Origin: Candidatus Nitrotoga sp. 1052
Lineage (GTDB): Bacteria; Pseudomonadota; Gammaproteobacteria; Burkholderiales; Gallionellaceae
Assembly (NCBI RefSeq): GCF_927312905.1
Contig: NZ_CAKMHQ010000040.1
Location: 1-51,590 of the forward strand
DNA: 51,590 bases
Reading direction: 5' to 3'
The notes beneath the pieces are model-generated. The model was given only the letters and a program-made list of their open reading frames with translations. It was not told where the DNA came from and searched no databases. The number at the start of each line of letters is the position of its first letter. Positions within the stretch are counted from its first letter, which is position 1. A program made the position numbers and the translations under genes. Of the stretch, positions 1 to 51,590 are shown piece after piece.

Positions 1-115
1 AGCTCGCCACCTAAATTCACTTACAAAAGTTGCACTTCAGAGTTGAATCCGCCTCGTAAAACGATGAGCTATACTAAGTCATTAGCTGTTGCACCTCGAA
101 CTTGAATCTGCCTAT
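1..115. repeat. Partial copies of a local repeat found again at 50-51 kb
   Basis: The first 115 bases contain two copies of a short module, GTTGCAC followed by a GAACTTGAATCYGC-like core (29-53 and 86-112). Between them, at 54-77, lies a stretch beginning TCGTAAAACGA and running into CTATAC. The same two blocks occur in the 192-bp direct repeats at 50050-50241 and 50982-51173. No coding sequence or function is apparent. The match was made by eye and is imperfect. Confidence 0.5.
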
Positions 116-123
116 AGTTGTCT

Positions 124-588
124 ATGACATACGAAAATAAATTAACCTTCCTAACCCATCATGTTGAAATCCTGCGCTCCAGCTATCAACACTGGACTGG
201 GATACCCAATTTTGATAGCGGCATCAGTCAAGAAAATGCTGTTGAGGCACTTTTTTTGGCGCCATTTGCGGTTCTTTCCCACGGCATCGGGGTAGACCCA
301 ATATTCAATTATGGTAACCAGCGAGCGCTGGATATGTTCGAAATGAGCTGGGAGGCGTTTACTGTCCTGCCATCACGCCTATCGGCTGAAACAGTAAATC
401 AAAAAGAGAGGGTTAAGCTGCTGGATGCAGTTACCAGACATGGATACATCAATAACTATTCTGGTATCCGTATCTCGAAGTCCGGTCGGCGTTTCATGAT
501 CCGTGACGCCACAGTATGGAATTTGATGACACCAGATGGTCAGTTTTATGGCCAAGCTGCACTCATCCGAGACTGGGAACACCTTTAA
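124..588 (+). CDS. MEKHLA domain protein (PAS-like)
   Basis: This 154-residue protein matches the MEKHLA family, a PAS-like domain that in bacteria occurs as a small stand-alone protein and in plants at the end of HD-ZIP III factors. The whole protein is the domain. It includes the segment ending DPIFNYGNQRALDMFEM near residues 57-74 and the C-terminal stretch TPDGQFYGQAALIRDWEHL. It has no signal peptide or membrane segment, so it is expected in the cytosol. I chose the ATG at 124 over the upstream TTG at 118, although neither has a clear Shine-Dalgarno sequence. It stands alone, with a 316-base gap behind it. The biochemical role of bacterial MEKHLA proteins is not established; by fold a ligand-sensing role is possible. 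Confidence 0.85.
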   Translation: MTYENKLTFLTHHVEILRSSYQHWTGIPNFDSGISQENAVEALFLAPFAVLSHGIGVDPIFNYGNQRALDMFEMSWEAFTVLPSRLSAETVNQKERVKLLDAVTRHGYINNYSGIRISKSGRRFMIRDATVWNLMTPDGQFYGQAALIRDWEHL

Positions 589-904
589 TTTCTACGATGG
601 CACCGTTAAATACTTCACAGGCTTTCTCTCAAATCGCTCCTATTAGGTAGTTGATTCGCAATAACGAGGCAGCAGATTTTTATCGTTATGCTACAAGAGG
701 TACTGCCTTTTACGGGTAGCGTCGAAAATACTCACAGTCCGATGGAATGCTGATTAGAAACTGCGACCATTGAAATTCATGAATACCTTCATTAACAAGA
801 AATATTTTTTAACTTTAAACATTCTAGACCGATAACAAGTTCGTGGATATCGAACTTGAATCCACTTAATTAAAACTTAGACAATTAAGGTGCGAGGATT
901 GGAT
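589..904. other. Intergenic region without recognised features
   Basis: This stretch of 316 bases has no convincing ORF, RNA gene or hairpin terminator. It contains one more loose copy of the GAACTTGAATCCAC-like motif near 852-866, related to the repeats at the two ends of the window. Confidence 0.4.
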
Positions 905-1279
905 ATGGATAGCAAAATTACATTTATCAAAACCAGCAAGGGTGAGGAAGAAAGTAAAAGGATAACTAATTATTTATCCAATGATATCAAGCGTGCATTC
1001 TGTTTAATTGATAACAGGTCCACTGTGAAAGAGCTGATGAAACGGGCTGCGCCCAGCTTACGTGAATCGCTTAAATATATGCTACAGGAACTGATCAATG
1101 GAGGCTTTATTCAAGACAAAGACAAGGTGGATTGCATTGCTAATATTGCGATTCCACGCGATAGACGTGTGAATAGTGCTGACAAGATTCATATTGGCCG
1201 AGATCGGCGGAAGGCGACACCGTTACGACTTAGTGAGTGCCAGATAAGCTCACAGAAACAGAAAATACGGCCTGGTTAA
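905..1279 (+). CDS. Hypothetical protein, possible winged-helix N-terminus
   Basis: A 124-residue protein with no family I can name. The ATG at 905 is preceded by a GAGG about 8 bases upstream, so it is preferred to the GTG at 890. Residues about 18-75 read like a small helical winged-helix module (SNDIKRAFCLIDNRSTVKEL, then a helix ending in LQELINGGFIQD), the shape seen at the N-terminus of several betaproteobacterial regulatory proteins. The remaining 50 residues are basic (many Arg and Lys) and look disordered. There is no signal peptide. It has no operon partner. The domain reading is an inference from secondary-structure pattern only. Confidence 0.55.
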   Translation: MDSKITFIKTSKGEEESKRITNYLSNDIKRAFCLIDNRSTVKELMKRAAPSLRESLKYMLQELINGGFIQDKDKVDCIANIAIPRDRRVNSADKIHIGRDRRKATPLRLSECQISSQKQKIRPG

Positions 1280-1561
1280 TTAATGCAACAAAACCATAGT
1301 GACGACAAACGGTCGTATATCGGCCACTCTCGTGGCGATCGAGCTTGAGCGTCTGCCATAAAATAGTACGATTAGTCATTCCCACGAAGGCTGGAACCCA
1401 AATGTTCTAATCAATCTATTTTGATGGCTAACTCTATAATTTTTCCGCCGTTGGCTACCATGATGGAGAAGTGCACCCGTCTTCTGCCCAACGACCAACA
1501 ATTATTTCAACGATTCCAAACATTTCATTATTAGCAGCATGCACTAACCGACCAAATTCAA

Positions 1562-1990
1562 TTACTTCAGCAGAACTAGCTGTGGCAGAGCATCGGAGCC
1601 GCACCAGACAATGGCGTTTTGTTCGTACTCTTTTCCAAGAGCTTTGGCAGCCTCAAGTGAAAGGCCAAGAATCAGATAACTTGCCTCACCAGGCCAGTCA
1701 CCTAAAGGATGCTTGCCTTCTCCTTGAAAAAATTTCAGACCACGGCGTTGAAGTTCTAGACCCAGTTCATTATGCCGGTCCGCGTTGGCTGCAGCGCTCA
1801 AGCTCTTGCTGTACGGATTGCAAGCCGTGATGTAGGCACACGAATCCACCTTGTTGGATATATATAGGCGAGATAGTGACTCGTTGTGCTTGGCAATACG
1901 CAGGACAAAAGACTGTTCACCGGTAACCCGGTACTCAGTCTCGCGGTATGCCTGAATCGTTTCTGGCTGAATTACTGATTCTGAAAACAA
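1562..1990 (-). CDS. DUF3293 domain protein
   Basis: This 142-residue protein matches DUF3293 over its whole length. It shows the family hallmarks AYRETEYRV at the start, ITACNPYSKSLSAAAN in the middle, GEGKHPLGDWPGEASYLILG, and the C-terminal QNAIVWCGSDALPQLVLL. The function is unknown; family members are small soluble proteins of many proteobacteria. The start appears to be TTG at 1990, because an AGGAAGG Shine-Dalgarno stretch sits about 6 bases upstream and no nearby ATG fits. The gene is isolated on the minus strand. The apparent plus-strand reading frame opposite it (1471-1830) is a shadow. Confidence 0.85.
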   Translation of the reverse strand: MFSESVIQPETIQAYRETEYRVTGEQSFVLRIAKHNESLSRLYISNKVDSCAYITACNPYSKSLSAAANADRHNELGLELQRRGLKFFQGEGKHPLGDWPGEASYLILGLSLEAAKALGKEYEQNAIVWCGSDALPQLVLLK

Positions 1991-2387
1991 AAAATCCTTC
2001 CTCTGCTGGGTGGCTGACGCATATCGCGTTTGGTTGGCACCTCAGTAATCGACAATATCTTCAGGCGCTTAAATAGGATGCGTTTCAGGCATCGTCAAAT
2101 TAAAAAATTAAAGGGGCAAGAGTTAAAGGCGCCAGGCACGGATTATTCACGAATATTCATGGTGCTTGTAATCATAATCCCAATTCCCCTTGTTCTACGT
2201 CGCGCGCTGGGGTGCGAAAAGCGCGCGAACCAGCAGCCAGCCTAGGAGAGGCATCCTGGTATTACTTCGCCATTAACCTTAGCTTGGTCTTTTCACAGGC
2301 AACCAATTAAGCAATGATGAGAGGTGCGCCAATTTGTGCACTAGACCTGTCAGTACACTTCTCCAGCCAAGTTCACTTCGTATCTTT
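1991..2387. other. Intergenic region, no supported gene
   Basis: About 400 bases between two minus-strand genes. A 71-codon frame at 2030-2245 lacks a good start, a ribosome site or any recognisable similarity, and is not accepted as a gene. No terminator with a T tract is evident. Confidence 0.4.
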
Positions 2388-2747
2388 TTAAAGATCAACC
2401 AATACCTCAAACCCACCATAAATCAATCGCTTTCCATCAAAGGGCATGGAGGCTGGTTTCATCATGTCGCTCATGCGTGGATCTTTCATTACTTTGTCAT
2501 TAACCTCGTCGCGGTGGGCGCGCGATTCATACACGATCCAGGAGAAAATGACGGTTTCGTCGGCTTCGAGATTCACACTTTGCGGGAACGAAGTAAGCTT
2601 GCCAGGCTTCACGTCCTCAGCAATACACTCGCGGTATTGCAGCGCGCCATGCTCGCGCCAGATCGCGCCGCATTTACTGGCAACTTCACGGTAAGCCTCT
2701 ATATTCTTTTTTGGAAGCGGCAAAACGAAACCATCGACATAGGCCAT
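2388..2747 (-). CDS. DUF1428 domain protein
   Basis: A 119-residue protein of the DUF1428 family, which adopts a dimeric alpha-beta barrel fold and is of unknown function. The family signature is visible from the start (MAYVDGFVLPLPKKNIEAYR), through WREHGALQYRECIAEDV, to the region around FSWIVYESRAHRDEVNDKVMKDPRM. The ATG at 2747 is chosen because TAAGGAG lies six bases upstream and because the family usually starts at this residue. The open frame extends 21 codons further upstream without similarity. It has no signal peptide, so it is a cytosolic protein. There are no operon partners. Confidence 0.92.
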   Translation of the reverse strand: MAYVDGFVLPLPKKNIEAYREVASKCGAIWREHGALQYRECIAEDVKPGKLTSFPQSVNLEADETVIFSWIVYESRAHRDEVNDKVMKDPRMSDMMKPASMPFDGKRLIYGGFEVLVDL

Positions 2748-3020
2748 TACATTCTCCTTAACAAATAAATCTTTTGAACGGACGGTGCATGTGCTGCTTG
2801 TTTCGGTCAACTTGGCATGAACCGAACTGGAGCCGAACTTAAACTGTTAAAAATTGCACTGTTTTACTGAAATTTTAATCAAAAACAACAAATTATGAAT
2901 AACGTCTACCGAGCGGGTACTGAACTATTCACGGACTTGCCGCCGTTCTAGTGGAACCGAAGTTGCAGGGTGGCCCAGAGAAGTCTGCTCGGAGTATTGG
3001 ATGGGGTCCGTTTATAGGTA

Positions 3021-3371
3021 TTACCTCTTCTCTTCTTTTTCGCCTTCCTTCTTGTCTTTCTTCTCTTCCTGGTCTTTTATTACATCACCAGTAGCGGCAT
3101 CACATTTAACTTCCCATTTTTTTTCGTCTTTACCCTGGACCTCAACTTCAAATATGAACTTATCATCTTTATTTTCAAATTCCACCTCGATTACACCGCC
3201 AGGATGTTTCTCTAGTGCAGTTTTAATACATTGATTCATATTTTTATTGTGTTCATCGAAGTTGTTGATCTTTATATTTAATTTAGCCTCTGATCCTTGA
3301 TCAGAATAGACTGGTGCGACACCTAGTCCCAATCCACTTAAAACAACTATTACGCTCATCAGTTTTTTCAT
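3021..3371 (-). CDS. Secreted PepSY domain protein
   Basis: A 116-residue exported protein. Residues 1-23 are a classical signal peptide (MKKLMSVIVVLSGLGLG, cleavage expected after VYS). Residues about 45-98 form a PepSY-type domain (KTALEKHPGGVIEVEFENKD, then FEVEVQGKDEKKWEVKCDAATGDVI), the fold seen in peptidase propeptides and in many small periplasmic proteins. The last 18 residues are an extremely charged Lys/Glu tail. A GAGGA ribosome site precedes the ATG. The likely location is the periplasm, with a role in binding or inhibition rather than catalysis; this is inferred from the fold. It is isolated from other genes. Confidence 0.85.
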   Translation of the reverse strand: MKKLMSVIVVLSGLGLGVAPVYSDQGSEAKLNIKINNFDEHNKNMNQCIKTALEKHPGGVIEVEFENKDDKFIFEVEVQGKDEKKWEVKCDAATGDVIKDQEEKKDKKEGEKEEKR

Positions 3372-3652
3372 TGTCAGTTTCCTCGTGATTTAGCAAAAAT
3401 TTAAATGCTCTCCATTTTTAGGCAGGAGTATGGGAGTACTCAAAAGCTACCAATAAACATAGTTAAATATTTGCACTCATAGTCAAAATGGGGAGCGCTC
3501 AAATATTAAATTTTTTCACTTCAGGTCATCTGTGCGGTATCGAACTCATATCTTTAAAAAGCTTATTTCTTAGGAGGTCAGTGCCATGCGTGTTGCCAAG
3601 CCAATCCAGTTGAGTTCCGACGATGATCGCCGCCTACGAATTCTTTCCTATT

Positions 3653-4760
3653 GACTCGGCCATTAAATAGTTTCAAGCGGCATATTTTACGCGTGGGTCT
3701 TGAAAGTAAGAAGTGACGCGTCTTGGGTTGCTCTCCAGCATCGTCATATGATCGTTGGCAGCGGCACGCAATTTTTCCTTGGTACGCACCTGCACTTTCG
3801 ATCCGATAGCCTGCTTCAGGTCTGAATTTAACCGCTCTTCCGGATTCAATTCCGGACTGTAGCTGGGCAAATAAAAGCATTCGATTTTTTCCTTGTTTTT
3901 TTCCAGCCAAGCCTTCATGGGTTTGCTGTGGTGCACTCTCAAATTATCCAGAATCAAGAACACTTTTCTCCCCGCATCCTTGATCAGTAGTTCGAGGAAT
4001 TCAATGAGTCGCTCCGAGTCGAAATTCCCGTCGATAATCTGCCAACGTGCACAGCCTTTGTTGGTTACAGTGGCAATCATCGACAGCCGCTGCCGCGTAC
4101 CGGGTGCATAGGCCACCGGCGTCTTTCCCTTAGGCGCAAAACCACGCCCGCGTACATCGGTATTAACCAGTGCCGTCTCATCACCCCAGTGAATTTCTCC
4201 GCCCTCGGTACGGGCACGCCTGGCAATCTCCGGATACTGCTCGTCGAGCCATTGCTTTACCGCCTCAGGTCGCTGTTCGTAAGCTTTCTTGATCGGCTTT
4301 TGCGGTGTAAATCCCCAACGTTTGAGATAATGTCCCACCGTCCGGATCGGCATGGAAATAGGGCACTCCTGCTTGATTAACTGACTTACCGCAGCACGAT
4401 TCCACAACGCAAAATCCATTTTCATCTGCTCAGGGCGCTTCTCGCAAATGAACCGTTGCAATAACCGCTCTTGTTCTTCCGTCAGGCTGCGGTTCTCACC
4501 TGTACGACGGCCTCGCTTACCAGGTTTTATTCCAGCCACGCCGCCTGTTTCATAGAGTCGTATGATCTTCCTTACAGCAGGGTAGCTCAACTCCGAAACT
4601 TGAGCTATTTGCGTGGGGCTGCCACCACGCTTATGTAGTCGGATGACTTGCCTGCGGCGTTCATGCAGTGCTTCGTCTTTGAGGGTTCTTGCATCTATTT
4701 TTTCCATGCAACTATGGCATGCAAAATCACCAAAAGCTCAAACTATTTAATGGCCGGATC
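3653..4760 (-). mobile_element. IS630-family insertion sequence, near complete
   Basis: The element is about 1.1 kb and carries one full-length transposase on the minus strand. Its ends are inverted repeats: 17 bases starting CGGCCATTAAATAG at 3657-3673 match 4740-4756 perfectly in inverse. With two mismatches the match extends to about 21 bases (3653-3673 and 4740-4760). IS630 elements duplicate a TA target. TA follows the right end at 4761, but the base pair at the left is TT, so the left flank appears altered or the boundary is a few bases off. No second copy lies in this window. Confidence 0.85.
3673..4707 (-). CDS. IS630-family transposase (DDE superfamily)
   Basis: This 344-residue transposase has the IS630 layout. 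A helix-turn-helix comes first (about residues 15-60, LHKRGGSPTQIAQVSELSYP), then a second HTH/linker region, then the DDE_3 catalytic core (about 165-325). The catalytic residues are visible as D176 in HWGDETALVN, D254 in LILDNLRVHHS and E291 in the ELNPEERLNSDLK stretch. The spacing between the last two is typical of the family. The frame is intact, so the element may still be active. The stop codon lies against the left inverted repeat. It uses cut-and-paste chemistry at TA sites (family knowledge). Confidence 0.95.
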   Translation of the reverse strand: MEKIDARTLKDEALHERRRQVIRLHKRGGSPTQIAQVSELSYPAVRKIIRLYETGGVAGIKPGKRGRRTGENRSLTEEQERLLQRFICEKRPEQMKMDFALWNRAAVSQLIKQECPISMPIRTVGHYLKRWGFTPQKPIKKAYEQRPEAVKQWLDEQYPEIARRARTEGGEIHWGDETALVNTDVRGRGFAPKGKTPVAYAPGTRQRLSMIATVTNKGCARWQIIDGNFDSERLIEFLELLIKDAGRKVFLILDNLRVHHSKPMKAWLEKNKEKIECFYLPSYSPELNPEERLNSDLKQAIGSKVQVRTKEKLRAAANDHMTMLESNPRRVTSYFQDPRVKYAA

Positions 4761-4828
4761 TATAGCGCAAACGTGTTGAAGCGCGCGTTCAAATTCGCAG
4801 TTGCATCGTGCTGTAAGCTGCGGCCGGG

Positions 4829-5074
4829 ATGACGGACAAGGACATCGCGCAGAAGCTTGACATACTAGAGCACGTGCACCTTGGCTGCTCACTTTGGCAC
4901 CAGCGCTTCTGCCGTCGCCCGCATCTGGCGCCCCATGGACTCAAGCCGCATCGGGTCGAGTCTTTCAAACGTTCTAACGATACACATTTTATTGAAAAAC
5001 TTGAGGGCATCGTTGGCCTGTACTTGATCCGCCCGAGCACGAACATCAAAGACAAACGCATTCGTCGTGCATAA
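4829..5074 (+). pseudogene. Decayed IS630-type transposase with internal deletion
   Basis: This 81-codon frame joins two separated pieces of another IS630-type transposase. The first piece resembles the N-terminal HTH ([12 protein letters not shown], then LWHQRF). The second resembles the region before the first catalytic Asp ([20 protein letters not shown] followed by [10 protein letters not shown]). In intact relatives roughly 70 residues lie between these blocks and the DDE core follows; here the core is absent. It is a ruin, of a different subgroup from the intact IS630 element that ends just before it. Identification rests on motif memory. Confidence 0.65.
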
Positions 5075-5228
5075 CGCCAAACCGAAGCCGTTTATCTGTA
5101 CAACAAAGGCCAGCAACATGCTCGCCACGGTCACCCGCGCTCGTACTACCTTGAATAAATACACTTCTGATTGACGCACTACACTAGCGCACGGCCTACT
5201 CCCGAAATTCTGCGTATAAGTCCTTCTT

Positions 5229-5302
5229 GGTATCCGTTGGATCTCAGCCCTCCGTTTCAGTATTTTACAAAAACGTCGAACCCCATTTTTCCAGCCTACC
5301 TC
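5229..5302. repeat. Dispersed ~75-bp repeat, copy 1
   Basis: This block (GGTATCCGTTGG, AGCCCTCCGTTTC, AACGTCGAAC and CTACCTC in order) matches 9918-9993 over its length with scattered mismatches, about three quarters identical by eye. It carries no reading frame and no obvious hairpin. Confidence 0.55.
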
Positions 5303-5356
5303 AAACAAACATAATGTACGCCACCGTACAGACGTAATTACTTTTCCTGATTAAAT

Positions 5357-5755
5357 TTGAAAAAGCATGAAGCGAACTTATTTCAAATTTATATAGCGGC
5401 GAAGGCGGGTGCTAACGTGAAGATTGTGGTGCCCAAGGTAGGTGGCACGAAACTTGCCGATGGCTCGATGCTGGTGGCTAATGGACAACTGGCTGCTACG
5501 CCTTCTGTGTTATTCGACGCAGTCGCCATCATTCTCTCCGACGAAGGCGCAAAAGCACTGTCAATGGATGGCGCCACGATCGGTTTCGTACAAGATGCTT
5601 TCGGTCGTCTCAAGGCAATGGCCCTTGACAAAGGCGGTCAGGCGCTTTTGAAAATAGCGAATATCGGACAAGACGCGGGCATCATGGATTCCAACGACAA
5701 GGACGCATTTATTGCTGCGGCAAAGACGCCAATGGGATCGGGACAAGTCTGTTAA
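5357..5755 (+). pseudogene. katE: Remnant of catalase HPII (katE) C-terminal domain
   Basis: From about codon 12 this 132-codon frame matches only the C-terminal, glutamine-amidotransferase-like domain of large-subunit catalases. It shows KAGANVKIVVPKVGG, LADGSMLVANGQLAATPSVL (a hallmark of the domain), FDAVAIILSDEGA and VQDAFGRLKAM. The heme-binding catalase core of about 550 residues, which should precede it, is missing; the upstream sequence is unrelated. The apparent TTG start is only the beginning of the open frame. It cannot be a catalase. It is most likely a deletion remnant next to transposon ruins. Confidence 0.85.
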
Positions 5756-5852
5756 GAAATTGACATAGCATACGGTTGTACAACGTCTGAAAGCTGGCGT
5801 TAGACGTACACGAGAGGTCGGCGACCTCCACTAATAAACAAGGAGACTAACA

Positions 5853-6677
5853 ATGAACACTATCACGACGAAAGACGGTACGCGGATCTATTACAAGGAC
5901 TGGGGCACAGGACAGCCTGTAGTATTCAGTCACGGCTGGCCCCTCAGTGCGGATAGCTGGGAGGCTCAGATGCTCTTCTTGGCCTCCAGCGGCTATCGTT
6001 GCATTGCCCATGACCGTCGCGGTCATGGCCGGTCGAGTCAGCCCTGGACTGGCAATGAGATGGATACCTATGCTGACGATCTCTCGGAGCTCATTGAAGC
6101 GCTCGATCTAAAGAGCGTCGTCCTGATCGGCTTCTCTGCGGGTGGCGGCGAAGTTGCCCGCTATATCGGGCGCCACGGCACGAAACGGCTAGCCAAGGCT
6201 GCGTTGATCTCAGCAGTCCCGCCGCTAATGCTGAAGACAGCAGCCAATCCCGCCGGCTTGCCGATTGAGAAATTTAACGAAATTCGCCAAGGCTCTATCG
6301 CCGACCGCTCGCAGCTCTATAAGGATATCGCCAGCGGCCCTTTCTTCGGAGCCAACAGACCTGGCGCCAAGGTTTCGCAGGGCATGATTGATTCGTTCTG
6401 GCTCCAAGGAATGCAGGCCGGTCACAAGAATACCTTCGATTGCATCAAGGCGTTCTCCGAGACGGATTTTACCGAAGACCTCAAAAAGTTCGACGTGCCA
6501 ACTCTGATCCTTCATGGCGACGACGACCAGATCGTACCGATCGGTGCCGCAGCTCTCTGCTCATCGAAACTTGTCAAGAACGCTACCCTGAAGATCTACA
6601 CGGGCGCACCCCACGGGCTCGCTGACACACACAAAGATCAACTCAACGCTGATCTGCTGGCATTCATCAAAACATAA
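5853..6677 (+). CDS. Alpha/beta hydrolase, non-heme chloroperoxidase / arylesterase type
   Basis: A 274-residue soluble alpha/beta hydrolase of the cofactor-free haloperoxidase and arylesterase group. The catalytic triad is visible: Ser95 in GFSAGGGE (nucleophile elbow), Asp225 in HGDDDQIVP and His254 in GAPHG. The oxyanion motif [11 protein letters not shown] lies at residues 26-36. The length and start ([20 protein letters not shown]) are typical of the family. AAGGAG sits 7 bases before the ATG. The physiological substrate is probably an ester. The perhydrolase/halogenation activity seen in vitro for relatives is a side reaction. There is no signal peptide. The elbow has Ala after the Ser where most relatives have Thr or Ser. 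Confidence 0.93.
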
Positions 6678-6719
6678 GATCGCTTTGCCTGTGCCTGTTT
6701 GGCTGGCTTGGGGCAAGTG

Positions 6720-6902
6720 CTAGCCGCACGGCCTTACTTTATCGACAGTCCGGGTCCGGGCTGTGTTCGGATCCAGTGTGCAGTTTAAGTCACTTGCTTT
6801 CCATACTTTCTGCACCGTTGCGTTGCTGATACCCATCAACTTCACCGGCATGCGCGAATTCAAATGCGTTGCGTCTTCTGACTCGTTTGGATCGTCAATC
6901 AT
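6720..6902 (-). pseudogene. Possible small IS630-type transposase fragment
   Basis: About 30 residues of this 60-codon frame (MPVKLMGISNATVQKVWKAS and the residues just before) resemble the second HTH of IS630-type transposases, where Gly-Ile-Ser-x-x-Thr-Val-x-x-Val-Trp is common. Nothing on either side continues the match. It is a weak call based on one motif. Confidence 0.35.
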
Positions 6903-6956
6903 ACAAACCCGGCAACATCAATTTTCAACTTGCGACCGCACCGTGGCAGATCGGAT

Positions 6957-7181
6957 TCAATGGCGGTCATGGTTGTGGCCATGACGCGGCTCGATGCGAT
7001 ATATTTCAACTGTTCTCTGCGGAGCATGGCGTGACAACCAGATCGTGCGGCATACTCGTGTGCTCAAGCTCAGAGGGGGTGGCTCACCTGGCAAACGCCA
7101 TTCGATACCGTGATCTTCGAGCAGCGCGATCAGGCGGGCGTTTTCGCCTTGCAGTGCGGCCAATTGATCGCGTTCAATCAT
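6957..7181 (-). pseudogene. N-terminal stub of a TOTE-type primase/helicase protein
   Basis: The first 35 residues (MIERDQLAALQGENARLIAL followed by LEDHGIEWRLP) look like the coiled-coil start of the large TOTE conflict-system proteins, in which an archaeo-eukaryotic primase-like domain, a helicase and a nuclease follow. After about residue 35 the frame runs into unrelated sequence and stops, so more than 90 percent of the protein is gone. Its ATG overlaps the stop of the upstream frame as ATGA, so the two were once translationally coupled. The identification is from memory of the family N-terminus and needs a search. Confidence 0.5.
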
Positions 7182-7570
7182 CGGCCCCCATACTCGGCAA
7201 GCAGTTCCTCCATGACATCGCCGACGCAGTAGCCGAAGTTGTGGCTGATCCGGCGGACCTCATTCAGGCGTGCCCAGAATTCAGGCTTCTGAACCTCCGG
7301 CACGCTGGCGATGGCTTTCAATGCCTTGCTCAAACATCCGCACCAGCGCGTCGAAGTAGCCCTCATCCTGTAGGCCGACATCATTGCTGAACCGCGCTGC
7401 CCGTTCGCAATAGAACACCATCAGTTCGGCCAGCTCTTCCGTTTGGCCGATGGCTTTCTTGTAATCGGCGATAGGCTTTTTTGTCTTGGCGACAGAGGTG
7501 TCCTGATTCTTGAACACATCGGGCCACAGCCAGCGGTTGATGGTGGTTTCAGGCAAGTCAGTTTCATCGT
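7178..7570 (-). pseudogene. Frameshifted small protein upstream of the TOTE-like stub
   Basis: Two overlapping frames (7281-7556 and 7178-7384) make one protein if a single-base shift near 7333-7340 is corrected. The first gives PETTINRWLWPDVFKNQDTS up to DALVRMFEQ; the second continues ALKAIASVPEVQKPEFWARL and ends LLAEYGGR. The repaired product of about 125 residues is soluble and helical. I do not recognise its family, but the ATGA overlap with the next frame ties it to the TOTE-like gene. The 5' end runs into the IS4 remnant at about 7600, so its start is also lost. Confidence 0.55.
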
Positions 7571-7611
7571 GCGTACCTTTTCAGCCGCGACCAGCGCTAT
7601 CTCACAGAATG

Positions 7612-7734
7612 TATATGCTCACCCTATTCGAGAAGATGCCCTTGCAGCAAGCGTTTCCGGGTGGCGACTACATTCCACCAGAGGGCGTGCCTCACAACCA
7701 GATGAATCTATTCACATTTTAACCGGACAGCAGT
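7612..7734 (+). pseudogene. 3' end of an IS4-family element with terminal repeat
   Basis: The frame ending at 7722 (LTLFEKMPLQQAF and so on to NQMNLFTF) is the C-terminus of an IS4-type transposase of the DUF4372 group, which characteristically ends in NQLNLF. Directly after it, 7718-7734 reads TTTAACCGGACAGCAGT. This is the perfect inverse of 17676-17692, the left end of the other IS4 ruin in the window. So this is the right end of the same IS family. It abuts the truncated DUF1993 gene and probably caused that truncation. Confidence 0.75.
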
Positions 7735-8200
7735 GACTTTAAGTAACTTAAGGGCTATATTAGAAAAAGTTGGCGCGTATGCTGACGTTAGAAAGATTGC
7801 CCCCTCGGTTCTAGTAGATGCTCGGCTCTACCCAGATATGCTTCCGCTTTCACGCCAGGTTCAGATTGCATCAGACATTGCCAAGAGTGGCGCTTGCCGC
7901 CTTGCAGGAGTTGAGCCGCCAAAATATGAAGACAACGAATCCACTTTCCCAGAGTTAGTGGCACGACTAGACAAGACGATTGCCTTGCTTGAAACCTTCA
8001 AGCCCGAACAAATTGATGGCACGGAGGATAAAACCATCAACCTGCCTTTGCACGACAGGACACTCACCTTTAAAGGTTTGCCCTACTTGCTCGATTCCGT
8101 GCTGCCCAATGTCTATTTTCATGTAACTACCGCCTACGCAATCTTGCGTCATAACGGTGTGGAGATCGGCAAACAGGATTTTTTAGGAAAGTTTGAATAG
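7733..8200 (+). CDS. DUF1993 domain protein, 5'-truncated
   Basis: A 155-residue protein matching DUF1993 (soluble four-helix, DinB-like fold, function unknown). It shows NLRAILEKVGAYADVRKIAP, ARLYPDMLPLSRQVQIASDI, CRLAGVEPPKYED and the C-terminal FHVTTAYAILRHNGVEIGK. Family members begin about 15-18 residues earlier with a segment ending in a Leu-rich helix before NLRAIL. Here that segment is missing, and the sequence just upstream is the end of an IS4-type element. The frame begins at a GTG overlapping the IS end, without a ribosome site. The missing first-helix residues normally contribute to the bundle, so the product may be non-functional. Confidence 0.8.
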   Translation: MTLSNLRAILEKVGAYADVRKIAPSVLVDARLYPDMLPLSRQVQIASDIAKSGACRLAGVEPPKYEDNESTFPELVARLDKTIALLETFKPEQIDGTEDKTINLPLHDRTLTFKGLPYLLDSVLPNVYFHVTTAYAILRHNGVEIGKQDFLGKFE

Positions 8201-8526
8201 CCTAAAAGGCTAGACTTAGCCACCAAACATGTTAAGCAGCATCCAATAATTATTACTTCCGACATCCATTTTTACCAGGATTATAAATATAAAATCCGCG
8301 CACTTGGTCAACGGTCATTGAAGTCATGCGTTTTAGAAAGAAGATGATCTGAATTTTTCGAGTCACTCCAGAATTGTTCGGAACTAAGTATTTATTTTTT
8401 GTCTCCGTCTACTAGTTAAAATGCTTTATGGGACCAGATCGGAATTGCTTCTCAAGTCTATCGGATAGTAGTTATAATTCAACAAATTAGATTGTTACAT
8501 ATGCTAAATTGAGGAGTACGGAAATA
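8201..8526. other. Intergenic region before the Gly-rich secreted protein
   Basis: A stretch of 326 AT-rich bases with no ORF or RNA gene that I can support. It presumably contains the promoter for the two coupled genes that follow. A GAGGAG ribosome site lies at its end (about 8512). Confidence 0.4.
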
Positions 8527-9063
8527 ATGAAGACATCGAGAATAAGCCTGTCTTTAAGTTTAGTCACGATCCTTTTGGTGGGAACGTCGACCAGCGAGGC
8601 AGTGTTTGCAGCAGGCGGATGGCATGGTGGTGGACGCGGCGGTGGTGGCTGGTACAGTGGCGGTGGATGGCGTGGAGGCGGTGGTTGGCACGGAGGTGGG
8701 CGCGTGGGCATATATCTCGGCGCGCCGATTGGTTTTAACTTTGGATATTACCCGTACCCATACTACGGAGCACCGTACTATGGGTCGCCCTATTATTATT
8801 CGCCGGCGCCCGTTTATTACCCTCCGGTGCAGCCTGCGCCGGTAATTTACACCGAACGAAGGGATGACCCACAGATAAGAACACAGGTAGCGCCGAGAAA
8901 TTCGTCGCAAAATGTTCAGGCCTCTTGGTGGTATTACTGCGTCGATTCAAATGCCTACTATCCGTATGTTAATAAATGTCCAGGAGGTTGGCTGCGAGTC
9001 GCACCGCAACCTGCACCCGATTCAGATGACCAACCCGCTGCAAATAGAGTACCTTCGCCATGA
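8527..9063 (+). CDS. Secreted Gly- and Tyr-rich protein
   Basis: The 178-residue product has a signal peptide (about residues 1-29, MKTSRISLSLSLVTILLVGT, cleaved near VFA-AGG). Next comes a GGWHGGGRGGGGW-type glycine/tryptophan region (30-60), then a Tyr/Pro/Gly stretch (YYPYPYYGAPYYGSP and so on). The conserved end WWYYCVDSNAYYPYVNKCPG followed by GWLRV carries two cysteines likely to form a disulfide. Similar small outer-membrane or cell-surface proteins are common in betaproteobacteria; their role is unknown. The ATG at 8527 follows GAGGAG at 11 bases. Its stop overlaps the start of the next gene (ATGA), so the two are translated together. Confidence 0.8.
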   Translation: MKTSRISLSLSLVTILLVGTSTSEAVFAAGGWHGGGRGGGGWYSGGGWRGGGGWHGGGRVGIYLGAPIGFNFGYYPYPYYGAPYYGSPYYYSPAPVYYPPVQPAPVIYTERRDDPQIRTQVAPRNSSQNVQASWWYYCVDSNAYYPYVNKCPGGWLRVAPQPAPDSDDQPAANRVPSP

Positions 9064-9800
9064 CCCATAAATTACAACTCTCTTCCGTGCTAGTGGCAAT
9101 CCTCGTGCTGAGCGCTTGTACGTCGATACCAACTGGTCCGGGTATGCTTGCGCTGCCGGGCACGGGAAAAAGCTTTAACCAGTTCCGATTTGACGATGCC
9201 GATTGCAGGCAATATGCCAGCGCTCAGGTCGGTGGCCGCACGGCAAATGAAGCAGCGGCCGATAGTGGTGTGCGAAGCGCAGTGGTTGGAACTGCAGTTG
9301 GTGCCACAGCGGGCGCATTGTTAGGCGGACACAGTGGCGCTGGCGTGGGCGCCGGATCTGGATTGCTCATTGGTTCCATGGTAGGAGTGGGCACTGGTGA
9401 AAGTTCAGGACTCAGCCTTCAGCAGCGTTATGACTTTGCTTATCACCAATGCATGTATGCGAAAGGCCATCGTGTCCCGGTATCGGGCCGCTTGGAACAT
9501 TCGCGGCAACCTGTCAGAAATAGCAATTATGCACCTCCACCAGCTCTTAGCGGAATTCCATCGTTGCCTTCTGCTGGTGCTTTCGTGCCTCCGCCGCCTC
9601 CCCGCGGGACTCCGCCTCCACCTCCTCCTGATATTTACACACCACCGATGACTCCTGAAGACATTCCGCAACTAATGCCTCCTGACGATATTCTGCCACT
9701 AACGACTCCTGACGACACATTACCACTAATGCCTTCTGATGATTTTCAGCCACCGATGCCTCCAAGCGGCAATCCGCCATCGCCACCTCCCGATGCTTAA
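9060..9800 (+). CDS. Glycine-zipper outer-membrane lipoprotein with Pro/Asp repeats
   Basis: A 246-residue lipoprotein. The lipobox LSAC places the lipidated Cys at residue 20. Residues about 70-115 are a glycine zipper (VGTAVGATAGALLGGHSGAG and following), which can insert into the outer membrane as in the SlyB and YMGG families. The conserved FDDADCRQYA and YDFAYHQCMYAKGH segments flank it and hold two cysteines. The last ~75 residues are proline-rich, with a degenerate unit of about nine residues around PPDDILPLT, TPDDTLPLM and PSDDFQPPM, plausibly spanning the periplasm. It is translationally coupled to the upstream secreted protein. It is probably an envelope structural protein; function inferred only. 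Confidence 0.8.
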   Translation: MTHKLQLSSVLVAILVLSACTSIPTGPGMLALPGTGKSFNQFRFDDADCRQYASAQVGGRTANEAAADSGVRSAVVGTAVGATAGALLGGHSGAGVGAGSGLLIGSMVGVGTGESSGLSLQQRYDFAYHQCMYAKGHRVPVSGRLEHSRQPVRNSNYAPPPALSGIPSLPSAGAFVPPPPPRGTPPPPPPDIYTPPMTPEDIPQLMPPDDILPLTTPDDTLPLMPSDDFQPPMPPSGNPPSPPPDA

Positions 9801-9917
9801 ATATTAATGTTGTCCCCGAGAGCATCGGGCTTCTAAATACATAGCCTGGTATTAAGATATGCCAGGAACGCAGCAGTCCAACGATCTGCGTCAGCCCCTG
9901 TTTCAGCAGCGTGTCAA

Positions 9918-9993
9918 GGTATCTGTTCCATCCTAGCCCTCCATTTCCAGCATTTTGCAGGAACGTCGAACTCAATTTTTTTCATCCTACCTC
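9918..9993. repeat. Dispersed ~75-bp repeat, copy 2
   Basis: Partner of 5229-5302, in the same orientation: GGTATCTGTTCC, AGCCCTCCATTTC, AACGTCGAAC and CTACCTC occur in the same order and spacing. It lies between the lipoprotein gene and MITE copy 1 and is non-coding. Confidence 0.55.
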
Positions 9994-10138
9994 TGTCGAA
10001 CTTAGAAGCCCAAAAACGAAATGTTCGCAAATGAGGATGAGTCCACATCTCAGACATTCAAACACTTCCACTTGGAAATCATAATATTGATTCCAAGTGT
10101 CTATTTTTTTAAAACCCTTCAAAAATATTTGTTCTTAA

Positions 10139-10316
10139 GGGCGCCTCTAAAATTCAAGTTTCTAAGCAAGACAAGGCACGAGTAAAAAATTTTAGCGCTG
10201 CATATAGTTGATATGTGAGCGATAATTTTTTTCGAGTAACGCCGTATTGTGACGAAACGGGGTAAGCAGGCAAGTCGCAAAGCGGCTGCTCGCAAAATTG
10301 GATTTTAGAGGTGCCC
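10139..10316. repeat. MITE-like element, copy 1 (178 bp)
   Basis: This non-coding element begins GGGCGCCTCTAAAATTCAAG and ends with the inverse (TTGGATTTTAGAGGTGCCC). It is flanked by the direct 4-base duplication TTAA (10135-10138 and 10317-10320). It lies in the opposite orientation to the copies at 26821 and 31931. It is about 37 bases longer, because of an extra block between the GACGAAA and AATTGG segments (roughly 10257-10295). It is too short to code for a transposase, so it must be mobilised in trans. Confidence 0.85.
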
Positions 10317-10381
10317 TTAAGCAATCCTTAAGCTTGGTCTTTTATGCTACGCACCTCTTAATGCAATAAAGGAGGTTAAAA

Positions 10382-10807
10382 ATGTTCCGCGAATTTAATG
10401 TCACGCTGGTTTTAGCGCTGGTGGCTGTCGCCGGGTTAATTTCAGGCCCAGCTTTCGCGCAAACGCCTGAAGAGGCGCTGGCTTCCATTCAAAGCGATGC
10501 GGCAAAGGCTACTTCGGGTTTCAAGGGGTTTTCAGCTGCGCGCGGGGAGAGTTTTTTCAAGACAAGACACGGCAATGAATGGAGCTGCGCCTCCTGCCAT
10601 ACAGAAAATCCGGCTACACCAGGCAAGCATGCGAAGACCGGCAAAGTCATACAGCCGTTTGCGCCATCTGCCAATGCAGAGCGATTCACTGACCCGGGCA
10701 AGGTAGCAAAATGGTTCAAGCGCAACTGTAACGACGTGCTTGATCGCGTCTGCACTCCGCAGGAAAAAGGCGATGTACTTACTTATCTGTTAACCGTTAA
10801 AAAATAA
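10382..10807 (+). CDS. shp: SHP-type class I cytochrome c (DUF1924)
   Basis: A 141-residue periplasmic monoheme cytochrome of the DUF1924 / sphaeroides-heme-protein type. It has a signal peptide 1-26 (ending AFA), heme motif C69-A-S-C-H73, and a conserved RNCNDVLDRVC near 114-124. In SHP an Asn is the labile distal ligand next to a disulfide; N115 with C116 and C124 would fit. SHP proteins bind O2 and NO-like ligands and accept electrons from a partner diheme cytochrome. AGGAGG precedes the ATG. It is first in an operon with the diheme cytochrome and a cytochrome b561, the arrangement known from Rhodobacter and Shewanella. The physiological role is still unsettled. Confidence 0.92.
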   Translation: MFREFNVTLVLALVAVAGLISGPAFAQTPEEALASIQSDAAKATSGFKGFSAARGESFFKTRHGNEWSCASCHTENPATPGKHAKTGKVIQPFAPSANAERFTDPGKVAKWFKRNCNDVLDRVCTPQEKGDVLTYLLTVKK

Positions 10808-10821
10808 TCAAGGAGATTGAT

Positions 10822-11340
10822 ATGTCGAAATGTTATAAAAATTTTCCACGTAGACTTGTTGCGGCCTTGCTGGTGATGGGTGTGACAATATCCATCGCAC
10901 AGGCAGGTGATCGCGCTGAAAAATTCAGCGGCGAAAATCGCGGCAAACCAGTTCAACCTGCACAAATTAACGCAAAATTTCAGCAGGAATGTTCTACCTG
11001 CCACATCGCATATTCGCCGGGATTGCTGCCTGCTACATCTTGGCGCAAGGTCATGAGCGGTCTAGATAAACACTTCGGTTCGGATGCTTCGCTGACAGAT
11101 CAGGAAAACAAGGAGATCACCACTTTTCTGGTTAACAATGCTTCCAACCGCTGGAGTGCGTCGACAGCGCCATTGCGGATCACTGAGACTGCCTGGTTTA
11201 AGCACAAGCACGATAGCCACGAAATTCCCCAAGCTATTTGGAAAAATCCGAAGGTGAAGAGCCCGGCTAATTGTGCGGCCTGCCACCAACAGGCGGATCG
11301 GGGTGATTTCAGTGAACGTAATATAAAAATTCCCAAGTAA
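10822..11340 (+). CDS. dhc: Diheme cytochrome c (DHC)
   Basis: A 172-residue periplasmic diheme cytochrome. The signal peptide ends near AQA (28). The heme-binding sites are C57-S-T-C-H61 and C151-A-A-C-H155. The spacing, with TSWRKVMSGLDKHFGSDASL after the first heme, is that of the diheme cytochrome c family that donates electrons to SHP. It starts 14 bases after shp with its own AAGGAG site and is followed 12 bases later by the cytochrome b561 gene, so a single mRNA is expected. The likely electron route is quinol to cytochrome b561 to DHC to SHP. The route is inferred from known operon logic. Confidence 0.92.
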   Translation: MSKCYKNFPRRLVAALLVMGVTISIAQAGDRAEKFSGENRGKPVQPAQINAKFQQECSTCHIAYSPGLLPATSWRKVMSGLDKHFGSDASLTDQENKEITTFLVNNASNRWSASTAPLRITETAWFKHKHDSHEIPQAIWKNPKVKSPANCAACHQQADRGDFSERNIKIPK

Positions 11341-11352
11341 AAGGAGATCATC

Positions 11353-12018
11353 ATGAGTCAACGTATTTTGGTTTGGGATGTGCCGACGCGGGTTTTCCAT
11401 TGGCTGCTGGTGCTGTCATTCAGCGGCGCGTTTTTAACTGCTGAGACGGAGCGTTACCGCGATATCCATGTGGTGCTCGGCTACACCCTGCTAGGCTTAA
11501 TCGCGTTCAGGTTGCTGTGGGGATTTTTCGGCACGCGTTATGCAAAATTCCGCTCTTTTGTGTTCAAACCCGACGAAATTGTTGCTTATTTGTTATCTCT
11601 GCTCAAGGGCAAACCCCCGCATTATGTGGGACACAATCCGGCGGGAAGTGTGGCGATCTGGCTGCTACTGACTCTGGGTATCTTGTCCGGTGTGACCGGG
11701 GTGATATTGTTTCAAGACATCGGTGGCTTTGTGATGGAGGGGTTGCATGAGGTCACATCCAATGCCATGCTGGCTATAGTATTTATCCACATAGCCGGGG
11801 TGGTGGTGAACAGCTTAATGCACCGCGAGAATCTGGTGCGCTCCATGGTAACCGGTTTCAAATCCGCAGAGCCAAATGAAGGCATCCGTCGCTCATATCT
11901 CTGGCTGGGTGTCATAATGCTGGTCGGTGTTGTGACATTCTGGGCTGGTTACCCAGCAACCGGACTGGTGACAACAAGTGAGAAAGTGGCACAAGCCGGG
12001 CAACACAGCAATGACTGA
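11353..12018 (+). CDS. Cytochrome b561-type membrane protein of the SHP operon
   Basis: A 221-residue inner-membrane di-heme b-type cytochrome. Four transmembrane helices are evident near residues 14-30, 40-60, 98-121 and 135-157, with a further hydrophobic segment at about 183-200. Candidate heme-ligand histidines are H16 (RVFHWLL), H39 (RDIHVVLGY), H132 (GLHEV) and H146 (FIHIAG), a pattern typical of the Ni/Fe-hydrogenase / b561 superfamily. AAGGAG precedes the ATG. In this operon it most likely takes electrons from the quinone pool for the diheme cytochrome. Confidence 0.9.
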   Translation: MSQRILVWDVPTRVFHWLLVLSFSGAFLTAETERYRDIHVVLGYTLLGLIAFRLLWGFFGTRYAKFRSFVFKPDEIVAYLLSLLKGKPPHYVGHNPAGSVAIWLLLTLGILSGVTGVILFQDIGGFVMEGLHEVTSNAMLAIVFIHIAGVVVNSLMHRENLVRSMVTGFKSAEPNEGIRRSYLWLGVIMLVGVVTFWAGYPATGLVTTSEKVAQAGQHSND

Positions 12019-12090
12019 AAATTGTCACTTGTTTGCGAGCAATAATTTAAAACAAAATCGCAAGTTCTGCGCCATTGTTTAGGTGAAAAA

Positions 12091-12771
12091 ATGCGCATAT
12101 TGGTGGTCGAAGACGATGCCCTGCTGGGCGATGCGATCCAGGCTGGTTTGAGACAATCCGGCTATGCCGTGGACTGGATGAAAGACGGGGCCTCGGCAGA
12201 GCAGGCACTCACTACTGAGCCCTACGCGGCAGTGGTTCTGGATTTGGGGCTGCCGCGTCTTTCCGGATTGGAAGTGCTGCACCGTCTGCGCAGCCGAAAT
12301 ATCCAAACAAATGCCCAGACACCCGTGTTGATTTTGACCGCGATGGATACGGTGGATGACCGCATCAAAGGGCTGGATACCGGTGCAGATGATTACATGG
12401 TCAAGCCATTTGACATGGGGGAGTTGGCGGCTCGCTTGCGCGCACTGGTGCGCCGCGCCAGCGGGAAGACTGCCCCGTTACTGCAGGTTTCCGGGGTCAA
12501 ACTTGATCCTGCTGCTCATTGTGTGCTGTACCAGGACAAACCGGTTGAGCTTTCGGCCAAGGAATTCGCGTTGTTGCACGCCCTGATGCTCAACTCGGGA
12601 AAAGTGCTTTCACGCGCCCGACTTGAAGAACAGCTTTATGCTTGGGGCGATGAGGTCGAAAGCAATACGGTGGAAGTGCATATCCATCATCTGCGCCGCA
12701 AGCTTTTCCCTGAACTGATCGAAACCATACGCGGCGTGGGTTACCTGATGCCGCGCGACAAGGCAATCTGA
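12091..12771 (+). CDS. OmpR/PhoB-type response regulator (QseB/PmrA-like)
   Basis: A 226-residue two-component regulator. The receiver domain (1-115) has the acidic pocket E7-D8-D9, the phospho-acceptor D51 (VVLDLGLPRLSG) and the switch region LILTAMD to DYMVKPFD. The C-terminal winged helix (about 130-222) shows FALLHALMLNSGKVLSRARL and VEVHIHHLRRKL. It is closest in style to QseB, PmrA and TctD. The stop is one base from the start of the kinase gene, so the pair is coupled. It lies 72 bases after the SHP operon in the same direction. Control of that redox operon is a reasonable guess. Confidence 0.95.
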   Translation: MRILVVEDDALLGDAIQAGLRQSGYAVDWMKDGASAEQALTTEPYAAVVLDLGLPRLSGLEVLHRLRSRNIQTNAQTPVLILTAMDTVDDRIKGLDTGADDYMVKPFDMGELAARLRALVRRASGKTAPLLQVSGVKLDPAAHCVLYQDKPVELSAKEFALLHALMLNSGKVLSRARLEEQLYAWGDEVESNTVEVHIHHLRRKLFPELIETIRGVGYLMPRDKAI

Positions 12772-12772
12772 A

Positions 12773-14104
12773 ATGTGGCGACGCGCATCGCTTAAACAGC
12801 GGCTGCTTGTTTTGGCGCTGACGGCGATCACACTGGTCTGGCTCGGCGCGACTGCATTTACCTACCATAATGCGCGCAAGGAGTTCGACGAGGTGCTAGA
12901 TGCACACCTGGCGCAGGCGGCTACGCTTCTGGTTGTCCAAGCATCGCATGATCTTGACGAACTTGAAACAGAACATGCGCCCCTGCCGCACAAGTACGCC
13001 CGCCGGGTCGCGTTTCAGGTATGGGATAAAGGACACCAGCTCCGCCTGCATTCCGCCAACGCTCCGCAACAACCTTTGGCCAACGAGGAGCGCGGCTTCA
13101 GCGACCATACCATCGACGGGCACCGCTGGCGCGTATTCAGCACATGGAATGAATCCGCCGAATATCTGATCCAGGTGGCGGAACGCGCCGATATGCGCGA
13201 CGAGCTGGCGCGCGGCATCGCTGGCAATCTGCTCAAACCGCTGTTTATTTCGTTGCCGTTGCTGGCAATTCTGCTATGGATCGCGGTTGCGCGAGGCTTG
13301 CGCCCGCTAGACAAGCTGACCCGCGAAGTCGAACAGCGCGAGCCTGACAACCTTGCCGCGCTGGATGCGTCATCCGCCCCGCGCGAAGTGGTGCCGCTGA
13401 TCGAACGGCTCAACCGGCTATTCACACGCATCGAAGCTTCCATGCAAAAAGAGCGGCGCTTTACCGCAGACGCCGCGCATGAGTTGCGCACCCCGGTGGC
13501 CGCGATCAAGGCGCAAGCGCAGGTGGCCAGAGCGGCTTGCAGCGAAGCGGAGCGCACCCATGCGCTCGACAACGCGATTCTCGGTTGTGACCGAGCTGCC
13601 CATCTGATCGATCAATTGCTGACCCTTGCCCGCATCGACACCTTGGGCAATGACGTGACTGAAGTCTGCCAACTCAGAGTTGTTGCCGCTGAGGTAATCG
13701 CCGCAATCGCCCCGGCTGCACTGAGCCAACACGTACGACTAGAATTGACAGAAGGCACCGAAGTGGAGGTGCGCTGCAACCCGATATTACTGCGAATCCT
13801 ATTGCGCAATTTGATTGACAATGCCGTGCGTCACACACAGCCGGGAACGTCGGTTTGGGTCAGCATCACCCATCAGCAAGGGCTGACTTGTCTGTCGGTG
13901 AATGACAATGGGCCCGGCATCCCGGAAGCGGAACTGACAAGGGTCTCGGAAAGGTTCTATCGCCCCATTGGCACAAGTGCCAGCGGTAGTGGTTTGGGGC
14001 TATCTATCGTCAATCGTATCGCCGAGATTCATGGTGCTTCTCTGCGAATCGCACCACAGAATGAAGGGAAAGGGCTGAGCGTAACGGTAATCTTCAAACC
14101 ATGA
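12773..14104 (+). CDS. Sensor histidine kinase, QseC/PmrB-like
   Basis: A 443-residue inner-membrane kinase partnered with the preceding regulator. TM1 is at about 10-30 and TM2 at about 152-175, enclosing a periplasmic sensor of about 120 residues of the 2CSK_N type (DHTIDGHRWRVFSTW region). A HAMP linker follows, then the H box with H236 (FTADAAHELRTPVAAIKAQ). The ATPase has the N box LLRNLIDNAVRHT, G1 DNGPGIP, the F-box region and G2 GSGLGLSIV. All catalytic motifs are intact. The signal sensed is not deducible from sequence. Confidence 0.95.
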   Translation: MWRRASLKQRLLVLALTAITLVWLGATAFTYHNARKEFDEVLDAHLAQAATLLVVQASHDLDELETEHAPLPHKYARRVAFQVWDKGHQLRLHSANAPQQPLANEERGFSDHTIDGHRWRVFSTWNESAEYLIQVAERADMRDELARGIAGNLLKPLFISLPLLAILLWIAVARGLRPLDKLTREVEQREPDNLAALDASSAPREVVPLIERLNRLFTRIEASMQKERRFTADAAHELRTPVAAIKAQAQVARAACSEAERTHALDNAILGCDRAAHLIDQLLTLARIDTLGNDVTEVCQLRVVAAEVIAAIAPAALSQHVRLELTEGTEVEVRCNPILLRILLRNLIDNAVRHTQPGTSVWVSITHQQGLTCLSVNDNGPGIPEAELTRVSERFYRPIGTSASGSGLGLSIVNRIAEIHGASLRIAPQNEGKGLSVTVIFKP

Positions 14105-14190
14105 TGTTGGGCTGGAATGACTGGGTTGTCCGTTGGAATATTTTGTGTCTCTGCGTATAGAAAATTTAATCTGATGTCAGATTCACCTTA

Positions 14191-16707
14191 TTATTTACGC
14201 ATCTTAGGCTTAACTCCCAAGGTCTTCAATGCGGATAATATAGACTGAGGGCTGGCGTCATAGCCTGCCCATGGAGCATTCCCTTTATCCAGACGACTGT
14301 GAATATTTGATACAGTCCAGTGAGCACTACCTGTAAGCGATTCGAGTTCTTCCCAGGCTACAGGCACGCTAACTCCCATGCCCGGACGAGCGCGAGCTGA
14401 CCAGGCCGACACAGTAGTAGCCCTAAAACCGTTACGTATGTAATCAATAAAGATTTTTCCAACACGATTATCGGGCCTACTCTTAGATACAAAGCGCTGC
14501 GGTAGGGTTGCAGCCAGATGTTTAACAATGGTGTGAGAGAAATCCTTAACGGTTCCCCAGTCGCTCAGTTGTTTGATGGGTACTACCACGTGCAAGCCTT
14601 TGCTCCCGCTGGTTTTTAGAAAAGAATGCAGACCAATCTCATTAAGAAACACGCGGACAAGCTGCGCTGATTCTTGCATGATATTCCATGTCACTCCCTC
14701 ACCAGGATCAAGATCAAATATCATCCTGTCAGGTTTGCCAATAGCATCCTTTGTAGCGTTCCAGGTGTGAAACTCAATCACATTCATTTGAGCTGCAGAC
14801 AGAATCCCCTCAGCGGTCGAAATTTCAAGTAATGCCGCATGCTCAGGGTCAAGGTCAGCGTCAAGCTGTTTGACTCCTGGCATGCTGTTTTTTTCCAAAT
14901 GTTTTTGGAAAAAAAGTTGGCCTGTGACGCCAGCAGGTGCGCGTACCAAAGAAACTGGCCGCCCCCTCAGATGTTCCAAGATTAAAGGAGTAACCAGATT
15001 GTAGTAGCGTATGAGGTCAATTTTCGTCAATCCACTGGATGAATCTATGACGCGGCCAGGGTTCGTGACATGTAAAGAGGCTTGAAGCGAAGTCAGCCTT
15101 ACAGGCTTTGCGGAAATGGAATGCACAGGTTTTTCACGAATAATGGCCTTGGCATTTTTGTCAGCTCTGAGGCTATGGAAAACAGAGTGACGAATGTGGC
15201 CACTCTTCGTCCACTCACCAAATGAAACTTCAGCCACTAGTGTTGGCATGACCCAGTGTGCCTTATAATCGATTTGAGTAGCATTGCTAAATGGGCTGCG
15301 GTCGGCAGGAATGCTATCCAGCTTCGCCTTCAAATCTCTGAGAGACTTTTCATCAAATCCAGTGCCCACATTGCCAGTGTATTGCAACTCTTCATTTTCA
15401 TCATATACACCAAGCAGCAGTGAGCCGATAAGCAATCGGGAGCCTTGCGGGTCCGTATAGCCACCAATAACAAATTCTTGTCGCTGGTTGCACTTCAGTT
15501 TTATCCAATCAGTTGACCGGCCTGAGACGTAAGTGGACCCTTTACGTTTGCCGATGACACCTTCCAATCCCAGATGACATGCTGCAGCAACAATATCGTC
15601 TGGTGGCGCAGCAAAAACATCACTGAAACGTATCTGTTCTGGTGTTGGATTTTCAAATAGTGTTTTCAGTAGTGCTCTACGCTCGATCAAGGGGACCGAT
15701 CTTAAGTCACGCCCGCCATAGAATGGCAGGTCAAAAAGGTAGTAAATAACACTTTGAGTCCTGGAGCTATCAAAGGCACCTTGCAAAGCTTGAAAATCAG
15801 GAATTCCCTTCTCATTGAGTATTACGATTTCGCCATCAAGCCAACCTGGCTTTAAATCCATTTCAGCTATGGCCTTTACCAACATTGGTAACTTATGCGA
15901 CCAATCATTCCCGTTACGCGTGAATAGCTGAATATTCTTGCCATTTATCCTGGTCAACATCCTGTATCCATCAAATTTTATTTCATATATCCATTCAGCC
16001 GAGTCATTTGGTGGTTCATCTACGAGTGTTGCAAGTTGAGGCTGAAGCATCAGCGGTAGCTCCGCTTTACCGCCTTTTTCGGAAATGCCCGAAATTATTT
16101 TTTTTTTGGACGCTGGTAATTCCTCAGCTAGCTTTTCAACCTTTTGGGTTTCGGACACAAATTTGGCAACGCTGTCAGGCATTTCATCCACAACGCTGAA
16201 TTCACTTGAGGGACGAACATACTCATCTTTTTCTTTGATAAGCAACCATGACTCTTGCTTTTCCCGATTATTTTTCATGCGGACCAGCGCCCAAAGGCCA
16301 TGTAGCTTAAATCCACGCAGCTCAAATTTGAGTTTGCCCTCCAGGTAATTTTTCCGGGGATCTTCAAGTGGAATCCACGTTCCCTTGTCCCAAATGATGA
16401 CCTTGCCTGCGCCATATTGCCCCGCTGGAATCTCCCCTTCAAAGCTGTTATATGAAATAGGATGATCCTCAACATGGATTGCCATGCGCTTGTCTCTGGA
16501 ATCAAAGCTGGGTCCCTTGGGAATAGCCCAACTTTTCATCGTCCCGTCAAGTTCAAGCCTGAAATCGTAATGCAGACGAGTGGCCCAGTGTTTTTGAACA
16601 ACAAACGAAAGAGCTTTCTCATTAGCTTGACCGCCTTCAGCGGGTTCAGAAGTTATAGAGAAATTGCGTTTGGTTTTATAGGTCTTAAGTGGATCTAGCT
16701 TTACCAT
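14191..16707 (-). CDS. ligD: DNA ligase D (NHEJ multifunctional ligase)
   Basis: This 838-residue LigD has the domain order phosphoesterase - ligase - polymerase. Residues about 30-175 are the 3'-phosphoesterase (RLHYDFRLELDG, IHVEDHP). Residues about 215-520 are the ATP-dependent ligase, with the nucleotidyl-lysine K244 in YEIKFDGYRM. Residues about 545-835 are the primase-like polymerase (LHVTNPGRVID, MIFDLDPGEGV with the metal-binding Asp pair, HVVVPI). LigD seals double-strand breaks together with Ku. No ku gene lies beside it in this window, which is unusual. The ATG at 16707 has only a weak ribosome site. The downstream neighbour is convergent. Confidence 0.97.
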   Translation of the reverse strand: MVKLDPLKTYKTKRNFSITSEPAEGGQANEKALSFVVQKHWATRLHYDFRLELDGTMKSWAIPKGPSFDSRDKRMAIHVEDHPISYNSFEGEIPAGQYGAGKVIIWDKGTWIPLEDPRKNYLEGKLKFELRGFKLHGLWALVRMKNNREKQESWLLIKEKDEYVRPSSEFSVVDEMPDSVAKFVSETQKVEKLAEELPASKKKIISGISEKGGKAELPLMLQPQLATLVDEPPNDSAEWIYEIKFDGYRMLTRINGKNIQLFTRNGNDWSHKLPMLVKAIAEMDLKPGWLDGEIVILNEKGIPDFQALQGAFDSSRTQSVIYYLFDLPFYGGRDLRSVPLIERRALLKTLFENPTPEQIRFSDVFAAPPDDIVAAACHLGLEGVIGKRKGSTYVSGRSTDWIKLKCNQRQEFVIGGYTDPQGSRLLIGSLLLGVYDENEELQYTGNVGTGFDEKSLRDLKAKLDSIPADRSPFSNATQIDYKAHWVMPTLVAEVSFGEWTKSGHIRHSVFHSLRADKNAKAIIREKPVHSISAKPVRLTSLQASLHVTNPGRVIDSSSGLTKIDLIRYYNLVTPLILEHLRGRPVSLVRAPAGVTGQLFFQKHLEKNSMPGVKQLDADLDPEHAALLEISTAEGILSAAQMNVIEFHTWNATKDAIGKPDRMIFDLDPGEGVTWNIMQESAQLVRVFLNEIGLHSFLKTSGSKGLHVVVPIKQLSDWGTVKDFSHTIVKHLAATLPQRFVSKSRPDNRVGKIFIDYIRNGFRATTVSAWSARARPGMGVSVPVAWEELESLTGSAHWTVSNIHSRLDKGNAPWAGYDASPQSILSALKTLGVKPKMRK

Positions 16708-16779
16708 GTTCTCTAACGTTTAGGGCGTACGTGATTTATACCTTGCTATCGAATTGGTCAATACCTTTTTGCTGTAGTA

Positions 16780-16901
16780 TTGCGAGTTTTTGATTTGTCC
16801 GGTTTTGTAGCGCTTGTGTCGGTTTCATATCGCCCTCCTAAGGCAATATGACAACCGGACAGATTGCGCGCTACAAAACCGGACAGATCAAAAACTCGCA
16901 A
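16780..16901. repeat. 122-bp element made of a 34-bp inverted repeat
   Basis: The left arm 16780-16813 (TTGCGAGTTTTTGATTTGTC and onward) and the right arm 16868-16901 are inverse copies of 34 bases with one mismatch, separated by 54 bases. The subsequence ACCGGACAGAT occurs twice in direct order within the right half (about 16854 and 16879), recalling the multiple terminal repeats of IS21-like elements. Both strands carry a short frame with a ribosome site, but neither is a convincing gene. It could be a solo pair of IS ends or a MITE. Copy number elsewhere is unknown. Confidence 0.7.
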
Positions 16902-17121
16902 CAGATATTTCTATTTAGCGTTGACAATTAATGAAATGATACTTTCAAAAATACTGAATCTTGAGTATTCTAAAAAAAGTAAATATAAAAATATCAATAA
17001 TGTATATGTTATTTTAATTAGAATGCTTATTAAATGTATATTTGTTAATATTAATATTTAAAATGCAATAATTGTCAATTCATTTATTTGAATCAAAATT
17101 ATTTAAAAAGGACAATTTTTT

Positions 17122-17616
17122 ATGAAAAAAACAATTTTTTTTACAACATTAATGTTTATGGCCACTGCGTTTATGGCCACCGCGAGTACAAATGACCCCA
17201 GAAAAACAGTTGATGAGCTTAAAGCAAAATTTACAAAAATGGGCGAACCTAGAATAGAAGGCGTAGAAAAATCTGGAAATATAATTGCTCCAGTCATTTA
17301 TTTCGGTAAACAAAAAATAAACAATAATTTTAGTGTGGTTGATGAAATTAAAAAGTCGTCTGGTGCATATTCTACTGTCTTTGTTAAAGATGGCGTCGAA
17401 TTTATTCGGGTTAGTACAAACGTATTAACGCCTAAAGGAGTTCGCGGGGTTGGAACTAAACTTGCTCACAACAAGGCTTATGACGCAGTAATCAAGGGTG
17501 AAGCATATTGTGGGGATATCGATATTTTAGGTAATTCTTTCTACACTTGTTATGATCCAATTAAAGATAAAGAGGGAAAAGTTATCGGTATATACCTTAT
17601 TGGATTTAAAAAATAA
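17122..17616 (+). CDS. Secreted stand-alone Cache-domain protein
   Basis: A 164-residue protein with a signal peptide (1-22, MKKTIFFTTLMFMATAFMAT) and then a single Cache domain of the Cache_3-Cache_2 type. It shows DEIKKSSGAYSTVFVKDGVE, FIRVSTNVLTPKGVRGVGTKL, AYDAVIKGEAYCGDIDILGN and YDPIKDKEGKVIGIYLIGFKK. Cache domains are usually the periplasmic ligand sensors of chemoreceptors and kinases. Here there is no membrane anchor or output domain, so it may act as a periplasmic binding protein that presents a small molecule to a receptor. It lies in a very AT-rich stretch unlike its neighbours, between an inverted-repeat element and transposon ruins, suggesting transfer. AAAAGG precedes the ATG. 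Confidence 0.85.
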   Translation: MKKTIFFTTLMFMATAFMATASTNDPRKTVDELKAKFTKMGEPRIEGVEKSGNIIAPVIYFGKQKINNNFSVVDEIKKSSGAYSTVFVKDGVEFIRVSTNVLTPKGVRGVGTKLAHNKAYDAVIKGEAYCGDIDILGNSFYTCYDPIKDKEGKVIGIYLIGFKK

Positions 17617-17675
17617 TTATGAACCTTAAAGAAAGACGCGTTAGAATTTAAATTCGCCCAAACATAAGGAATATT

Positions 17676-18653
17676 ACTGCTGTCCGGTTAAACGAGAGGG
17701 CGAACCGCTGAAAGCCATGAAGGACGCTGGATTCCAAGCGACGAAGGGTGGTGTCGGTTTGAACGGCGCAAGGCGGTTCTGGCAGTCTTCCGGTTTTTCT
17801 CCCGGAGGCTGCCATGAATACTGGCAAGACGCTGTTCGCCCAACTGATGGATTTTCTGCCTTGGACCACATTTACCCGAATCGTCGAGCGACATGGTGGC
17901 AACCGCTACGTGAAATTGCTGGCATGTACTGATCAATTCCGCGTGATGGCTTTTGCGCAACTGACTTACCACGAGAGTCTGCGCGATATCGAAGTCTGCC
18001 TTTCGGCGCAGGCTGCCAAGCTCTACCACATGGGATTCCGGCATGAGATCAAACGCTCGACGCTGGCCGATACAAACGAAACGCGGGATTGGCGCATCTA
18101 TTCCGAATTTATCCAGTGCTTGATCGTGCAGGCGCGCAAGCTCTACATTGGCGACAGCTTCGGCATCGAGTTGGAGAACACGGCCTACGCTCTGGATTAG
18201 ACCACCATCGACCTGTGTCTGTCTCTCTTCCCTGGGCGTTGTTTCGCACGACTAAATCGACGGTGAAAATGCATACATTGCTCGACTTGCGCTGCAACAT
18301 CCCCGGCTTCATTCACATCTCGGACGGCAAGCTGGGCGACGTAAATATCCTCGATGTGCTGGTACTGGAACCCGGAGCGATCAGACACACGCCTTCTTTG
18401 TCACCCGCGCCAAGTCGAACACCCGCCTTCGGCGCGTCTATTCGGCACCCGTGGATCGCAGCACGGGAATCGTCTGCGATCAGACCATAGCACTGACCGG
18501 CACTACCAGCCGCAAGGATTATCCAGAACATCTGCATCGTATCTGATTCAAGGATACCGAGACGGGCAAGACACTGGTGTTTCTCACCAACAACTTCACC
18601 TTTCCGGCAGCCACCATCTGCGCGCTCTACAAGCGTCGCTGGCAAGTGGAACG
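17676..18653 (+). pseudogene. IS4-family (DUF4372) transposase, degraded
   Basis: The left terminal repeat ACTGCTGTCCGGTTAAA is at 17676-17692 and the coding region starts at 17814 (MNTGKTLFAQLMDFLPWTTF, with the DUF4372 N-terminal domain). The frame reads well to about residue 128, where ALD is followed by TAG at 18198. It then continues in other frames: HISDGKLGDVN near 18320 and TLVFLTNNFTFPAATICALY near 18570. So at least one nonsense codon and two frameshifts disable it. The C-terminal part is replaced at about 18650 by an unrelated transposase fragment. The same IS family left its right end at 7612-7734. Confidence 0.85.
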
Positions 18654-18996
18654 TGCACGTCTGGTTTGGAGCTACGTAGAGCAGCAGAACCTCAAAGGCA
18701 TGTATGACGCCATCAAAGCACGACAAGGTAGTGCCGGGCGCAGCGCGATTGCGCCGGAGATAGTGTTTGCCTTGTGGCTTTATGCCACTCTCGATCATGT
18801 TGGCAACGCACGCGAACTGGCACGATTGGCTTTGGCGCATGACGCCTATCGCTGGATTTGCGGCGGAGTGCAAGTCAACTACCACACGCTGTCAGACTTC
18901 CGTGTTGACCACGGCACGATGCTCGACGAACTGCTCACCGACAACGTGGCCGCTTTGATGGTCGTGGGTGTCGTCAAACTCAAGTGTGTCCCCTAA
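18654..18996 (+). pseudogene. IS1182-family transposase N-terminal fragment
   Basis: In frame with the tail of the IS4 ruin, the sequence changes after the codons for RRWQVE to the N-terminal part of an IS1182-type transposase. It shows VWSYVEQQNLKGMYDAIKAR, IAPEIVFALWLYATLDHVGN, ARELARLALAHDAYRWICGG and NYHTLSDFRVDHGTMLDELL. It ends at VVKLKCVP, with the entire catalytic DDE part absent. The junction at about 18650 suggests that one element inserted into the other and that a deletion removed the rest. Confidence 0.85.
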
Positions 18997-19451
18997 CGCT
19001 TCGATTTACGTTGATGCCGCCAGTCCCACGGTGTGGTGGGGTCAGAATCAATCCATAATCCCTGCTTTTCTGTACGTGCTTGTTCCTCAGCCTGAGCATA
19101 GATTGTGCGGTCTTCTACGGATTGCTCTTTATGGTATTTCTTGTAGTGCCAAGCTAGAACCGCTTTGACCTGCTGAAGATTGGCATCTGTACCATCCACC
19201 AATATCTTGCCCACAGTGCGACCATATTTGTCCTGCTTGCTGTATTCAACCGTCACCTGATTATTGAACACCAGAGAGGAAAGATGCTCTTTGGACTTGT
19301 TACCGAATGCCTGCATCTTTTCGGGGGAATCAATACCCATTAGGCGGATTTTCCATTGAGTGTTGGTGGCATCCAATACAGGCACAGTATCGCCATCAGC
19401 AATGCCCATAATGCGTCCGTATAGTGTGTCTGCGGTAAGACGTATTAGCAA
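18993..19451 (-). CDS. Thermonuclease (SNase-like), signal peptide frameshifted
   Basis: A 152-residue staphylococcal-nuclease fold protein. It shows the active-site segments GDTVPVLD, IRLMGIDSPE (Arg and Asp/Glu of the SNase site), DKYGRTVGKILVDGTDANLQ (second Arg) and the C-terminal QGLWIDSDPTTPWDWR. The open frame begins with TTG at 19451. A perfect signal peptide (MKSNFIRILLLAAFLIFA) is encoded from the ATG at 19500 in another frame and would join it at about 19440 with a one-base shift. So the original gene was probably 18993-19500 and exported, and is now frameshifted, or the assembly has an error here. Calcium-dependent DNA/RNA cleavage outside the cytosol is the expected activity. Confidence 0.8.
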   Translation of the reverse strand: MLIRLTADTLYGRIMGIADGDTVPVLDATNTQWKIRLMGIDSPEKMQAFGNKSKEHLSSLVFNNQVTVEYSKQDKYGRTVGKILVDGTDANLQQVKAVLAWHYKKYHKEQSVEDRTIYAQAEEQARTEKQGLWIDSDPTTPWDWRHQRKSKR

Positions 19452-19515
19452 ATATTAGAAAGGCTGCCAGGAGCAGAATTCGGATAAAGTTCGATTTCAT
19501 TTTTGGAGAACCGTT

Positions 19516-19686
19516 ATGACCGATTTGGTGGAGCTTGCACACTACTACAATCTTGCTAACCAGTTAATTGAAAAAGCGAGTAAGCAGGACATTGCCGAGA
19601 CCGCAAGACTGTTGGCAGTGAATCTAGCGCATTACAAAATGAAATATGGTGAACTGCCGTTGGACGAAACTCTCGCCATGTATTGA
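19516..19686 (+). CDS. Small hypothetical protein
   Basis: A 56-residue protein starting with ATG at 19516, with GGAG 10 bases upstream. The sequence MTDLVELAHYYNLANQLIEK continues SKQDIAETARLLAVNLAHYK and ends in TLAMY. It is a regular amphipathic helical protein with good codon use. It opens a run of three same-strand genes ending with the GIY-YIG-like protein and is divergent from the thermonuclease. No function is known. The next small frame begins one base after its stop. The two may be halves of one gene split by a small indel. Confidence 0.6.
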   Translation: MTDLVELAHYYNLANQLIEKASKQDIAETARLLAVNLAHYKMKYGELPLDETLAMY

Positions 19687-19687
19687 T

Positions 19688-19795
19688 ATGGATAAATCCA
19701 ACTCTGAGCAAACCCAAATGTTGGTGAACGGTATCGAGGTCCTTATTGGTGTGCTGGGGAATATCGTTATGGGTATCGGACAAGAAAAACACTGA
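19688..19795 (+). CDS. Small hypothetical protein (35 aa)
   Basis: It begins at ATG 19688, overlapping the tail of the previous gene's stop region, and encodes MDKSNSEQTQMLVNGIEVLI, then GVLGNIVMGIGQEKH. The second half is an amphipathic or membrane-tending helix. It is either an independent small protein or the displaced C-terminus of the preceding gene. It is followed 7 bases later by the GIY-YIG-like gene. It is too short for a confident family call. Confidence 0.45.
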   Translation: MDKSNSEQTQMLVNGIEVLIGVLGNIVMGIGQEKH

Positions 19796-19802
19796 CTAAA
19801 AA

Positions 19803-20129
19803 ATGTCCCGCCGCATCCACTATCACGTATATGTTATTGAGTTGTCCAAGGACGTGCTGTACGAAGGCAAGTTCAAGAAATGCAACCCCGGCTACATCTC
19901 AGGCAAGTCTTGCGTATATGTCGGCATGACGGGATTAGACCCTGATGTGCGCTTCGATAAACACAAGGCAGGTATCCAGTCTAACAGGTACGTCAAACAA
20001 TATGGATTACGGTTGTTGCCTGACCTCTACGAAGGATTTAATCCAATGTCCTATGAAGAGGCTTGTGACAAGGAAATAGAGTTAGGGATTGATTTGCGGA
20101 GTGCAGGGTTTGGAGTTTGGCAAGCGTAA
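19803..20129 (+). CDS. GIY-YIG-like small protein
   Basis: This 108-residue protein has the elements of a compact GIY-YIG fold. It has a first strand YHVYVIEL (the GIY position), the second strand CVYVGMTG (the YIG position), the helix with Arg and Lys in DPDVRFDKHKAG, and a later acidic helix YEEACDKEIELGIDL. GIY-YIG domains hydrolyse DNA with a single metal ion, but this variant departs from the canonical motif, so activity is uncertain. It has no signal peptide. It ends the three-gene run 19516-20129. The family seems widespread in proteobacteria as an uncharacterised protein. Confidence 0.6.
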   Translation: MSRRIHYHVYVIELSKDVLYEGKFKKCNPGYISGKSCVYVGMTGLDPDVRFDKHKAGIQSNRYVKQYGLRLLPDLYEGFNPMSYEEACDKEIELGIDLRSAGFGVWQA

Positions 20130-20371
20130 GAGGCGCGAAATTAAAGGAGTAACCCTCTTTATCATCAAACTCAGGGAATAATCGCCTCAACGTGCAAATA
20201 ACACGTCTATGAGTCAATCTAATGGGATTCATCCTCTTACGTTTTCAATATCAGTCGTTTTTGCCAATCCCAAGGCCATGAATTCTGTGACAGCAATTTA
20301 AAATCCATGGGAGGTCTTCAGCATTCACTTGAAAATCCTACGCTGACCCTACACAGGCTAGAATTTAAAAA

Positions 20372-20408
20372 ATAAAAAAGGCCCGCATCGCTGTAGGCCT
20401 TTGTTTTT
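20372..20408 (-). terminator. Rho-independent terminator of tRNA-Lys
   Basis: On the minus strand an AAAGGCC / GGCCTTT stem with a loop of about 12 bases is followed by a run of T. It lies immediately downstream of the tRNA-Lys 3' end. Confidence 0.85.
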
Positions 20409-20410
20409 AT

Positions 20411-20486
20411 TGGTGGGTTGTGTGTGACTCGAACACACGACCAACGGATTAAGAGTCCGATGCTCTACCAACTGAGCTAACAACCC
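20411..20486 (-). tRNA. tRNA-Lys (anticodon CTT)
   Basis: The minus strand folds into a full cloverleaf of 76 bases including the encoded CCA. It has acceptor stem GGGTTGT/ACAACCC, D arm GCTC...GAGC, an anticodon stem TCGGA/TCCGT with loop CTCTTAA giving anticodon CTT, a short variable loop, and T arm GTGTG TTCGAGT CACAC. It reads AAG codons. It has its own promoter and terminator, so it is a monocistronic unit. Confidence 0.97.
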
Positions 20487-20508
20487 AAAAGATAAATCTG
20501 AGGAGCGA

Positions 20509-20536
20509 ATTGTAGGCAGACTGGTGAAATTGTCAA
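20509..20536 (-). promoter_or_regulatory. Sigma70 promoter of tRNA-Lys
   Basis: On the minus strand TTGACA (20531-20536) and TACAAT (20509-20514) are separated by 16 bases, upstream of the tRNA 5' end at 20486. This is near consensus and fits a strong stable-RNA promoter. Confidence 0.85.
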
Positions 20537-20839
20537 ATTTTTTTCTGTTAAAAATCCTGTTCTTGGTGAATTGTTGTGCCGGGTTATTGTGCTATGTTAT
20601 AGTTTTTATCGAATAACTATTTCTTTTGGCGCAGCCAAAAAAGTAATGGGCGGAACACTATGCAGCATAGATTTTCTAATGGTCCCAATAAGAAATCCTA
20701 TAATAAAATTGATCTATACCTACATCGGTTTGGTATATTGAAGGAAATAAGCCTAATGGAAATTTTGGTTAAGAACTAATTTATTGCTTGGAACGCTGTC
20801 CTAGCTTTCTATCCATCACAACTTTAATTTATCTAAATT
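20537..20839. other. Intergenic region before hslR
   Basis: About 300 AT-rich bases between the divergent tRNA-Lys promoter and hslR. I see no gene. It should hold the hslR promoter, but no box is convincing enough to annotate. Confidence 0.4.
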
Positions 20840-21247
20840 ATGAATACCGTTGACGAAAAAGACGATAACGCCAAGTTTCGCATAGACAAATGGTTATGGG
20901 CTGCACGTTTCTTCAAAACACGATCTTTATCCGTAGATGCTTTAGAGTGCGGTAAGGTTTTATGCAATGGCGTGCGTGTTAAGCCAGCAAAATCGGTAGC
21001 AGTAGGCGATATGCTTTCTATCCGCATTGGGCCATATCAATTTGTAGTAGAGATATTAGCTCTGTCCAGCAAACGAGGACCAGCTCCCCAAGCGCAGATG
21101 CTTTACAGTGAAACGGAAGAAAGTCTCCTGCGAAGGAAAGCTCTGTCTGATGAATTAAAAGCACAGCCGATGCCCACTTTTCTCAGAGGGAGGCCGACCA
21201 AACGCGACCGAAGAGAAATTGAGAAGCTGAAGGGTAGTGTTTGGTAA
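20840..21247 (+). CDS. hslR: Ribosome-associated heat shock protein Hsp15 (S4 domain)
   Basis: A 135-residue Hsp15 homologue. The S4 RNA-binding domain spans about 13-75 (FRIDKWLWAARFFKTRSLSV, GKVLCNGVRVKPAKSVAVGD, LSIRIG). A basic C-terminal extension (RGRPTKRDRREIEKLKG) is typical of the family. Hsp15 binds 50S subunits carrying a nascent chain and helps recycle blocked large subunits during heat stress. The length is normal. It is monocistronic, convergent with the lipid-transport operon. Confidence 0.95.
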   Translation: MNTVDEKDDNAKFRIDKWLWAARFFKTRSLSVDALECGKVLCNGVRVKPAKSVAVGDMLSIRIGPYQFVVEILALSSKRGPAPQAQMLYSETEESLLRRKALSDELKAQPMPTFLRGRPTKRDRREIEKLKGSVW

Positions 21248-21372
21248 TATTCACGTTGAGTACTTGGTAAAGATCCTGTTTGCTCATGGCATTATTCTTG
21301 TTCTAAATTGAAAATACATATTTCATCTTCTATATTCCCAGCGTTTGATCAGCCAGCTGATGCGTTATATAT

Positions 21373-22050
21373 TTATCTGGACTCCCCGGTTGTGCTGCGT
21401 ATGCTGGTTACTTTTTCGGCACAGAAGGTAGCCAGCTCTGCAAGCACGGTACTTACCGCTTGATTGGCAGCCACTACGCCGCCATAGGGATCTTCACTGG
21501 TAGCGACAACGAGTGCATCGAACTCACGCGATGCTAGCACTCGACGGGTTGCGCTGTTTACGATGTAGGCGCGCAGAGTGAAACGAACCCGACTAGGCTG
21601 ACTCAGGAACTCATGTTGTAACCGCACAACCTCGGTGTCTAGTCTTAGTTCACCGGCTGCTGGGCTGGGCATTTGAATTACGGCACGAAACGCCCTGCTG
21701 TGCTCAATAGCGGTGACAATTAGCGGCACTAGCATGCGCGCCGGCGTATCGACCCATTCGCTATATGCATAGTATTCCGGTTTGTGAGGTTTGCGTACAT
21801 AGATGATGCGTTGGCTATCGAAACCTGCTGCCGCGCGCGTTGGACTGATAATTAATGTAGGCGCTGAGGCTGGTGCCGGCAACAAGGGTCGTACAACGGT
21901 TCGCACATTGTCGAGCGAGTAAAAAGTGGGTTGGGGGAGGTGTTCCGGACGCAGAGCAGCGCAGCCGCAGACTAGTGTAAGCATTAGACACATGGCGCTG
22001 AGTTGGCACCAGTGTGCAAAAGAAATTCTGTGCATGACTGTTTTAGTCAT
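21373..22050 (-). CDS. ABC-type transport auxiliary lipoprotein (PqiC/LptE-like)
   Basis: A 225-residue lipoprotein of the ABC-transporter auxiliary component family, similar to PqiC. The N-terminal signal (about 10-30) ends in LTLVCGC, making C30 the likely lipidated residue. The mature part shows YSLDNVRTVVRPLLPAP, DSQRIIYVRKPHKPEYYAYS, ARMLVPLIVTAIE and a C-terminal helix. Such proteins sit on the inner face of the outer membrane and receive lipids from the MCE protein. Its ATG overlaps the stop of the upstream MCE gene by four bases, so it is the last gene of the four-gene operon. Confidence 0.9.
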   Translation of the reverse strand: MTKTVMHRISFAHWCQLSAMCLMLTLVCGCAALRPEHLPQPTFYSLDNVRTVVRPLLPAPASAPTLIISPTRAAAGFDSQRIIYVRKPHKPEYYAYSEWVDTPARMLVPLIVTAIEHSRAFRAVIQMPSPAAGELRLDTEVVRLQHEFLSQPSRVRFTLRAYIVNSATRRVLASREFDALVVATSEDPYGGVVAANQAVSTVLAELATFCAEKVTSIRSTTGESR

Positions 22051-22982
22051 TTTTTAGATTCTCCCGGTCCTGTTGGCACTGGCTTGTGACCAAATATAAA
22101 ACCACTAGGATTACGTTCGGTCTGCTCGCTTAGTCGCCGCAGGGAGGTAGTCAGAACGTTTATTTCGCCGAGCAGCCGTTCTACTTCCGGCAGTGTTTCC
22201 GCAGTGAAATGCTTCATGTCTGCGCCAATAGCGTCAACAGTTTTTCTTATAGTAGCACTGGCAAGTGCTGTTTCGTTTCCCATTTTTTCAAGGGCGTCAG
22301 CGCTGCGGCTGATGCGCGCGATCACCGGTCCGAGCTGCGCTGTTACACGAGCACTGTTGTCGAAAGTACGCGCGGCGCTGACAATGCCCGTATCAAGCGT
22401 ATCCTTGTGCATTTCGAGTGTGTGCGCTACGGCCGCGATATCGGCAAGCGCGCTTTTGATCGCTGCCTGATTCTCCGCGCTGAGTATCGCATTGACATTG
22501 GTTGAAGTACTGTCAAGCTTGGCCAGCACTGAAATAAGCACATTTTCCAGACGAGTGCTGAGTGATGGCTTGGTGTGAATCACCGGATATTCACCTTTCA
22601 CTGCTGCGCGCAATGGGGGCGATGTTGCCACGCCTCCAGTAAGCTCGATAAAGGCTATGCCAGTCAAACCTTGCGTCTTGAGCATCGCTACAGTATCAAC
22701 TTTGATCGGTGTGCCGCGCTCAATTGCGAGTGTAAGTTGCACATGATTTGGGTTGCCTGGATCGAGCCGAATTTCTCGAACCTTGCCGATCTCAACGCCA
22801 CTGTATTTGACCGGAGCATTAAGATTAAGACCGGATACCGATTCGTTGACAAATGCCAGATAAAGGTCGTATTTTTTCTGGAACGCACCACCCGTGCCGA
22901 GCCATATTGCGCCGACGATGGATACCGCGGCAAGGACGAGTACGAATAGACCAACCGCAACATAGTTTACTTTGTTTTCCAT
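22047..22982 (-). CDS. MCE-domain protein (MlaD family)
   Basis: A 311-residue periplasmic protein with one N-terminal TM helix (about 8-28) and one MCE domain (about 38-115, YDLYLAFVNESVSGLNLNAP, VKYSGVEIGKVREIRLDP, TQGLTGIAFIEL). A long alpha-helical coiled-coil tail of about 180 residues follows. The shape is that of MlaD-like substrate-binding subunits, with the tail long enough to form a helical tube. It binds phospholipids and passes them between the membranes. It overlaps the ATPase gene by 16 bases and the lipoprotein gene by 4. Confidence 0.93.
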   Translation of the reverse strand: MENKVNYVAVGLFVLVLAAVSIVGAIWLGTGGAFQKKYDLYLAFVNESVSGLNLNAPVKYSGVEIGKVREIRLDPGNPNHVQLTLAIERGTPIKVDTVAMLKTQGLTGIAFIELTGGVATSPPLRAAVKGEYPVIHTKPSLSTRLENVLISVLAKLDSTSTNVNAILSAENQAAIKSALADIAAVAHTLEMHKDTLDTGIVSAARTFDNSARVTAQLGPVIARISRSADALEKMGNETALASATIRKTVDAIGADMKHFTAETLPEVERLLGEINVLTTSLRRLSEQTERNPSGFIFGHKPVPTGPGESKK

Positions 22983-23758
22983 GGCTGCTTATGCTCACGT
23001 TGTCCAACTTTGCCTCGCGGGCCTTCAAAAAACTGCCGGACGGCGGGATTATCCACGTGCGAAAGCTCTTCCATTGAGCCGACGCCCTGCACTTTGCCTT
23101 CACCTAGGACTGCAACGCGGTCAGTCACCTGCCATAATAAGTCAAGGTCGTGCGTGATCATAACGATGGTCAAGTCGTATAGGTCACGTAGCTTGAGTAC
23201 CAACTTGTCGACGTCGCTTGCGCTGGCCGGGTCGAGGCCAGACGTCGGTTCGTCAAGAAACAGCAACTCAGGATCAAGCGCGAGTGCGCGCGCGAGCGAT
23301 GCCCGCTTGAGCATGCCACCGCTCAACTCGGCCGGATACTGCATTGCAGTTTCCGGCGCGAGGCCAATTAGCGCCAATTTAAAAGCTGCAATATCATCAA
23401 TCAGTGCGTCACCAAGATCGGTATGCTCGCGTAGCGGCAAGCCGATATTTTCCAGCACGTTAAGCGAGCTGAATAAACCGCCGTGCTGGAACATTACGCC
23501 CAAGCGCTGGCGTAGCGCGAGTGCTGCATCCTCTCCGAGCGACTGAATATCTTCACCAAACACTTTAATTGTGCCGGAATCTGGGCGCTGTAACAGAATC
23601 ATTTCGCGCAGTAAAGTCGACTTGCCGGAGCCTATGCCGCCGACAATCGCGAAGATCTCCGCGCGGCGTATTTCAAGGTCGAGGCCGGCATGCACGACGT
23701 GATTACCGAAACGTGTCGATACGTTGTAGACCTCGATCACTGCAGTGTCTCTTAGCAT
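22967..23758 (-). CDS. ABC transporter ATP-binding protein (MlaF family)
   Basis: A 263-residue ATPase with every ABC motif: Walker A GGIGSGKST (residues 40-48; an Ile where most have a Ser or Cys), signature LSGGMLKR, Walker B LLFLDEPTSGLD and the switch His in MITHDLDLL. The sequence around the signature and the RVAVLGEGKVQGVG end are typical of MlaF-type lipid importers/exporters. It powers the MlaE-like permease. It begins one base after the permease stop, so the complex is made from a single mRNA. Confidence 0.95.
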   Translation of the reverse strand: MLRDTAVIEVYNVSTRFGNHVVHAGLDLEIRRAEIFAIVGGIGSGKSTLLREMILLQRPDSGTIKVFGEDIQSLGEDAALALRQRLGVMFQHGGLFSSLNVLENIGLPLREHTDLGDALIDDIAAFKLALIGLAPETAMQYPAELSGGMLKRASLARALALDPELLFLDEPTSGLDPASASDVDKLVLKLRDLYDLTIVMITHDLDLLWQVTDRVAVLGEGKVQGVGSMEELSHVDNPAVRQFFEGPRGKVGQREHKQPWKTK

Positions 23759-23759
23759 G

Positions 23760-24881
23760 TCAGAGGCCCATCAAGCTGAATATAACTGAGAATAACGCAT
23801 CGGTGACAATTACCAGAAAGATTGCCTGCACGACGCTGTGCGTTGCCTGTCGGCCGACGCTGTCGCCCCCACCCTTTGTGCGGAAACCCTGAAAACAACC
23901 AACCATTGTGATAATAGCCGCGAACACCGGCGCCTTGCCGAAGCCGATTAAATAGTCGGAGAGATCAACGTTGTTGACGAAGCGGTCTAAAAAATCCTCA
24001 TAGCTGACGCCAAGCTGCGCACGCGCCGTGATCATGCCACCGAATACACCAAGTACGTCGGCATATACGGTTAGGAGTGGCAGCGCGATTAGCAATGCGA
24101 ATACCTTTGGAATCACCAACAGATCCAGCGGCGGAATACCAATAGTGCGCATCGCGTCGATCTCTTCGGTCACGACCATCGTGCCGATCTGTGCGGCGTA
24201 GGCCGAGCCAGAGCGTCCGGCAACGATGATGGCCGTGATCAGCGGCGCAAATTCGCGCAACACCGACAAGCCTACAAGATCAACTACGAATATGTTGGCG
24301 CCATAACGCCGGAGTTGACTGGCAACCTGATAAGCAATGACGACTCCCACCAGAAAGGACAGCAAGCCGATAATGGGCAGCGCGCTGAAGCCAGCGCTAT
24401 AAATATTGTGAAGGATTGGGCGCCAGCGTAAGCGGGTGGGCTGCCTGAGGATGCCTGTAACTGCGACCGCGCTTTCTCCAACGAAACTTAACAACGCGAA
24501 AATTTCTTCCAGAATCGCTGCAACGCTTCGGCCAAGTTGTTCAAGCGCGGGGCGGCGCGAAATTTTTATTTTCGGTGTGTCAGAGTATTGCGAAACCAAT
24601 TCCAGCAACTTTGTGAACTCGGGGCGCCAGCCGCGCAGGCTCAGCGCAATGCCTTGGCCGCGTAGTCGTTGCATCAGCCGATGCAATATACACATACCTG
24701 CGGTATCTAATGCTTCAATGCGCATACCGTCAATGATGATTTCCGTATTGTTAGCAACGGGCAATACGTCGAGATGCTGGCCAAGGGTACCTATCCCGCG
24801 CGCAGTCCAACACCCTGACAATGCGAGTTCGTGCAAGGTCGGCTGAGAGATAGCTGCGGGCGTTAACTGCGGCGGGTTCAT
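23760..24881 (-). CDS. MlaE-family permease with N-terminal STAS domain
   Basis: A 373-residue inner-membrane permease. Residues about 10-100 form a STAS-like domain (NNTEIIIDGMRIEALDTAGM, then CILHRLMQRL). In classical Mla systems this domain is the separate subunit MlaB, so here the two are fused. Residues about 120-370 are the MlaE permease with five or six TM helices and the conserved IVAGRSGSAYAAQIGTM and EIDAMRTIGIPPLDLLVIPK segments. It is the first gene of the operon; a GAAGGT ribosome site sits 6 bases upstream. It moves lipid between the ATPase and the MCE protein. Confidence 0.93.
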   Translation of the reverse strand: MNPPQLTPAAISQPTLHELALSGCWTARGIGTLGQHLDVLPVANNTEIIIDGMRIEALDTAGMCILHRLMQRLRGQGIALSLRGWRPEFTKLLELVSQYSDTPKIKISRRPALEQLGRSVAAILEEIFALLSFVGESAVAVTGILRQPTRLRWRPILHNIYSAGFSALPIIGLLSFLVGVVIAYQVASQLRRYGANIFVVDLVGLSVLREFAPLITAIIVAGRSGSAYAAQIGTMVVTEEIDAMRTIGIPPLDLLVIPKVFALLIALPLLTVYADVLGVFGGMITARAQLGVSYEDFLDRFVNNVDLSDYLIGFGKAPVFAAIITMVGCFQGFRTKGGGDSVGRQATHSVVQAIFLVIVTDALFSVIFSLMGL

Positions 24882-25661
24882 AAAAGACCTTCACAAGACT
24901 GAAAAGCTAATCCACATTCAATTGGCAAGCTGGTAGAGAATGCGTTGCAAATAGGGTATGGAACGTGGTTGGTATGGAGTCTCAGCGCGATTATCAAGGT
25001 TCGTGCTTTCATCACTTATAGATGCGGGAATATTGCTCGTAAGCATTTTTGTATAAATCATAAATCTCGCGAATTTCATAGCGCATTTTCATCTCCAGCC
25101 AATGAAATATTTGTGGAACTATTTCATGTCCCCCAAGCACCCCGCAAATCTAAAAGTCGGCGTATTAATAAAAAACTGTATATTTTTATAATCAATCAAA
25201 AACTGCGAAAAATCGGTGCGCTATCGTACATAGCAAGCGAGGGTGTCGCCGTGAGCAGTTAAAATAACCATTAGATTCAGGCGGGGGACGATTTTTAATC
25301 GATCAGAGAAAAGGATGGAGGATGGTGTGTTGCCAATCGGCTAGACGCTCGGTTTGCGGTGCAGTTTGAAGCCCGTTCCTCAATCCTCCGTCATCACCAA
25401 GGTCTGTAGTTTTATTGCCGTTTACCTTGTTCGTTTTTCAGATTATCTTTGACGCATTAAATGTGGAGAGGGTGAACTTAATCAACATGGCCTTAACATG
25501 ATTTTATCCTGATTTCAGGATAGGTCTTTTAGCGCAATCGTTTAATATAATGGAATAATATTCTGGAAGAAAGGTGCGCTACAATACCGCAATTGTTCAT
25601 TTTGCTTCACGTTGAATTCAAGGAAAAAAATTATGCGTCTATTAATGGGAAGGGTAATTTC
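24882..25661. other. 780-bp intergenic region between divergent genes
   Basis: No gene is supported. Near 25505-25525 there is a small palindrome, TATCCTG and CAGGATA around a 4-base centre, upstream of the Sel1 gene, which might be an operator. Frames here are short and start without ribosome sites. Both flanking genes read away from the region, so it should contain two promoters. Confidence 0.4.
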
Positions 25662-26591
25662 ATGGCAGCACTGACACCTCAAGATTTCGCAAAAGACTTT
25701 GAGGATGGGATGAAATTTGTCGACCGCAAGGACTATATCAAAGCTGCTGAATCATTAAAAAAAGCTGCGGAGCATGGACATGTGGAAGCGCAATTTTATC
25801 TGGCAGGTATGTATGCCGATGGTCAAGGGGTTAAGAAGGACTACCAACAGGCTATGCATTGGTATCGTAAGGTCGCAGATCAGGGTTTTGCGGAGGCACA
25901 ATTCAATTTGGGAGTGATGTATTACAAAGGCCAGGGCGTTACACAAGACTACGAGCAGGCTGTGCATTGGTATAACAAGGCTGTAGAGAAAGGAGACGCA
26001 TTGGCGCAATACACGCTAGGTCTCATGTACGAAAAAGGCCAAGGCGTTACCCAGGACTACAAGCAGGCAGTGTCTTGGTATGGCAAGGCCGCAGAGCAGG
26101 GGATTGCGCAGGCACAATACAAACTGGGCGTTATGTACGAAGAGGGCAACGGCGTTGTTCAGGATGACGAGCAGGCTGTGTTCTGGTATAGCAAGGCAGC
26201 AGAGCAGGGCGTCGTACACGCGCAATTTAAACTGGGGTTCATGTATGACAACGGCATAGGCGTTCCTCAGGATACTCAGCAAGCTGTGTTTTGGTGGAAC
26301 AAGGCTGCAGAACAGGGTGATGTGGAAGCCCAAAACAATCTGGGAGTCATGTACGACATGGGTTTGGGAGTTCCCCGGGACTACATCGAAGCCCATAAGT
26401 GGTTCAATATTGCTGGCGCAGGTGGTAAGTGGTTTAAAGTTGCTGGTGAATGGGTCAATAATATCGCTGGCATGGGCGATGATGCAGATATAGGAAGCGG
26501 GCTGGGGATTGTGGAATCATTCATGACGCCAGCAGAAATTGCCGAAGCTCAGCGACGTGCCAGTGAGTGGATGAAGAAACATAAAAAATAA
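25662..26591 (+). CDS. Sel1-repeat (TPR-like) protein
   Basis: A 309-residue protein built of six complete Sel1 repeats of 36 residues, each of the pattern G-x-x-x-AQ-x-x-LG-x-MY-x-x-GxGV-x-x-D-x-x-QA-x-x-W-x-x-KAAEQ (about residues 40-255). Each repeat forms a helical hairpin, so the whole is a solenoid for protein-protein contact. There is no signal peptide from the ATG at 25662, which has AAGGG about 7 bases upstream. The frame extends 23 codons upstream from a TTG, without a good ribosome site. The repeats are strongly alike at DNA level, so slippage or recombination is possible. The partner protein is unknown. Confidence 0.9.
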   Translation: MAALTPQDFAKDFEDGMKFVDRKDYIKAAESLKKAAEHGHVEAQFYLAGMYADGQGVKKDYQQAMHWYRKVADQGFAEAQFNLGVMYYKGQGVTQDYEQAVHWYNKAVEKGDALAQYTLGLMYEKGQGVTQDYKQAVSWYGKAAEQGIAQAQYKLGVMYEEGNGVVQDDEQAVFWYSKAAEQGVVHAQFKLGFMYDNGIGVPQDTQQAVFWWNKAAEQGDVEAQNNLGVMYDMGLGVPRDYIEAHKWFNIAGAGGKWFKVAGEWVNNIAGMGDDADIGSGLGIVESFMTPAEIAEAQRRASEWMKKHKK

Positions 26592-26600
26592 TACGTTATT

Positions 26601-26820
26601 TCAACGAACCCAATATCCGGGCTTCAAGGAACCCTTCCAAGCCATCAATACAGATGATGAATTGATCGCGAGCCACGCGTTTGCCGTCAGTCCCGGCATG
26701 AATTCATAACCCGCTTCACCAATCCGTTCCCGCAATCGCGCTGTCTGCGATGGATCAATCGGCAACTGATGCTGAAAGTACATCTCGCCGCAGAAACGCT
26801 GCCAATACTGATTCTCTATA
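26601..26820 (-). pseudogene. IS5-family transposase fragment
   Basis: The minus strand encodes NQYWQRFCGEMYFQHQLPID, then PSQTARLRERIGEAGYEF, the N-terminal conserved block of IS5-type transposases. The rest of the gene is absent, and the fragment's 5' side is cut by the MITE at 26821. So the MITE landed inside this remnant. Confidence 0.75.
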
Positions 26821-26961
26821 GGGCACCTCAAAAAATCCAATTTTCGTCACAATACGGCGTTACTCGAAAAAAATTATCGCTTACATATCAATTATATGCC
26901 GCGCTCAAATTTTTTACTCGTGCCTTGTCTTGCTTAGAAACTTGAATTTTTAGAGGCGCCC
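26821..26961. repeat. MITE-like element, copy 2 (141 bp)
   Basis: It begins GGGCACCTCAAAAAATCCAA and ends with the inverse TTGAATTTTTAGAGGCGCCC. It is flanked by the direct duplication TATA (26817-26820 and 26962-26965). It is the same length as copy 3 and in the same orientation, with about ten mismatches by eye. It is non-coding. Confidence 0.9.
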
Positions 26962-27159
26962 TATAGCGGTTCTCACGCTTGATGTGCGAAAGGATTCTAT
27001 ATTAACGACAAAAATTTAATTGTTTATTCATTGCCTTAAATAAATTTAAGGCAATTTTGTCTACAAAAAGCGACAATTTATAATTTACAGTCGGCCGTTC
27101 TTAATAAAAATACTATAAATAAACATCTAACTTATTGTTTAAATAGATTTTACAAAATA

Positions 27160-27175
27160 TGGCACGTACTTTGCT
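27160..27175 (+). promoter_or_regulatory. Sigma54 promoter for the subtilase transcript
   Basis: TGGCAC, five bases (GTACT), TTGCT: an exact match to the -24/-12 consensus of RpoN promoters (TGGCAC-N5-TTGCW). Transcription should begin near 27185. It faces the riboswitch and subtilase gene about 490 bases downstream. No activator site was identified, so the enhancer-binding protein is unknown. Confidence 0.85.
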
Positions 27176-27182
27176 TAATATT

Positions 27183-27212
27183 AAAATGCTGGTATGTTTA
27201 CCAGCATTTTTT
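27183..27212 (+). promoter_or_regulatory. 12-bp perfect hairpin at the predicted transcript 5' end
   Basis: AAAATGCTGGTA (27183-27194) pairs perfectly with TACCAGCATTTT (27199-27210) around the loop TGTT, and two further T follow. It has the form of an intrinsic terminator, but lies about where the sigma54 transcript starts. It may instead protect the 5' end or act as an early attenuator. Confidence 0.75.
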
Positions 27213-27526
27213 AAGAATAATTTTCGAAGGAACATAACTGCCGGCATTTACAAATGAACTCCAGGATTCTGAAAGACTGCCAAAATTTCTATGCCGGCGA
27301 CGATGAAAAGGTAATAGTTTGAGCTTGCACTGTGCAGGCTCAAGAAGATTCTTACCCCGCAAAAGAAATTTAGCCTGCTCCTTTACTCCCTGATCTGTTT
27401 AATAAATCCTTGATATCCGGGGTAACCATTTGCATGCACCATTGAGGATGCATCCCCGGGAAATTTTATGGGGATTTCTTTATTGATACCCTAAAGTTTA
27501 CAAAAAGATTGCCGATCTATTAGATA
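27213..27526 (+). other. Structured leader upstream of the riboswitch, no ORF
   Basis: No gene is evident. Two more stems are visible. TTGAGCTTGC / GCAGGCTCAA, with one G-T pair around ACTGT, lies near 27317-27341. A long-range CCGGGG / CCCCGG stem encloses a GCATGC...GATGCAT helix near 27416-27459. Whether these are functional is unknown. Confidence 0.5.
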
Positions 27527-27610
27527 GCTGAAAAAGGCAAACCCATCGCGAGGTGGGGACGCAAAGCTTCCGGTCTTAGAAAAGATAGCGGGGTTACCAG
27601 AATGCTCAGG
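27527..27610 (+). ncRNA. Cyclic-di-GMP-I riboswitch (GEMM-I)
   Basis: The conserved core is intact: GGCAAACC (27536-27543), a P2 stem CATC-GCGA-GGTG with a GNRA tetraloop, GGGACGCAAAGCTTCCGG (the tetraloop-receptor side and the junction), a short P3, and ATAGCGGGGTTACC (27585-27598). The base before CAAACC is G, as in c-di-GMP binders, rather than the A seen in the cGAMP-preferring variants. It lies in the leader of the secreted subtilase. It senses c-di-GMP and therefore ties the protease to the sessile/motile switch. Confidence 0.94.
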
Positions 27611-27617
27611 CTTTAAA

Positions 27618-27669
27618 TCCTTGGTGTGTTCATTTGCTTTATCAGCAGACCATTAATATAACCAAGGAG
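27618..27669 (+). promoter_or_regulatory. Predicted expression platform: anti-SD helix
   Basis: TCCTTGGT (27618-27625), just after the riboswitch, is the perfect complement of ACCAAGGA (27661-27668), which contains the Shine-Dalgarno AAGGAG of the subtilase. The competing partner for TTGGT is ACCAG (27596-27600), the 3' strand of the riboswitch P1 region. If P1 is held by c-di-GMP, the anti-SD would be free to block the ribosome site, giving an OFF switch. The pairing is seen; the direction of control is inferred. Confidence 0.65.
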
Positions 27670-27675
27670 TCTGAT

Positions 27676-29541
27676 ATGCCACGCCAACATCAATTTCCAG
27701 TTCAATTTTCTGACAATAATTGTTGCGATCATTCGGGCGCCACGCCCAGTTTCGCACGTTCGCTTCTCCTGGCTGCCATTTTGGCTGGATGTGCCAGTTT
27801 GAGCCATGCTGCGCCATCCACATCGGCCCAGGGAGGGGGGCTGGTAGTTGCACAAGATGCCGGGCCTACCCGCACCCAACCCTTTGCCGGTTGGGCAAAA
27901 GGCCGTTTGCTGATTGCGCCACGCGCTGGTTTGGCCGCTGGTGAGTTTGAGAATGCATTGAAGCCCCACAACGGCAAATCCAGAATCCACCTCAAAAAAC
28001 TCAATGCCCATATAGTCGAACTGCCGGAAGATGCCGATGAAGTGGCAGTTATGCGCGAGTTGAAAAAAGACCACAGACTGAAATACGTCGAGTTGGATAT
28101 GGCGGTCACACATGATGTAGTTGTGTCCGATCCCTATTACAGTAGCAGTTGGGCTCTGCCGAAAATCCAGGCCCCTCTCGCTTGGGACAGTGCCAACGGT
28201 AGCGGCGTGACCATTGCCATTTTGGATACCGGGGTGGATAGTACACATCCCGATCTTGCCTCCAATATAGTTCCCGGCTGGAACATATATAACAACAATG
28301 CCGACACCAGCGACGTGCATGGCCATGGCACCATGGTCGCCGGTACCGCGGCGATGATAGCCAACGATGGTATCGGTAGTGCCGGTGTGGCCTGGGGGGC
28401 CAAAATTATGCCAGTGCGGATATCCGCTCCTGATGGTAGCGTAGCGTACTACAGCACCGTGGCGCAAGGCATCTATTGGGCAGCCGATCATGGCGCCAGG
28501 GTCGTGAACATAAGCTATAGCGGAATATTGGCCAGCTCCACCATTCAGTCTGCGGCGCAATACTTGCGCAACAAGGGTGGCGTGGTTGTGGTGTCTGCCG
28601 GCAATACCGGCGGGTTGTTGGGTTATGCTGCAAGTGATTCCATATTAGTCGCCGCGGCCACCGGCAGTAACGACCAGCGCGCTAGCTGGTCCAGCTATGG
28701 TTCTTACGTGGATATTTCCGCACCTGGTGTCAGTATTTACACCACTCTTCGCGGCGGCGGATATGGCAATGTTTCGGGCACCTCTATCTCTAGCCCGATA
28801 GTGGCAGCGACAGCCGCCTTGATGATCTCAGCCAACAACAATCTAAGCCTCGCTGATATTGACCAGATTTTAAAAGCCACCGCAGTTGATCTGGGCACAA
28901 CTGGATACGATAACTATTATGGCGCGGGTCGGGTTGATGCAGCCAAAGCCGTGGTAGCCGCTCAATCAATAATCAAGACAGCAATTAGCTTGGATACCCA
29001 GGCACCGGCTATTCTCATCACTTCACCGGTGGGCAGCAAGGTGGCCGGTAGTGTTCCCGTCGATGTCAATTATTCCGACAATGTCGGCGTAACCCGTGCC
29101 GAGCTGTATGTTAACGGCCAAAAGTTTGCTACTGACGACATTGCGCCCTTTGCATTTGCCTGGGATACATCAGTGCTCAAGGACGGTGCATACACCCTTG
29201 TCGCTTATGCCTATGACGCGGCAGGTAACTCAGGTGTTTCACCCACCGTTTCGGTAACCATTGGCAGTGACACCGTTGCACCCGTAATCAGCAGCTTCAA
29301 CTTAGCGGATGGCATGACAGTCTCCAATAAGCAGACTGTGCAAGTATCGGCAACCGACAATCAGAGTATCGCCAAAATCGCCCTGAGCATCGACGGCAAG
29401 CAAGTCGCCGTCGCTTATGGCAGCTCTTTGAGTTACAGCTGGAATACCCGCAACATAGCTAAAGGTGCGCATATTGCAACTGTGCAAGCATACGATGCTG
29501 CGAATAACACAACCAGCAAGACCGTAACTGTTTATAAATAG
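27676..29541 (+). CDS. Secreted subtilisin-like serine protease (S8) with Ig-like tail
   Basis: A 621-residue exported protease. A long signal region (about 27-47, RSLLLAAILAGCASLSHA) is followed by a propeptide (about 60-145) with the inhibitor-like RLLIAPRAGL and IVELPEDADEVAVMRELKKD. The S8 catalytic domain (about 155-440) has D184 (ILDTGVDSTHPDL), H217 (HGHGTMVAGT), the oxyanion N310 (SAGNTGG) and S370 (SGTSISSPIVAATAALM). Two Ig-like domains of the Big/cadherin-like type follow (about 455-545 and 548-621, LYVNGQ and ALSIDGKQVA). The ATG at 27676 follows AAGGAG at 6 bases. Expression is governed by the sigma54 promoter and the c-di-GMP riboswitch upstream. It may process surface adhesins or matrix proteins. 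Confidence 0.95.
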   Translation: MPRQHQFPVQFSDNNCCDHSGATPSFARSLLLAAILAGCASLSHAAPSTSAQGGGLVVAQDAGPTRTQPFAGWAKGRLLIAPRAGLAAGEFENALKPHNGKSRIHLKKLNAHIVELPEDADEVAVMRELKKDHRLKYVELDMAVTHDVVVSDPYYSSSWALPKIQAPLAWDSANGSGVTIAILDTGVDSTHPDLASNIVPGWNIYNNNADTSDVHGHGTMVAGTAAMIANDGIGSAGVAWGAKIMPVRISAPDGSVAYYSTVAQGIYWAADHGARVVNISYSGILASSTIQSAAQYLRNKGGVVVVSAGNTGGLLGYAASDSILVAAATGSNDQRASWSSYGSYVDISAPGVSIYTTLRGGGYGNVSGTSISSPIVAATAALMISANNNLSLADIDQILKATAVDLGTTGYDNYYGAGRVDAAKAVVAAQSIIKTAISLDTQAPAILITSPVGSKVAGSVPVDVNYSDNVGVTRAELYVNGQKFATDDIAPFAFAWDTSVLKDGAYTLVAYAYDAAGNSGVSPTVSVTIGSDTVAPVISSFNLADGMTVSNKQTVQVSATDNQSIAKIALSIDGKQVAVAYGSSLSYSWNTRNIAKGAHIATVQAYDAANNTTSKTVTVYK

Positions 29542-29566
29542 ATAGCAAATTTTTGCGGACTGTTCA

Positions 29567-29590
29567 GGCGCCCTTCGGGGCGCTTTTTTT
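29567..29590 (+). terminator. Intrinsic terminator of the subtilase gene
   Basis: GCGCCC-TTCG-GGGCGC stem with a stable TTCG loop, followed by seven T, beginning 26 bases after the stop codon. Confidence 0.95.
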
Positions 29591-29648
29591 GTCGAAAAAT
29601 TTTACACTGATGGCCGCGATGAAGATTTGCTATTGGCTTCTGTAAATA

Positions 29649-29690
29649 TATGTATTAATTAAATCAATATATTGTGTTAATTAATACATA
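29649..29690. promoter_or_regulatory. Perfect 13-bp inverted repeat upstream of a sigma54 promoter
   Basis: TATGTATTAATTA (29649-29661) and TAATTAATACATA (29678-29690) are perfect inverse copies with 16 bases between them. They end one base before the -24 element of the PEP-CTERM gene. It could be a binding site for a repressor or accessory factor. Confidence 0.6.
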
Positions 29691-29691
29691 A

Positions 29692-29708
29692 TTGGCATGT
29701 AATTTGCT
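29692..29708 (+). promoter_or_regulatory. Sigma54 promoter of the PEP-CTERM gene
   Basis: TTGGCAT, GTAAT, TTGCT: five-base spacing and all key bases of the -24/-12 consensus, with one difference (T for the C of GCAC). Transcription is expected near 29718, about 68 bases before the ATG. PEP-CTERM genes are known to be under RpoN with PrsR-type activators in several bacteria. Confidence 0.8.
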
Positions 29709-29785
29709 TTATGTTAACCGTAAAGATTTATTTGTAATAGCTAAGCGTGCATAGCTTGAAAAAATAATTTAAGGGGAGCACTAAA

Positions 29786-30652
29786 ATGAAAAAGTCAATA
29801 TTGTCTATCGCTTTCGGAGGGTTGCTTGCCGTCACGCAGGCTTGGGCGGTTAATACCCTGCAACTAGGAGTGCCCGGAGCAACCCCAGGAACTTATGTCA
29901 CCAATACAACAAGTTCTACCATTCCAACTGAGGATGATACTGTCATTACTTCAGGCAACACGTTGCTTGTGGCTGGGTCTTGGAAATTGCCTGATACTTT
30001 AGGCGGGCAGTCGCTTGGGGGGGACGACTGGTCTACTTTTACAAATAAGCTTTCCGTTTTCGATGATAAAGGTGCGATTTTGGTAGTATCTGTGCCTAAT
30101 AACACATTGACATTATTGACATCACTCCAGCTGGCCTCAATTCAAGTGGGGGGCGTTAGCGCTTTCGTCTCGGATGCAGATAACAGTCATTTAACGAATA
30201 ATGCCAATGACGCTAGTGGCCATGATCCAGCGAAGGGATCCATTTCAGATTTTCTCTTCTTCGATATTGGAAATTTCTCAAATGCATCACATACAGTAAA
30301 TGGGGTGCCGAATTTTCAATCATCTCCACTCGATTTTGGTGATGGCCTGATAAAAGAACTTACCCTTTCTGGTTTTGGTTCTCTTGCTTGGGCGCACTTT
30401 GATGTCATGGCATTGGAAACGACAATTGATAGAGATAAAGATGGGAATATTATATTAGATAAAGATGGAAATATTAAAAAAGTTACTACTGTGGTTCAGA
30501 ATAATCCCTTTTCCCATGATGTGACTTGGAAGCCGGGGGATCCCCCCTGCACAGACTGTAACCCCGTAACCATCCCAGAACCAACTACTTTGCTATTGAT
30601 GAGTGCGGGGCTGTTTGGTTTTGGTTTTGCGCGTCGTCGTAGATCAGCCTAA
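29786..30652 (+). CDS. PEP-CTERM sorting domain protein
   Basis: A 288-residue exported protein. The signal peptide is 1-21 (ending AWA). The body is a beta-rich surface domain resembling the choice-of-anchor type, with acidic repeats DRDKDGNIILDKDGNIKKV that could bind calcium. The C-terminus is the classic PEP-CTERM signal: IPEP at 263-266, the TM helix TTLLLMSAGLFGFGFA, and the basic end RRRRSA. An exosortase (not in this window) cleaves near PEP and releases or anchors the protein in the exopolysaccharide matrix. AGGGGAG precedes the ATG. Its sigma54 promoter and its place next to the c-di-GMP-controlled protease suggest a matrix or floc role. Confidence 0.95.
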   Translation: MKKSILSIAFGGLLAVTQAWAVNTLQLGVPGATPGTYVTNTTSSTIPTEDDTVITSGNTLLVAGSWKLPDTLGGQSLGGDDWSTFTNKLSVFDDKGAILVVSVPNNTLTLLTSLQLASIQVGGVSAFVSDADNSHLTNNANDASGHDPAKGSISDFLFFDIGNFSNASHTVNGVPNFQSSPLDFGDGLIKELTLSGFGSLAWAHFDVMALETTIDRDKDGNIILDKDGNIKKVTTVVQNNPFSHDVTWKPGDPPCTDCNPVTIPEPTTLLLMSAGLFGFGFARRRRSA

Positions 30653-30680
30653 AACATCCGAGAACTATGAAGTTCTGAAT

Positions 30681-30713
30681 AAAGCACTAGGCGACTAGTG
30701 CTTTATTAGTTTT
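30681..30713 (+). terminator. Intrinsic terminator of the PEP-CTERM gene
   Basis: AAAGCACTAG-GCGA-CTAGTGCTTT, a perfect 10-bp stem with a GCGA tetraloop, followed by ATTAGTTTTTT. Confidence 0.9.
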
Positions 30714-30890
30714 TTAGGACAGGTCTTGCATGCCAAGAGAGGGTTTATGATATGAGGCCGAAAAAGCGCCTGTGACCAAAGGTTCGCCCCGATATATCTC
30801 AACGAGGAGCAAATTAAAGGCTGGGCATACAATGCGCTGTCGTGGGCGCGACATCATTATATTTATATTTCCGGTTGCAAGGGGTAGTAA

Positions 30891-30912
30891 CAGGTTAATG
30901 AGCATTAACCTG
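30891..30912 (-). other. Hairpin downstream of the DUF5996 gene
   Basis: CAGGTTAAT / ATTAACCTG around GAGC forms a 9-bp stem 24 bases past the stop of the minus-strand gene. There is no T tract, so it is at best a weak terminator. The rest of 30714-30890 shows no gene. Confidence 0.45.
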
Positions 30913-30935
30913 TCGGCAAAAATGAAGCCGGTGAT

Positions 30936-31883
30936 TTAAAGTTGCGCAATTCGCTCAAGCGCTGAACGATCCCAACCGCCCAGGTTGGCGGCTGCCTCGT
31001 AGCTGCTCTGCAGGAAGTCAAGCAGCATCGTATCGGGTGACTCTGCGAGTCGCACGTCATCATATGGCAAAATAAACTCGCGCAATATAGAGTTGTAGGT
31101 GGCCCCATCGGGACGCAACCGGGCCATATTGTATCCCTGCGGCTCGGGATAAGCATACGCATAGAACACGGGGTAGGGTACCGGCCCGCCTCCCGGCCAA
31201 AATCCGCAGCTGCTTACCTCGTGCGAGTATGCTTCGCGTGCGACCCAATTGGGCAGATTGGGCACGCCGCCAGGGTGACTGGGGGCTGGGCGTCCGGAAA
31301 AGCGGGTCAGGGCAAGGTCGAAGCTTCCCCAAAAAAAGTGCACGGGACTGGACTTGCCGATGAAACGGGCACGGAATTCCCTGAATACGCGATCCACTTG
31401 CACCAGAACGCGCCAGAATCGGTTGGCGTACTCTGCGTCATAGGACGCATGGATATGATCTTTCTCAAAGGGGATGGCATCGGCTATTTCGTTAGGCGTT
31501 GTGTGAATTTTGACGTCGATGCCAAGGTCGGACAGATTCGCAAGCAGTTCTTTGTAAAAATCAGCAACTGAGCGAGGCTGAAGTGCCAGCGTTTTAATAG
31601 CCCCCTCACTCGTCTGGATCACGAGCCGGTGGTCGATAAAGTCAAAATCAATCTGAAACGTGCGCGTACCGTATGTGATGGGCGATGTGGTCAGACCGCG
31701 CGTTGTTACATAGAGGGTTACGTGCCAGGAGTGATTGACCCATGGCGTCTGAACGAGCCGGATTTTGCCGACAATCTGAGTCCACAGGTGTAGCGTCGCG
31801 TAGGTGTCCATCCATGCTTCAAAAGCCAAGCTTGGCCACTGTTCGGATCGGGGCGTATTGTTCGATAAATTTGAATGAGTCAT
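30936..31883 (-). CDS. DUF5996 family protein
   Basis: A 315-residue soluble protein of the DUF5996 family. Recognisable segments are WPSLAFEAWMDTYATLHLWT, QTPWVNHSWHVTLYVTTRGL, TFQIDFDFIDHRLVIQTSEG, VDRVFREFRARFIGKSSPVH, FFWGSFDLALTRFSGRPAP, REAYSHEVSSCGFWPGGG and YAYAYPEPQG. The conserved His and Asp residues in these segments suggest an enzyme active site, but no activity is known. The ATG at 31883 is chosen over the TTG at 31895 because GGAGG lies 8 bases upstream of it. It stands alone on the minus strand, with MITE copy 3 immediately upstream, where its promoter should be. Confidence 0.93.
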   Translation of the reverse strand: MTHSNLSNNTPRSEQWPSLAFEAWMDTYATLHLWTQIVGKIRLVQTPWVNHSWHVTLYVTTRGLTTSPITYGTRTFQIDFDFIDHRLVIQTSEGAIKTLALQPRSVADFYKELLANLSDLGIDVKIHTTPNEIADAIPFEKDHIHASYDAEYANRFWRVLVQVDRVFREFRARFIGKSSPVHFFWGSFDLALTRFSGRPAPSHPGGVPNLPNWVAREAYSHEVSSCGFWPGGGPVPYPVFYAYAYPEPQGYNMARLRPDGATYNSILREFILPYDDVRLAESPDTMLLDFLQSSYEAAANLGGWDRSALERIAQL

Positions 31884-31930
31884 TGGTTCCTCCAATGTTA
31901 ATACATCAACAACCTGACGGGGTATATAAA

Positions 31931-32071
31931 GGGCACCTCTAAAAATCCAATTTTTGTCACAATATGGCGTTACTCGAAAAAAATTATCGCTTACATATCA
32001 ACTATATGCCGCGCTCAAATGTTTTATTCGTGCCTTATCTTGTTTAGAAACTTGAATTTTTAGAGGCACCC
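31931..32071. repeat. MITE-like element, copy 3 (141 bp)
   Basis: It begins GGGCACCTCTAAAAATCCAA and ends TTGAATTTTTAGAGGCACCC. It is flanked by the direct duplication TAAA (31927-31930 and 32072-32075). It sits 48 bases upstream of the DUF5996 start and may affect its promoter. Confidence 0.9.
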
Positions 32072-32247
32072 TAAAATCAATTATTCCCAGCGAATATGAC
32101 CGTTTACATCAAACCATTTACACCTTTGCCAACCTAGAAATACCGGAGTCTTCAGCGGCTAACGCATCCTTACGCTCTAAAACGTTTTCATTCAGGCATT
32201 AATATTTTATGTTGTACCCATTCCACAAACAATTTCATAAACGTGCA

Positions 32248-32967
32248 TCAAAAGTCGGGCAATTCGCGAGCTCGCAAATCAAATACGAGAACCTCAGCAT
32301 CGTGCCCATCGCTTAGAAATAGTGAATGTTCCTTCCGTACACGCAGTCCGTCTCCTTCTGACAATTCCAGACCGTTAACTTTTATACTTCCACGGGCTAT
32401 GTGCACGTATGCATACCGCCCTTCATTAAGGTTTAGTGTAGCCGATTCTCCATCAGAAAAAAAACCTGCATATATGCGTACATCTTGGTGCACGCCCAAA
32501 GAGCCTTCTTCACCTTCAGGTGAAATAATGAGCCGTAACTTTCCTCTTTTCTCTTTTAAAGAAAAGTGTATCTGCTGATAGCGTGGGGCTACCATCTTTT
32601 TATCAGGAACAATCCAGATCTGGAGAAAGTGAACCGGCTCACTTTTTGAGTGGTTAAATTCACTATGAGCGATACCAGTGCCTGCGCTCATCATCTGGAC
32701 GTCACCGGGCTTGATTACCGATCCTGTTCCCATTGTGTCTTCGTGTTCCAGAGCGCCGTCCAGGACATAAGTAAAAATTTCCATGTCCTTGTGTGGATGT
32801 TTGCCAAAGCCTTTTCCTGGCGCAACTCGATCGTCATTAATAACGAGTAAATCCGAGAATCCTACTTGGGAGGGGTCATGGTATTGGCCAAAAGAAAACG
32901 TGTGTCGCGAACTGAGCCATCCGTGCTCCGCTATTCCTCGTTCGCTAGCCTTGCGAATTTCCAGCAT
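32248..32967 (-). CDS. Pirin family protein (YhhW-like)
   Basis: A 239-residue bicupin of the pirin family. The N-terminal cupin carries the metal site: HPHKDMEIFTYVLDGALEHED with the His-x-His and Glu ligands, and later GTGIAHSEFNH supplying the last His. The C-terminal cupin is degenerate, as usual. Bacterial relatives such as YhhW show quercetin 2,3-dioxygenase activity and others act as redox co-regulators; the true substrate here is unknown. AGGAGA precedes the ATG by 6 bases. It is a soluble cytosolic protein, monocistronic. Confidence 0.95.
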   Translation of the reverse strand: MLEIRKASERGIAEHGWLSSRHTFSFGQYHDPSQVGFSDLLVINDDRVAPGKGFGKHPHKDMEIFTYVLDGALEHEDTMGTGSVIKPGDVQMMSAGTGIAHSEFNHSKSEPVHFLQIWIVPDKKMVAPRYQQIHFSLKEKRGKLRLIISPEGEEGSLGVHQDVRIYAGFFSDGESATLNLNEGRYAYVHIARGSIKVNGLELSEGDGLRVRKEHSLFLSDGHDAEVLVFDLRARELPDF

Positions 32968-33191
32968 GGTTGTTCTCCTGTAAAGTTAGACGCCCCGGAA
33001 AATTATTTAAGTGCTTCTCTGTAAATTAATTTCGATGCGTATCTGAGGCGACGATCAAGCTTTGTTGTTTCGCTAATTCAAGTTGATTATAGATTTATAT
33101 ATTAGTATATTGATTGTGAATATATATTGTTTTTATTTTTAAAAATACTTCTCTCTACATCTGACCGAGTCTGGATTAATTCATGAAAGAG

Positions 33192-33220
33192 TTGACATAA
33201 GAACGTTCGTTCCATAGAAT
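33192..33220 (+). promoter_or_regulatory. Sigma70 promoter with embedded LexA-type operator
   Basis: TTGACA (33192-33197), 17 bases, TAGAAT (33215-33220). Between the boxes, 33201-33212 reads GAACGTTCGTTC, which fits GAAC-N4-GTTC, the operator form of Gram-positive LexA. The start of transcription should be near 33227, only about three bases before the ATG, so the mRNA would be nearly leaderless. Confidence 0.8.
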
Positions 33221-33229
33221 GGTTTTTCT

Positions 33230-33805
33230 ATGAAAAATAATGCTGATTACCTTGCCAAGCTTCAGGACTATTATGCTGACAATGGCGTATTGCCGCCATA
33301 TTCTACTATCATGTTGTTGATTGGATTTAAATCAAAATCGCCTGTGGCCGCTCTGGTAGCCAGATTGAAGCTGGCAGGTTTTCTTGAGGCAACACCTGAA
33401 AAGCGCCTCAAGCCAGGCAAGCGTTTCTTCGAACGTCCCATTTATGACAGTGTGCGTGCGGGATTTCCTAGTCCGGCAGGGGATATGAGCCATGATACCC
33501 TCAGCATTGATGAGTATCTTGTTAGCCACCCGTCCAGTACAGTACTGGTGACGGTCAAGGGCGATTCAATGATTGATGTTGGCATTATGCCAGGCGATAC
33601 CGTGATAGTAGAAAAACGCACCGTGGCGAATGTGGGCGACATGGTCATTGCCATCGTGGATAACGAATTTACCCTTAAAACCCTCGGCCAGGAGAAGGAG
33701 AAATTCATCCTGATTCCCGCCAATCCAGCGTATCCCATTATTCGTCCCAAGGGGGATCTGGAAATTTTTGGCATCGTTGTCGGTCAATTTCGCAAATACA
33801 AGTGA
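33230..33805 (+). CDS. LexA/UmuD-like S24 peptidase with winged-helix N-terminus
   Basis: A 191-residue protein combining a LexA-type winged-helix N-terminus (residues 1-60, LQDYYADNGVLPPYSTIMLL, KSPVAALVARLKLAGFLEA) with an S24 self-cleaving domain. The cleavage site is A77-G78 (VRAGFPSPAGD), the nucleophile is S113 (GDSMIDVGIMPGD) and the general base is K150 (FTLKTL). It therefore looks like a repressor that RecA filaments inactivate, and at the same time like the UmuD partner of the polymerase gene 6 bases downstream. No Shine-Dalgarno is visible at the ATG. It probably represses its own promoter. Confidence 0.9.
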   Translation: MKNNADYLAKLQDYYADNGVLPPYSTIMLLIGFKSKSPVAALVARLKLAGFLEATPEKRLKPGKRFFERPIYDSVRAGFPSPAGDMSHDTLSIDEYLVSHPSSTVLVTVKGDSMIDVGIMPGDTVIVEKRTVANVGDMVIAIVDNEFTLKTLGQEKEKFILIPANPAYPIIRPKGDLEIFGIVVGQFRKYK

Positions 33806-33811
33806 CATCTC

Positions 33812-35050
33812 ATGCTTGTTTCCAACTGGCCTAATGCCATCGCGCATGTGGATGCGGATTGTTTCTACGCTTCCTGTGAGCAGTTGCGCAGACCCGATTT
33901 AAAAGGCAAGCCACTCTGCGTCCTCTCTAGCCAAGATGCCTGTGTCGTTGCAAAAACCTATGATGCCAAGGCGGCAGGCATCTCCACCGGCATGACTGTC
34001 TGGGATGCCAGGAAGCTGCTGCCCAACGCTATTTTTCTGTCTGCCGATTTTCGTTACTACGGCCAAATTTCCGACAAGCTGTTTTCCATTTTGCGGCGCT
34101 TTAGCCCGACCATTGAGGAATATTCCATTGATGAAGCCTTCATGGATATGATGGGTCTGCGTAGCCTTTATCGCAAACCATATCAGAGAATTGCCGACGA
34201 TATCCGCGAGATCATCCATCAGGAAGTGGGGATAACAGTTTCCATTGGCATTTCCGTCACACGTACTCTCGCTAAGATGGCGTCTGAATACAACAAGCCA
34301 AACGGAACCACCATTGTGGCGGGCAGGCGCATCAATGATTTCCTGCAACACGTCAGTGTGCGTGACATCCCGGGAGTAGGGCGCAACCGCGAGGCATTGC
34401 TAAATAAATTTGGCATCCACACGGCGCTTGACTTTGCTAATGGCAAAGAACATTACATCAAGCAGTTGCTGGGGAAAGCGGGGACCGATCTATGGCACGA
34501 ACTCAATGGCACAGCCATCTACCAGGTTGAAACTGAACTCAAGCTGCCCAAGAGCGTAGCGCGTACGGCATCAATGGGTCAAATAACACAAGACAAAGCG
34601 ATCATCTATGCACACCTTACTCGGCACGCCATGCGGCTTTCGAAGGAATTGATTGAAAAACGCTTGGCTTCCAAGCGGCTAACCGTTTTTCTGACGCTGA
34701 AATCGTTCGACAGACAGGCTACTACAGTCCATTTGCCTTATCCGACGGCAGATTATTTTTTACTTATGGAGGAGATGAGCAAGATGGTGGAGCATCTGTT
34801 TGACTCAAGCCAGATGTACCGGGCCTGCGGGTTGGTTGCCACCGATATTGCTATTCGGCAGAGTGGAAACTTCGATATGTTCCAGCAAGCAGAACAGCAG
34901 TTTGAGGATAAACACCTTAAGTTGCTGAAGACTGTGCATAGGGTCAATCAAAAATACGGTAGCGACATGTTATTCATTTGTGCTGCCATTAAGCCCGTAG
35001 GGTGCATGAAACATATGCGGTTTAAGTACCCGGTGCTGGAATGTTTTTAA
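33812..35050 (+). CDS. umuC: Y-family DNA polymerase (UmuC-like)
   Basis: A 412-residue translesion polymerase. The palm carries the metal-binding residues D14 (IAHVDADCFYASCEQ) and D107-E108 (EEYSIDEAFMDM). The finger (CVVAKTYDAKAAGISTGM) and thumb helix-hairpin-helix (VRDIPGVGRNREALLNKFGI) follow, and the little-finger domain lies at about 245-360. The length and C-terminus match UmuC rather than DinB. It forms an operon with the UmuD/LexA-like gene and should be induced by DNA damage, making mutagenic bypass across lesions. Confidence 0.93.
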   Translation: MLVSNWPNAIAHVDADCFYASCEQLRRPDLKGKPLCVLSSQDACVVAKTYDAKAAGISTGMTVWDARKLLPNAIFLSADFRYYGQISDKLFSILRRFSPTIEEYSIDEAFMDMMGLRSLYRKPYQRIADDIREIIHQEVGITVSIGISVTRTLAKMASEYNKPNGTTIVAGRRINDFLQHVSVRDIPGVGRNREALLNKFGIHTALDFANGKEHYIKQLLGKAGTDLWHELNGTAIYQVETELKLPKSVARTASMGQITQDKAIIYAHLTRHAMRLSKELIEKRLASKRLTVFLTLKSFDRQATTVHLPYPTADYFLLMEEMSKMVEHLFDSSQMYRACGLVATDIAIRQSGNFDMFQQAEQQFEDKHLKLLKTVHRVNQKYGSDMLFICAAIKPVGCMKHMRFKYPVLECF

Positions 35051-35297
35051 TTGGCATATCTAATTGTGGCCACAGTTGTATGACCTATTAAGACATTGTA
35101 TTAGAAGTTTTTTGTAGATAATAACAACCATCTTGGCGGCTGTTCCAGAATGCATGCGTTTGGATGTATCGCATATTTCCAGTTAGCATTGGAAATATGT
35201 GTGCCAGCGAACAGACCGAAATTAATAAATGTAAGAAACTGATATCGAGTTTGATTACCGTAAATTTCATACCAACAAATAAAAGGAGTTAGTAATT

Positions 35298-35708
35298 ATG
35301 CAGAATACAATTTCAAATAAAGCAGAAGGCGCAGTGGCAGCCGCAGAAAACATGGCTCAGCGGACTGGAACGGCAGTAGGGAATGTTTTGGATGCTACAA
35401 AATCCGCCGGAAAGCAAATAGGAGCAGCCGCCAGTAGCGAAATGTCCAACCTGCGGGCCGATTTAGACGATTTGGTTGCTCGCCTGCCTAGTTTATCGGA
35501 TATTGATATAGAGGAGGCCAAGGAAAGGTTGATGGCAAAAATGGCATCTGCAAAGGAAGTTGCGAAAATTGTGGCAGCCGATGCGCGCAAACATTTCAAT
35601 GAGGGAGTCGATTGCTCCAGAGGATATGTAAAAGAACACCCTCTGCAAGCAGTGGGATATGCAGCTGCAATTGGTTTTTTGCTTGGTTTGTTAGTTTCGC
35701 GGCGCTAA
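35298..35708 (+). CDS. DUF883 family protein (ElaB/YqjD-like)
   Basis: A 136-residue protein with a long alpha-helical, heptad-like region (20-110) and a C-terminal TM helix (about 115-133, GYAAAIGFLLGLLVSRR). YqjD and ElaB are inner-membrane proteins that bind stationary-phase ribosomes through the helical part. AAAGGAG precedes the ATG. It heads a three-gene set with the YqjE-like and YqjK-like genes, the same order as the yqjDEK operon of enterobacteria. Confidence 0.93.
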   Translation: MQNTISNKAEGAVAAAENMAQRTGTAVGNVLDATKSAGKQIGAAASSEMSNLRADLDDLVARLPSLSDIDIEEAKERLMAKMASAKEVAKIVAADARKHFNEGVDCSRGYVKEHPLQAVGYAAAIGFLLGLLVSRR

Positions 35709-35755
35709 TTTGATTCACTGCAAAGCACTTAAATTCCTAAGTTGAGATAAATGTC

Positions 35756-36124
35756 ATGTTTGAAAAAATCAAAAAAGCTAAACAGCTTGGCATAATTGCT
35801 CGTGATCGTATGGGCGATTATATGGAATTGGTGCCGATCTTAATAAAGATCCAATGGCATTATTTTAGTGCCCAGATAATTAGTTATGTTGTTTTGTTTG
35901 TTTTGGCATTATTAGGCCTGACTTTTTTAGGTGTGGCTATTATCGTTAGCTTCTGGGAGACCCCATATCGGGTGGCATCTGCATGGAGTGTCGTGGTTTT
36001 ATATGCATTGGCAGCCTTTGGGGTTTTCCTGGTAAGTCAGGGTAGAGCACGTCCAATATCTCCATTTGAAACATTACGCACCGAATTAGAGAAAGATGCA
36101 AAGCTGGTAAAGGATACGATATGA
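35756..36124 (+). CDS. Phage-holin-like membrane protein (YqjE family)
   Basis: A 122-residue protein with two TM helices (about 40-65, YVVLFVLALLGLTFLGVAII, and 76-96, WSVVVLYALAAFGVFLV) and charged ends. It belongs to the phage holin superfamily III group that includes YqjE; this is a fold-based name and not evidence for phage origin. It overlaps the next gene by four bases (ATGA), so the two are coupled. Confidence 0.88.
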   Translation: MFEKIKKAKQLGIIARDRMGDYMELVPILIKIQWHYFSAQIISYVVLFVLALLGLTFLGVAIIVSFWETPYRVASAWSVVVLYALAAFGVFLVSQGRARPISPFETLRTELEKDAKLVKDTI

Positions 36125-36474
36125 CAATGTCATTGTCTCTCGAAGAGCAAAAAAAAATCCTCTTGGATCGGATGGAGGAAAATCGACGCAACTATCGAAA
36201 TAATTTTACTCAGCAATTTGCTAGTGCTGAGGGTTCAACGGTTGTGTCTGGTAATTCGGGAGTGTTTCCACGAAGCCATACTTTTAAACTTTTAACGCAT
36301 CATCCCTATTTTATTGGCATAGCATTATTTGCAGCTCTGGCAGTATCGCGTGGGTCATTGAGAAATCTTTTAAAGAAGAATCTTGCATTCACTACAGGAA
36401 TGTTAACAAGCAAGGTAAAAATGTTGGCTGTGCCCGCAATAATTCGTTTGTTTCGATCATATACTCGCCACTAA
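36121..36474 (+). CDS. Small membrane protein (YqjK-like)
   Basis: A 117-residue protein. An N-terminal helix rich in charged residues (LEEQKKILLDRMEENRRNYR) is followed by a weak hydrophobic segment (about 58-73, HPYFIGIALFAALAVS) and a basic C-terminus. Position and style match YqjK of the yqjDEK cluster, although sequence similarity in this family is low. It overlaps the YqjE-like gene, so it belongs to the same operon. Confidence 0.7.
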   Translation: MTMSLSLEEQKKILLDRMEENRRNYRNNFTQQFASAEGSTVVSGNSGVFPRSHTFKLLTHHPYFIGIALFAALAVSRGSLRNLLKKNLAFTTGMLTSKVKMLAVPAIIRLFRSYTRH

Positions 36475-36713
36475 TAGCCTGAAGGTTTATCGGCCCTATA
36501 GTTATTTTTTTTTGAAAAAATCTAACTATAGAGAGGGTGTCTCTGTTAGCCGCTTGCCAATCGTAAAAAAAACATTTCAGTTTTTTAAATGAAGCAGATG
36601 CCATGGCACAGCGCTTCATGGCATATTGCCGTGCCAGAAGCATTTGGAGCTTGGGTTGTAATCTGGTTTTAGGTTAGAATTCACTTCGTTTTGTAATCGG
36701 GGTATAGGAATTC

Positions 36714-37952
36714 GTGGCATTGATTGTTCAGAAATATGGTGGCACTTCGGTAGGCAGTCCGGAACGCATTAAAAACGTGGTGCGTCGCGTGGCGAAATAC
36801 AATGCACTCGGACATCAAATAATCGTCGTGGTTTCCGCCATGAGCGGTGAGACCAATCGACTTATCGGGTTAGCGAAAGAAATGCAAGCACAGCCTGATC
36901 CGCGTGAACTTGATATGGTGGTTTCCACCGGCGAACAAGTGACAGTCGGATTAGTGTCTATGGGTCTGATGCAAGAGGGATTGAAGGCTAAAAGCTACAC
37001 GGGCGCACAAGTCAAGATTATCACCGACAGTGCTTTTACCAAGGCACGTATTCTTAGCATAGATGAGCAAAACATTCGCGCCGATTTAGCCAACGGATAC
37101 GTGGTTGTAGTAGCTGGGTTTCAAGGCATAGACAAAGAGGGAAACATTACCACCTTGGGACGCGGCGGCTCTGATACTACTGGGGTGGCTATTGCTGCAG
37201 CGCTTCACGCTGACGAATGCCAGATTTATACCGATGTTGATGGCGTATACACTACCGATCCTCGCGTGGTGCCGGAAGCGCGTCGCCTCAAGACCATTAC
37301 CTTCGAGGAGATGCTAGAAATGGCCAGCCTCGGTTCCAAGGTATTGCAAATCCGTGCAGTTGAATTTGCCGGGAAATACAAGGTTAAGTTGCGCGTGCTA
37401 TCGAGCTTTGAAGAAGAAGGCGATGGTACGCTGATTACTTTTGAGGAAGATGAAAAGATGGAACAGGCGATTATTTCAGGTATAGCCTTCAACCGTGACG
37501 AAGCCAAGATCACCGTGCGTGGTGTACCGGATAAACCGGGCATTGCTTACCAGATACTGGGGCCCATAAGTGAAGCCAATGTTGATGTAGATATGATAAT
37601 TCAGAACGTCGGCGTGGATGGTTCCACCGATTTTTCTTTTACCGTGCATCGCAATGAATTCGATAAGGCGATGGATATTCTGAAAAACCAGGTGCAAAAT
37701 CACATTGGTGCTCGTAATGTGGTGGGTGACAATAAAACTGCCAAAGTATCGGTAGTTGGAGTCGGAATGCGTTCGCACGTCGGCATTGCCAGCAAAATGT
37801 TTCGCACCTTGGCGGAGGAGGGAATTAACATTCAGATGATTTCCACTTCGGAAATTAAAATCTCAGTTGTTATTGATGAAAAATACCTTGAATTGGCTGT
37901 ACGCGTGCTTCATAAGGCATTCGATCTGGATCTGGACCAGGAGCCTGCATAG
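36714..37952 (+). CDS. lysC: Aspartate kinase with two ACT domains
   Basis: A 412-residue aspartokinase, phosphorylating aspartate as the first step to lysine, threonine and methionine. The kinase domain holds VQKYGGTSVGSPERIKNVVR (substrate and ATP site), VVAGFQGIDKEGNITTLGRG and YTDVDGVYTTDPR. Two ACT domains (about 265-330 and 345-410, VPDKPGIAYQILGPISEANV and GVGMRSHVGIASKMFRTLAE) mediate feedback control by lysine and threonine. The start is a GTG (36714) with AGGA about 6 bases upstream. In this organism class it is usually monocistronic, as here. Confidence 0.97.
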   Translation: MALIVQKYGGTSVGSPERIKNVVRRVAKYNALGHQIIVVVSAMSGETNRLIGLAKEMQAQPDPRELDMVVSTGEQVTVGLVSMGLMQEGLKAKSYTGAQVKIITDSAFTKARILSIDEQNIRADLANGYVVVVAGFQGIDKEGNITTLGRGGSDTTGVAIAAALHADECQIYTDVDGVYTTDPRVVPEARRLKTITFEEMLEMASLGSKVLQIRAVEFAGKYKVKLRVLSSFEEEGDGTLITFEEDEKMEQAIISGIAFNRDEAKITVRGVPDKPGIAYQILGPISEANVDVDMIIQNVGVDGSTDFSFTVHRNEFDKAMDILKNQVQNHIGARNVVGDNKTAKVSVVGVGMRSHVGIASKMFRTLAEEGINIQMISTSEIKISVVIDEKYLELAVRVLHKAFDLDLDQEPA

Positions 37953-38784
37953 CCGTAGTATTTTCCAATACACGAATGAATCTGAATGAAGAATTTTGAG
38001 TCTCAGTAACTAAACTTTGTTCTGATTCTATATTTTTTGATTAAAGCAAAGACGTCTTTAAACAATTTTTTTCTTGCATTATTCAGTGCCAAGGCGGCCT
38101 CATTTTCGCTCATCATTACTGTTTGTGGATCCAGTTGTTAGAAGGTCACGTTAGCTTTGCGTTCCGTCCAAAAAAACTTTGATCTGCTCAAACGGGATGG
38201 CTGCTTTCACGGCCTCACCAATGTCGCAGACGTGACCTGTGACCACGCTCATTTACGGGCAGGGACGCTCCAGTGACTGTTCGGTCTTCGCCGTCGCGAT
38301 ATTCCACTTTACCTCACGTCTCGCCGCATCGTGTTTCTTCTAAACGCATTGCGGCCGAAGGTCGATTACTACGCTCATTTCATATTGGAAGAGGCTGTTA
38401 GTTCCATACCTTCTCCTTTCGAATTACAATCGGAAGCGGAAGATGACGGATGCTGGAACTGAAAGTAACTGAAAGTGCCTGGAGACGATAAGTCGCCAAA
38501 AGCCTGTTTAACGTGTGCGCTCTATGGAAGCAATCTGAGGTTCGAGTCAATTCGGCGGGTCACGTTAGATTGCGGGATGAGCCACAAAAATTCGCGCCTT
38601 CTATCACCACCTTTCAACCCATAGCTTTTTTCATTATCAGGGGTGGCTGCAATTGCAATGAATGTTAGAAGACTGGGATCACGATTCCAACTGCAGGCAA
38701 CAACAGGATAATGTTTGCAGGCGCAAACATAAGTAATAGTGCCAATCCTGATGGCTATGTTTAACCCTATATAAATTTTCATTT
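37953..38784. other. 832-bp intergenic region, probable gene ruins
   Basis: No intact gene. The minus strand contains two short unrecognised frames. One is MSENEAALALNNARKKLFKD to YRIRTKFSY, ending near 38003-38005 from the ATG at 38113. The other is MSVVTGHVCDIGEAVKAAIP to LDGTQS, near 38150-38253. They may be scraps of former genes. The upstream part has no terminator for lysC that I can see. Confidence 0.35.
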
Positions 38785-41700
38785 ATGCTTGATTTGCACG
38801 CAACTCCGAAATATCTCAAGCAGAACCCGGACGGTGACTCGCTTAGCATTTCCTCAGCTCGGTTTTCTATACTAGCTCTTGCCGTTGCATATACACTGTT
38901 TGCGATCTACGGTAGCCTCGTGCCCTTGAATTTCCAGCATTATTCATGGCAGGAAGCATCTGAAGTATTCAAAAATATACGCTATCTTATCTTGGGAATT
39001 GGTTCCCGCGCAGACTGGGTGGCAAACATTCTACTGTTCGTGCCTTTGGCTTTTGTGTGGCTTGGCACACTGTGGCACTCAACAAGCGTGGCTTGGCGTA
39101 TCGTAGCAATGCTATTCGTGCTGCTTGCCTGCACCAGTCTAAGTATAGCGATCGAATTCACCCAGATTTTCTTCCCGCCGCGCACTGTTTCGCTGAATGA
39201 TATTTTTGCCGAGATTATTGGCACTGCATTGGGCATCGTGCTATGGCCCGTTATGGGCATGCGCTTTGCACATTTGGTGCGAGCGATATTTCAGGGTGGC
39301 ATGATTGCGCGCTATGCTGTTCTGATTGTGTATGCACTCGCATATGCAGCATTGAGTTTATTTCCTTACGATTTTTTGCTGACCTATGACGAGTGGCAAG
39401 CGCATTTAGCATCGGACAAAGTGGGGTGGCTATTTGTACCGAGTTGCGGCGGTGGGTGCATGTGGAAGTTGATTCCAGAAATTCTAGCGTTTGTTCCCTT
39501 GGGTATATCGGGTGTACTAGCCATCGGGCAGAAGAAACGTTTTTCGCTTTTGCTGGCGGCAGCAGTTGGGATGTTGTTGGGAGTGCTGATCGAAGGATTG
39601 CAACTGACGATAGCATCCGGCATCAGTCAAGGTGCCTCGATTGGCACAAGAGCTGTAGGCATGATGCTAGGGGTATGGCTGGCACAGTCAGCACATGGTG
39701 TTGATTGGCACAGAGCGAGCCCGTTTGTGCGTGGCATGCTAGTTCTTGGCATGCTTCCCTACCTTATCATGCTTACTTGGTTGAGCAACTGGTTCTCGAG
39801 TAGCTGGCTCGGCATGTCAGAAGGGTTAGTGCGGCTTGGGAATATGCATTTTTTACCGTTTTATTACCACTACTACACCTCCGAGGCGGTGGCACTTGTG
39901 AGCCTCCTGTTTCAGGCGGGACTCTATTTACCCATTGGTGCGGGGATGTGGTTCTGGCACTGGGCTGGTCAATCAGGCAAGCCGAAGCGTTTTCTCATAT
40001 GGCCGGCAATCACTGCAGGTATGCTCGCCAGTGTAGTTGAAGGGGGGAAACTTTTTATTGCTGGTCAACACCCGGATCCGACTAATGTTTTAATAGCTGC
40101 GGCAGCAGCACTGTTGGCGTACCAGCTGTTGCAGATGCTATTTGCGACGCCGGGTCAAACCGCAGCCCTTATGCAACCAGTGCGTGAACCTACCACCACA
40201 GTACGGCGACCCCACTGGTCAGGGATGCTTATTGGTACTGCAGCTTTGTGTTTGGCGATAATGGCAGCATTGGTCAGTCCGCTTGGTCCAGTTTGGGTCG
40301 TGCCGCTGCTCTTGGCTTATATTGTGTTGTTGTGGTGGCGACCAGATTTATGGTTGGTATGGATTCTCGCCTTGTTGCCTCTGCTGGATTTGACGCCATG
40401 GAGTGGCCGTTTGTATTGGACCGAGTACGACACCTTGCTATTGGTGACGATAGGTGTTGGATACTTGCGTCTTAGGCCGAGCGCGCAACTCGCGCTGCGC
40501 AAGCCGGCAAAGCTATTGTTGGCGCTATTTACGCTATCCGCAGTTATCAGCTTGGGGATTGGTATATGGCCTTTGGGTGCACTCGATCACAATGCATTTG
40601 CGAGCTATACCAGTTCCTACAATGCGCTGCGCGCGGCGAAAGGGCTGCTTTTCGCTTTAGCATTTATCCCATTGTTGGTGCATGAATGGAATGAGCCGGC
40701 AAAAGCCGCGCGGCGGCTGGCATTCGGCATGACGCTGGGACTAGCGGCAGAAGTGCTATACGTGCTTTGGGAGCGCACGACATTTTCCGGGCTATTCAAT
40801 TTTGACACTGACTACCGCATTACGGGTTCTTTCCCCGGCATGCATATTGGCGGTGCATATATAGAGGCTTATTTGGTGACTGCATTGCCATTCGTGGCAC
40901 TATGGGCCTGGCAGCAGCGGCATATGGGAGCCACCGTGCTGGCAGCCGGATTATATGGCTTAGGTGCATATAGTGTCATGGTGACCTTCTCACGGGGAGG
41001 ACAGGCAGCTTTTGTATTGGCGACGCTAATAATATTATTTGGTTTCGTGCGTCTCGTGCTACGCGACCGCATGCGCAGTTTTCTCGGGGTGGGTGCTGTA
41101 ATCTTGATTGGCAGCGTGATAATAGCAGTTGCCTGGCCTGTTTTTATTGGAAAATATAGCCAGTCACGCTTGGCAACAATTAAGCAGGATATTGTGATAC
41201 GTACCGACCATTGGGCGGATGCGCTGCATATCCTTCGGGTGCGGGATGCCCCAATTTTTGGGGTTGGTTTAGGCACATTCCCTGCAGCCTATTTTTGGGA
41301 CTCGAGCGAAGTCTCGCGCCCCTCAACGTATGCATTCGTCACGCAAAATGGGAATACTTTCTTGCGGCTGGGTAGTGGAGAAACCCTGTATGTTGAGCAA
41401 CCAGTGGCGATAGTACCGGAACAACCCTACACGTTCTCGATGGACTTGCGCAGCAGCGTTAATAATGCCGAATTGACTGTACCCATCTGCGAAAAAGCGC
41501 TACTTTATTCATTTACTTGCGTCTGGACAACGCTGCAAGTTAAAGGGCCATCTGGCCAGTGGGGACATTATGAGGCTCATATCTATGCCAAGAATTTCGG
41601 CCCGCCGAACAGCCTGTTCCCACGCCCGGTCAAGTTATCAATCTACAATGGTCGTGCCGGTACATTAGTGGATGTAGCCAATGTAGCACTGCTGGATTCG

Positions 41701-42081
41701 GCGGGCAGAGATCTGGTGCGTAACGGCGATTTTTCTGAAGGGATGCATCATTGGTTTTTTTCTACTGATAGCCACCTGCCGTGGCATATAAAGAATTTAT
41801 ACATCCATGTTCTGTTTGAGCAGGGGTGGCTCGGACTTATTTGTTTCATGGCTCTAATCACTTATGTCATAGGACGGTTGCTACCGCGTGCTTGGGGCAA
41901 TGAGCCAGCTAGTCTGGCATTATTTACAGCTCTCACTGCTTTTCTCGTTGTAGGCTTGGTGGATAGCCTGATTGATGAGACCCGCCTCGGCTTTTTGTTT
42001 TACTTGCTGCTGATTGCAGGACTAATGGTAGATAAGGGTTCGACTCGATATGGCAACTATCAAACCGGGCGCTTTACTTAA
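38785..42081 (+). CDS. Large VanZ repeat / O-antigen ligase fusion with CBM-like domain
   Basis: A 1098-residue polytopic membrane protein. The N-terminal half contains three VanZ-like modules: about 30-160 (SRADWVANILLFVPLAFVWL and IEFTQIFFPPRTVSLNDIFA), 180-300 (LIPEILAFVPLGISG, LIEGLQLTIASG) and 350-450 (LPIGAGMWFWH, GQHPDPTNVLIAAAAALLAY). Residues about 480-850 resemble an O-antigen ligase/polymerase (GSFPGMHIGGAYIEAYLVTA, VTFSRGGQAAFVLATLI, DHWADALHILR, FGVGLGTFPAAY). A soluble segment (about 865-1010) ends VRNGDFSEGMHHWFF, like carbohydrate-binding family 4/9 domains, before the last TMs with HVLFEQGWLGL. It probably polymerises or ligates exopolysaccharide. The ATG has a poor ribosome site. 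Confidence 0.85.
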   Translation: MLDLHATPKYLKQNPDGDSLSISSARFSILALAVAYTLFAIYGSLVPLNFQHYSWQEASEVFKNIRYLILGIGSRADWVANILLFVPLAFVWLGTLWHSTSVAWRIVAMLFVLLACTSLSIAIEFTQIFFPPRTVSLNDIFAEIIGTALGIVLWPVMGMRFAHLVRAIFQGGMIARYAVLIVYALAYAALSLFPYDFLLTYDEWQAHLASDKVGWLFVPSCGGGCMWKLIPEILAFVPLGISGVLAIGQKKRFSLLLAAAVGMLLGVLIEGLQLTIASGISQGASIGTRAVGMMLGVWLAQSAHGVDWHRASPFVRGMLVLGMLPYLIMLTWLSNWFSSSWLGMSEGLVRLGNMHFLPFYYHYYTSEAVALVSLLFQAGLYLPIGAGMWFWHWAGQSGKPKRFLIWPAITAGMLASVVEGGKLFIAGQHPDPTNVLIAAAAALLAYQLLQMLFATPGQTAALMQPVREPTTTVRRPHWSGMLIGTAALCLAIMAALVSPLGPVWVVPLLLAYIVLLWWRPDLWLVWILALLPLLDLTPWSGRLYWTEYDTLLLVTIGVGYLRLRPSAQLALRKPAKLLLALFTLSAVISLGIGIWPLGALDHNAFASYTSSYNALRAAKGLLFALAFIPLLVHEWNEPAKAARRLAFGMTLGLAAEVLYVLWERTTFSGLFNFDTDYRITGSFPGMHIGGAYIEAYLVTALPFVALWAWQQRHMGATVLAAGLYGLGAYSVMVTFSRGGQAAFVLATLIILFGFVRLVLRDRMRSFLGVGAVILIGSVIIAVAWPVFIGKYSQSRLATIKQDIVIRTDHWADALHILRVRDAPIFGVGLGTFPAAYFWDSSEVSRPSTYAFVTQNGNTFLRLGSGETLYVEQPVAIVPEQPYTFSMDLRSSVNNAELTVPICEKALLYSFTCVWTTLQVKGPSGQWGHYEAHIYAKNFGPPNSLFPRPVKLSIYNGRAGTLVDVANVALLDSAGRDLVRNGDFSEGMHHWFFSTDSHLPWHIKNLYIHVLFEQGWLGLICFMALITYVIGRLLPRAWGNEPASLALFTALTAFLVVGLVDSLIDETRLGFLFYLLLIAGLMVDKGSTRYGNYQTGRFT

Positions 42082-42161
42082 TGTTGGGGAAGACGTTTGC
42101 CACAACAGTGATACCGTGGCGACAAACACTGCCCGCTGGAACTTGGAAAAAACCTCATCTA

Positions 42162-45100
42162 TCAAGGTAGTTGATCGTCTACCAAAGCTGGTTGTTGGCT
42201 GGAATTCACAGCCTCATCTCCTCCCTCTTCTTTTGGCGACCTGTGTTTGACAATTGGTTTTGATGAGGTTTGTTCGGGCAGAGGTTGAGCTTTATCAATG
42301 AGCGGTTTCAAAGTGGGCAAGAGGTATTTCAAAACTTGCGTAGAGAGTGCTGAAGTAAACTGATAGTTGGCCGCGTCCGCGCCCGGCACAAATGCGGTTA
42401 GCGTTCCGAAGAATCGATCCCCGATGAAGAACACAAAAGTGGCAGAGCGGTTTACCGCATGGGATTCCTTAATAACACCCGCCGAGGAAAAAGTGACATA
42501 ACGATGATCGCCGGTTCCAGTCTTGCCGCCTATCGGAATCCAGGTGCCATCCTCTTTCACTATGGAGTGGGCGAGTCGCGAAGCTGTGCCTTTTTCCACT
42601 ACTCCGGTCAATACGTCACGCACCACAGCAGCCAGGTCGGGTGAGAACATTTTTTCGCCTTGGTCAGGGGTGCGTTCCATAATGGTTTCAAAGGGAGTGC
42701 CCGCTGCAAAGTGTAGACGTTCGATGAGCATCGCGGGTACCCGAGCCCCATTGTTCAAGATAATGCCCATCAGTTCGGCGAGTGCGGCAGGGCGGTCAGC
42801 CGAACTGCCTATAGCCGTGGCTAGCGATGGTACAAGTGCATCGAAGGGATAGCCGAGGCGTTTCCAACCGCGGTAAATCTCTAGAAAGGCTTCCAGTTCC
42901 AGCAGGCTGCGGATTCGGATGTCCTGTGCATTTTTGTGGATAGTCTTGAAAAGCCAGCGATAGACAGCCACACGCTCCTCGGCGCTGGCTTTGATCACGT
43001 CCTTATGTTTCGCATTCGGGTGATTACTTAAATAGTGCACCAGCCATAGTTCCAAGGGGTGTACAGCTACAATATAACCCTGGTCCGCCAGCGAGTATTT
43101 GCCTGGCGCATAGCGCTGATACTGGTCATGGAGAACGCGCTCGTCCGGCCTCTGGCCAGGAAGACGAGATGTCATGAATTTATTGAACTGAGCGGGGGTA
43201 GCCTCGGGGTGAATATAACGGTAAGCGGCGGCAAGCCGGCGCGGCGTGTGCCGAAAGCTGGAAAAAAATATCTCGTTAATCTCGCTTGCCGTTTTATTCT
43301 TGTATTTAAGATAAAAGCGGTTGATGAATTCCGTGCCTTCCTTGTCTGCAAATCGCCTGAGGTATGTTTCGCGATCAGGATGGTCAGCATCCATGAGTAT
43401 CTTGGCAGACGAACCCTTGATATGAAGCATATGGTAGCGCACGATATCGCGCATTAGGCGGATGTAAACAAGGTTGACAGAATTGAGCGTCGCTTCGCGC
43501 ACACTCAGTATCCTGCTGTCGTCTTCATGTTTGAAATTTTGAAAATAATGTGCTCCGCCACCGGTAAAGAACTGTTCATAAGGGTTAGCAGAATATTGGC
43601 GTTCCAGGGCAGCTCCCAGCATGGCTGCCAAACTTTTATCCGTGCTTTGCAGCAGATATTCGATCGCCCAGCGACTGAGGACGTCGTTAGGATCGCTCAC
43701 TTCTTTATGTAATGCTTCCGGCTCGAGTGCAGCATATTTTCGATGCAGTGCTTCGATAATTTCAAGATAAGTTACCAACGTCCTTAGTTTTGCTGTAGAT
43801 CCAAGGTCCAGCTTAGTGCCTTTATTGATGTCTAAGGGTTGATCGAAGTTGTCGGCCTGAATTCGAAATTTTGCACCCTGCGGCGTCAGCTCAGAAAGCG
43901 TGAAGCTGTAGATGATTTTGCCCGGATCCGCTTCGCCTAGCAGGCGATTGCCATAGAGTCCCGCAGCGCGCGCATATTCCGGGTTCTTGAGCTGACGCAA
44001 GATATCGGTAGTCTTTTTTTGCAATTCGCCGTCGAGCGTGCTTTGCACCGATAGATCCAGACGATCCAGTTCATACAGACGTTGTAGTCCCATTTGGGAA
44101 GCAAGACGCACACGCACCGCATTAGCAGCCTTTGAGGCAGAGAAATTTCTGGTTTCCTCTGGCACAGCGGCATAGCGGAAGCGAAGCGGTACATTCAGCG
44201 CAGCCTCACTGAGGCTGGGCGATATTACGCCGGCCTGCGCCAGCACACGCAAGTGGCTATTGGTAAGCTCATTCAGCGCTTTGCGATCGCTAGTCAAATA
44301 GCCGGAAGGCCTGCGCTGAGCGATCATGAGACTTAGCACATGTTTATAGTAACGTGCCGTCTCGGCAAGGTCCGTGCCGCTTGCAGACCAGGCTTTCAGG
44401 ATGCGATTGGTCCGTTCGAAATCCAGGCCGTACCATGCCCACAACCCGTCTCCCAGTCCATTTGCTTCCCCGAAACCCGAGGCAGCGGAAAGTGGAACTG
44501 TATTAAGATAATCTACTACGATGCGCTTGCGGGCAGGCATTGTTTCCTCACCATCCAGATAAGCGCGCACGGAGGCGGATGCGATCTGTTGCACCTTGTC
44601 ATTGGGGCTGAGGGTCATCCCGTGGGGAGAATGCCGGTATTTCTCAATTTGAGTTGCAAGCGTGCTACCGCCCGGTACGTCGTGTTCGGGGCGAACGAAC
44701 TGAATCGTCTTGTCCAGCATAGCCTTTCCAAGCCGGGTCCACTCGATGGCCGGATTTTTTTTGGGTTGGGCCGGGTCCAACAGCTCGCGATTCTCGATAA
44801 ATAGCAGGCTGTCCGTTACCAGTGGCGGGACCGATTCAAAGTTTTCATAAACGCGGGTTGGGAAAACAGCACGGTAAAGTGGCTGACCGTTGCCGTCGAC
44901 AATTTCGAGACCGGCCTGCGATTTTTCCCGGTAGGGAACGAATAGTCCCTGTTCAACGAGTTTCTTCATACGAGGGGAAATTCTTGCCTGAGCATGCACA
45001 TGGAAGCCGCGTTCGGTCAGATTCTTAAGCAATTCTGGTAACCGACTATATCCAAGGCGCATGTCATATGGCCCTGCTTGTGGTAAATGTAAACCACCAT

Positions 45101-45299
45101 TTGGACCGCTTTTCACCTCCCAGCGAAGATCATTGGCCAGTTTTGCTAGACGGCGTGCCTGGTATGCAGAGGTTTCTGTTTCTCGATAAATAAAGAAGGC
45201 GGTAAGGGCCAGTGCAATAAGAAGCAAGATAAGAACAGCAAGGGCAAAAAACTTGTACGTGCGCTTTATGATTGAGTTACCAGGATGATTGAGAAGCAC
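42162..45299 (-). CDS. PBP1-type peptidoglycan synthase (GT51 and transpeptidase)
   Basis: A 1045-residue inner-membrane enzyme with one N-terminal TM helix (about 15-38). The transglycosylase region (about 145-330) has a variant GT51 signature: LLFIENRELLD, GGSTLATQIEKYRHSP and RKRIVVDYLNTVPLSAASGF. The transpeptidase region (about 480-990) has the nucleophile motif STAK (LDLGSTAKLRTL) and KTG (IGGKTGTGDHRY), with a long insertion between. The C-terminus is basic and disordered. It is longer than ordinary PBP1a and belongs to a divergent branch seen in betaproteobacteria. The start is a GTG at 45299. It synthesises cell wall; the specific role is unknown. Confidence 0.88.
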   Translation of the reverse strand: MLLNHPGNSIIKRTYKFFALAVLILLLIALALTAFFIYRETETSAYQARRLAKLANDLRWEVKSGPNGGLHLPQAGPYDMRLGYSRLPELLKNLTERGFHVHAQARISPRMKKLVEQGLFVPYREKSQAGLEIVDGNGQPLYRAVFPTRVYENFESVPPLVTDSLLFIENRELLDPAQPKKNPAIEWTRLGKAMLDKTIQFVRPEHDVPGGSTLATQIEKYRHSPHGMTLSPNDKVQQIASASVRAYLDGEETMPARKRIVVDYLNTVPLSAASGFGEANGLGDGLWAWYGLDFERTNRILKAWSASGTDLAETARYYKHVLSLMIAQRRPSGYLTSDRKALNELTNSHLRVLAQAGVISPSLSEAALNVPLRFRYAAVPEETRNFSASKAANAVRVRLASQMGLQRLYELDRLDLSVQSTLDGELQKKTTDILRQLKNPEYARAAGLYGNRLLGEADPGKIIYSFTLSELTPQGAKFRIQADNFDQPLDINKGTKLDLGSTAKLRTLVTYLEIIEALHRKYAALEPEALHKEVSDPNDVLSRWAIEYLLQSTDKSLAAMLGAALERQYSANPYEQFFTGGGAHYFQNFKHEDDSRILSVREATLNSVNLVYIRLMRDIVRYHMLHIKGSSAKILMDADHPDRETYLRRFADKEGTEFINRFYLKYKNKTASEINEIFFSSFRHTPRRLAAAYRYIHPEATPAQFNKFMTSRLPGQRPDERVLHDQYQRYAPGKYSLADQGYIVAVHPLELWLVHYLSNHPNAKHKDVIKASAEERVAVYRWLFKTIHKNAQDIRIRSLLELEAFLEIYRGWKRLGYPFDALVPSLATAIGSSADRPAALAELMGIILNNGARVPAMLIERLHFAAGTPFETIMERTPDQGEKMFSPDLAAVVRDVLTGVVEKGTASRLAHSIVKEDGTWIPIGGKTGTGDHRYVTFSSAGVIKESHAVNRSATFVFFIGDRFFGTLTAFVPGADAANYQFTSALSTQVLKYLLPTLKPLIDKAQPLPEQTSSKPIVKHRSPKEEGGDEAVNSSQQPALVDDQLP

Positions 45300-45837
45300 T
45301 TGTTGAGTTCTTCTTGGAAAAATAGACGTGTGGATTCAAACTAAAATTGCACCAAATAATTAGACGGATTCAAATCTGATGGATCTCTTTGAAAATTCAG
45401 AGTTTGCCGGAATGCAAGTCATGGGAATAATTTCAGGGCGCCGCATTTATCTGACTATATAAACAAGATTTTCTTAACACAATATTGGGCGGAAATCGCG
45501 TTTTAGAGATGCCCAGAGAAGCGCAAATATCACTTCTTTAAGTATAGCTGATCCAATAAAATATCGTGAAGCGTTCAACTCTATTCAGGTTGAAAAAAAT
45601 GCTTTCAGCAGTGGGTGTCCTGAATTTTGCATACACGGAATTGTTAATGCTGCGGCATTCATTCCTTCGAACTGGATAGTAAAGAGACAATGTGCGCTTT
45701 TAAGGCGGCAAAGTCAGCACGAGTGAATAGGGTGCTCATCCCGTAGTGATGGTGACGGTAATGTTGTATAACTATAAGCCCGGCGTCAAGCAAGCATCAG
45801 TGCTGACATGATCGAAATATTTTTTATTGAGCCCAAT
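45300..45837. other. 538-bp region between divergent genes, no gene
   Basis: Nothing is supported as coding. At 45437-45519 a short stretch starts AGGGCGCCGC and ends TTTTAGAGATGCCC. It weakly resembles the MITE ends at 10139, 26821 and 31931, but it lacks the internal sequence and clear target duplication. Confidence 0.35.
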
Positions 45838-47883
45838 ATGCCTAATCGCCTTGCCCAAGAGACTAGCCCCTATTTGCAGCAGCATGCCGACAACCCAGTT
45901 GACTGGTTTCCGTGGGGCGAGGAAGCACTGAGGTGTGCTCGCGAACAGAATAAGCCGATCCTGCTATCCATCGGCTATTCGGCCTGCCACTGGTGCCATG
46001 TCATGGCACACGAGTCGTTTGAGGATGCAGACGTCGCTGCAGTGATGAACCAAAATTTCATCAATATCAAGGTGGATCGTGAAGAGCGTCCCGATCTGGA
46101 TCACATTTATCAGGCTGCCCATAATATGCTGACCCGGCGTAATGGCGGATGGCCGCTCACCTTATTTTTAACGCCCGATCAAGTACCGTTTTTTGGCGGC
46201 ACTTATTTTCCAAAAGAGGCACGTTACAACCTGCCTGGCTTTGTGCCTTTGCTCGAACGCGTGGCTGAGCTTTACCGCACACGTCAGGATGACATTGTCA
46301 AACAAAGTGCGTCGCTGATGCAAGTGTTCGGCACCAGTCTGCCGAGCACAGAAAATCAGGTTAGTTTCAATAAAACGTCATTAGAAGATGCATTCAGCGG
46401 ATTGCAGCAATCTTTTGATCCCATTCACGGTGGTTTCGGCGGTGCGCCCAAGTTTCCGCTCCCGACCGAAATGGAATTTTTGTTACGGTATGCGTCGCGC
46501 GGCGGTAATCCCGACGCGCGACGCATGGTGCTCCACACTCTGCGCAAAATGGCGGACGGCGGGATCTACGATCAGCTGGGTGGCGGTTTTTGCCGCTATA
46601 GTGTGGATGATCGTTGGGAAATTCCCCATTTTGAAAAAATGCTCTACGACAATGGTCCACTGCTGGCACTTTACACTGACGCGTATGTGCTGTCGGGCGA
46701 GGCATCGTTCAAGCGCGTGGTGCAAGGCGTTTCGGGTTGGGTCATGCGTGAGATGCAGTCGCCGCAAGGCGGTTATTATTCCAGCCTGGATGCGGATTCA
46801 GAACACGAAGAAGGCAAATTTTATGTGTGGACGCCGGAGCAAGCCGCAAGCCTGTTGAGCGTGGAAGAATATGCCATCGTAGCCGCTCACTACGGTCTGG
46901 ATCATCCGCCTAATTTCGAAAATAAGCATTGGAATTTGATAGTTGTCCAGCCGCTAGCCAGCATAGCGGAAGCGCGACATCTGCCCCTTGAGCAAATCAC
47001 GCAGCAACTTACCAGTGCGCAAAAAAAAATGTTCGCCGCGCGTGCAAACCGAGTGCGCCCAGGACGTGACGAAAAAATACTGGTCAGCTGGAACGCTCTT
47101 ATGATCAAAGGCATGGCGCGTGCCGGCAGGAGACTGGGCGAGTCAGAGTGGATATTGTCGGCGCAACGCGCGGTGGATTTTATACATGCCACAATGTGGC
47201 AAAATGGTCGCCTGTTTGCTACTAGCAAGGACGGCAAAGCGCATCTGAATGCCTATCTTGATGACTATGCATTCATGCTGGACGCCTTGCTGGAATTGCT
47301 GCAAACGCAGTTCCGTCTGGTTGATCTGGAATTTGCCCGAGCGCTCGCCGATGTGTTACTGGAACAATTCGAAGATCAGCAAGCGGGTGGGTTTTTCTTT
47401 ACCAGCCACGACCACGAAAAGCTCATTCATCGCCCCAAGCCGGAGCATGATAATGCCATGCCTTCCGGTAATGGCATCGCTGCGCTCGCGTTACAGCGCC
47501 TCGGCCATATTTTGGGAGAAAAGCGCTATCTTAAGGCTGCCGAGCGCACGCTGACGCTTTATTATCCGTTTTTTGCAAAGCAACCAATGAGCTTTACTAG
47601 CCTTCTAATGACTTTGCAAGAATATCTCATGCCGCCGCAAATCGTTATTTTGCGTGGTGCTCCAGGAGCAAGCGCAGAGTGGTGTCAGCAATTATTTCAG
47701 CATTATTGGCCTGGTACCTTGATCCTGGCTTTGGAAGGCGAGCTTGTCGGACTACCGGAAACGCTGACGAAGCCTTTCACACAAGGCGTTAGCGCTTGGG
47801 TCTGCCAGGGAGTGCAATGTTTGCCGGTAATTGACGACTGCCAAAAATTGATAAATATTTGCAAATCTGGCGAAACGGGTTAA
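45838..47883 (+). CDS. DUF255 thioredoxin-domain protein (YyaL/SSP411 family)
   Basis: A 681-residue soluble protein. The N-terminal thioredoxin-like domain (1-165) has the DUF255 motif [16 protein letters not shown] (C50 and C53 form the C-x-x-C pair) and [14 protein letters not shown]. The rest is an (alpha/alpha)6 barrel related to N-acylglucosamine epimerase and cellulase folds ([54 protein letters not shown]). The function is unclear; a redox or carbohydrate role is suggested by the fold. I use the ATG at 45838, where family members begin ([20 protein letters not shown]), rather than the ATG at 45808. Confidence 0.95.
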
Positions 47884-47949
47884 GACATTATTAATGCATA
47901 GTCACCTGCGTGTGCCATGCATATCGTTGATAAGATTTAAGGAGCATTT

Positions 47950-48498
47950 ATGGATTTAAAAGAAACGCGTATTGATTCGATGGCCATGTATGAAGGTAAT
48001 TTCATCAAGGTGTTTAAAGACAATGTGCAGTTGCCAGATGGAAGTGTAAGTACGCGTGAACATATAGCCCATCCTGGTGCGGTGGCAGTGCTGGCGATTC
48101 TGGATAATGGTGATCTATTGATGGAACGGCAATTTCGTTATGCGCCGCAACGCGAATTCATCGAGCTTCCTGCCGGAAAAATTGATCATGGTGAAGATAT
48201 TTTGCTCACTGCGCAACGCGAATTGTTGGAGGAAACCGGCTACATTGCCAGTAACTGGGCGCATTTGACCACGGCTTGGCCGTGCATAGGTTATGCCGAT
48301 GAACGCATGGAATATTTTCTGGCGCGAGATCTGACCTACCAAGGTAGACAATTAGACGATGGCGAGTTTCTCGAAGTATTTGAGCTATCGCTCACCGATG
48401 CACTGGACTGGATAAGACAAGGCAAAATCAATGACAGTAAAACCATGGTTGGCATTTTCTGGCTGGAAAAGATGTTAAATGGCTGGAAAAAATATTAA
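47950..48498 (+). CDS. NUDIX hydrolase, ADP-ribose pyrophosphatase type
   Basis: A 182-residue NUDIX enzyme. The box G76-x5-E-x7-REUxEExGU is complete (GKIDHGEDILLTAQ then RELLEETGY, residues 76-98), and the upstream ELPAGKID and QFRYAPQREFIELP segments are those of ADP-ribose or nucleoside-diphosphate-sugar pyrophosphatases (NudF type). It hydrolyses ADP-ribose to AMP and ribose 5-phosphate. AAGGAG precedes the ATG by 6 bases. It lies 66 bases after the DUF255 gene and may share its transcript. Confidence 0.95.
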   Translation: MDLKETRIDSMAMYEGNFIKVFKDNVQLPDGSVSTREHIAHPGAVAVLAILDNGDLLMERQFRYAPQREFIELPAGKIDHGEDILLTAQRELLEETGYIASNWAHLTTAWPCIGYADERMEYFLARDLTYQGRQLDDGEFLEVFELSLTDALDWIRQGKINDSKTMVGIFWLEKMLNGWKKY

Positions 48499-48565
48499 AT
48501 GGCTGAAAATCTTCATAGCGTTACTCGAGATGACGCTCCAATATGAAGCATGAATGAGGTACCAA

Positions 48566-48582
48566 TGCACCAAACTGGTGAA
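48566..48582 (+). promoter_or_regulatory. NtrC-type binding site upstream of amt
   Basis: TGCACC-AAACT-GGTGAA is a near-perfect match to the palindromic NtrC consensus (TGCACC-N5-GGTGCA). It is about 105 bases before the predicted start of the sigma54 transcript, the usual distance for an enhancer. An 11-bp inverted repeat (ACATATTCATG / CATGAATATGT, about 48582-48620) lies between the two sites. Confidence 0.8.
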
Positions 48583-48644
48583 CATATTCATGTATGAATA
48601 TTAATTTCCCATGAATATGTATGCAAATCAAGGCACAATAAAAC

Positions 48645-48660
48645 TGGAACGAAATTTGCA
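48645..48660 (+). promoter_or_regulatory. Sigma54 promoter of amt
   Basis: TGGAAC, GAAAT, TTGCA: the -24/-12 form with one mismatch (A for the C of GGCAC). The predicted start is about 48672, 24 bases before the ATG. With the NtrC site this indicates nitrogen-limitation control. Confidence 0.75.
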
Positions 48661-48695
48661 TATACCTCAGGGATAGTTCATATATGGAGTAAGAA

Positions 48696-49907
48696 ATGGA
48701 AAATATTGGAAGCCTGAAAGCGGGCAGTGACGCGTTGTTTATTCTGCTCGGCGCTATCATGGTCCTTGCGATGCACGCAGGGTTTGCCTTTCTTGAATTG
48801 GGCACGGTGCGCAAGAAAAATCAGGTGAACGCATTGGTGAAAATTCTCACCGACTTCGGCATTTCCACGCTGGCATATTTTTTTATCGGCTACGGCATCG
48901 CCTACGGTGTCAGTTTTTTCACCGATGCTGAGCAGTTGGCGCAGAAAAATGGCTATGAACTGATCAAATTTTTCTTCCTCCTTACCTTCGCTGCAGCCAT
49001 TCCCGCGATTGTTTCCGGTGGTGTGGCAGAGCGTGCCAAATTCAATCCGCAATTAGCCGCCACCTTTCTACTGGTCGGCTTTGTTTATCCCTTTTTCGAG
49101 GGCATTGCCTGGAACCATCGCTTTGGTGTGCAGAGTTGGCTGCAAACCAAATTCGGCGCGGAGTTCCACGATTTTGCCGGTTCTGTTGTGGTGCATGCAG
49201 TGGGTGGCTGGATAGCGCTCGCGGCCGTTTTACTGCTTGGTGCGAGGCGCGGACGCTACACCAAGGAAGGGCGCATCTCGGCACATCCACCTTCCAGTAT
49301 TCCTTTTCTTGCACTAGGCGCATGGATCCTCACCGTTGGCTGGTTCGGTTTTAATGTCATGTCAGCGCAAGAAATTGGCAAGATTAGTGGCCTGGTTGCA
49401 GTTAACTCGCTGATGGCGATGGTGGGTGGCACACTGGTTGCACTTTTTGCTGGCAAAAACGACCCCGGTTTCGTACATAACGGTCCGCTGGCCGGATTGG
49501 TAGCCGTATGTGCCGGCTCTGATGTGATGCACCCCCTTGGCGCATTGTTGACTGGCGGCATTGCGGGTGGGTTGTTTGTATGGATGTTTACGTTAACGCA
49601 GAACCGGTGGAAAATCGACGACGTGCTCGGCGTCTGGCCGCTTCATGGAATATGTGGAGCATGGGGCGGTATCGCAGCAGGCATTTTCGGGCTAAAGGCA
49701 TGGGGAGGACTTGGCGGGATCAGTTTTATGGCACAAATAATCGGTACGCTGCTGGGTATCGCCATTGCATTTGGCGGCGGTTTTTTAGTCTATGTTGTTC
49801 TGAAGAAAACAGTAGGTATTCGACTGAGTGCGGAAGAAGAATTCAATGGTTCGGATTTAAGCATACACAAGATTACGGCAACACCGGAACGCGAATCGGG
49901 GTGGTAG
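48696..49907 (+). CDS. amt: Ammonium transporter (Amt family)
   Basis: A 403-residue Amt/Rh-family channel with about 11 TM helices and an outward N-terminus, no cleaved signal. The pore histidines are in VVVHAVGG (about 168) and WPLHGICGAWG (about 311). The family segments MHAGFAFLELGTVRKKNQVN and GWFGFNVMSA are present. It takes up ammonium when external nitrogen is low, normally gated by the PII protein GlnK. There is no glnK next to it here. GGAG is 7 bases before the ATG. An NtrC site and sigma54 promoter precede it. Confidence 0.96.
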   Translation: MENIGSLKAGSDALFILLGAIMVLAMHAGFAFLELGTVRKKNQVNALVKILTDFGISTLAYFFIGYGIAYGVSFFTDAEQLAQKNGYELIKFFFLLTFAAAIPAIVSGGVAERAKFNPQLAATFLLVGFVYPFFEGIAWNHRFGVQSWLQTKFGAEFHDFAGSVVVHAVGGWIALAAVLLLGARRGRYTKEGRISAHPPSSIPFLALGAWILTVGWFGFNVMSAQEIGKISGLVAVNSLMAMVGGTLVALFAGKNDPGFVHNGPLAGLVAVCAGSDVMHPLGALLTGGIAGGLFVWMFTLTQNRWKIDDVLGVWPLHGICGAWGGIAAGIFGLKAWGGLGGISFMAQIIGTLLGIAIAFGGGFLVYVVLKKTVGIRLSAEEEFNGSDLSIHKITATPERESGW

Positions 49908-50049
49908 CTTCGGGTTTGTTTCATGCATGAATTGTAAAACAAAATTTTAGAATGCGGGCAGGCTCTGAGGTCTCCCCATGTGTTCATTCCCTTGTGATGT
50001 TGGGCTTCGCAAGCTCAGCGCCAACCTACATTAGCCCAGGCTACGCTTG
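49908..50049. other. Post-amt region with a hairpin-forming repeat
   Basis: Near 49999-50027 the sequence TTGGGCTTCGCAAGCTCAGCGCCAA can fold as an imperfect hairpin of a type widespread in betaproteobacterial intergenic regions. It could serve as a terminator, although no T run follows. Confidence 0.4.
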
Positions 50050-50241
50050 CTCGTAAAACGAGATCTATACACTATTCCAAGTAACATATAACTGTTTTAA
50101 GTTAAACACAAAAATCATGATACGTGCAAGAACAGTTGAAAACCACAGAGAGCAATTGTTGTCCAAACTACGCTACACCAAGCAACCACTGGCTGTTGCA
50201 CTTTGAACTTGAATCCGCGATCTTCAAAAAGCTAAAATTTA
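50050..50241. repeat. 192-bp direct repeat, copy 1
   Basis: It matches 50982-51173 collinearly (constant offset of 932 bases, no gaps), roughly 90 percent identical by eye. It starts CTCGTAAAACGAGATCTATA and ends AAAAAGCTAAAATTTA. It is non-coding and lies just downstream of the midcut-by-XrtH gene (which is on the minus strand). Confidence 0.9.
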
Positions 50242-50336
50242 ATGGATTCAATCAGCATTACAAGCGCCACACCGCCAAATACTGTCCCCAGTAAAATCTG
50301 GGCGCTGTTGGCGATGATGACATCTACAATGGCCTG

Positions 50337-50915
50337 TTATGCTGGCGGAACAGGACCACCAGGTTCATAAGGAGGGGAAGGTCCATCATAAGTAAAATTC
50401 ATATAGCAGGAGGAGTTATTCTGCACTGACAACCCTACGGTACACCTCGGTTGTTGAGAAGTTGGGTTGTCCACGAATAGCGGGGATACTGTCACGCTTA
50501 TGACCCGTTGGGGCTGGCCGCTGTTATTCAAAATCAGGAACTCTCCGGTATAATATACATTGAGGATACCACCGGACGGGTTACTGAAGGATAAAGAAGG
50601 GGGTGGAGGGAGGATTACTGCCTGTGCATTCTGGATGAGTTGATTTCCGGATGCCGCACTCAGGACCATAACTCCCGAAGCCACAATGGATGCAAGCGGT
50701 TTACTGGCCGAATGAGCTCGAAGTACTCGAAAAGCCAATACTGCAAATAACAATCCGAGAATCACGAGCATAAATCCAGACAGGGTGGGAATCGACTGCG
50801 GGACAGGCCCATAGACAATGGTTCCAATAGGCGCGCCAGCTATGGCATCGGCACAGGACAGCATGGAGGCTAGTGTGGGGGCTATGTATATTAGTTTTTT
50901 AGTATGTCGAATCAT
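50337..50915 (-). CDS. Midcut-by-XrtH protein (internal IPTL sorting signal)
   Basis: A 192-residue protein with a signal peptide (about 1-27, ending AIA). Unusually, its exosortase-H signal lies in the middle: SIPTLSGFMLVILGLLFAVL and then AFRVLRA at residues about 40-66, with the IPTL motif followed by a TM helix and a basic end. After it come a second hydrophobic helix (about 75-95) and a proline-rich exported domain of about 95 residues with a beta-sandwich-like pattern (LSFSNPSGGILNVYYTGEFL) and two Cys (CTVGLSVQNNSSC). This layout matches the midcut-by-XrtH family. Exosortase XrtH itself is not in the window. Two 192-bp direct repeats enclose the gene. Confidence 0.85.
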   Translation of the reverse strand: MIRHTKKLIYIAPTLASMLSCADAIAGAPIGTIVYGPVPQSIPTLSGFMLVILGLLFAVLAFRVLRAHSASKPLASIVASGVMVLSAASGNQLIQNAQAVILPPPPSLSFSNPSGGILNVYYTGEFLILNNSGQPQRVISVTVSPLFVDNPTSQQPRCTVGLSVQNNSSCYMNFTYDGPSPPYEPGGPVPPA

Positions 50916-50981
50916 GGGTTGATTATCCTTATCCTTATCGTTATTTTTGTTAAAAAATCTTGATACTACAGATCTACATTT

Positions 50982-51173
50982 CTCGTAAAACGAGATCTAT
51001 ACACTATTCCAAGTAACATGTAACTGTTTTAAGTTAAACATAAAAATCATGATATGTATAAGAGTAATTGAAAACCACGGAGAGTAACTGTTGTCCAAAC
51101 TACGTTACACCAAATAACTACTGGCTGTTGCACTTCAAACTTGAATCCGCGATCTTCAAAAAGCTAAAATTTA
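50982..51173. repeat. 192-bp direct repeat, copy 2
   Basis: Partner of 50050-50241; it lies upstream of the midcut-by-XrtH gene, so recombination between the copies would delete that gene. Its first bases are less than 70 bp from the gene start and may hold its promoter. The rest of 51174-51416 shows nothing recognisable. Confidence 0.9.
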
Positions 51174-51416
51174 CTCGCTATTTTTGCGCTAGAGTTCTAT
51201 TCCAGAATGTCACACATCGTGATATTTTGGATTGGGGGAGCAGAAGATGTGCGTTGTGCGGAACCCGCAGAAGCAAAACTAAATTTCTTTAGGTCTGATT
51301 TTAACAAGCGTGGAATTACGATCACCCAGAATCATGGAAATTAACGATTCGGTAACAGGAAAAATATTTGTGGTGCACGTACTGAAAATTCAGCGATTTC
51401 CTTGCAGGCACTAAAT

Positions 51417-51566
51417 ATGAATACCGATCTTTTTGATGGTCTGCCAGACCTCAATCTGCAACAGGTTTGTCTTGATGGCGGCGCATATTTGTTGCGCGGC
51501 TTTGCCAAAAATGTGGATGCTGACTTGATGAGTGCGCTAGCAGCCTGTCGGACTTCCCCCCATTAA
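51417..51566 (+). pseudogene. alkB: Truncated alkB (DNA dealkylation dioxygenase) fragment
   Basis: The 49-codon frame (MNTDLFDGLPDLNLQQVCLD then GGAYLLRGFAKNVDADLMSA) resembles the N-terminus of AlkB-type 2-oxoglutarate dioxygenases, where GAVLLRGFA is typical. After ALAAC the similarity stops and the frame ends at TAA. The sequence there (GTCGGACTTCCCC) may be the end of an inserted element that interrupts the gene. The catalytic HxD and later motifs are absent from the window. The call rests on a short match. Confidence 0.55.
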
Positions 51567-51590
51567 AAATAACAAATTGCAAGTGTAAAA

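Follow-up and report, generated by a model that had tools for sequence, protein, structure and literature searches.

A candidate flagellar promoter and a predicted c-di-GMP riboswitch precede a conserved subtilase gene in Candidatus Nitrotoga and Thiobacillus-like bacteria

The subtilase gene described here appears to be a gene of the motile phase that is gated twice, by a candidate FliA (sigma-28) promoter and by a class I c-di-GMP riboswitch predicted to act co-transcriptionally as an OFF switch. We put the probability of this reading at about 0.7. With less assurance, we also lean toward a wider form of it, in which a single transcript would carry a conserved gate with two inputs, open only while sigma-28 is on and c-di-GMP is low, the class I switch would decide co-transcriptionally through a long helix formed against the ligand-contacting strand, and the arrangement would belong, among the loci examined, to a single family of subtilases from nitrite and sulfur oxidizers as a Gram-negative counterpart of the Clostridioides difficile circuit for an adhesin-releasing protease. 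The aptamer, the hairpin over the Shine-Dalgarno (SD) sequence, the recurring alternative helix, the promoter motif and the conservation of the whole unit all come from the sequence and its comparison among genomes. The window, 51,590 nucleotides long, is one whole contig (C40) of the genome of Candidatus Nitrotoga sp. 1052, which comprises 3.23 Mb in 99 contigs. The features of the unit described below, from the promoter to the terminator-like site, lie on its forward strand.

A class I c-di-GMP aptamer upstream of a subtilase gene

The initial annotation of this DNA described a complete GEMM-I core, followed by an octamer able to cover the ribosome-binding site of a subtilase gene. That observation was confirmed overall. 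A scan of the window against Rfam at the gathering threshold gave two matches, one tRNA and an aptamer at positions 27527-27602. The aptamer scored 67.5 bits with RF03167 (c-di-GMP-I-GGC; cut-off 59, E = 6.7e-14), which cmscan retained as the best of its clan, and 69.8 bits against a cut-off of 35 with RF01051, the covariance model proposed in the annotation as a check. No second copy of RF01051 was found in the 3.23 Mb genome.

By our own alignment, in Vc2 numbering, positions G20, A47 and C92 fall at G27536, A27563 and C27597, the putative ligand contacts. These three positions are the ligand contacts described for class I aptamers (PMC4744006). The resulting G-A-C signature is the ordinary c-di-GMP-I one. 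The RF03167 consensus has a G where this aptamer has A27563 at position 47; taking that G as the mark of the GGC variant, which is our own reading of the family name and consensus, we ruled this variant out despite a score over the cut-off. The 3',3'-cGAMP (GEMM-Ib) variant was also ruled out, as position 20 is G27536 and not an A; a G20A mutant is described as binding cGAMP (PMC7288161). Judged by its sequence, the element is a complete class I c-di-GMP aptamer, with c-di-GMP as its predicted ligand.

The gene behind the aptamer begins with the ATG at 27676 and ends at 29541. It encodes an S8 subtilase 621 aa long that matches the Pfam families PF00082 (the subtilase domain, E = 1.8e-50), PF17957 and PF22148, with an N-terminal signal-like stretch, a prodomain-like stretch and bacterial Ig domains. 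Assessed by eye, the hydrophobic N-terminus resembles a signal for export. The motifs around Asp, His and Ser (LDxG, GHGT and GTSxxxP) were present in 15 of 15 long subtilase rows, from which a 16th row, the 68-aa second frame at locus L069, was kept apart. A lipoprotein signal is unsupported: the window protein contains LAGC, but its relative at L064 has an S at that place and rows outside the genus show Y or other letters there. A stem followed by a T run at 29566-29585, 3' of the gene, matches the terminator consensus, so the subtilase transcript probably includes no other gene.

Downstream, at 29786-30652, is a gene for a PEP-CTERM protein. Among the loci compared it was matched through its C-terminal part alone, in a few relatives, so it does not resemble a conserved partner of the subtilase; many loci stop short of that place. 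Upstream of the promoter discussed below, positions 27184-27212 hold a perfect inverted repeat of 11 bp with T's behind it, which is absent from the list of terminator-like sites and on which sub-threshold sRNA models land. We regard the sub-threshold Rfam matches (STnc430, isrB, RsaOG and STnc390) as chance, placed on hairpins with T runs. The stretch 27225-27480 is not a genomic repeat, its one match in the genome being itself.

Within the genus, 12 of 19 genomes contain a class I aptamer and 7 contain the subtilase at E <= 1e-60; all seven carriers have one aptamer directly upstream of the gene. Among 25 subtilase loci compared, 14 (L060-L073) are orthologs with 60-85% identity, six from Nitrotoga and eight from outside the genus. 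The latter are titled Thiobacillus, Hydrogenophilales or Proteobacteria, and we call them Thiobacillus-like. A complete aptamer was found 62-76 nt before the start codon in 14/14 orthologs. The same scan took in two of the 11 weaker relatives, L079 and L082, and found no aptamer upstream of either.

A candidate sigma-28 promoter adjoins the aptamer

Directly before the aptamer is an element that the initial annotation missed, a candidate promoter of the flagellar sigma-28 (FliA) type at 27492-27518. It reads TAAAGTTT-N11-GCCGATCT and matches the searched pattern, TAAAGTTT-N11-GCCGAT, at 14 of 14 specified bases. Its last two bases are CT, where the sigma-28 consensus, TAAAGTTT-N11-GCCGATAA, has AA. 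The transcript probably starts a few bases before the aptamer.

The pattern has two exact matches in the genome, here and before flgM. Five sites with one mismatch precede motA, a gene with an MCP domain, a gene with NIT and HAMP domains, a GspH pilin-like gene and a gene that we read as HDOD without a domain scan. Allowing up to two mismatches gave 41 matches, the same number as the reversed control, so loose matches carry no meaning. We inspected the genes 3' of 12 other matches among the 41. The two-mismatch sites inspected included those before a flagellin gene and flhD, and loose matches also preceded, as judged by eye, a secD-like gene, a polysaccharide-export-like gene and a short frame.

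The motif recurs at a fixed place. It lies 8-10 nt upstream of the aptamer in 16 of 17 rows linked to S8 genes and 7 nt upstream in L007; the 16 include L006, on a contig that stops behind the aptamer, and L070, which has the motif in another register only (a 12-base spacer by eye). By contrast with these rows, none of 22 other GEMM-I loci had a motif scoring at least 10.5, on weights of our own, at 7-10 nt from the aptamer. These 22 were drawn from the 30 loci available for 49 places and include L020 and L030, which have distant S8 genes. At L017 the motif scores 11.5 but stands 23 nt from the aptamer.

A FliA gene is present in the genome. Of the 19 genomes in the genus, 14 scored above the TIGR02479 cut-off, with 7/7 subtilase carriers among them, as did 8/8 genomes holding L066-L073. 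The seven carriers of the genus are found among the 14 genomes with FliA and none among the five without. This co-occurrence is suggestive only, the genomes being few, related and partly incomplete.

The leader is predicted to fold into a hairpin that holds the SD sequence

The SD sequence AAGGAG (27664-27669) stands 6 nt before the ATG. We found the octamer TCCTTGGT of the initial annotation at 27618-27625, perfectly complementary to ACCAAGGA at 27661-27668, exactly as quoted there, as were ACCAG at 27596-27600, the SD and the start codon. Of 5000 dinucleotide shuffles of 27603-27650, 37 produced a perfect complement, 8 nt or longer, to a stretch that overlaps the SD. The leader 27603-27678 folds into a hairpin that contains the SD (z = -3.35; 1 of 200 shuffles was as good), and the octamer sits inside it, in agreement with the sequestering role claimed for it. 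The octamer is not the whole hairpin, however. An outer 5' arm at 27606-27612 adds pairing with 27668-27674, giving a 3' arm that spans 27661-27674 by both the consensus fold and pair counts.

RNAalifold on seven Nitrotoga leaders predicted a long hairpin in which 27606-27611 pairs with 27669-27674 and 27618-27624 with 27662-27668; 27612 is left unpaired and 27618 takes 27668 instead. This hairpin extends inward and is joined by an inner stem. The 14 named pairs were kept in 98.0% of the 98 cells, whereas slid versions reached 22.0-55.8%. Covariation in these seven leaders, which are 92% alike, was not above that of shuffles (348/500). The pair 27623-27663 varies by species among G-C, G-U and A-U. 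No terminator-like site is listed between 27602 and 27675, which rules out an intrinsic terminator between the aptamer and the ATG.

A 13-bp alternative helix recurs in all leaders compared

The 5' strand of the aptamer (27526-27541), which contains the 5' strand of P1 and G20, is predicted to have a second partner in the leader. The best duplex (E -14.4; 12 of 1000 shuffles as good) joins it to a switch strand at 27632-27647, found by duplex search and forced folding, through 13 bp: 27527-27531 with TCAGC at 27642-27646, and 27534-27541 with TTTGCTTT at 27633-27640. Because the second block includes G27536, the ligand-contacting G20 would itself be paired. The helix also crosses the SD hairpin, so that the two are mutually exclusive in a nested fold.

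We compared 16 leaders, namely the window, the 14 orthologs L060-L073 and the second element of L069. The alternative helix was the lowest-energy duplex at the same place in 16/16, with the switch strand ending 22-29 nt upstream of the start codon. In single leaders, 2 to 174 of 1000 shuffles were as good, the weakest being L069 (174). The mean z was -2.20, compared with +0.27 for 16 coding-region controls and -0.13 for 22 other GEMM-I leaders (1 of 23 was skipped), among which the best single value was -1.99 (L025). In 10 representatives, aptamer strands paired better with their own leaders than with permuted ones: 23 of 20000 permutations reached the observed mean, and 24 of 720 did so for the outer block, both figures ignoring kinship. 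Some aptamer strands pair better with the leader of another species, such as that of L066 with that of L070. Both strands of the outer block vary. The block is GCUG:CAGC in the seven Nitrotoga leaders; in the nine leaders from outside the genus it is CCUG:CAGG in four, CCUG:CGGG in two, and otherwise UCUG:CAGG, CCUG:UGGG or, in L069, CAG:CUG. Because the MAFFT alignment of the 16 sequences puts the switch strands of the two groups out of register, we give no pair counts on it.

Timing and polarity

We folded the window RNA freely and with either state forced. The probability that the SD is open was 0.02 in the free ensemble, 0.02 with the aptamer forced and 0.36 with the alternative helix forced. 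In six of the seven Nitrotoga leaders, opening rose from 0.00-0.03 (aptamer) to 0.24-0.37 (alternative), and L064 showed no gain (0.36 and 0.32). Among the nine leaders from outside the genus it rose in six, in L066 merely from 0.34 to 0.36, and fell in L068, L069 and L071. Folded at full length with and without the aptamer, as the initial annotation had suggested, the window RNA kept its SD closed, and the alternative was 3.6 kcal/mol worse than the aptamer state, in energies that contain neither tertiary nor ligand terms. Since this RNA is closed at full length whether or not the aptamer is formed, switching would have to be co-transcriptional or to depend on terms that the model lacks.

The balance changes along the transcript. 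Before the SD is transcribed (3' end 20-27 nt upstream of the start), the alternative was favored by 4.1-14.0 kcal/mol in 16/16 leaders. Completion of the leader moved the balance toward the aptamer state in all 16 and had reversed it in nine by +30, where the alternative was still favored in seven. A decision made before the SD is transcribed may thus reconcile closure at full length with switching. As the alternative wins before the SD is made, and early binding of ligand would leave the SD hairpin free to form, c-di-GMP would turn translation off. This polarity, already proposed in the initial annotation, is the better-supported one in our models, in that, of the three ensembles of the window RNA, only the one consuming the aptamer 5' strand opens the SD; the closure of the full-length RNA without ligand speaks against it. 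The earlier interpretation as a whole is partly supported.

Competing explanations

The initial annotation had derived the OFF switch from a different partner, ACCAG in the 3' strand of P1, which in the ligand-free state would pair with TTGGT (27621-27625). The window contains all five pairs, which would occupy C92, and TTGGT is kept in five of the seven Nitrotoga leaders. The pairing is only 5 bp including one G-U, however, and is broken by leader changes in L060 (TTAGT) and L065 (TTGAT). It is also missing from the alternative structure of lowest energy computed for the window, where 27620-27624 pairs with 27606-27610. We consider this route improbable, and the 13-bp helix is better supported as the competing structure. 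An ON switch, with translation raised by ligand binding, is suggested by L069, whose SD opening is 0.28 in the aptamer state and drops to 0.01 in the alternative, and L068 and L071 show the same tendency; Vibrio cholerae is described as having a pair of class I switches that differ in polarity (PMC6366702). Against this, the alternative state raises SD opening in 12 of 16 leaders (barely in L066) and lowers it in four (slightly in L064), and the SD of the window is closed in the aptamer-forced ensemble, which makes an ON switch quite unlikely here.

The closed free ensemble of the window would also be expected if the hairpin limited translation regardless of ligand, the switch being vestigial or the leader being opened by protein, heat or the ribosome. 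We find a constitutively closed leader unlikely, given an alternative helix that stands at one place in all 16 leaders and is on average absent from control leaders, and an aptamer that is complete in every ortholog scanned. Control might instead be transcriptional, with Rho ending the untranslated leader RNA in the ligand-bound state once the SD is sequestered. This would fit the proposed structures, and the missing leader terminator speaks solely against an intrinsic route; we give control by Rho a small chance. The reading that we prefer is the translational OFF switch operated by the 13-bp helix.

Proposed mechanism and relation to known systems

In the preferred scheme, sigma-28 polymerase would start the transcript at the aptamer, as the promoter motif suggests, and the aptamer would fold first as the leader emerges. 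At high c-di-GMP, bound ligand would lock the aptamer 5' strand, and in the finished leader 27606-27625 would pair with 27661-27674, bury the SD and keep translation off. At low c-di-GMP, the switch strand (27633-27646) would capture the 5' strand (27527-27541) including G20, which would destroy the binding pocket and exclude the anti-SD hairpin in a nested fold, leaving the SD freer and translation on. Synthesis of the subtilase would coincide with active FliA and low c-di-GMP, as in swimming or dispersing cells. A flagellar promoter combined with a c-di-GMP block on translation would mean that the enzyme comes mainly from cells leaving or outside the attached state. We infer the ligand, the polarity, the kinetic control and the physiological role in this scheme from the features described above.

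Parts of such a circuit are already known, namely lowering of a secreted protease by c-di-GMP through a class I riboswitch (zmpI) and FliA control of proteases (Bdellovibrio). In C. difficile, the mRNA of the protease ZmpI (PPEP-1) carries a class I riboswitch and is negatively regulated by c-di-GMP (PMC6366702). The two systems share the class I aptamer and the lowering of a protease by c-di-GMP, and the zmpI protease releases surface proteins, opposing the sessile state. They differ in that functional class I switches of C. difficile are described as acting by transcription termination, and in that zmpI encodes a zinc metalloprotease, with no flagellar promoter mentioned in the sections of PMC6366702 consulted. 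Cd1, before the C. difficile flgB operon, is likewise class I, OFF and linked to motility, but it acts by termination on the flagellar genes themselves, above the flagellar sigma factor and not below it (PMC6366702). Vc1 and Vc2 of V. cholerae are Gram-negative class I switches that do not act by termination, although they respond in opposite ways to each other and control other genes (PMC4744006, PMC6366702). In the attack phase of Bdellovibrio, whose FliA motif is given as TTAAG-N16-CCGATA, the FliA regulon reaches proteases and a c-di-GMP riboswitch RNA (merRNA) is present in the motile phase (PMC3627812). Unlike the present leader, merRNA is followed by no conserved reading frame and bears no FliA mark in its row of the table there; its authors propose a c-di-GMP store (PMC3627812).

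Among the matches listed in searches of the open-access literature, we found neither a FliA-driven c-di-GMP riboswitch before a subtilase nor a report of both gates on one transcript; an article on guanidine and comammox bacteria (PMC11410670) contains both "Nitrotoga" and "riboswitch". If the proposed scheme is true, two independent layers link an exported protease to swimming in nitrite and sulfur oxidizers, organisms in which settling and dispersal are difficult to follow in the laboratory. With a recurring switch strand, the polarity of a class I switch could also be predicted from its sequence and tested in E. coli.

Observations at related loci

Several related loci showed further arrangements. 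L069 has a second aptamer downstream (7915-8252) with a FliA-like motif, ahead of a frame whose beginning resembles that of the subtilase but which ends at 68 aa. L007 (G018, contig C1) has a FliA-like promoter and an aptamer of the subtilase type, followed by a leader and gene start like those of L004 (G013); the aptamer may be a point of recombination. One genome (G014) holds two near-identical aptamer copies on two contigs, L006 and L060, which would reflect either a duplication or the assembly of two strains. L020 and L030, from two genomes of other families within the order, each carry a gene of S8 type (52% and 32% identity) behind a GEMM-I aptamer, with neither a FliA motif adjoining the aptamer nor an anti-aptamer signal in the first 75 nt. 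Judging from these two loci, the link between a predicted riboswitch and a subtilase recurs with other platforms.
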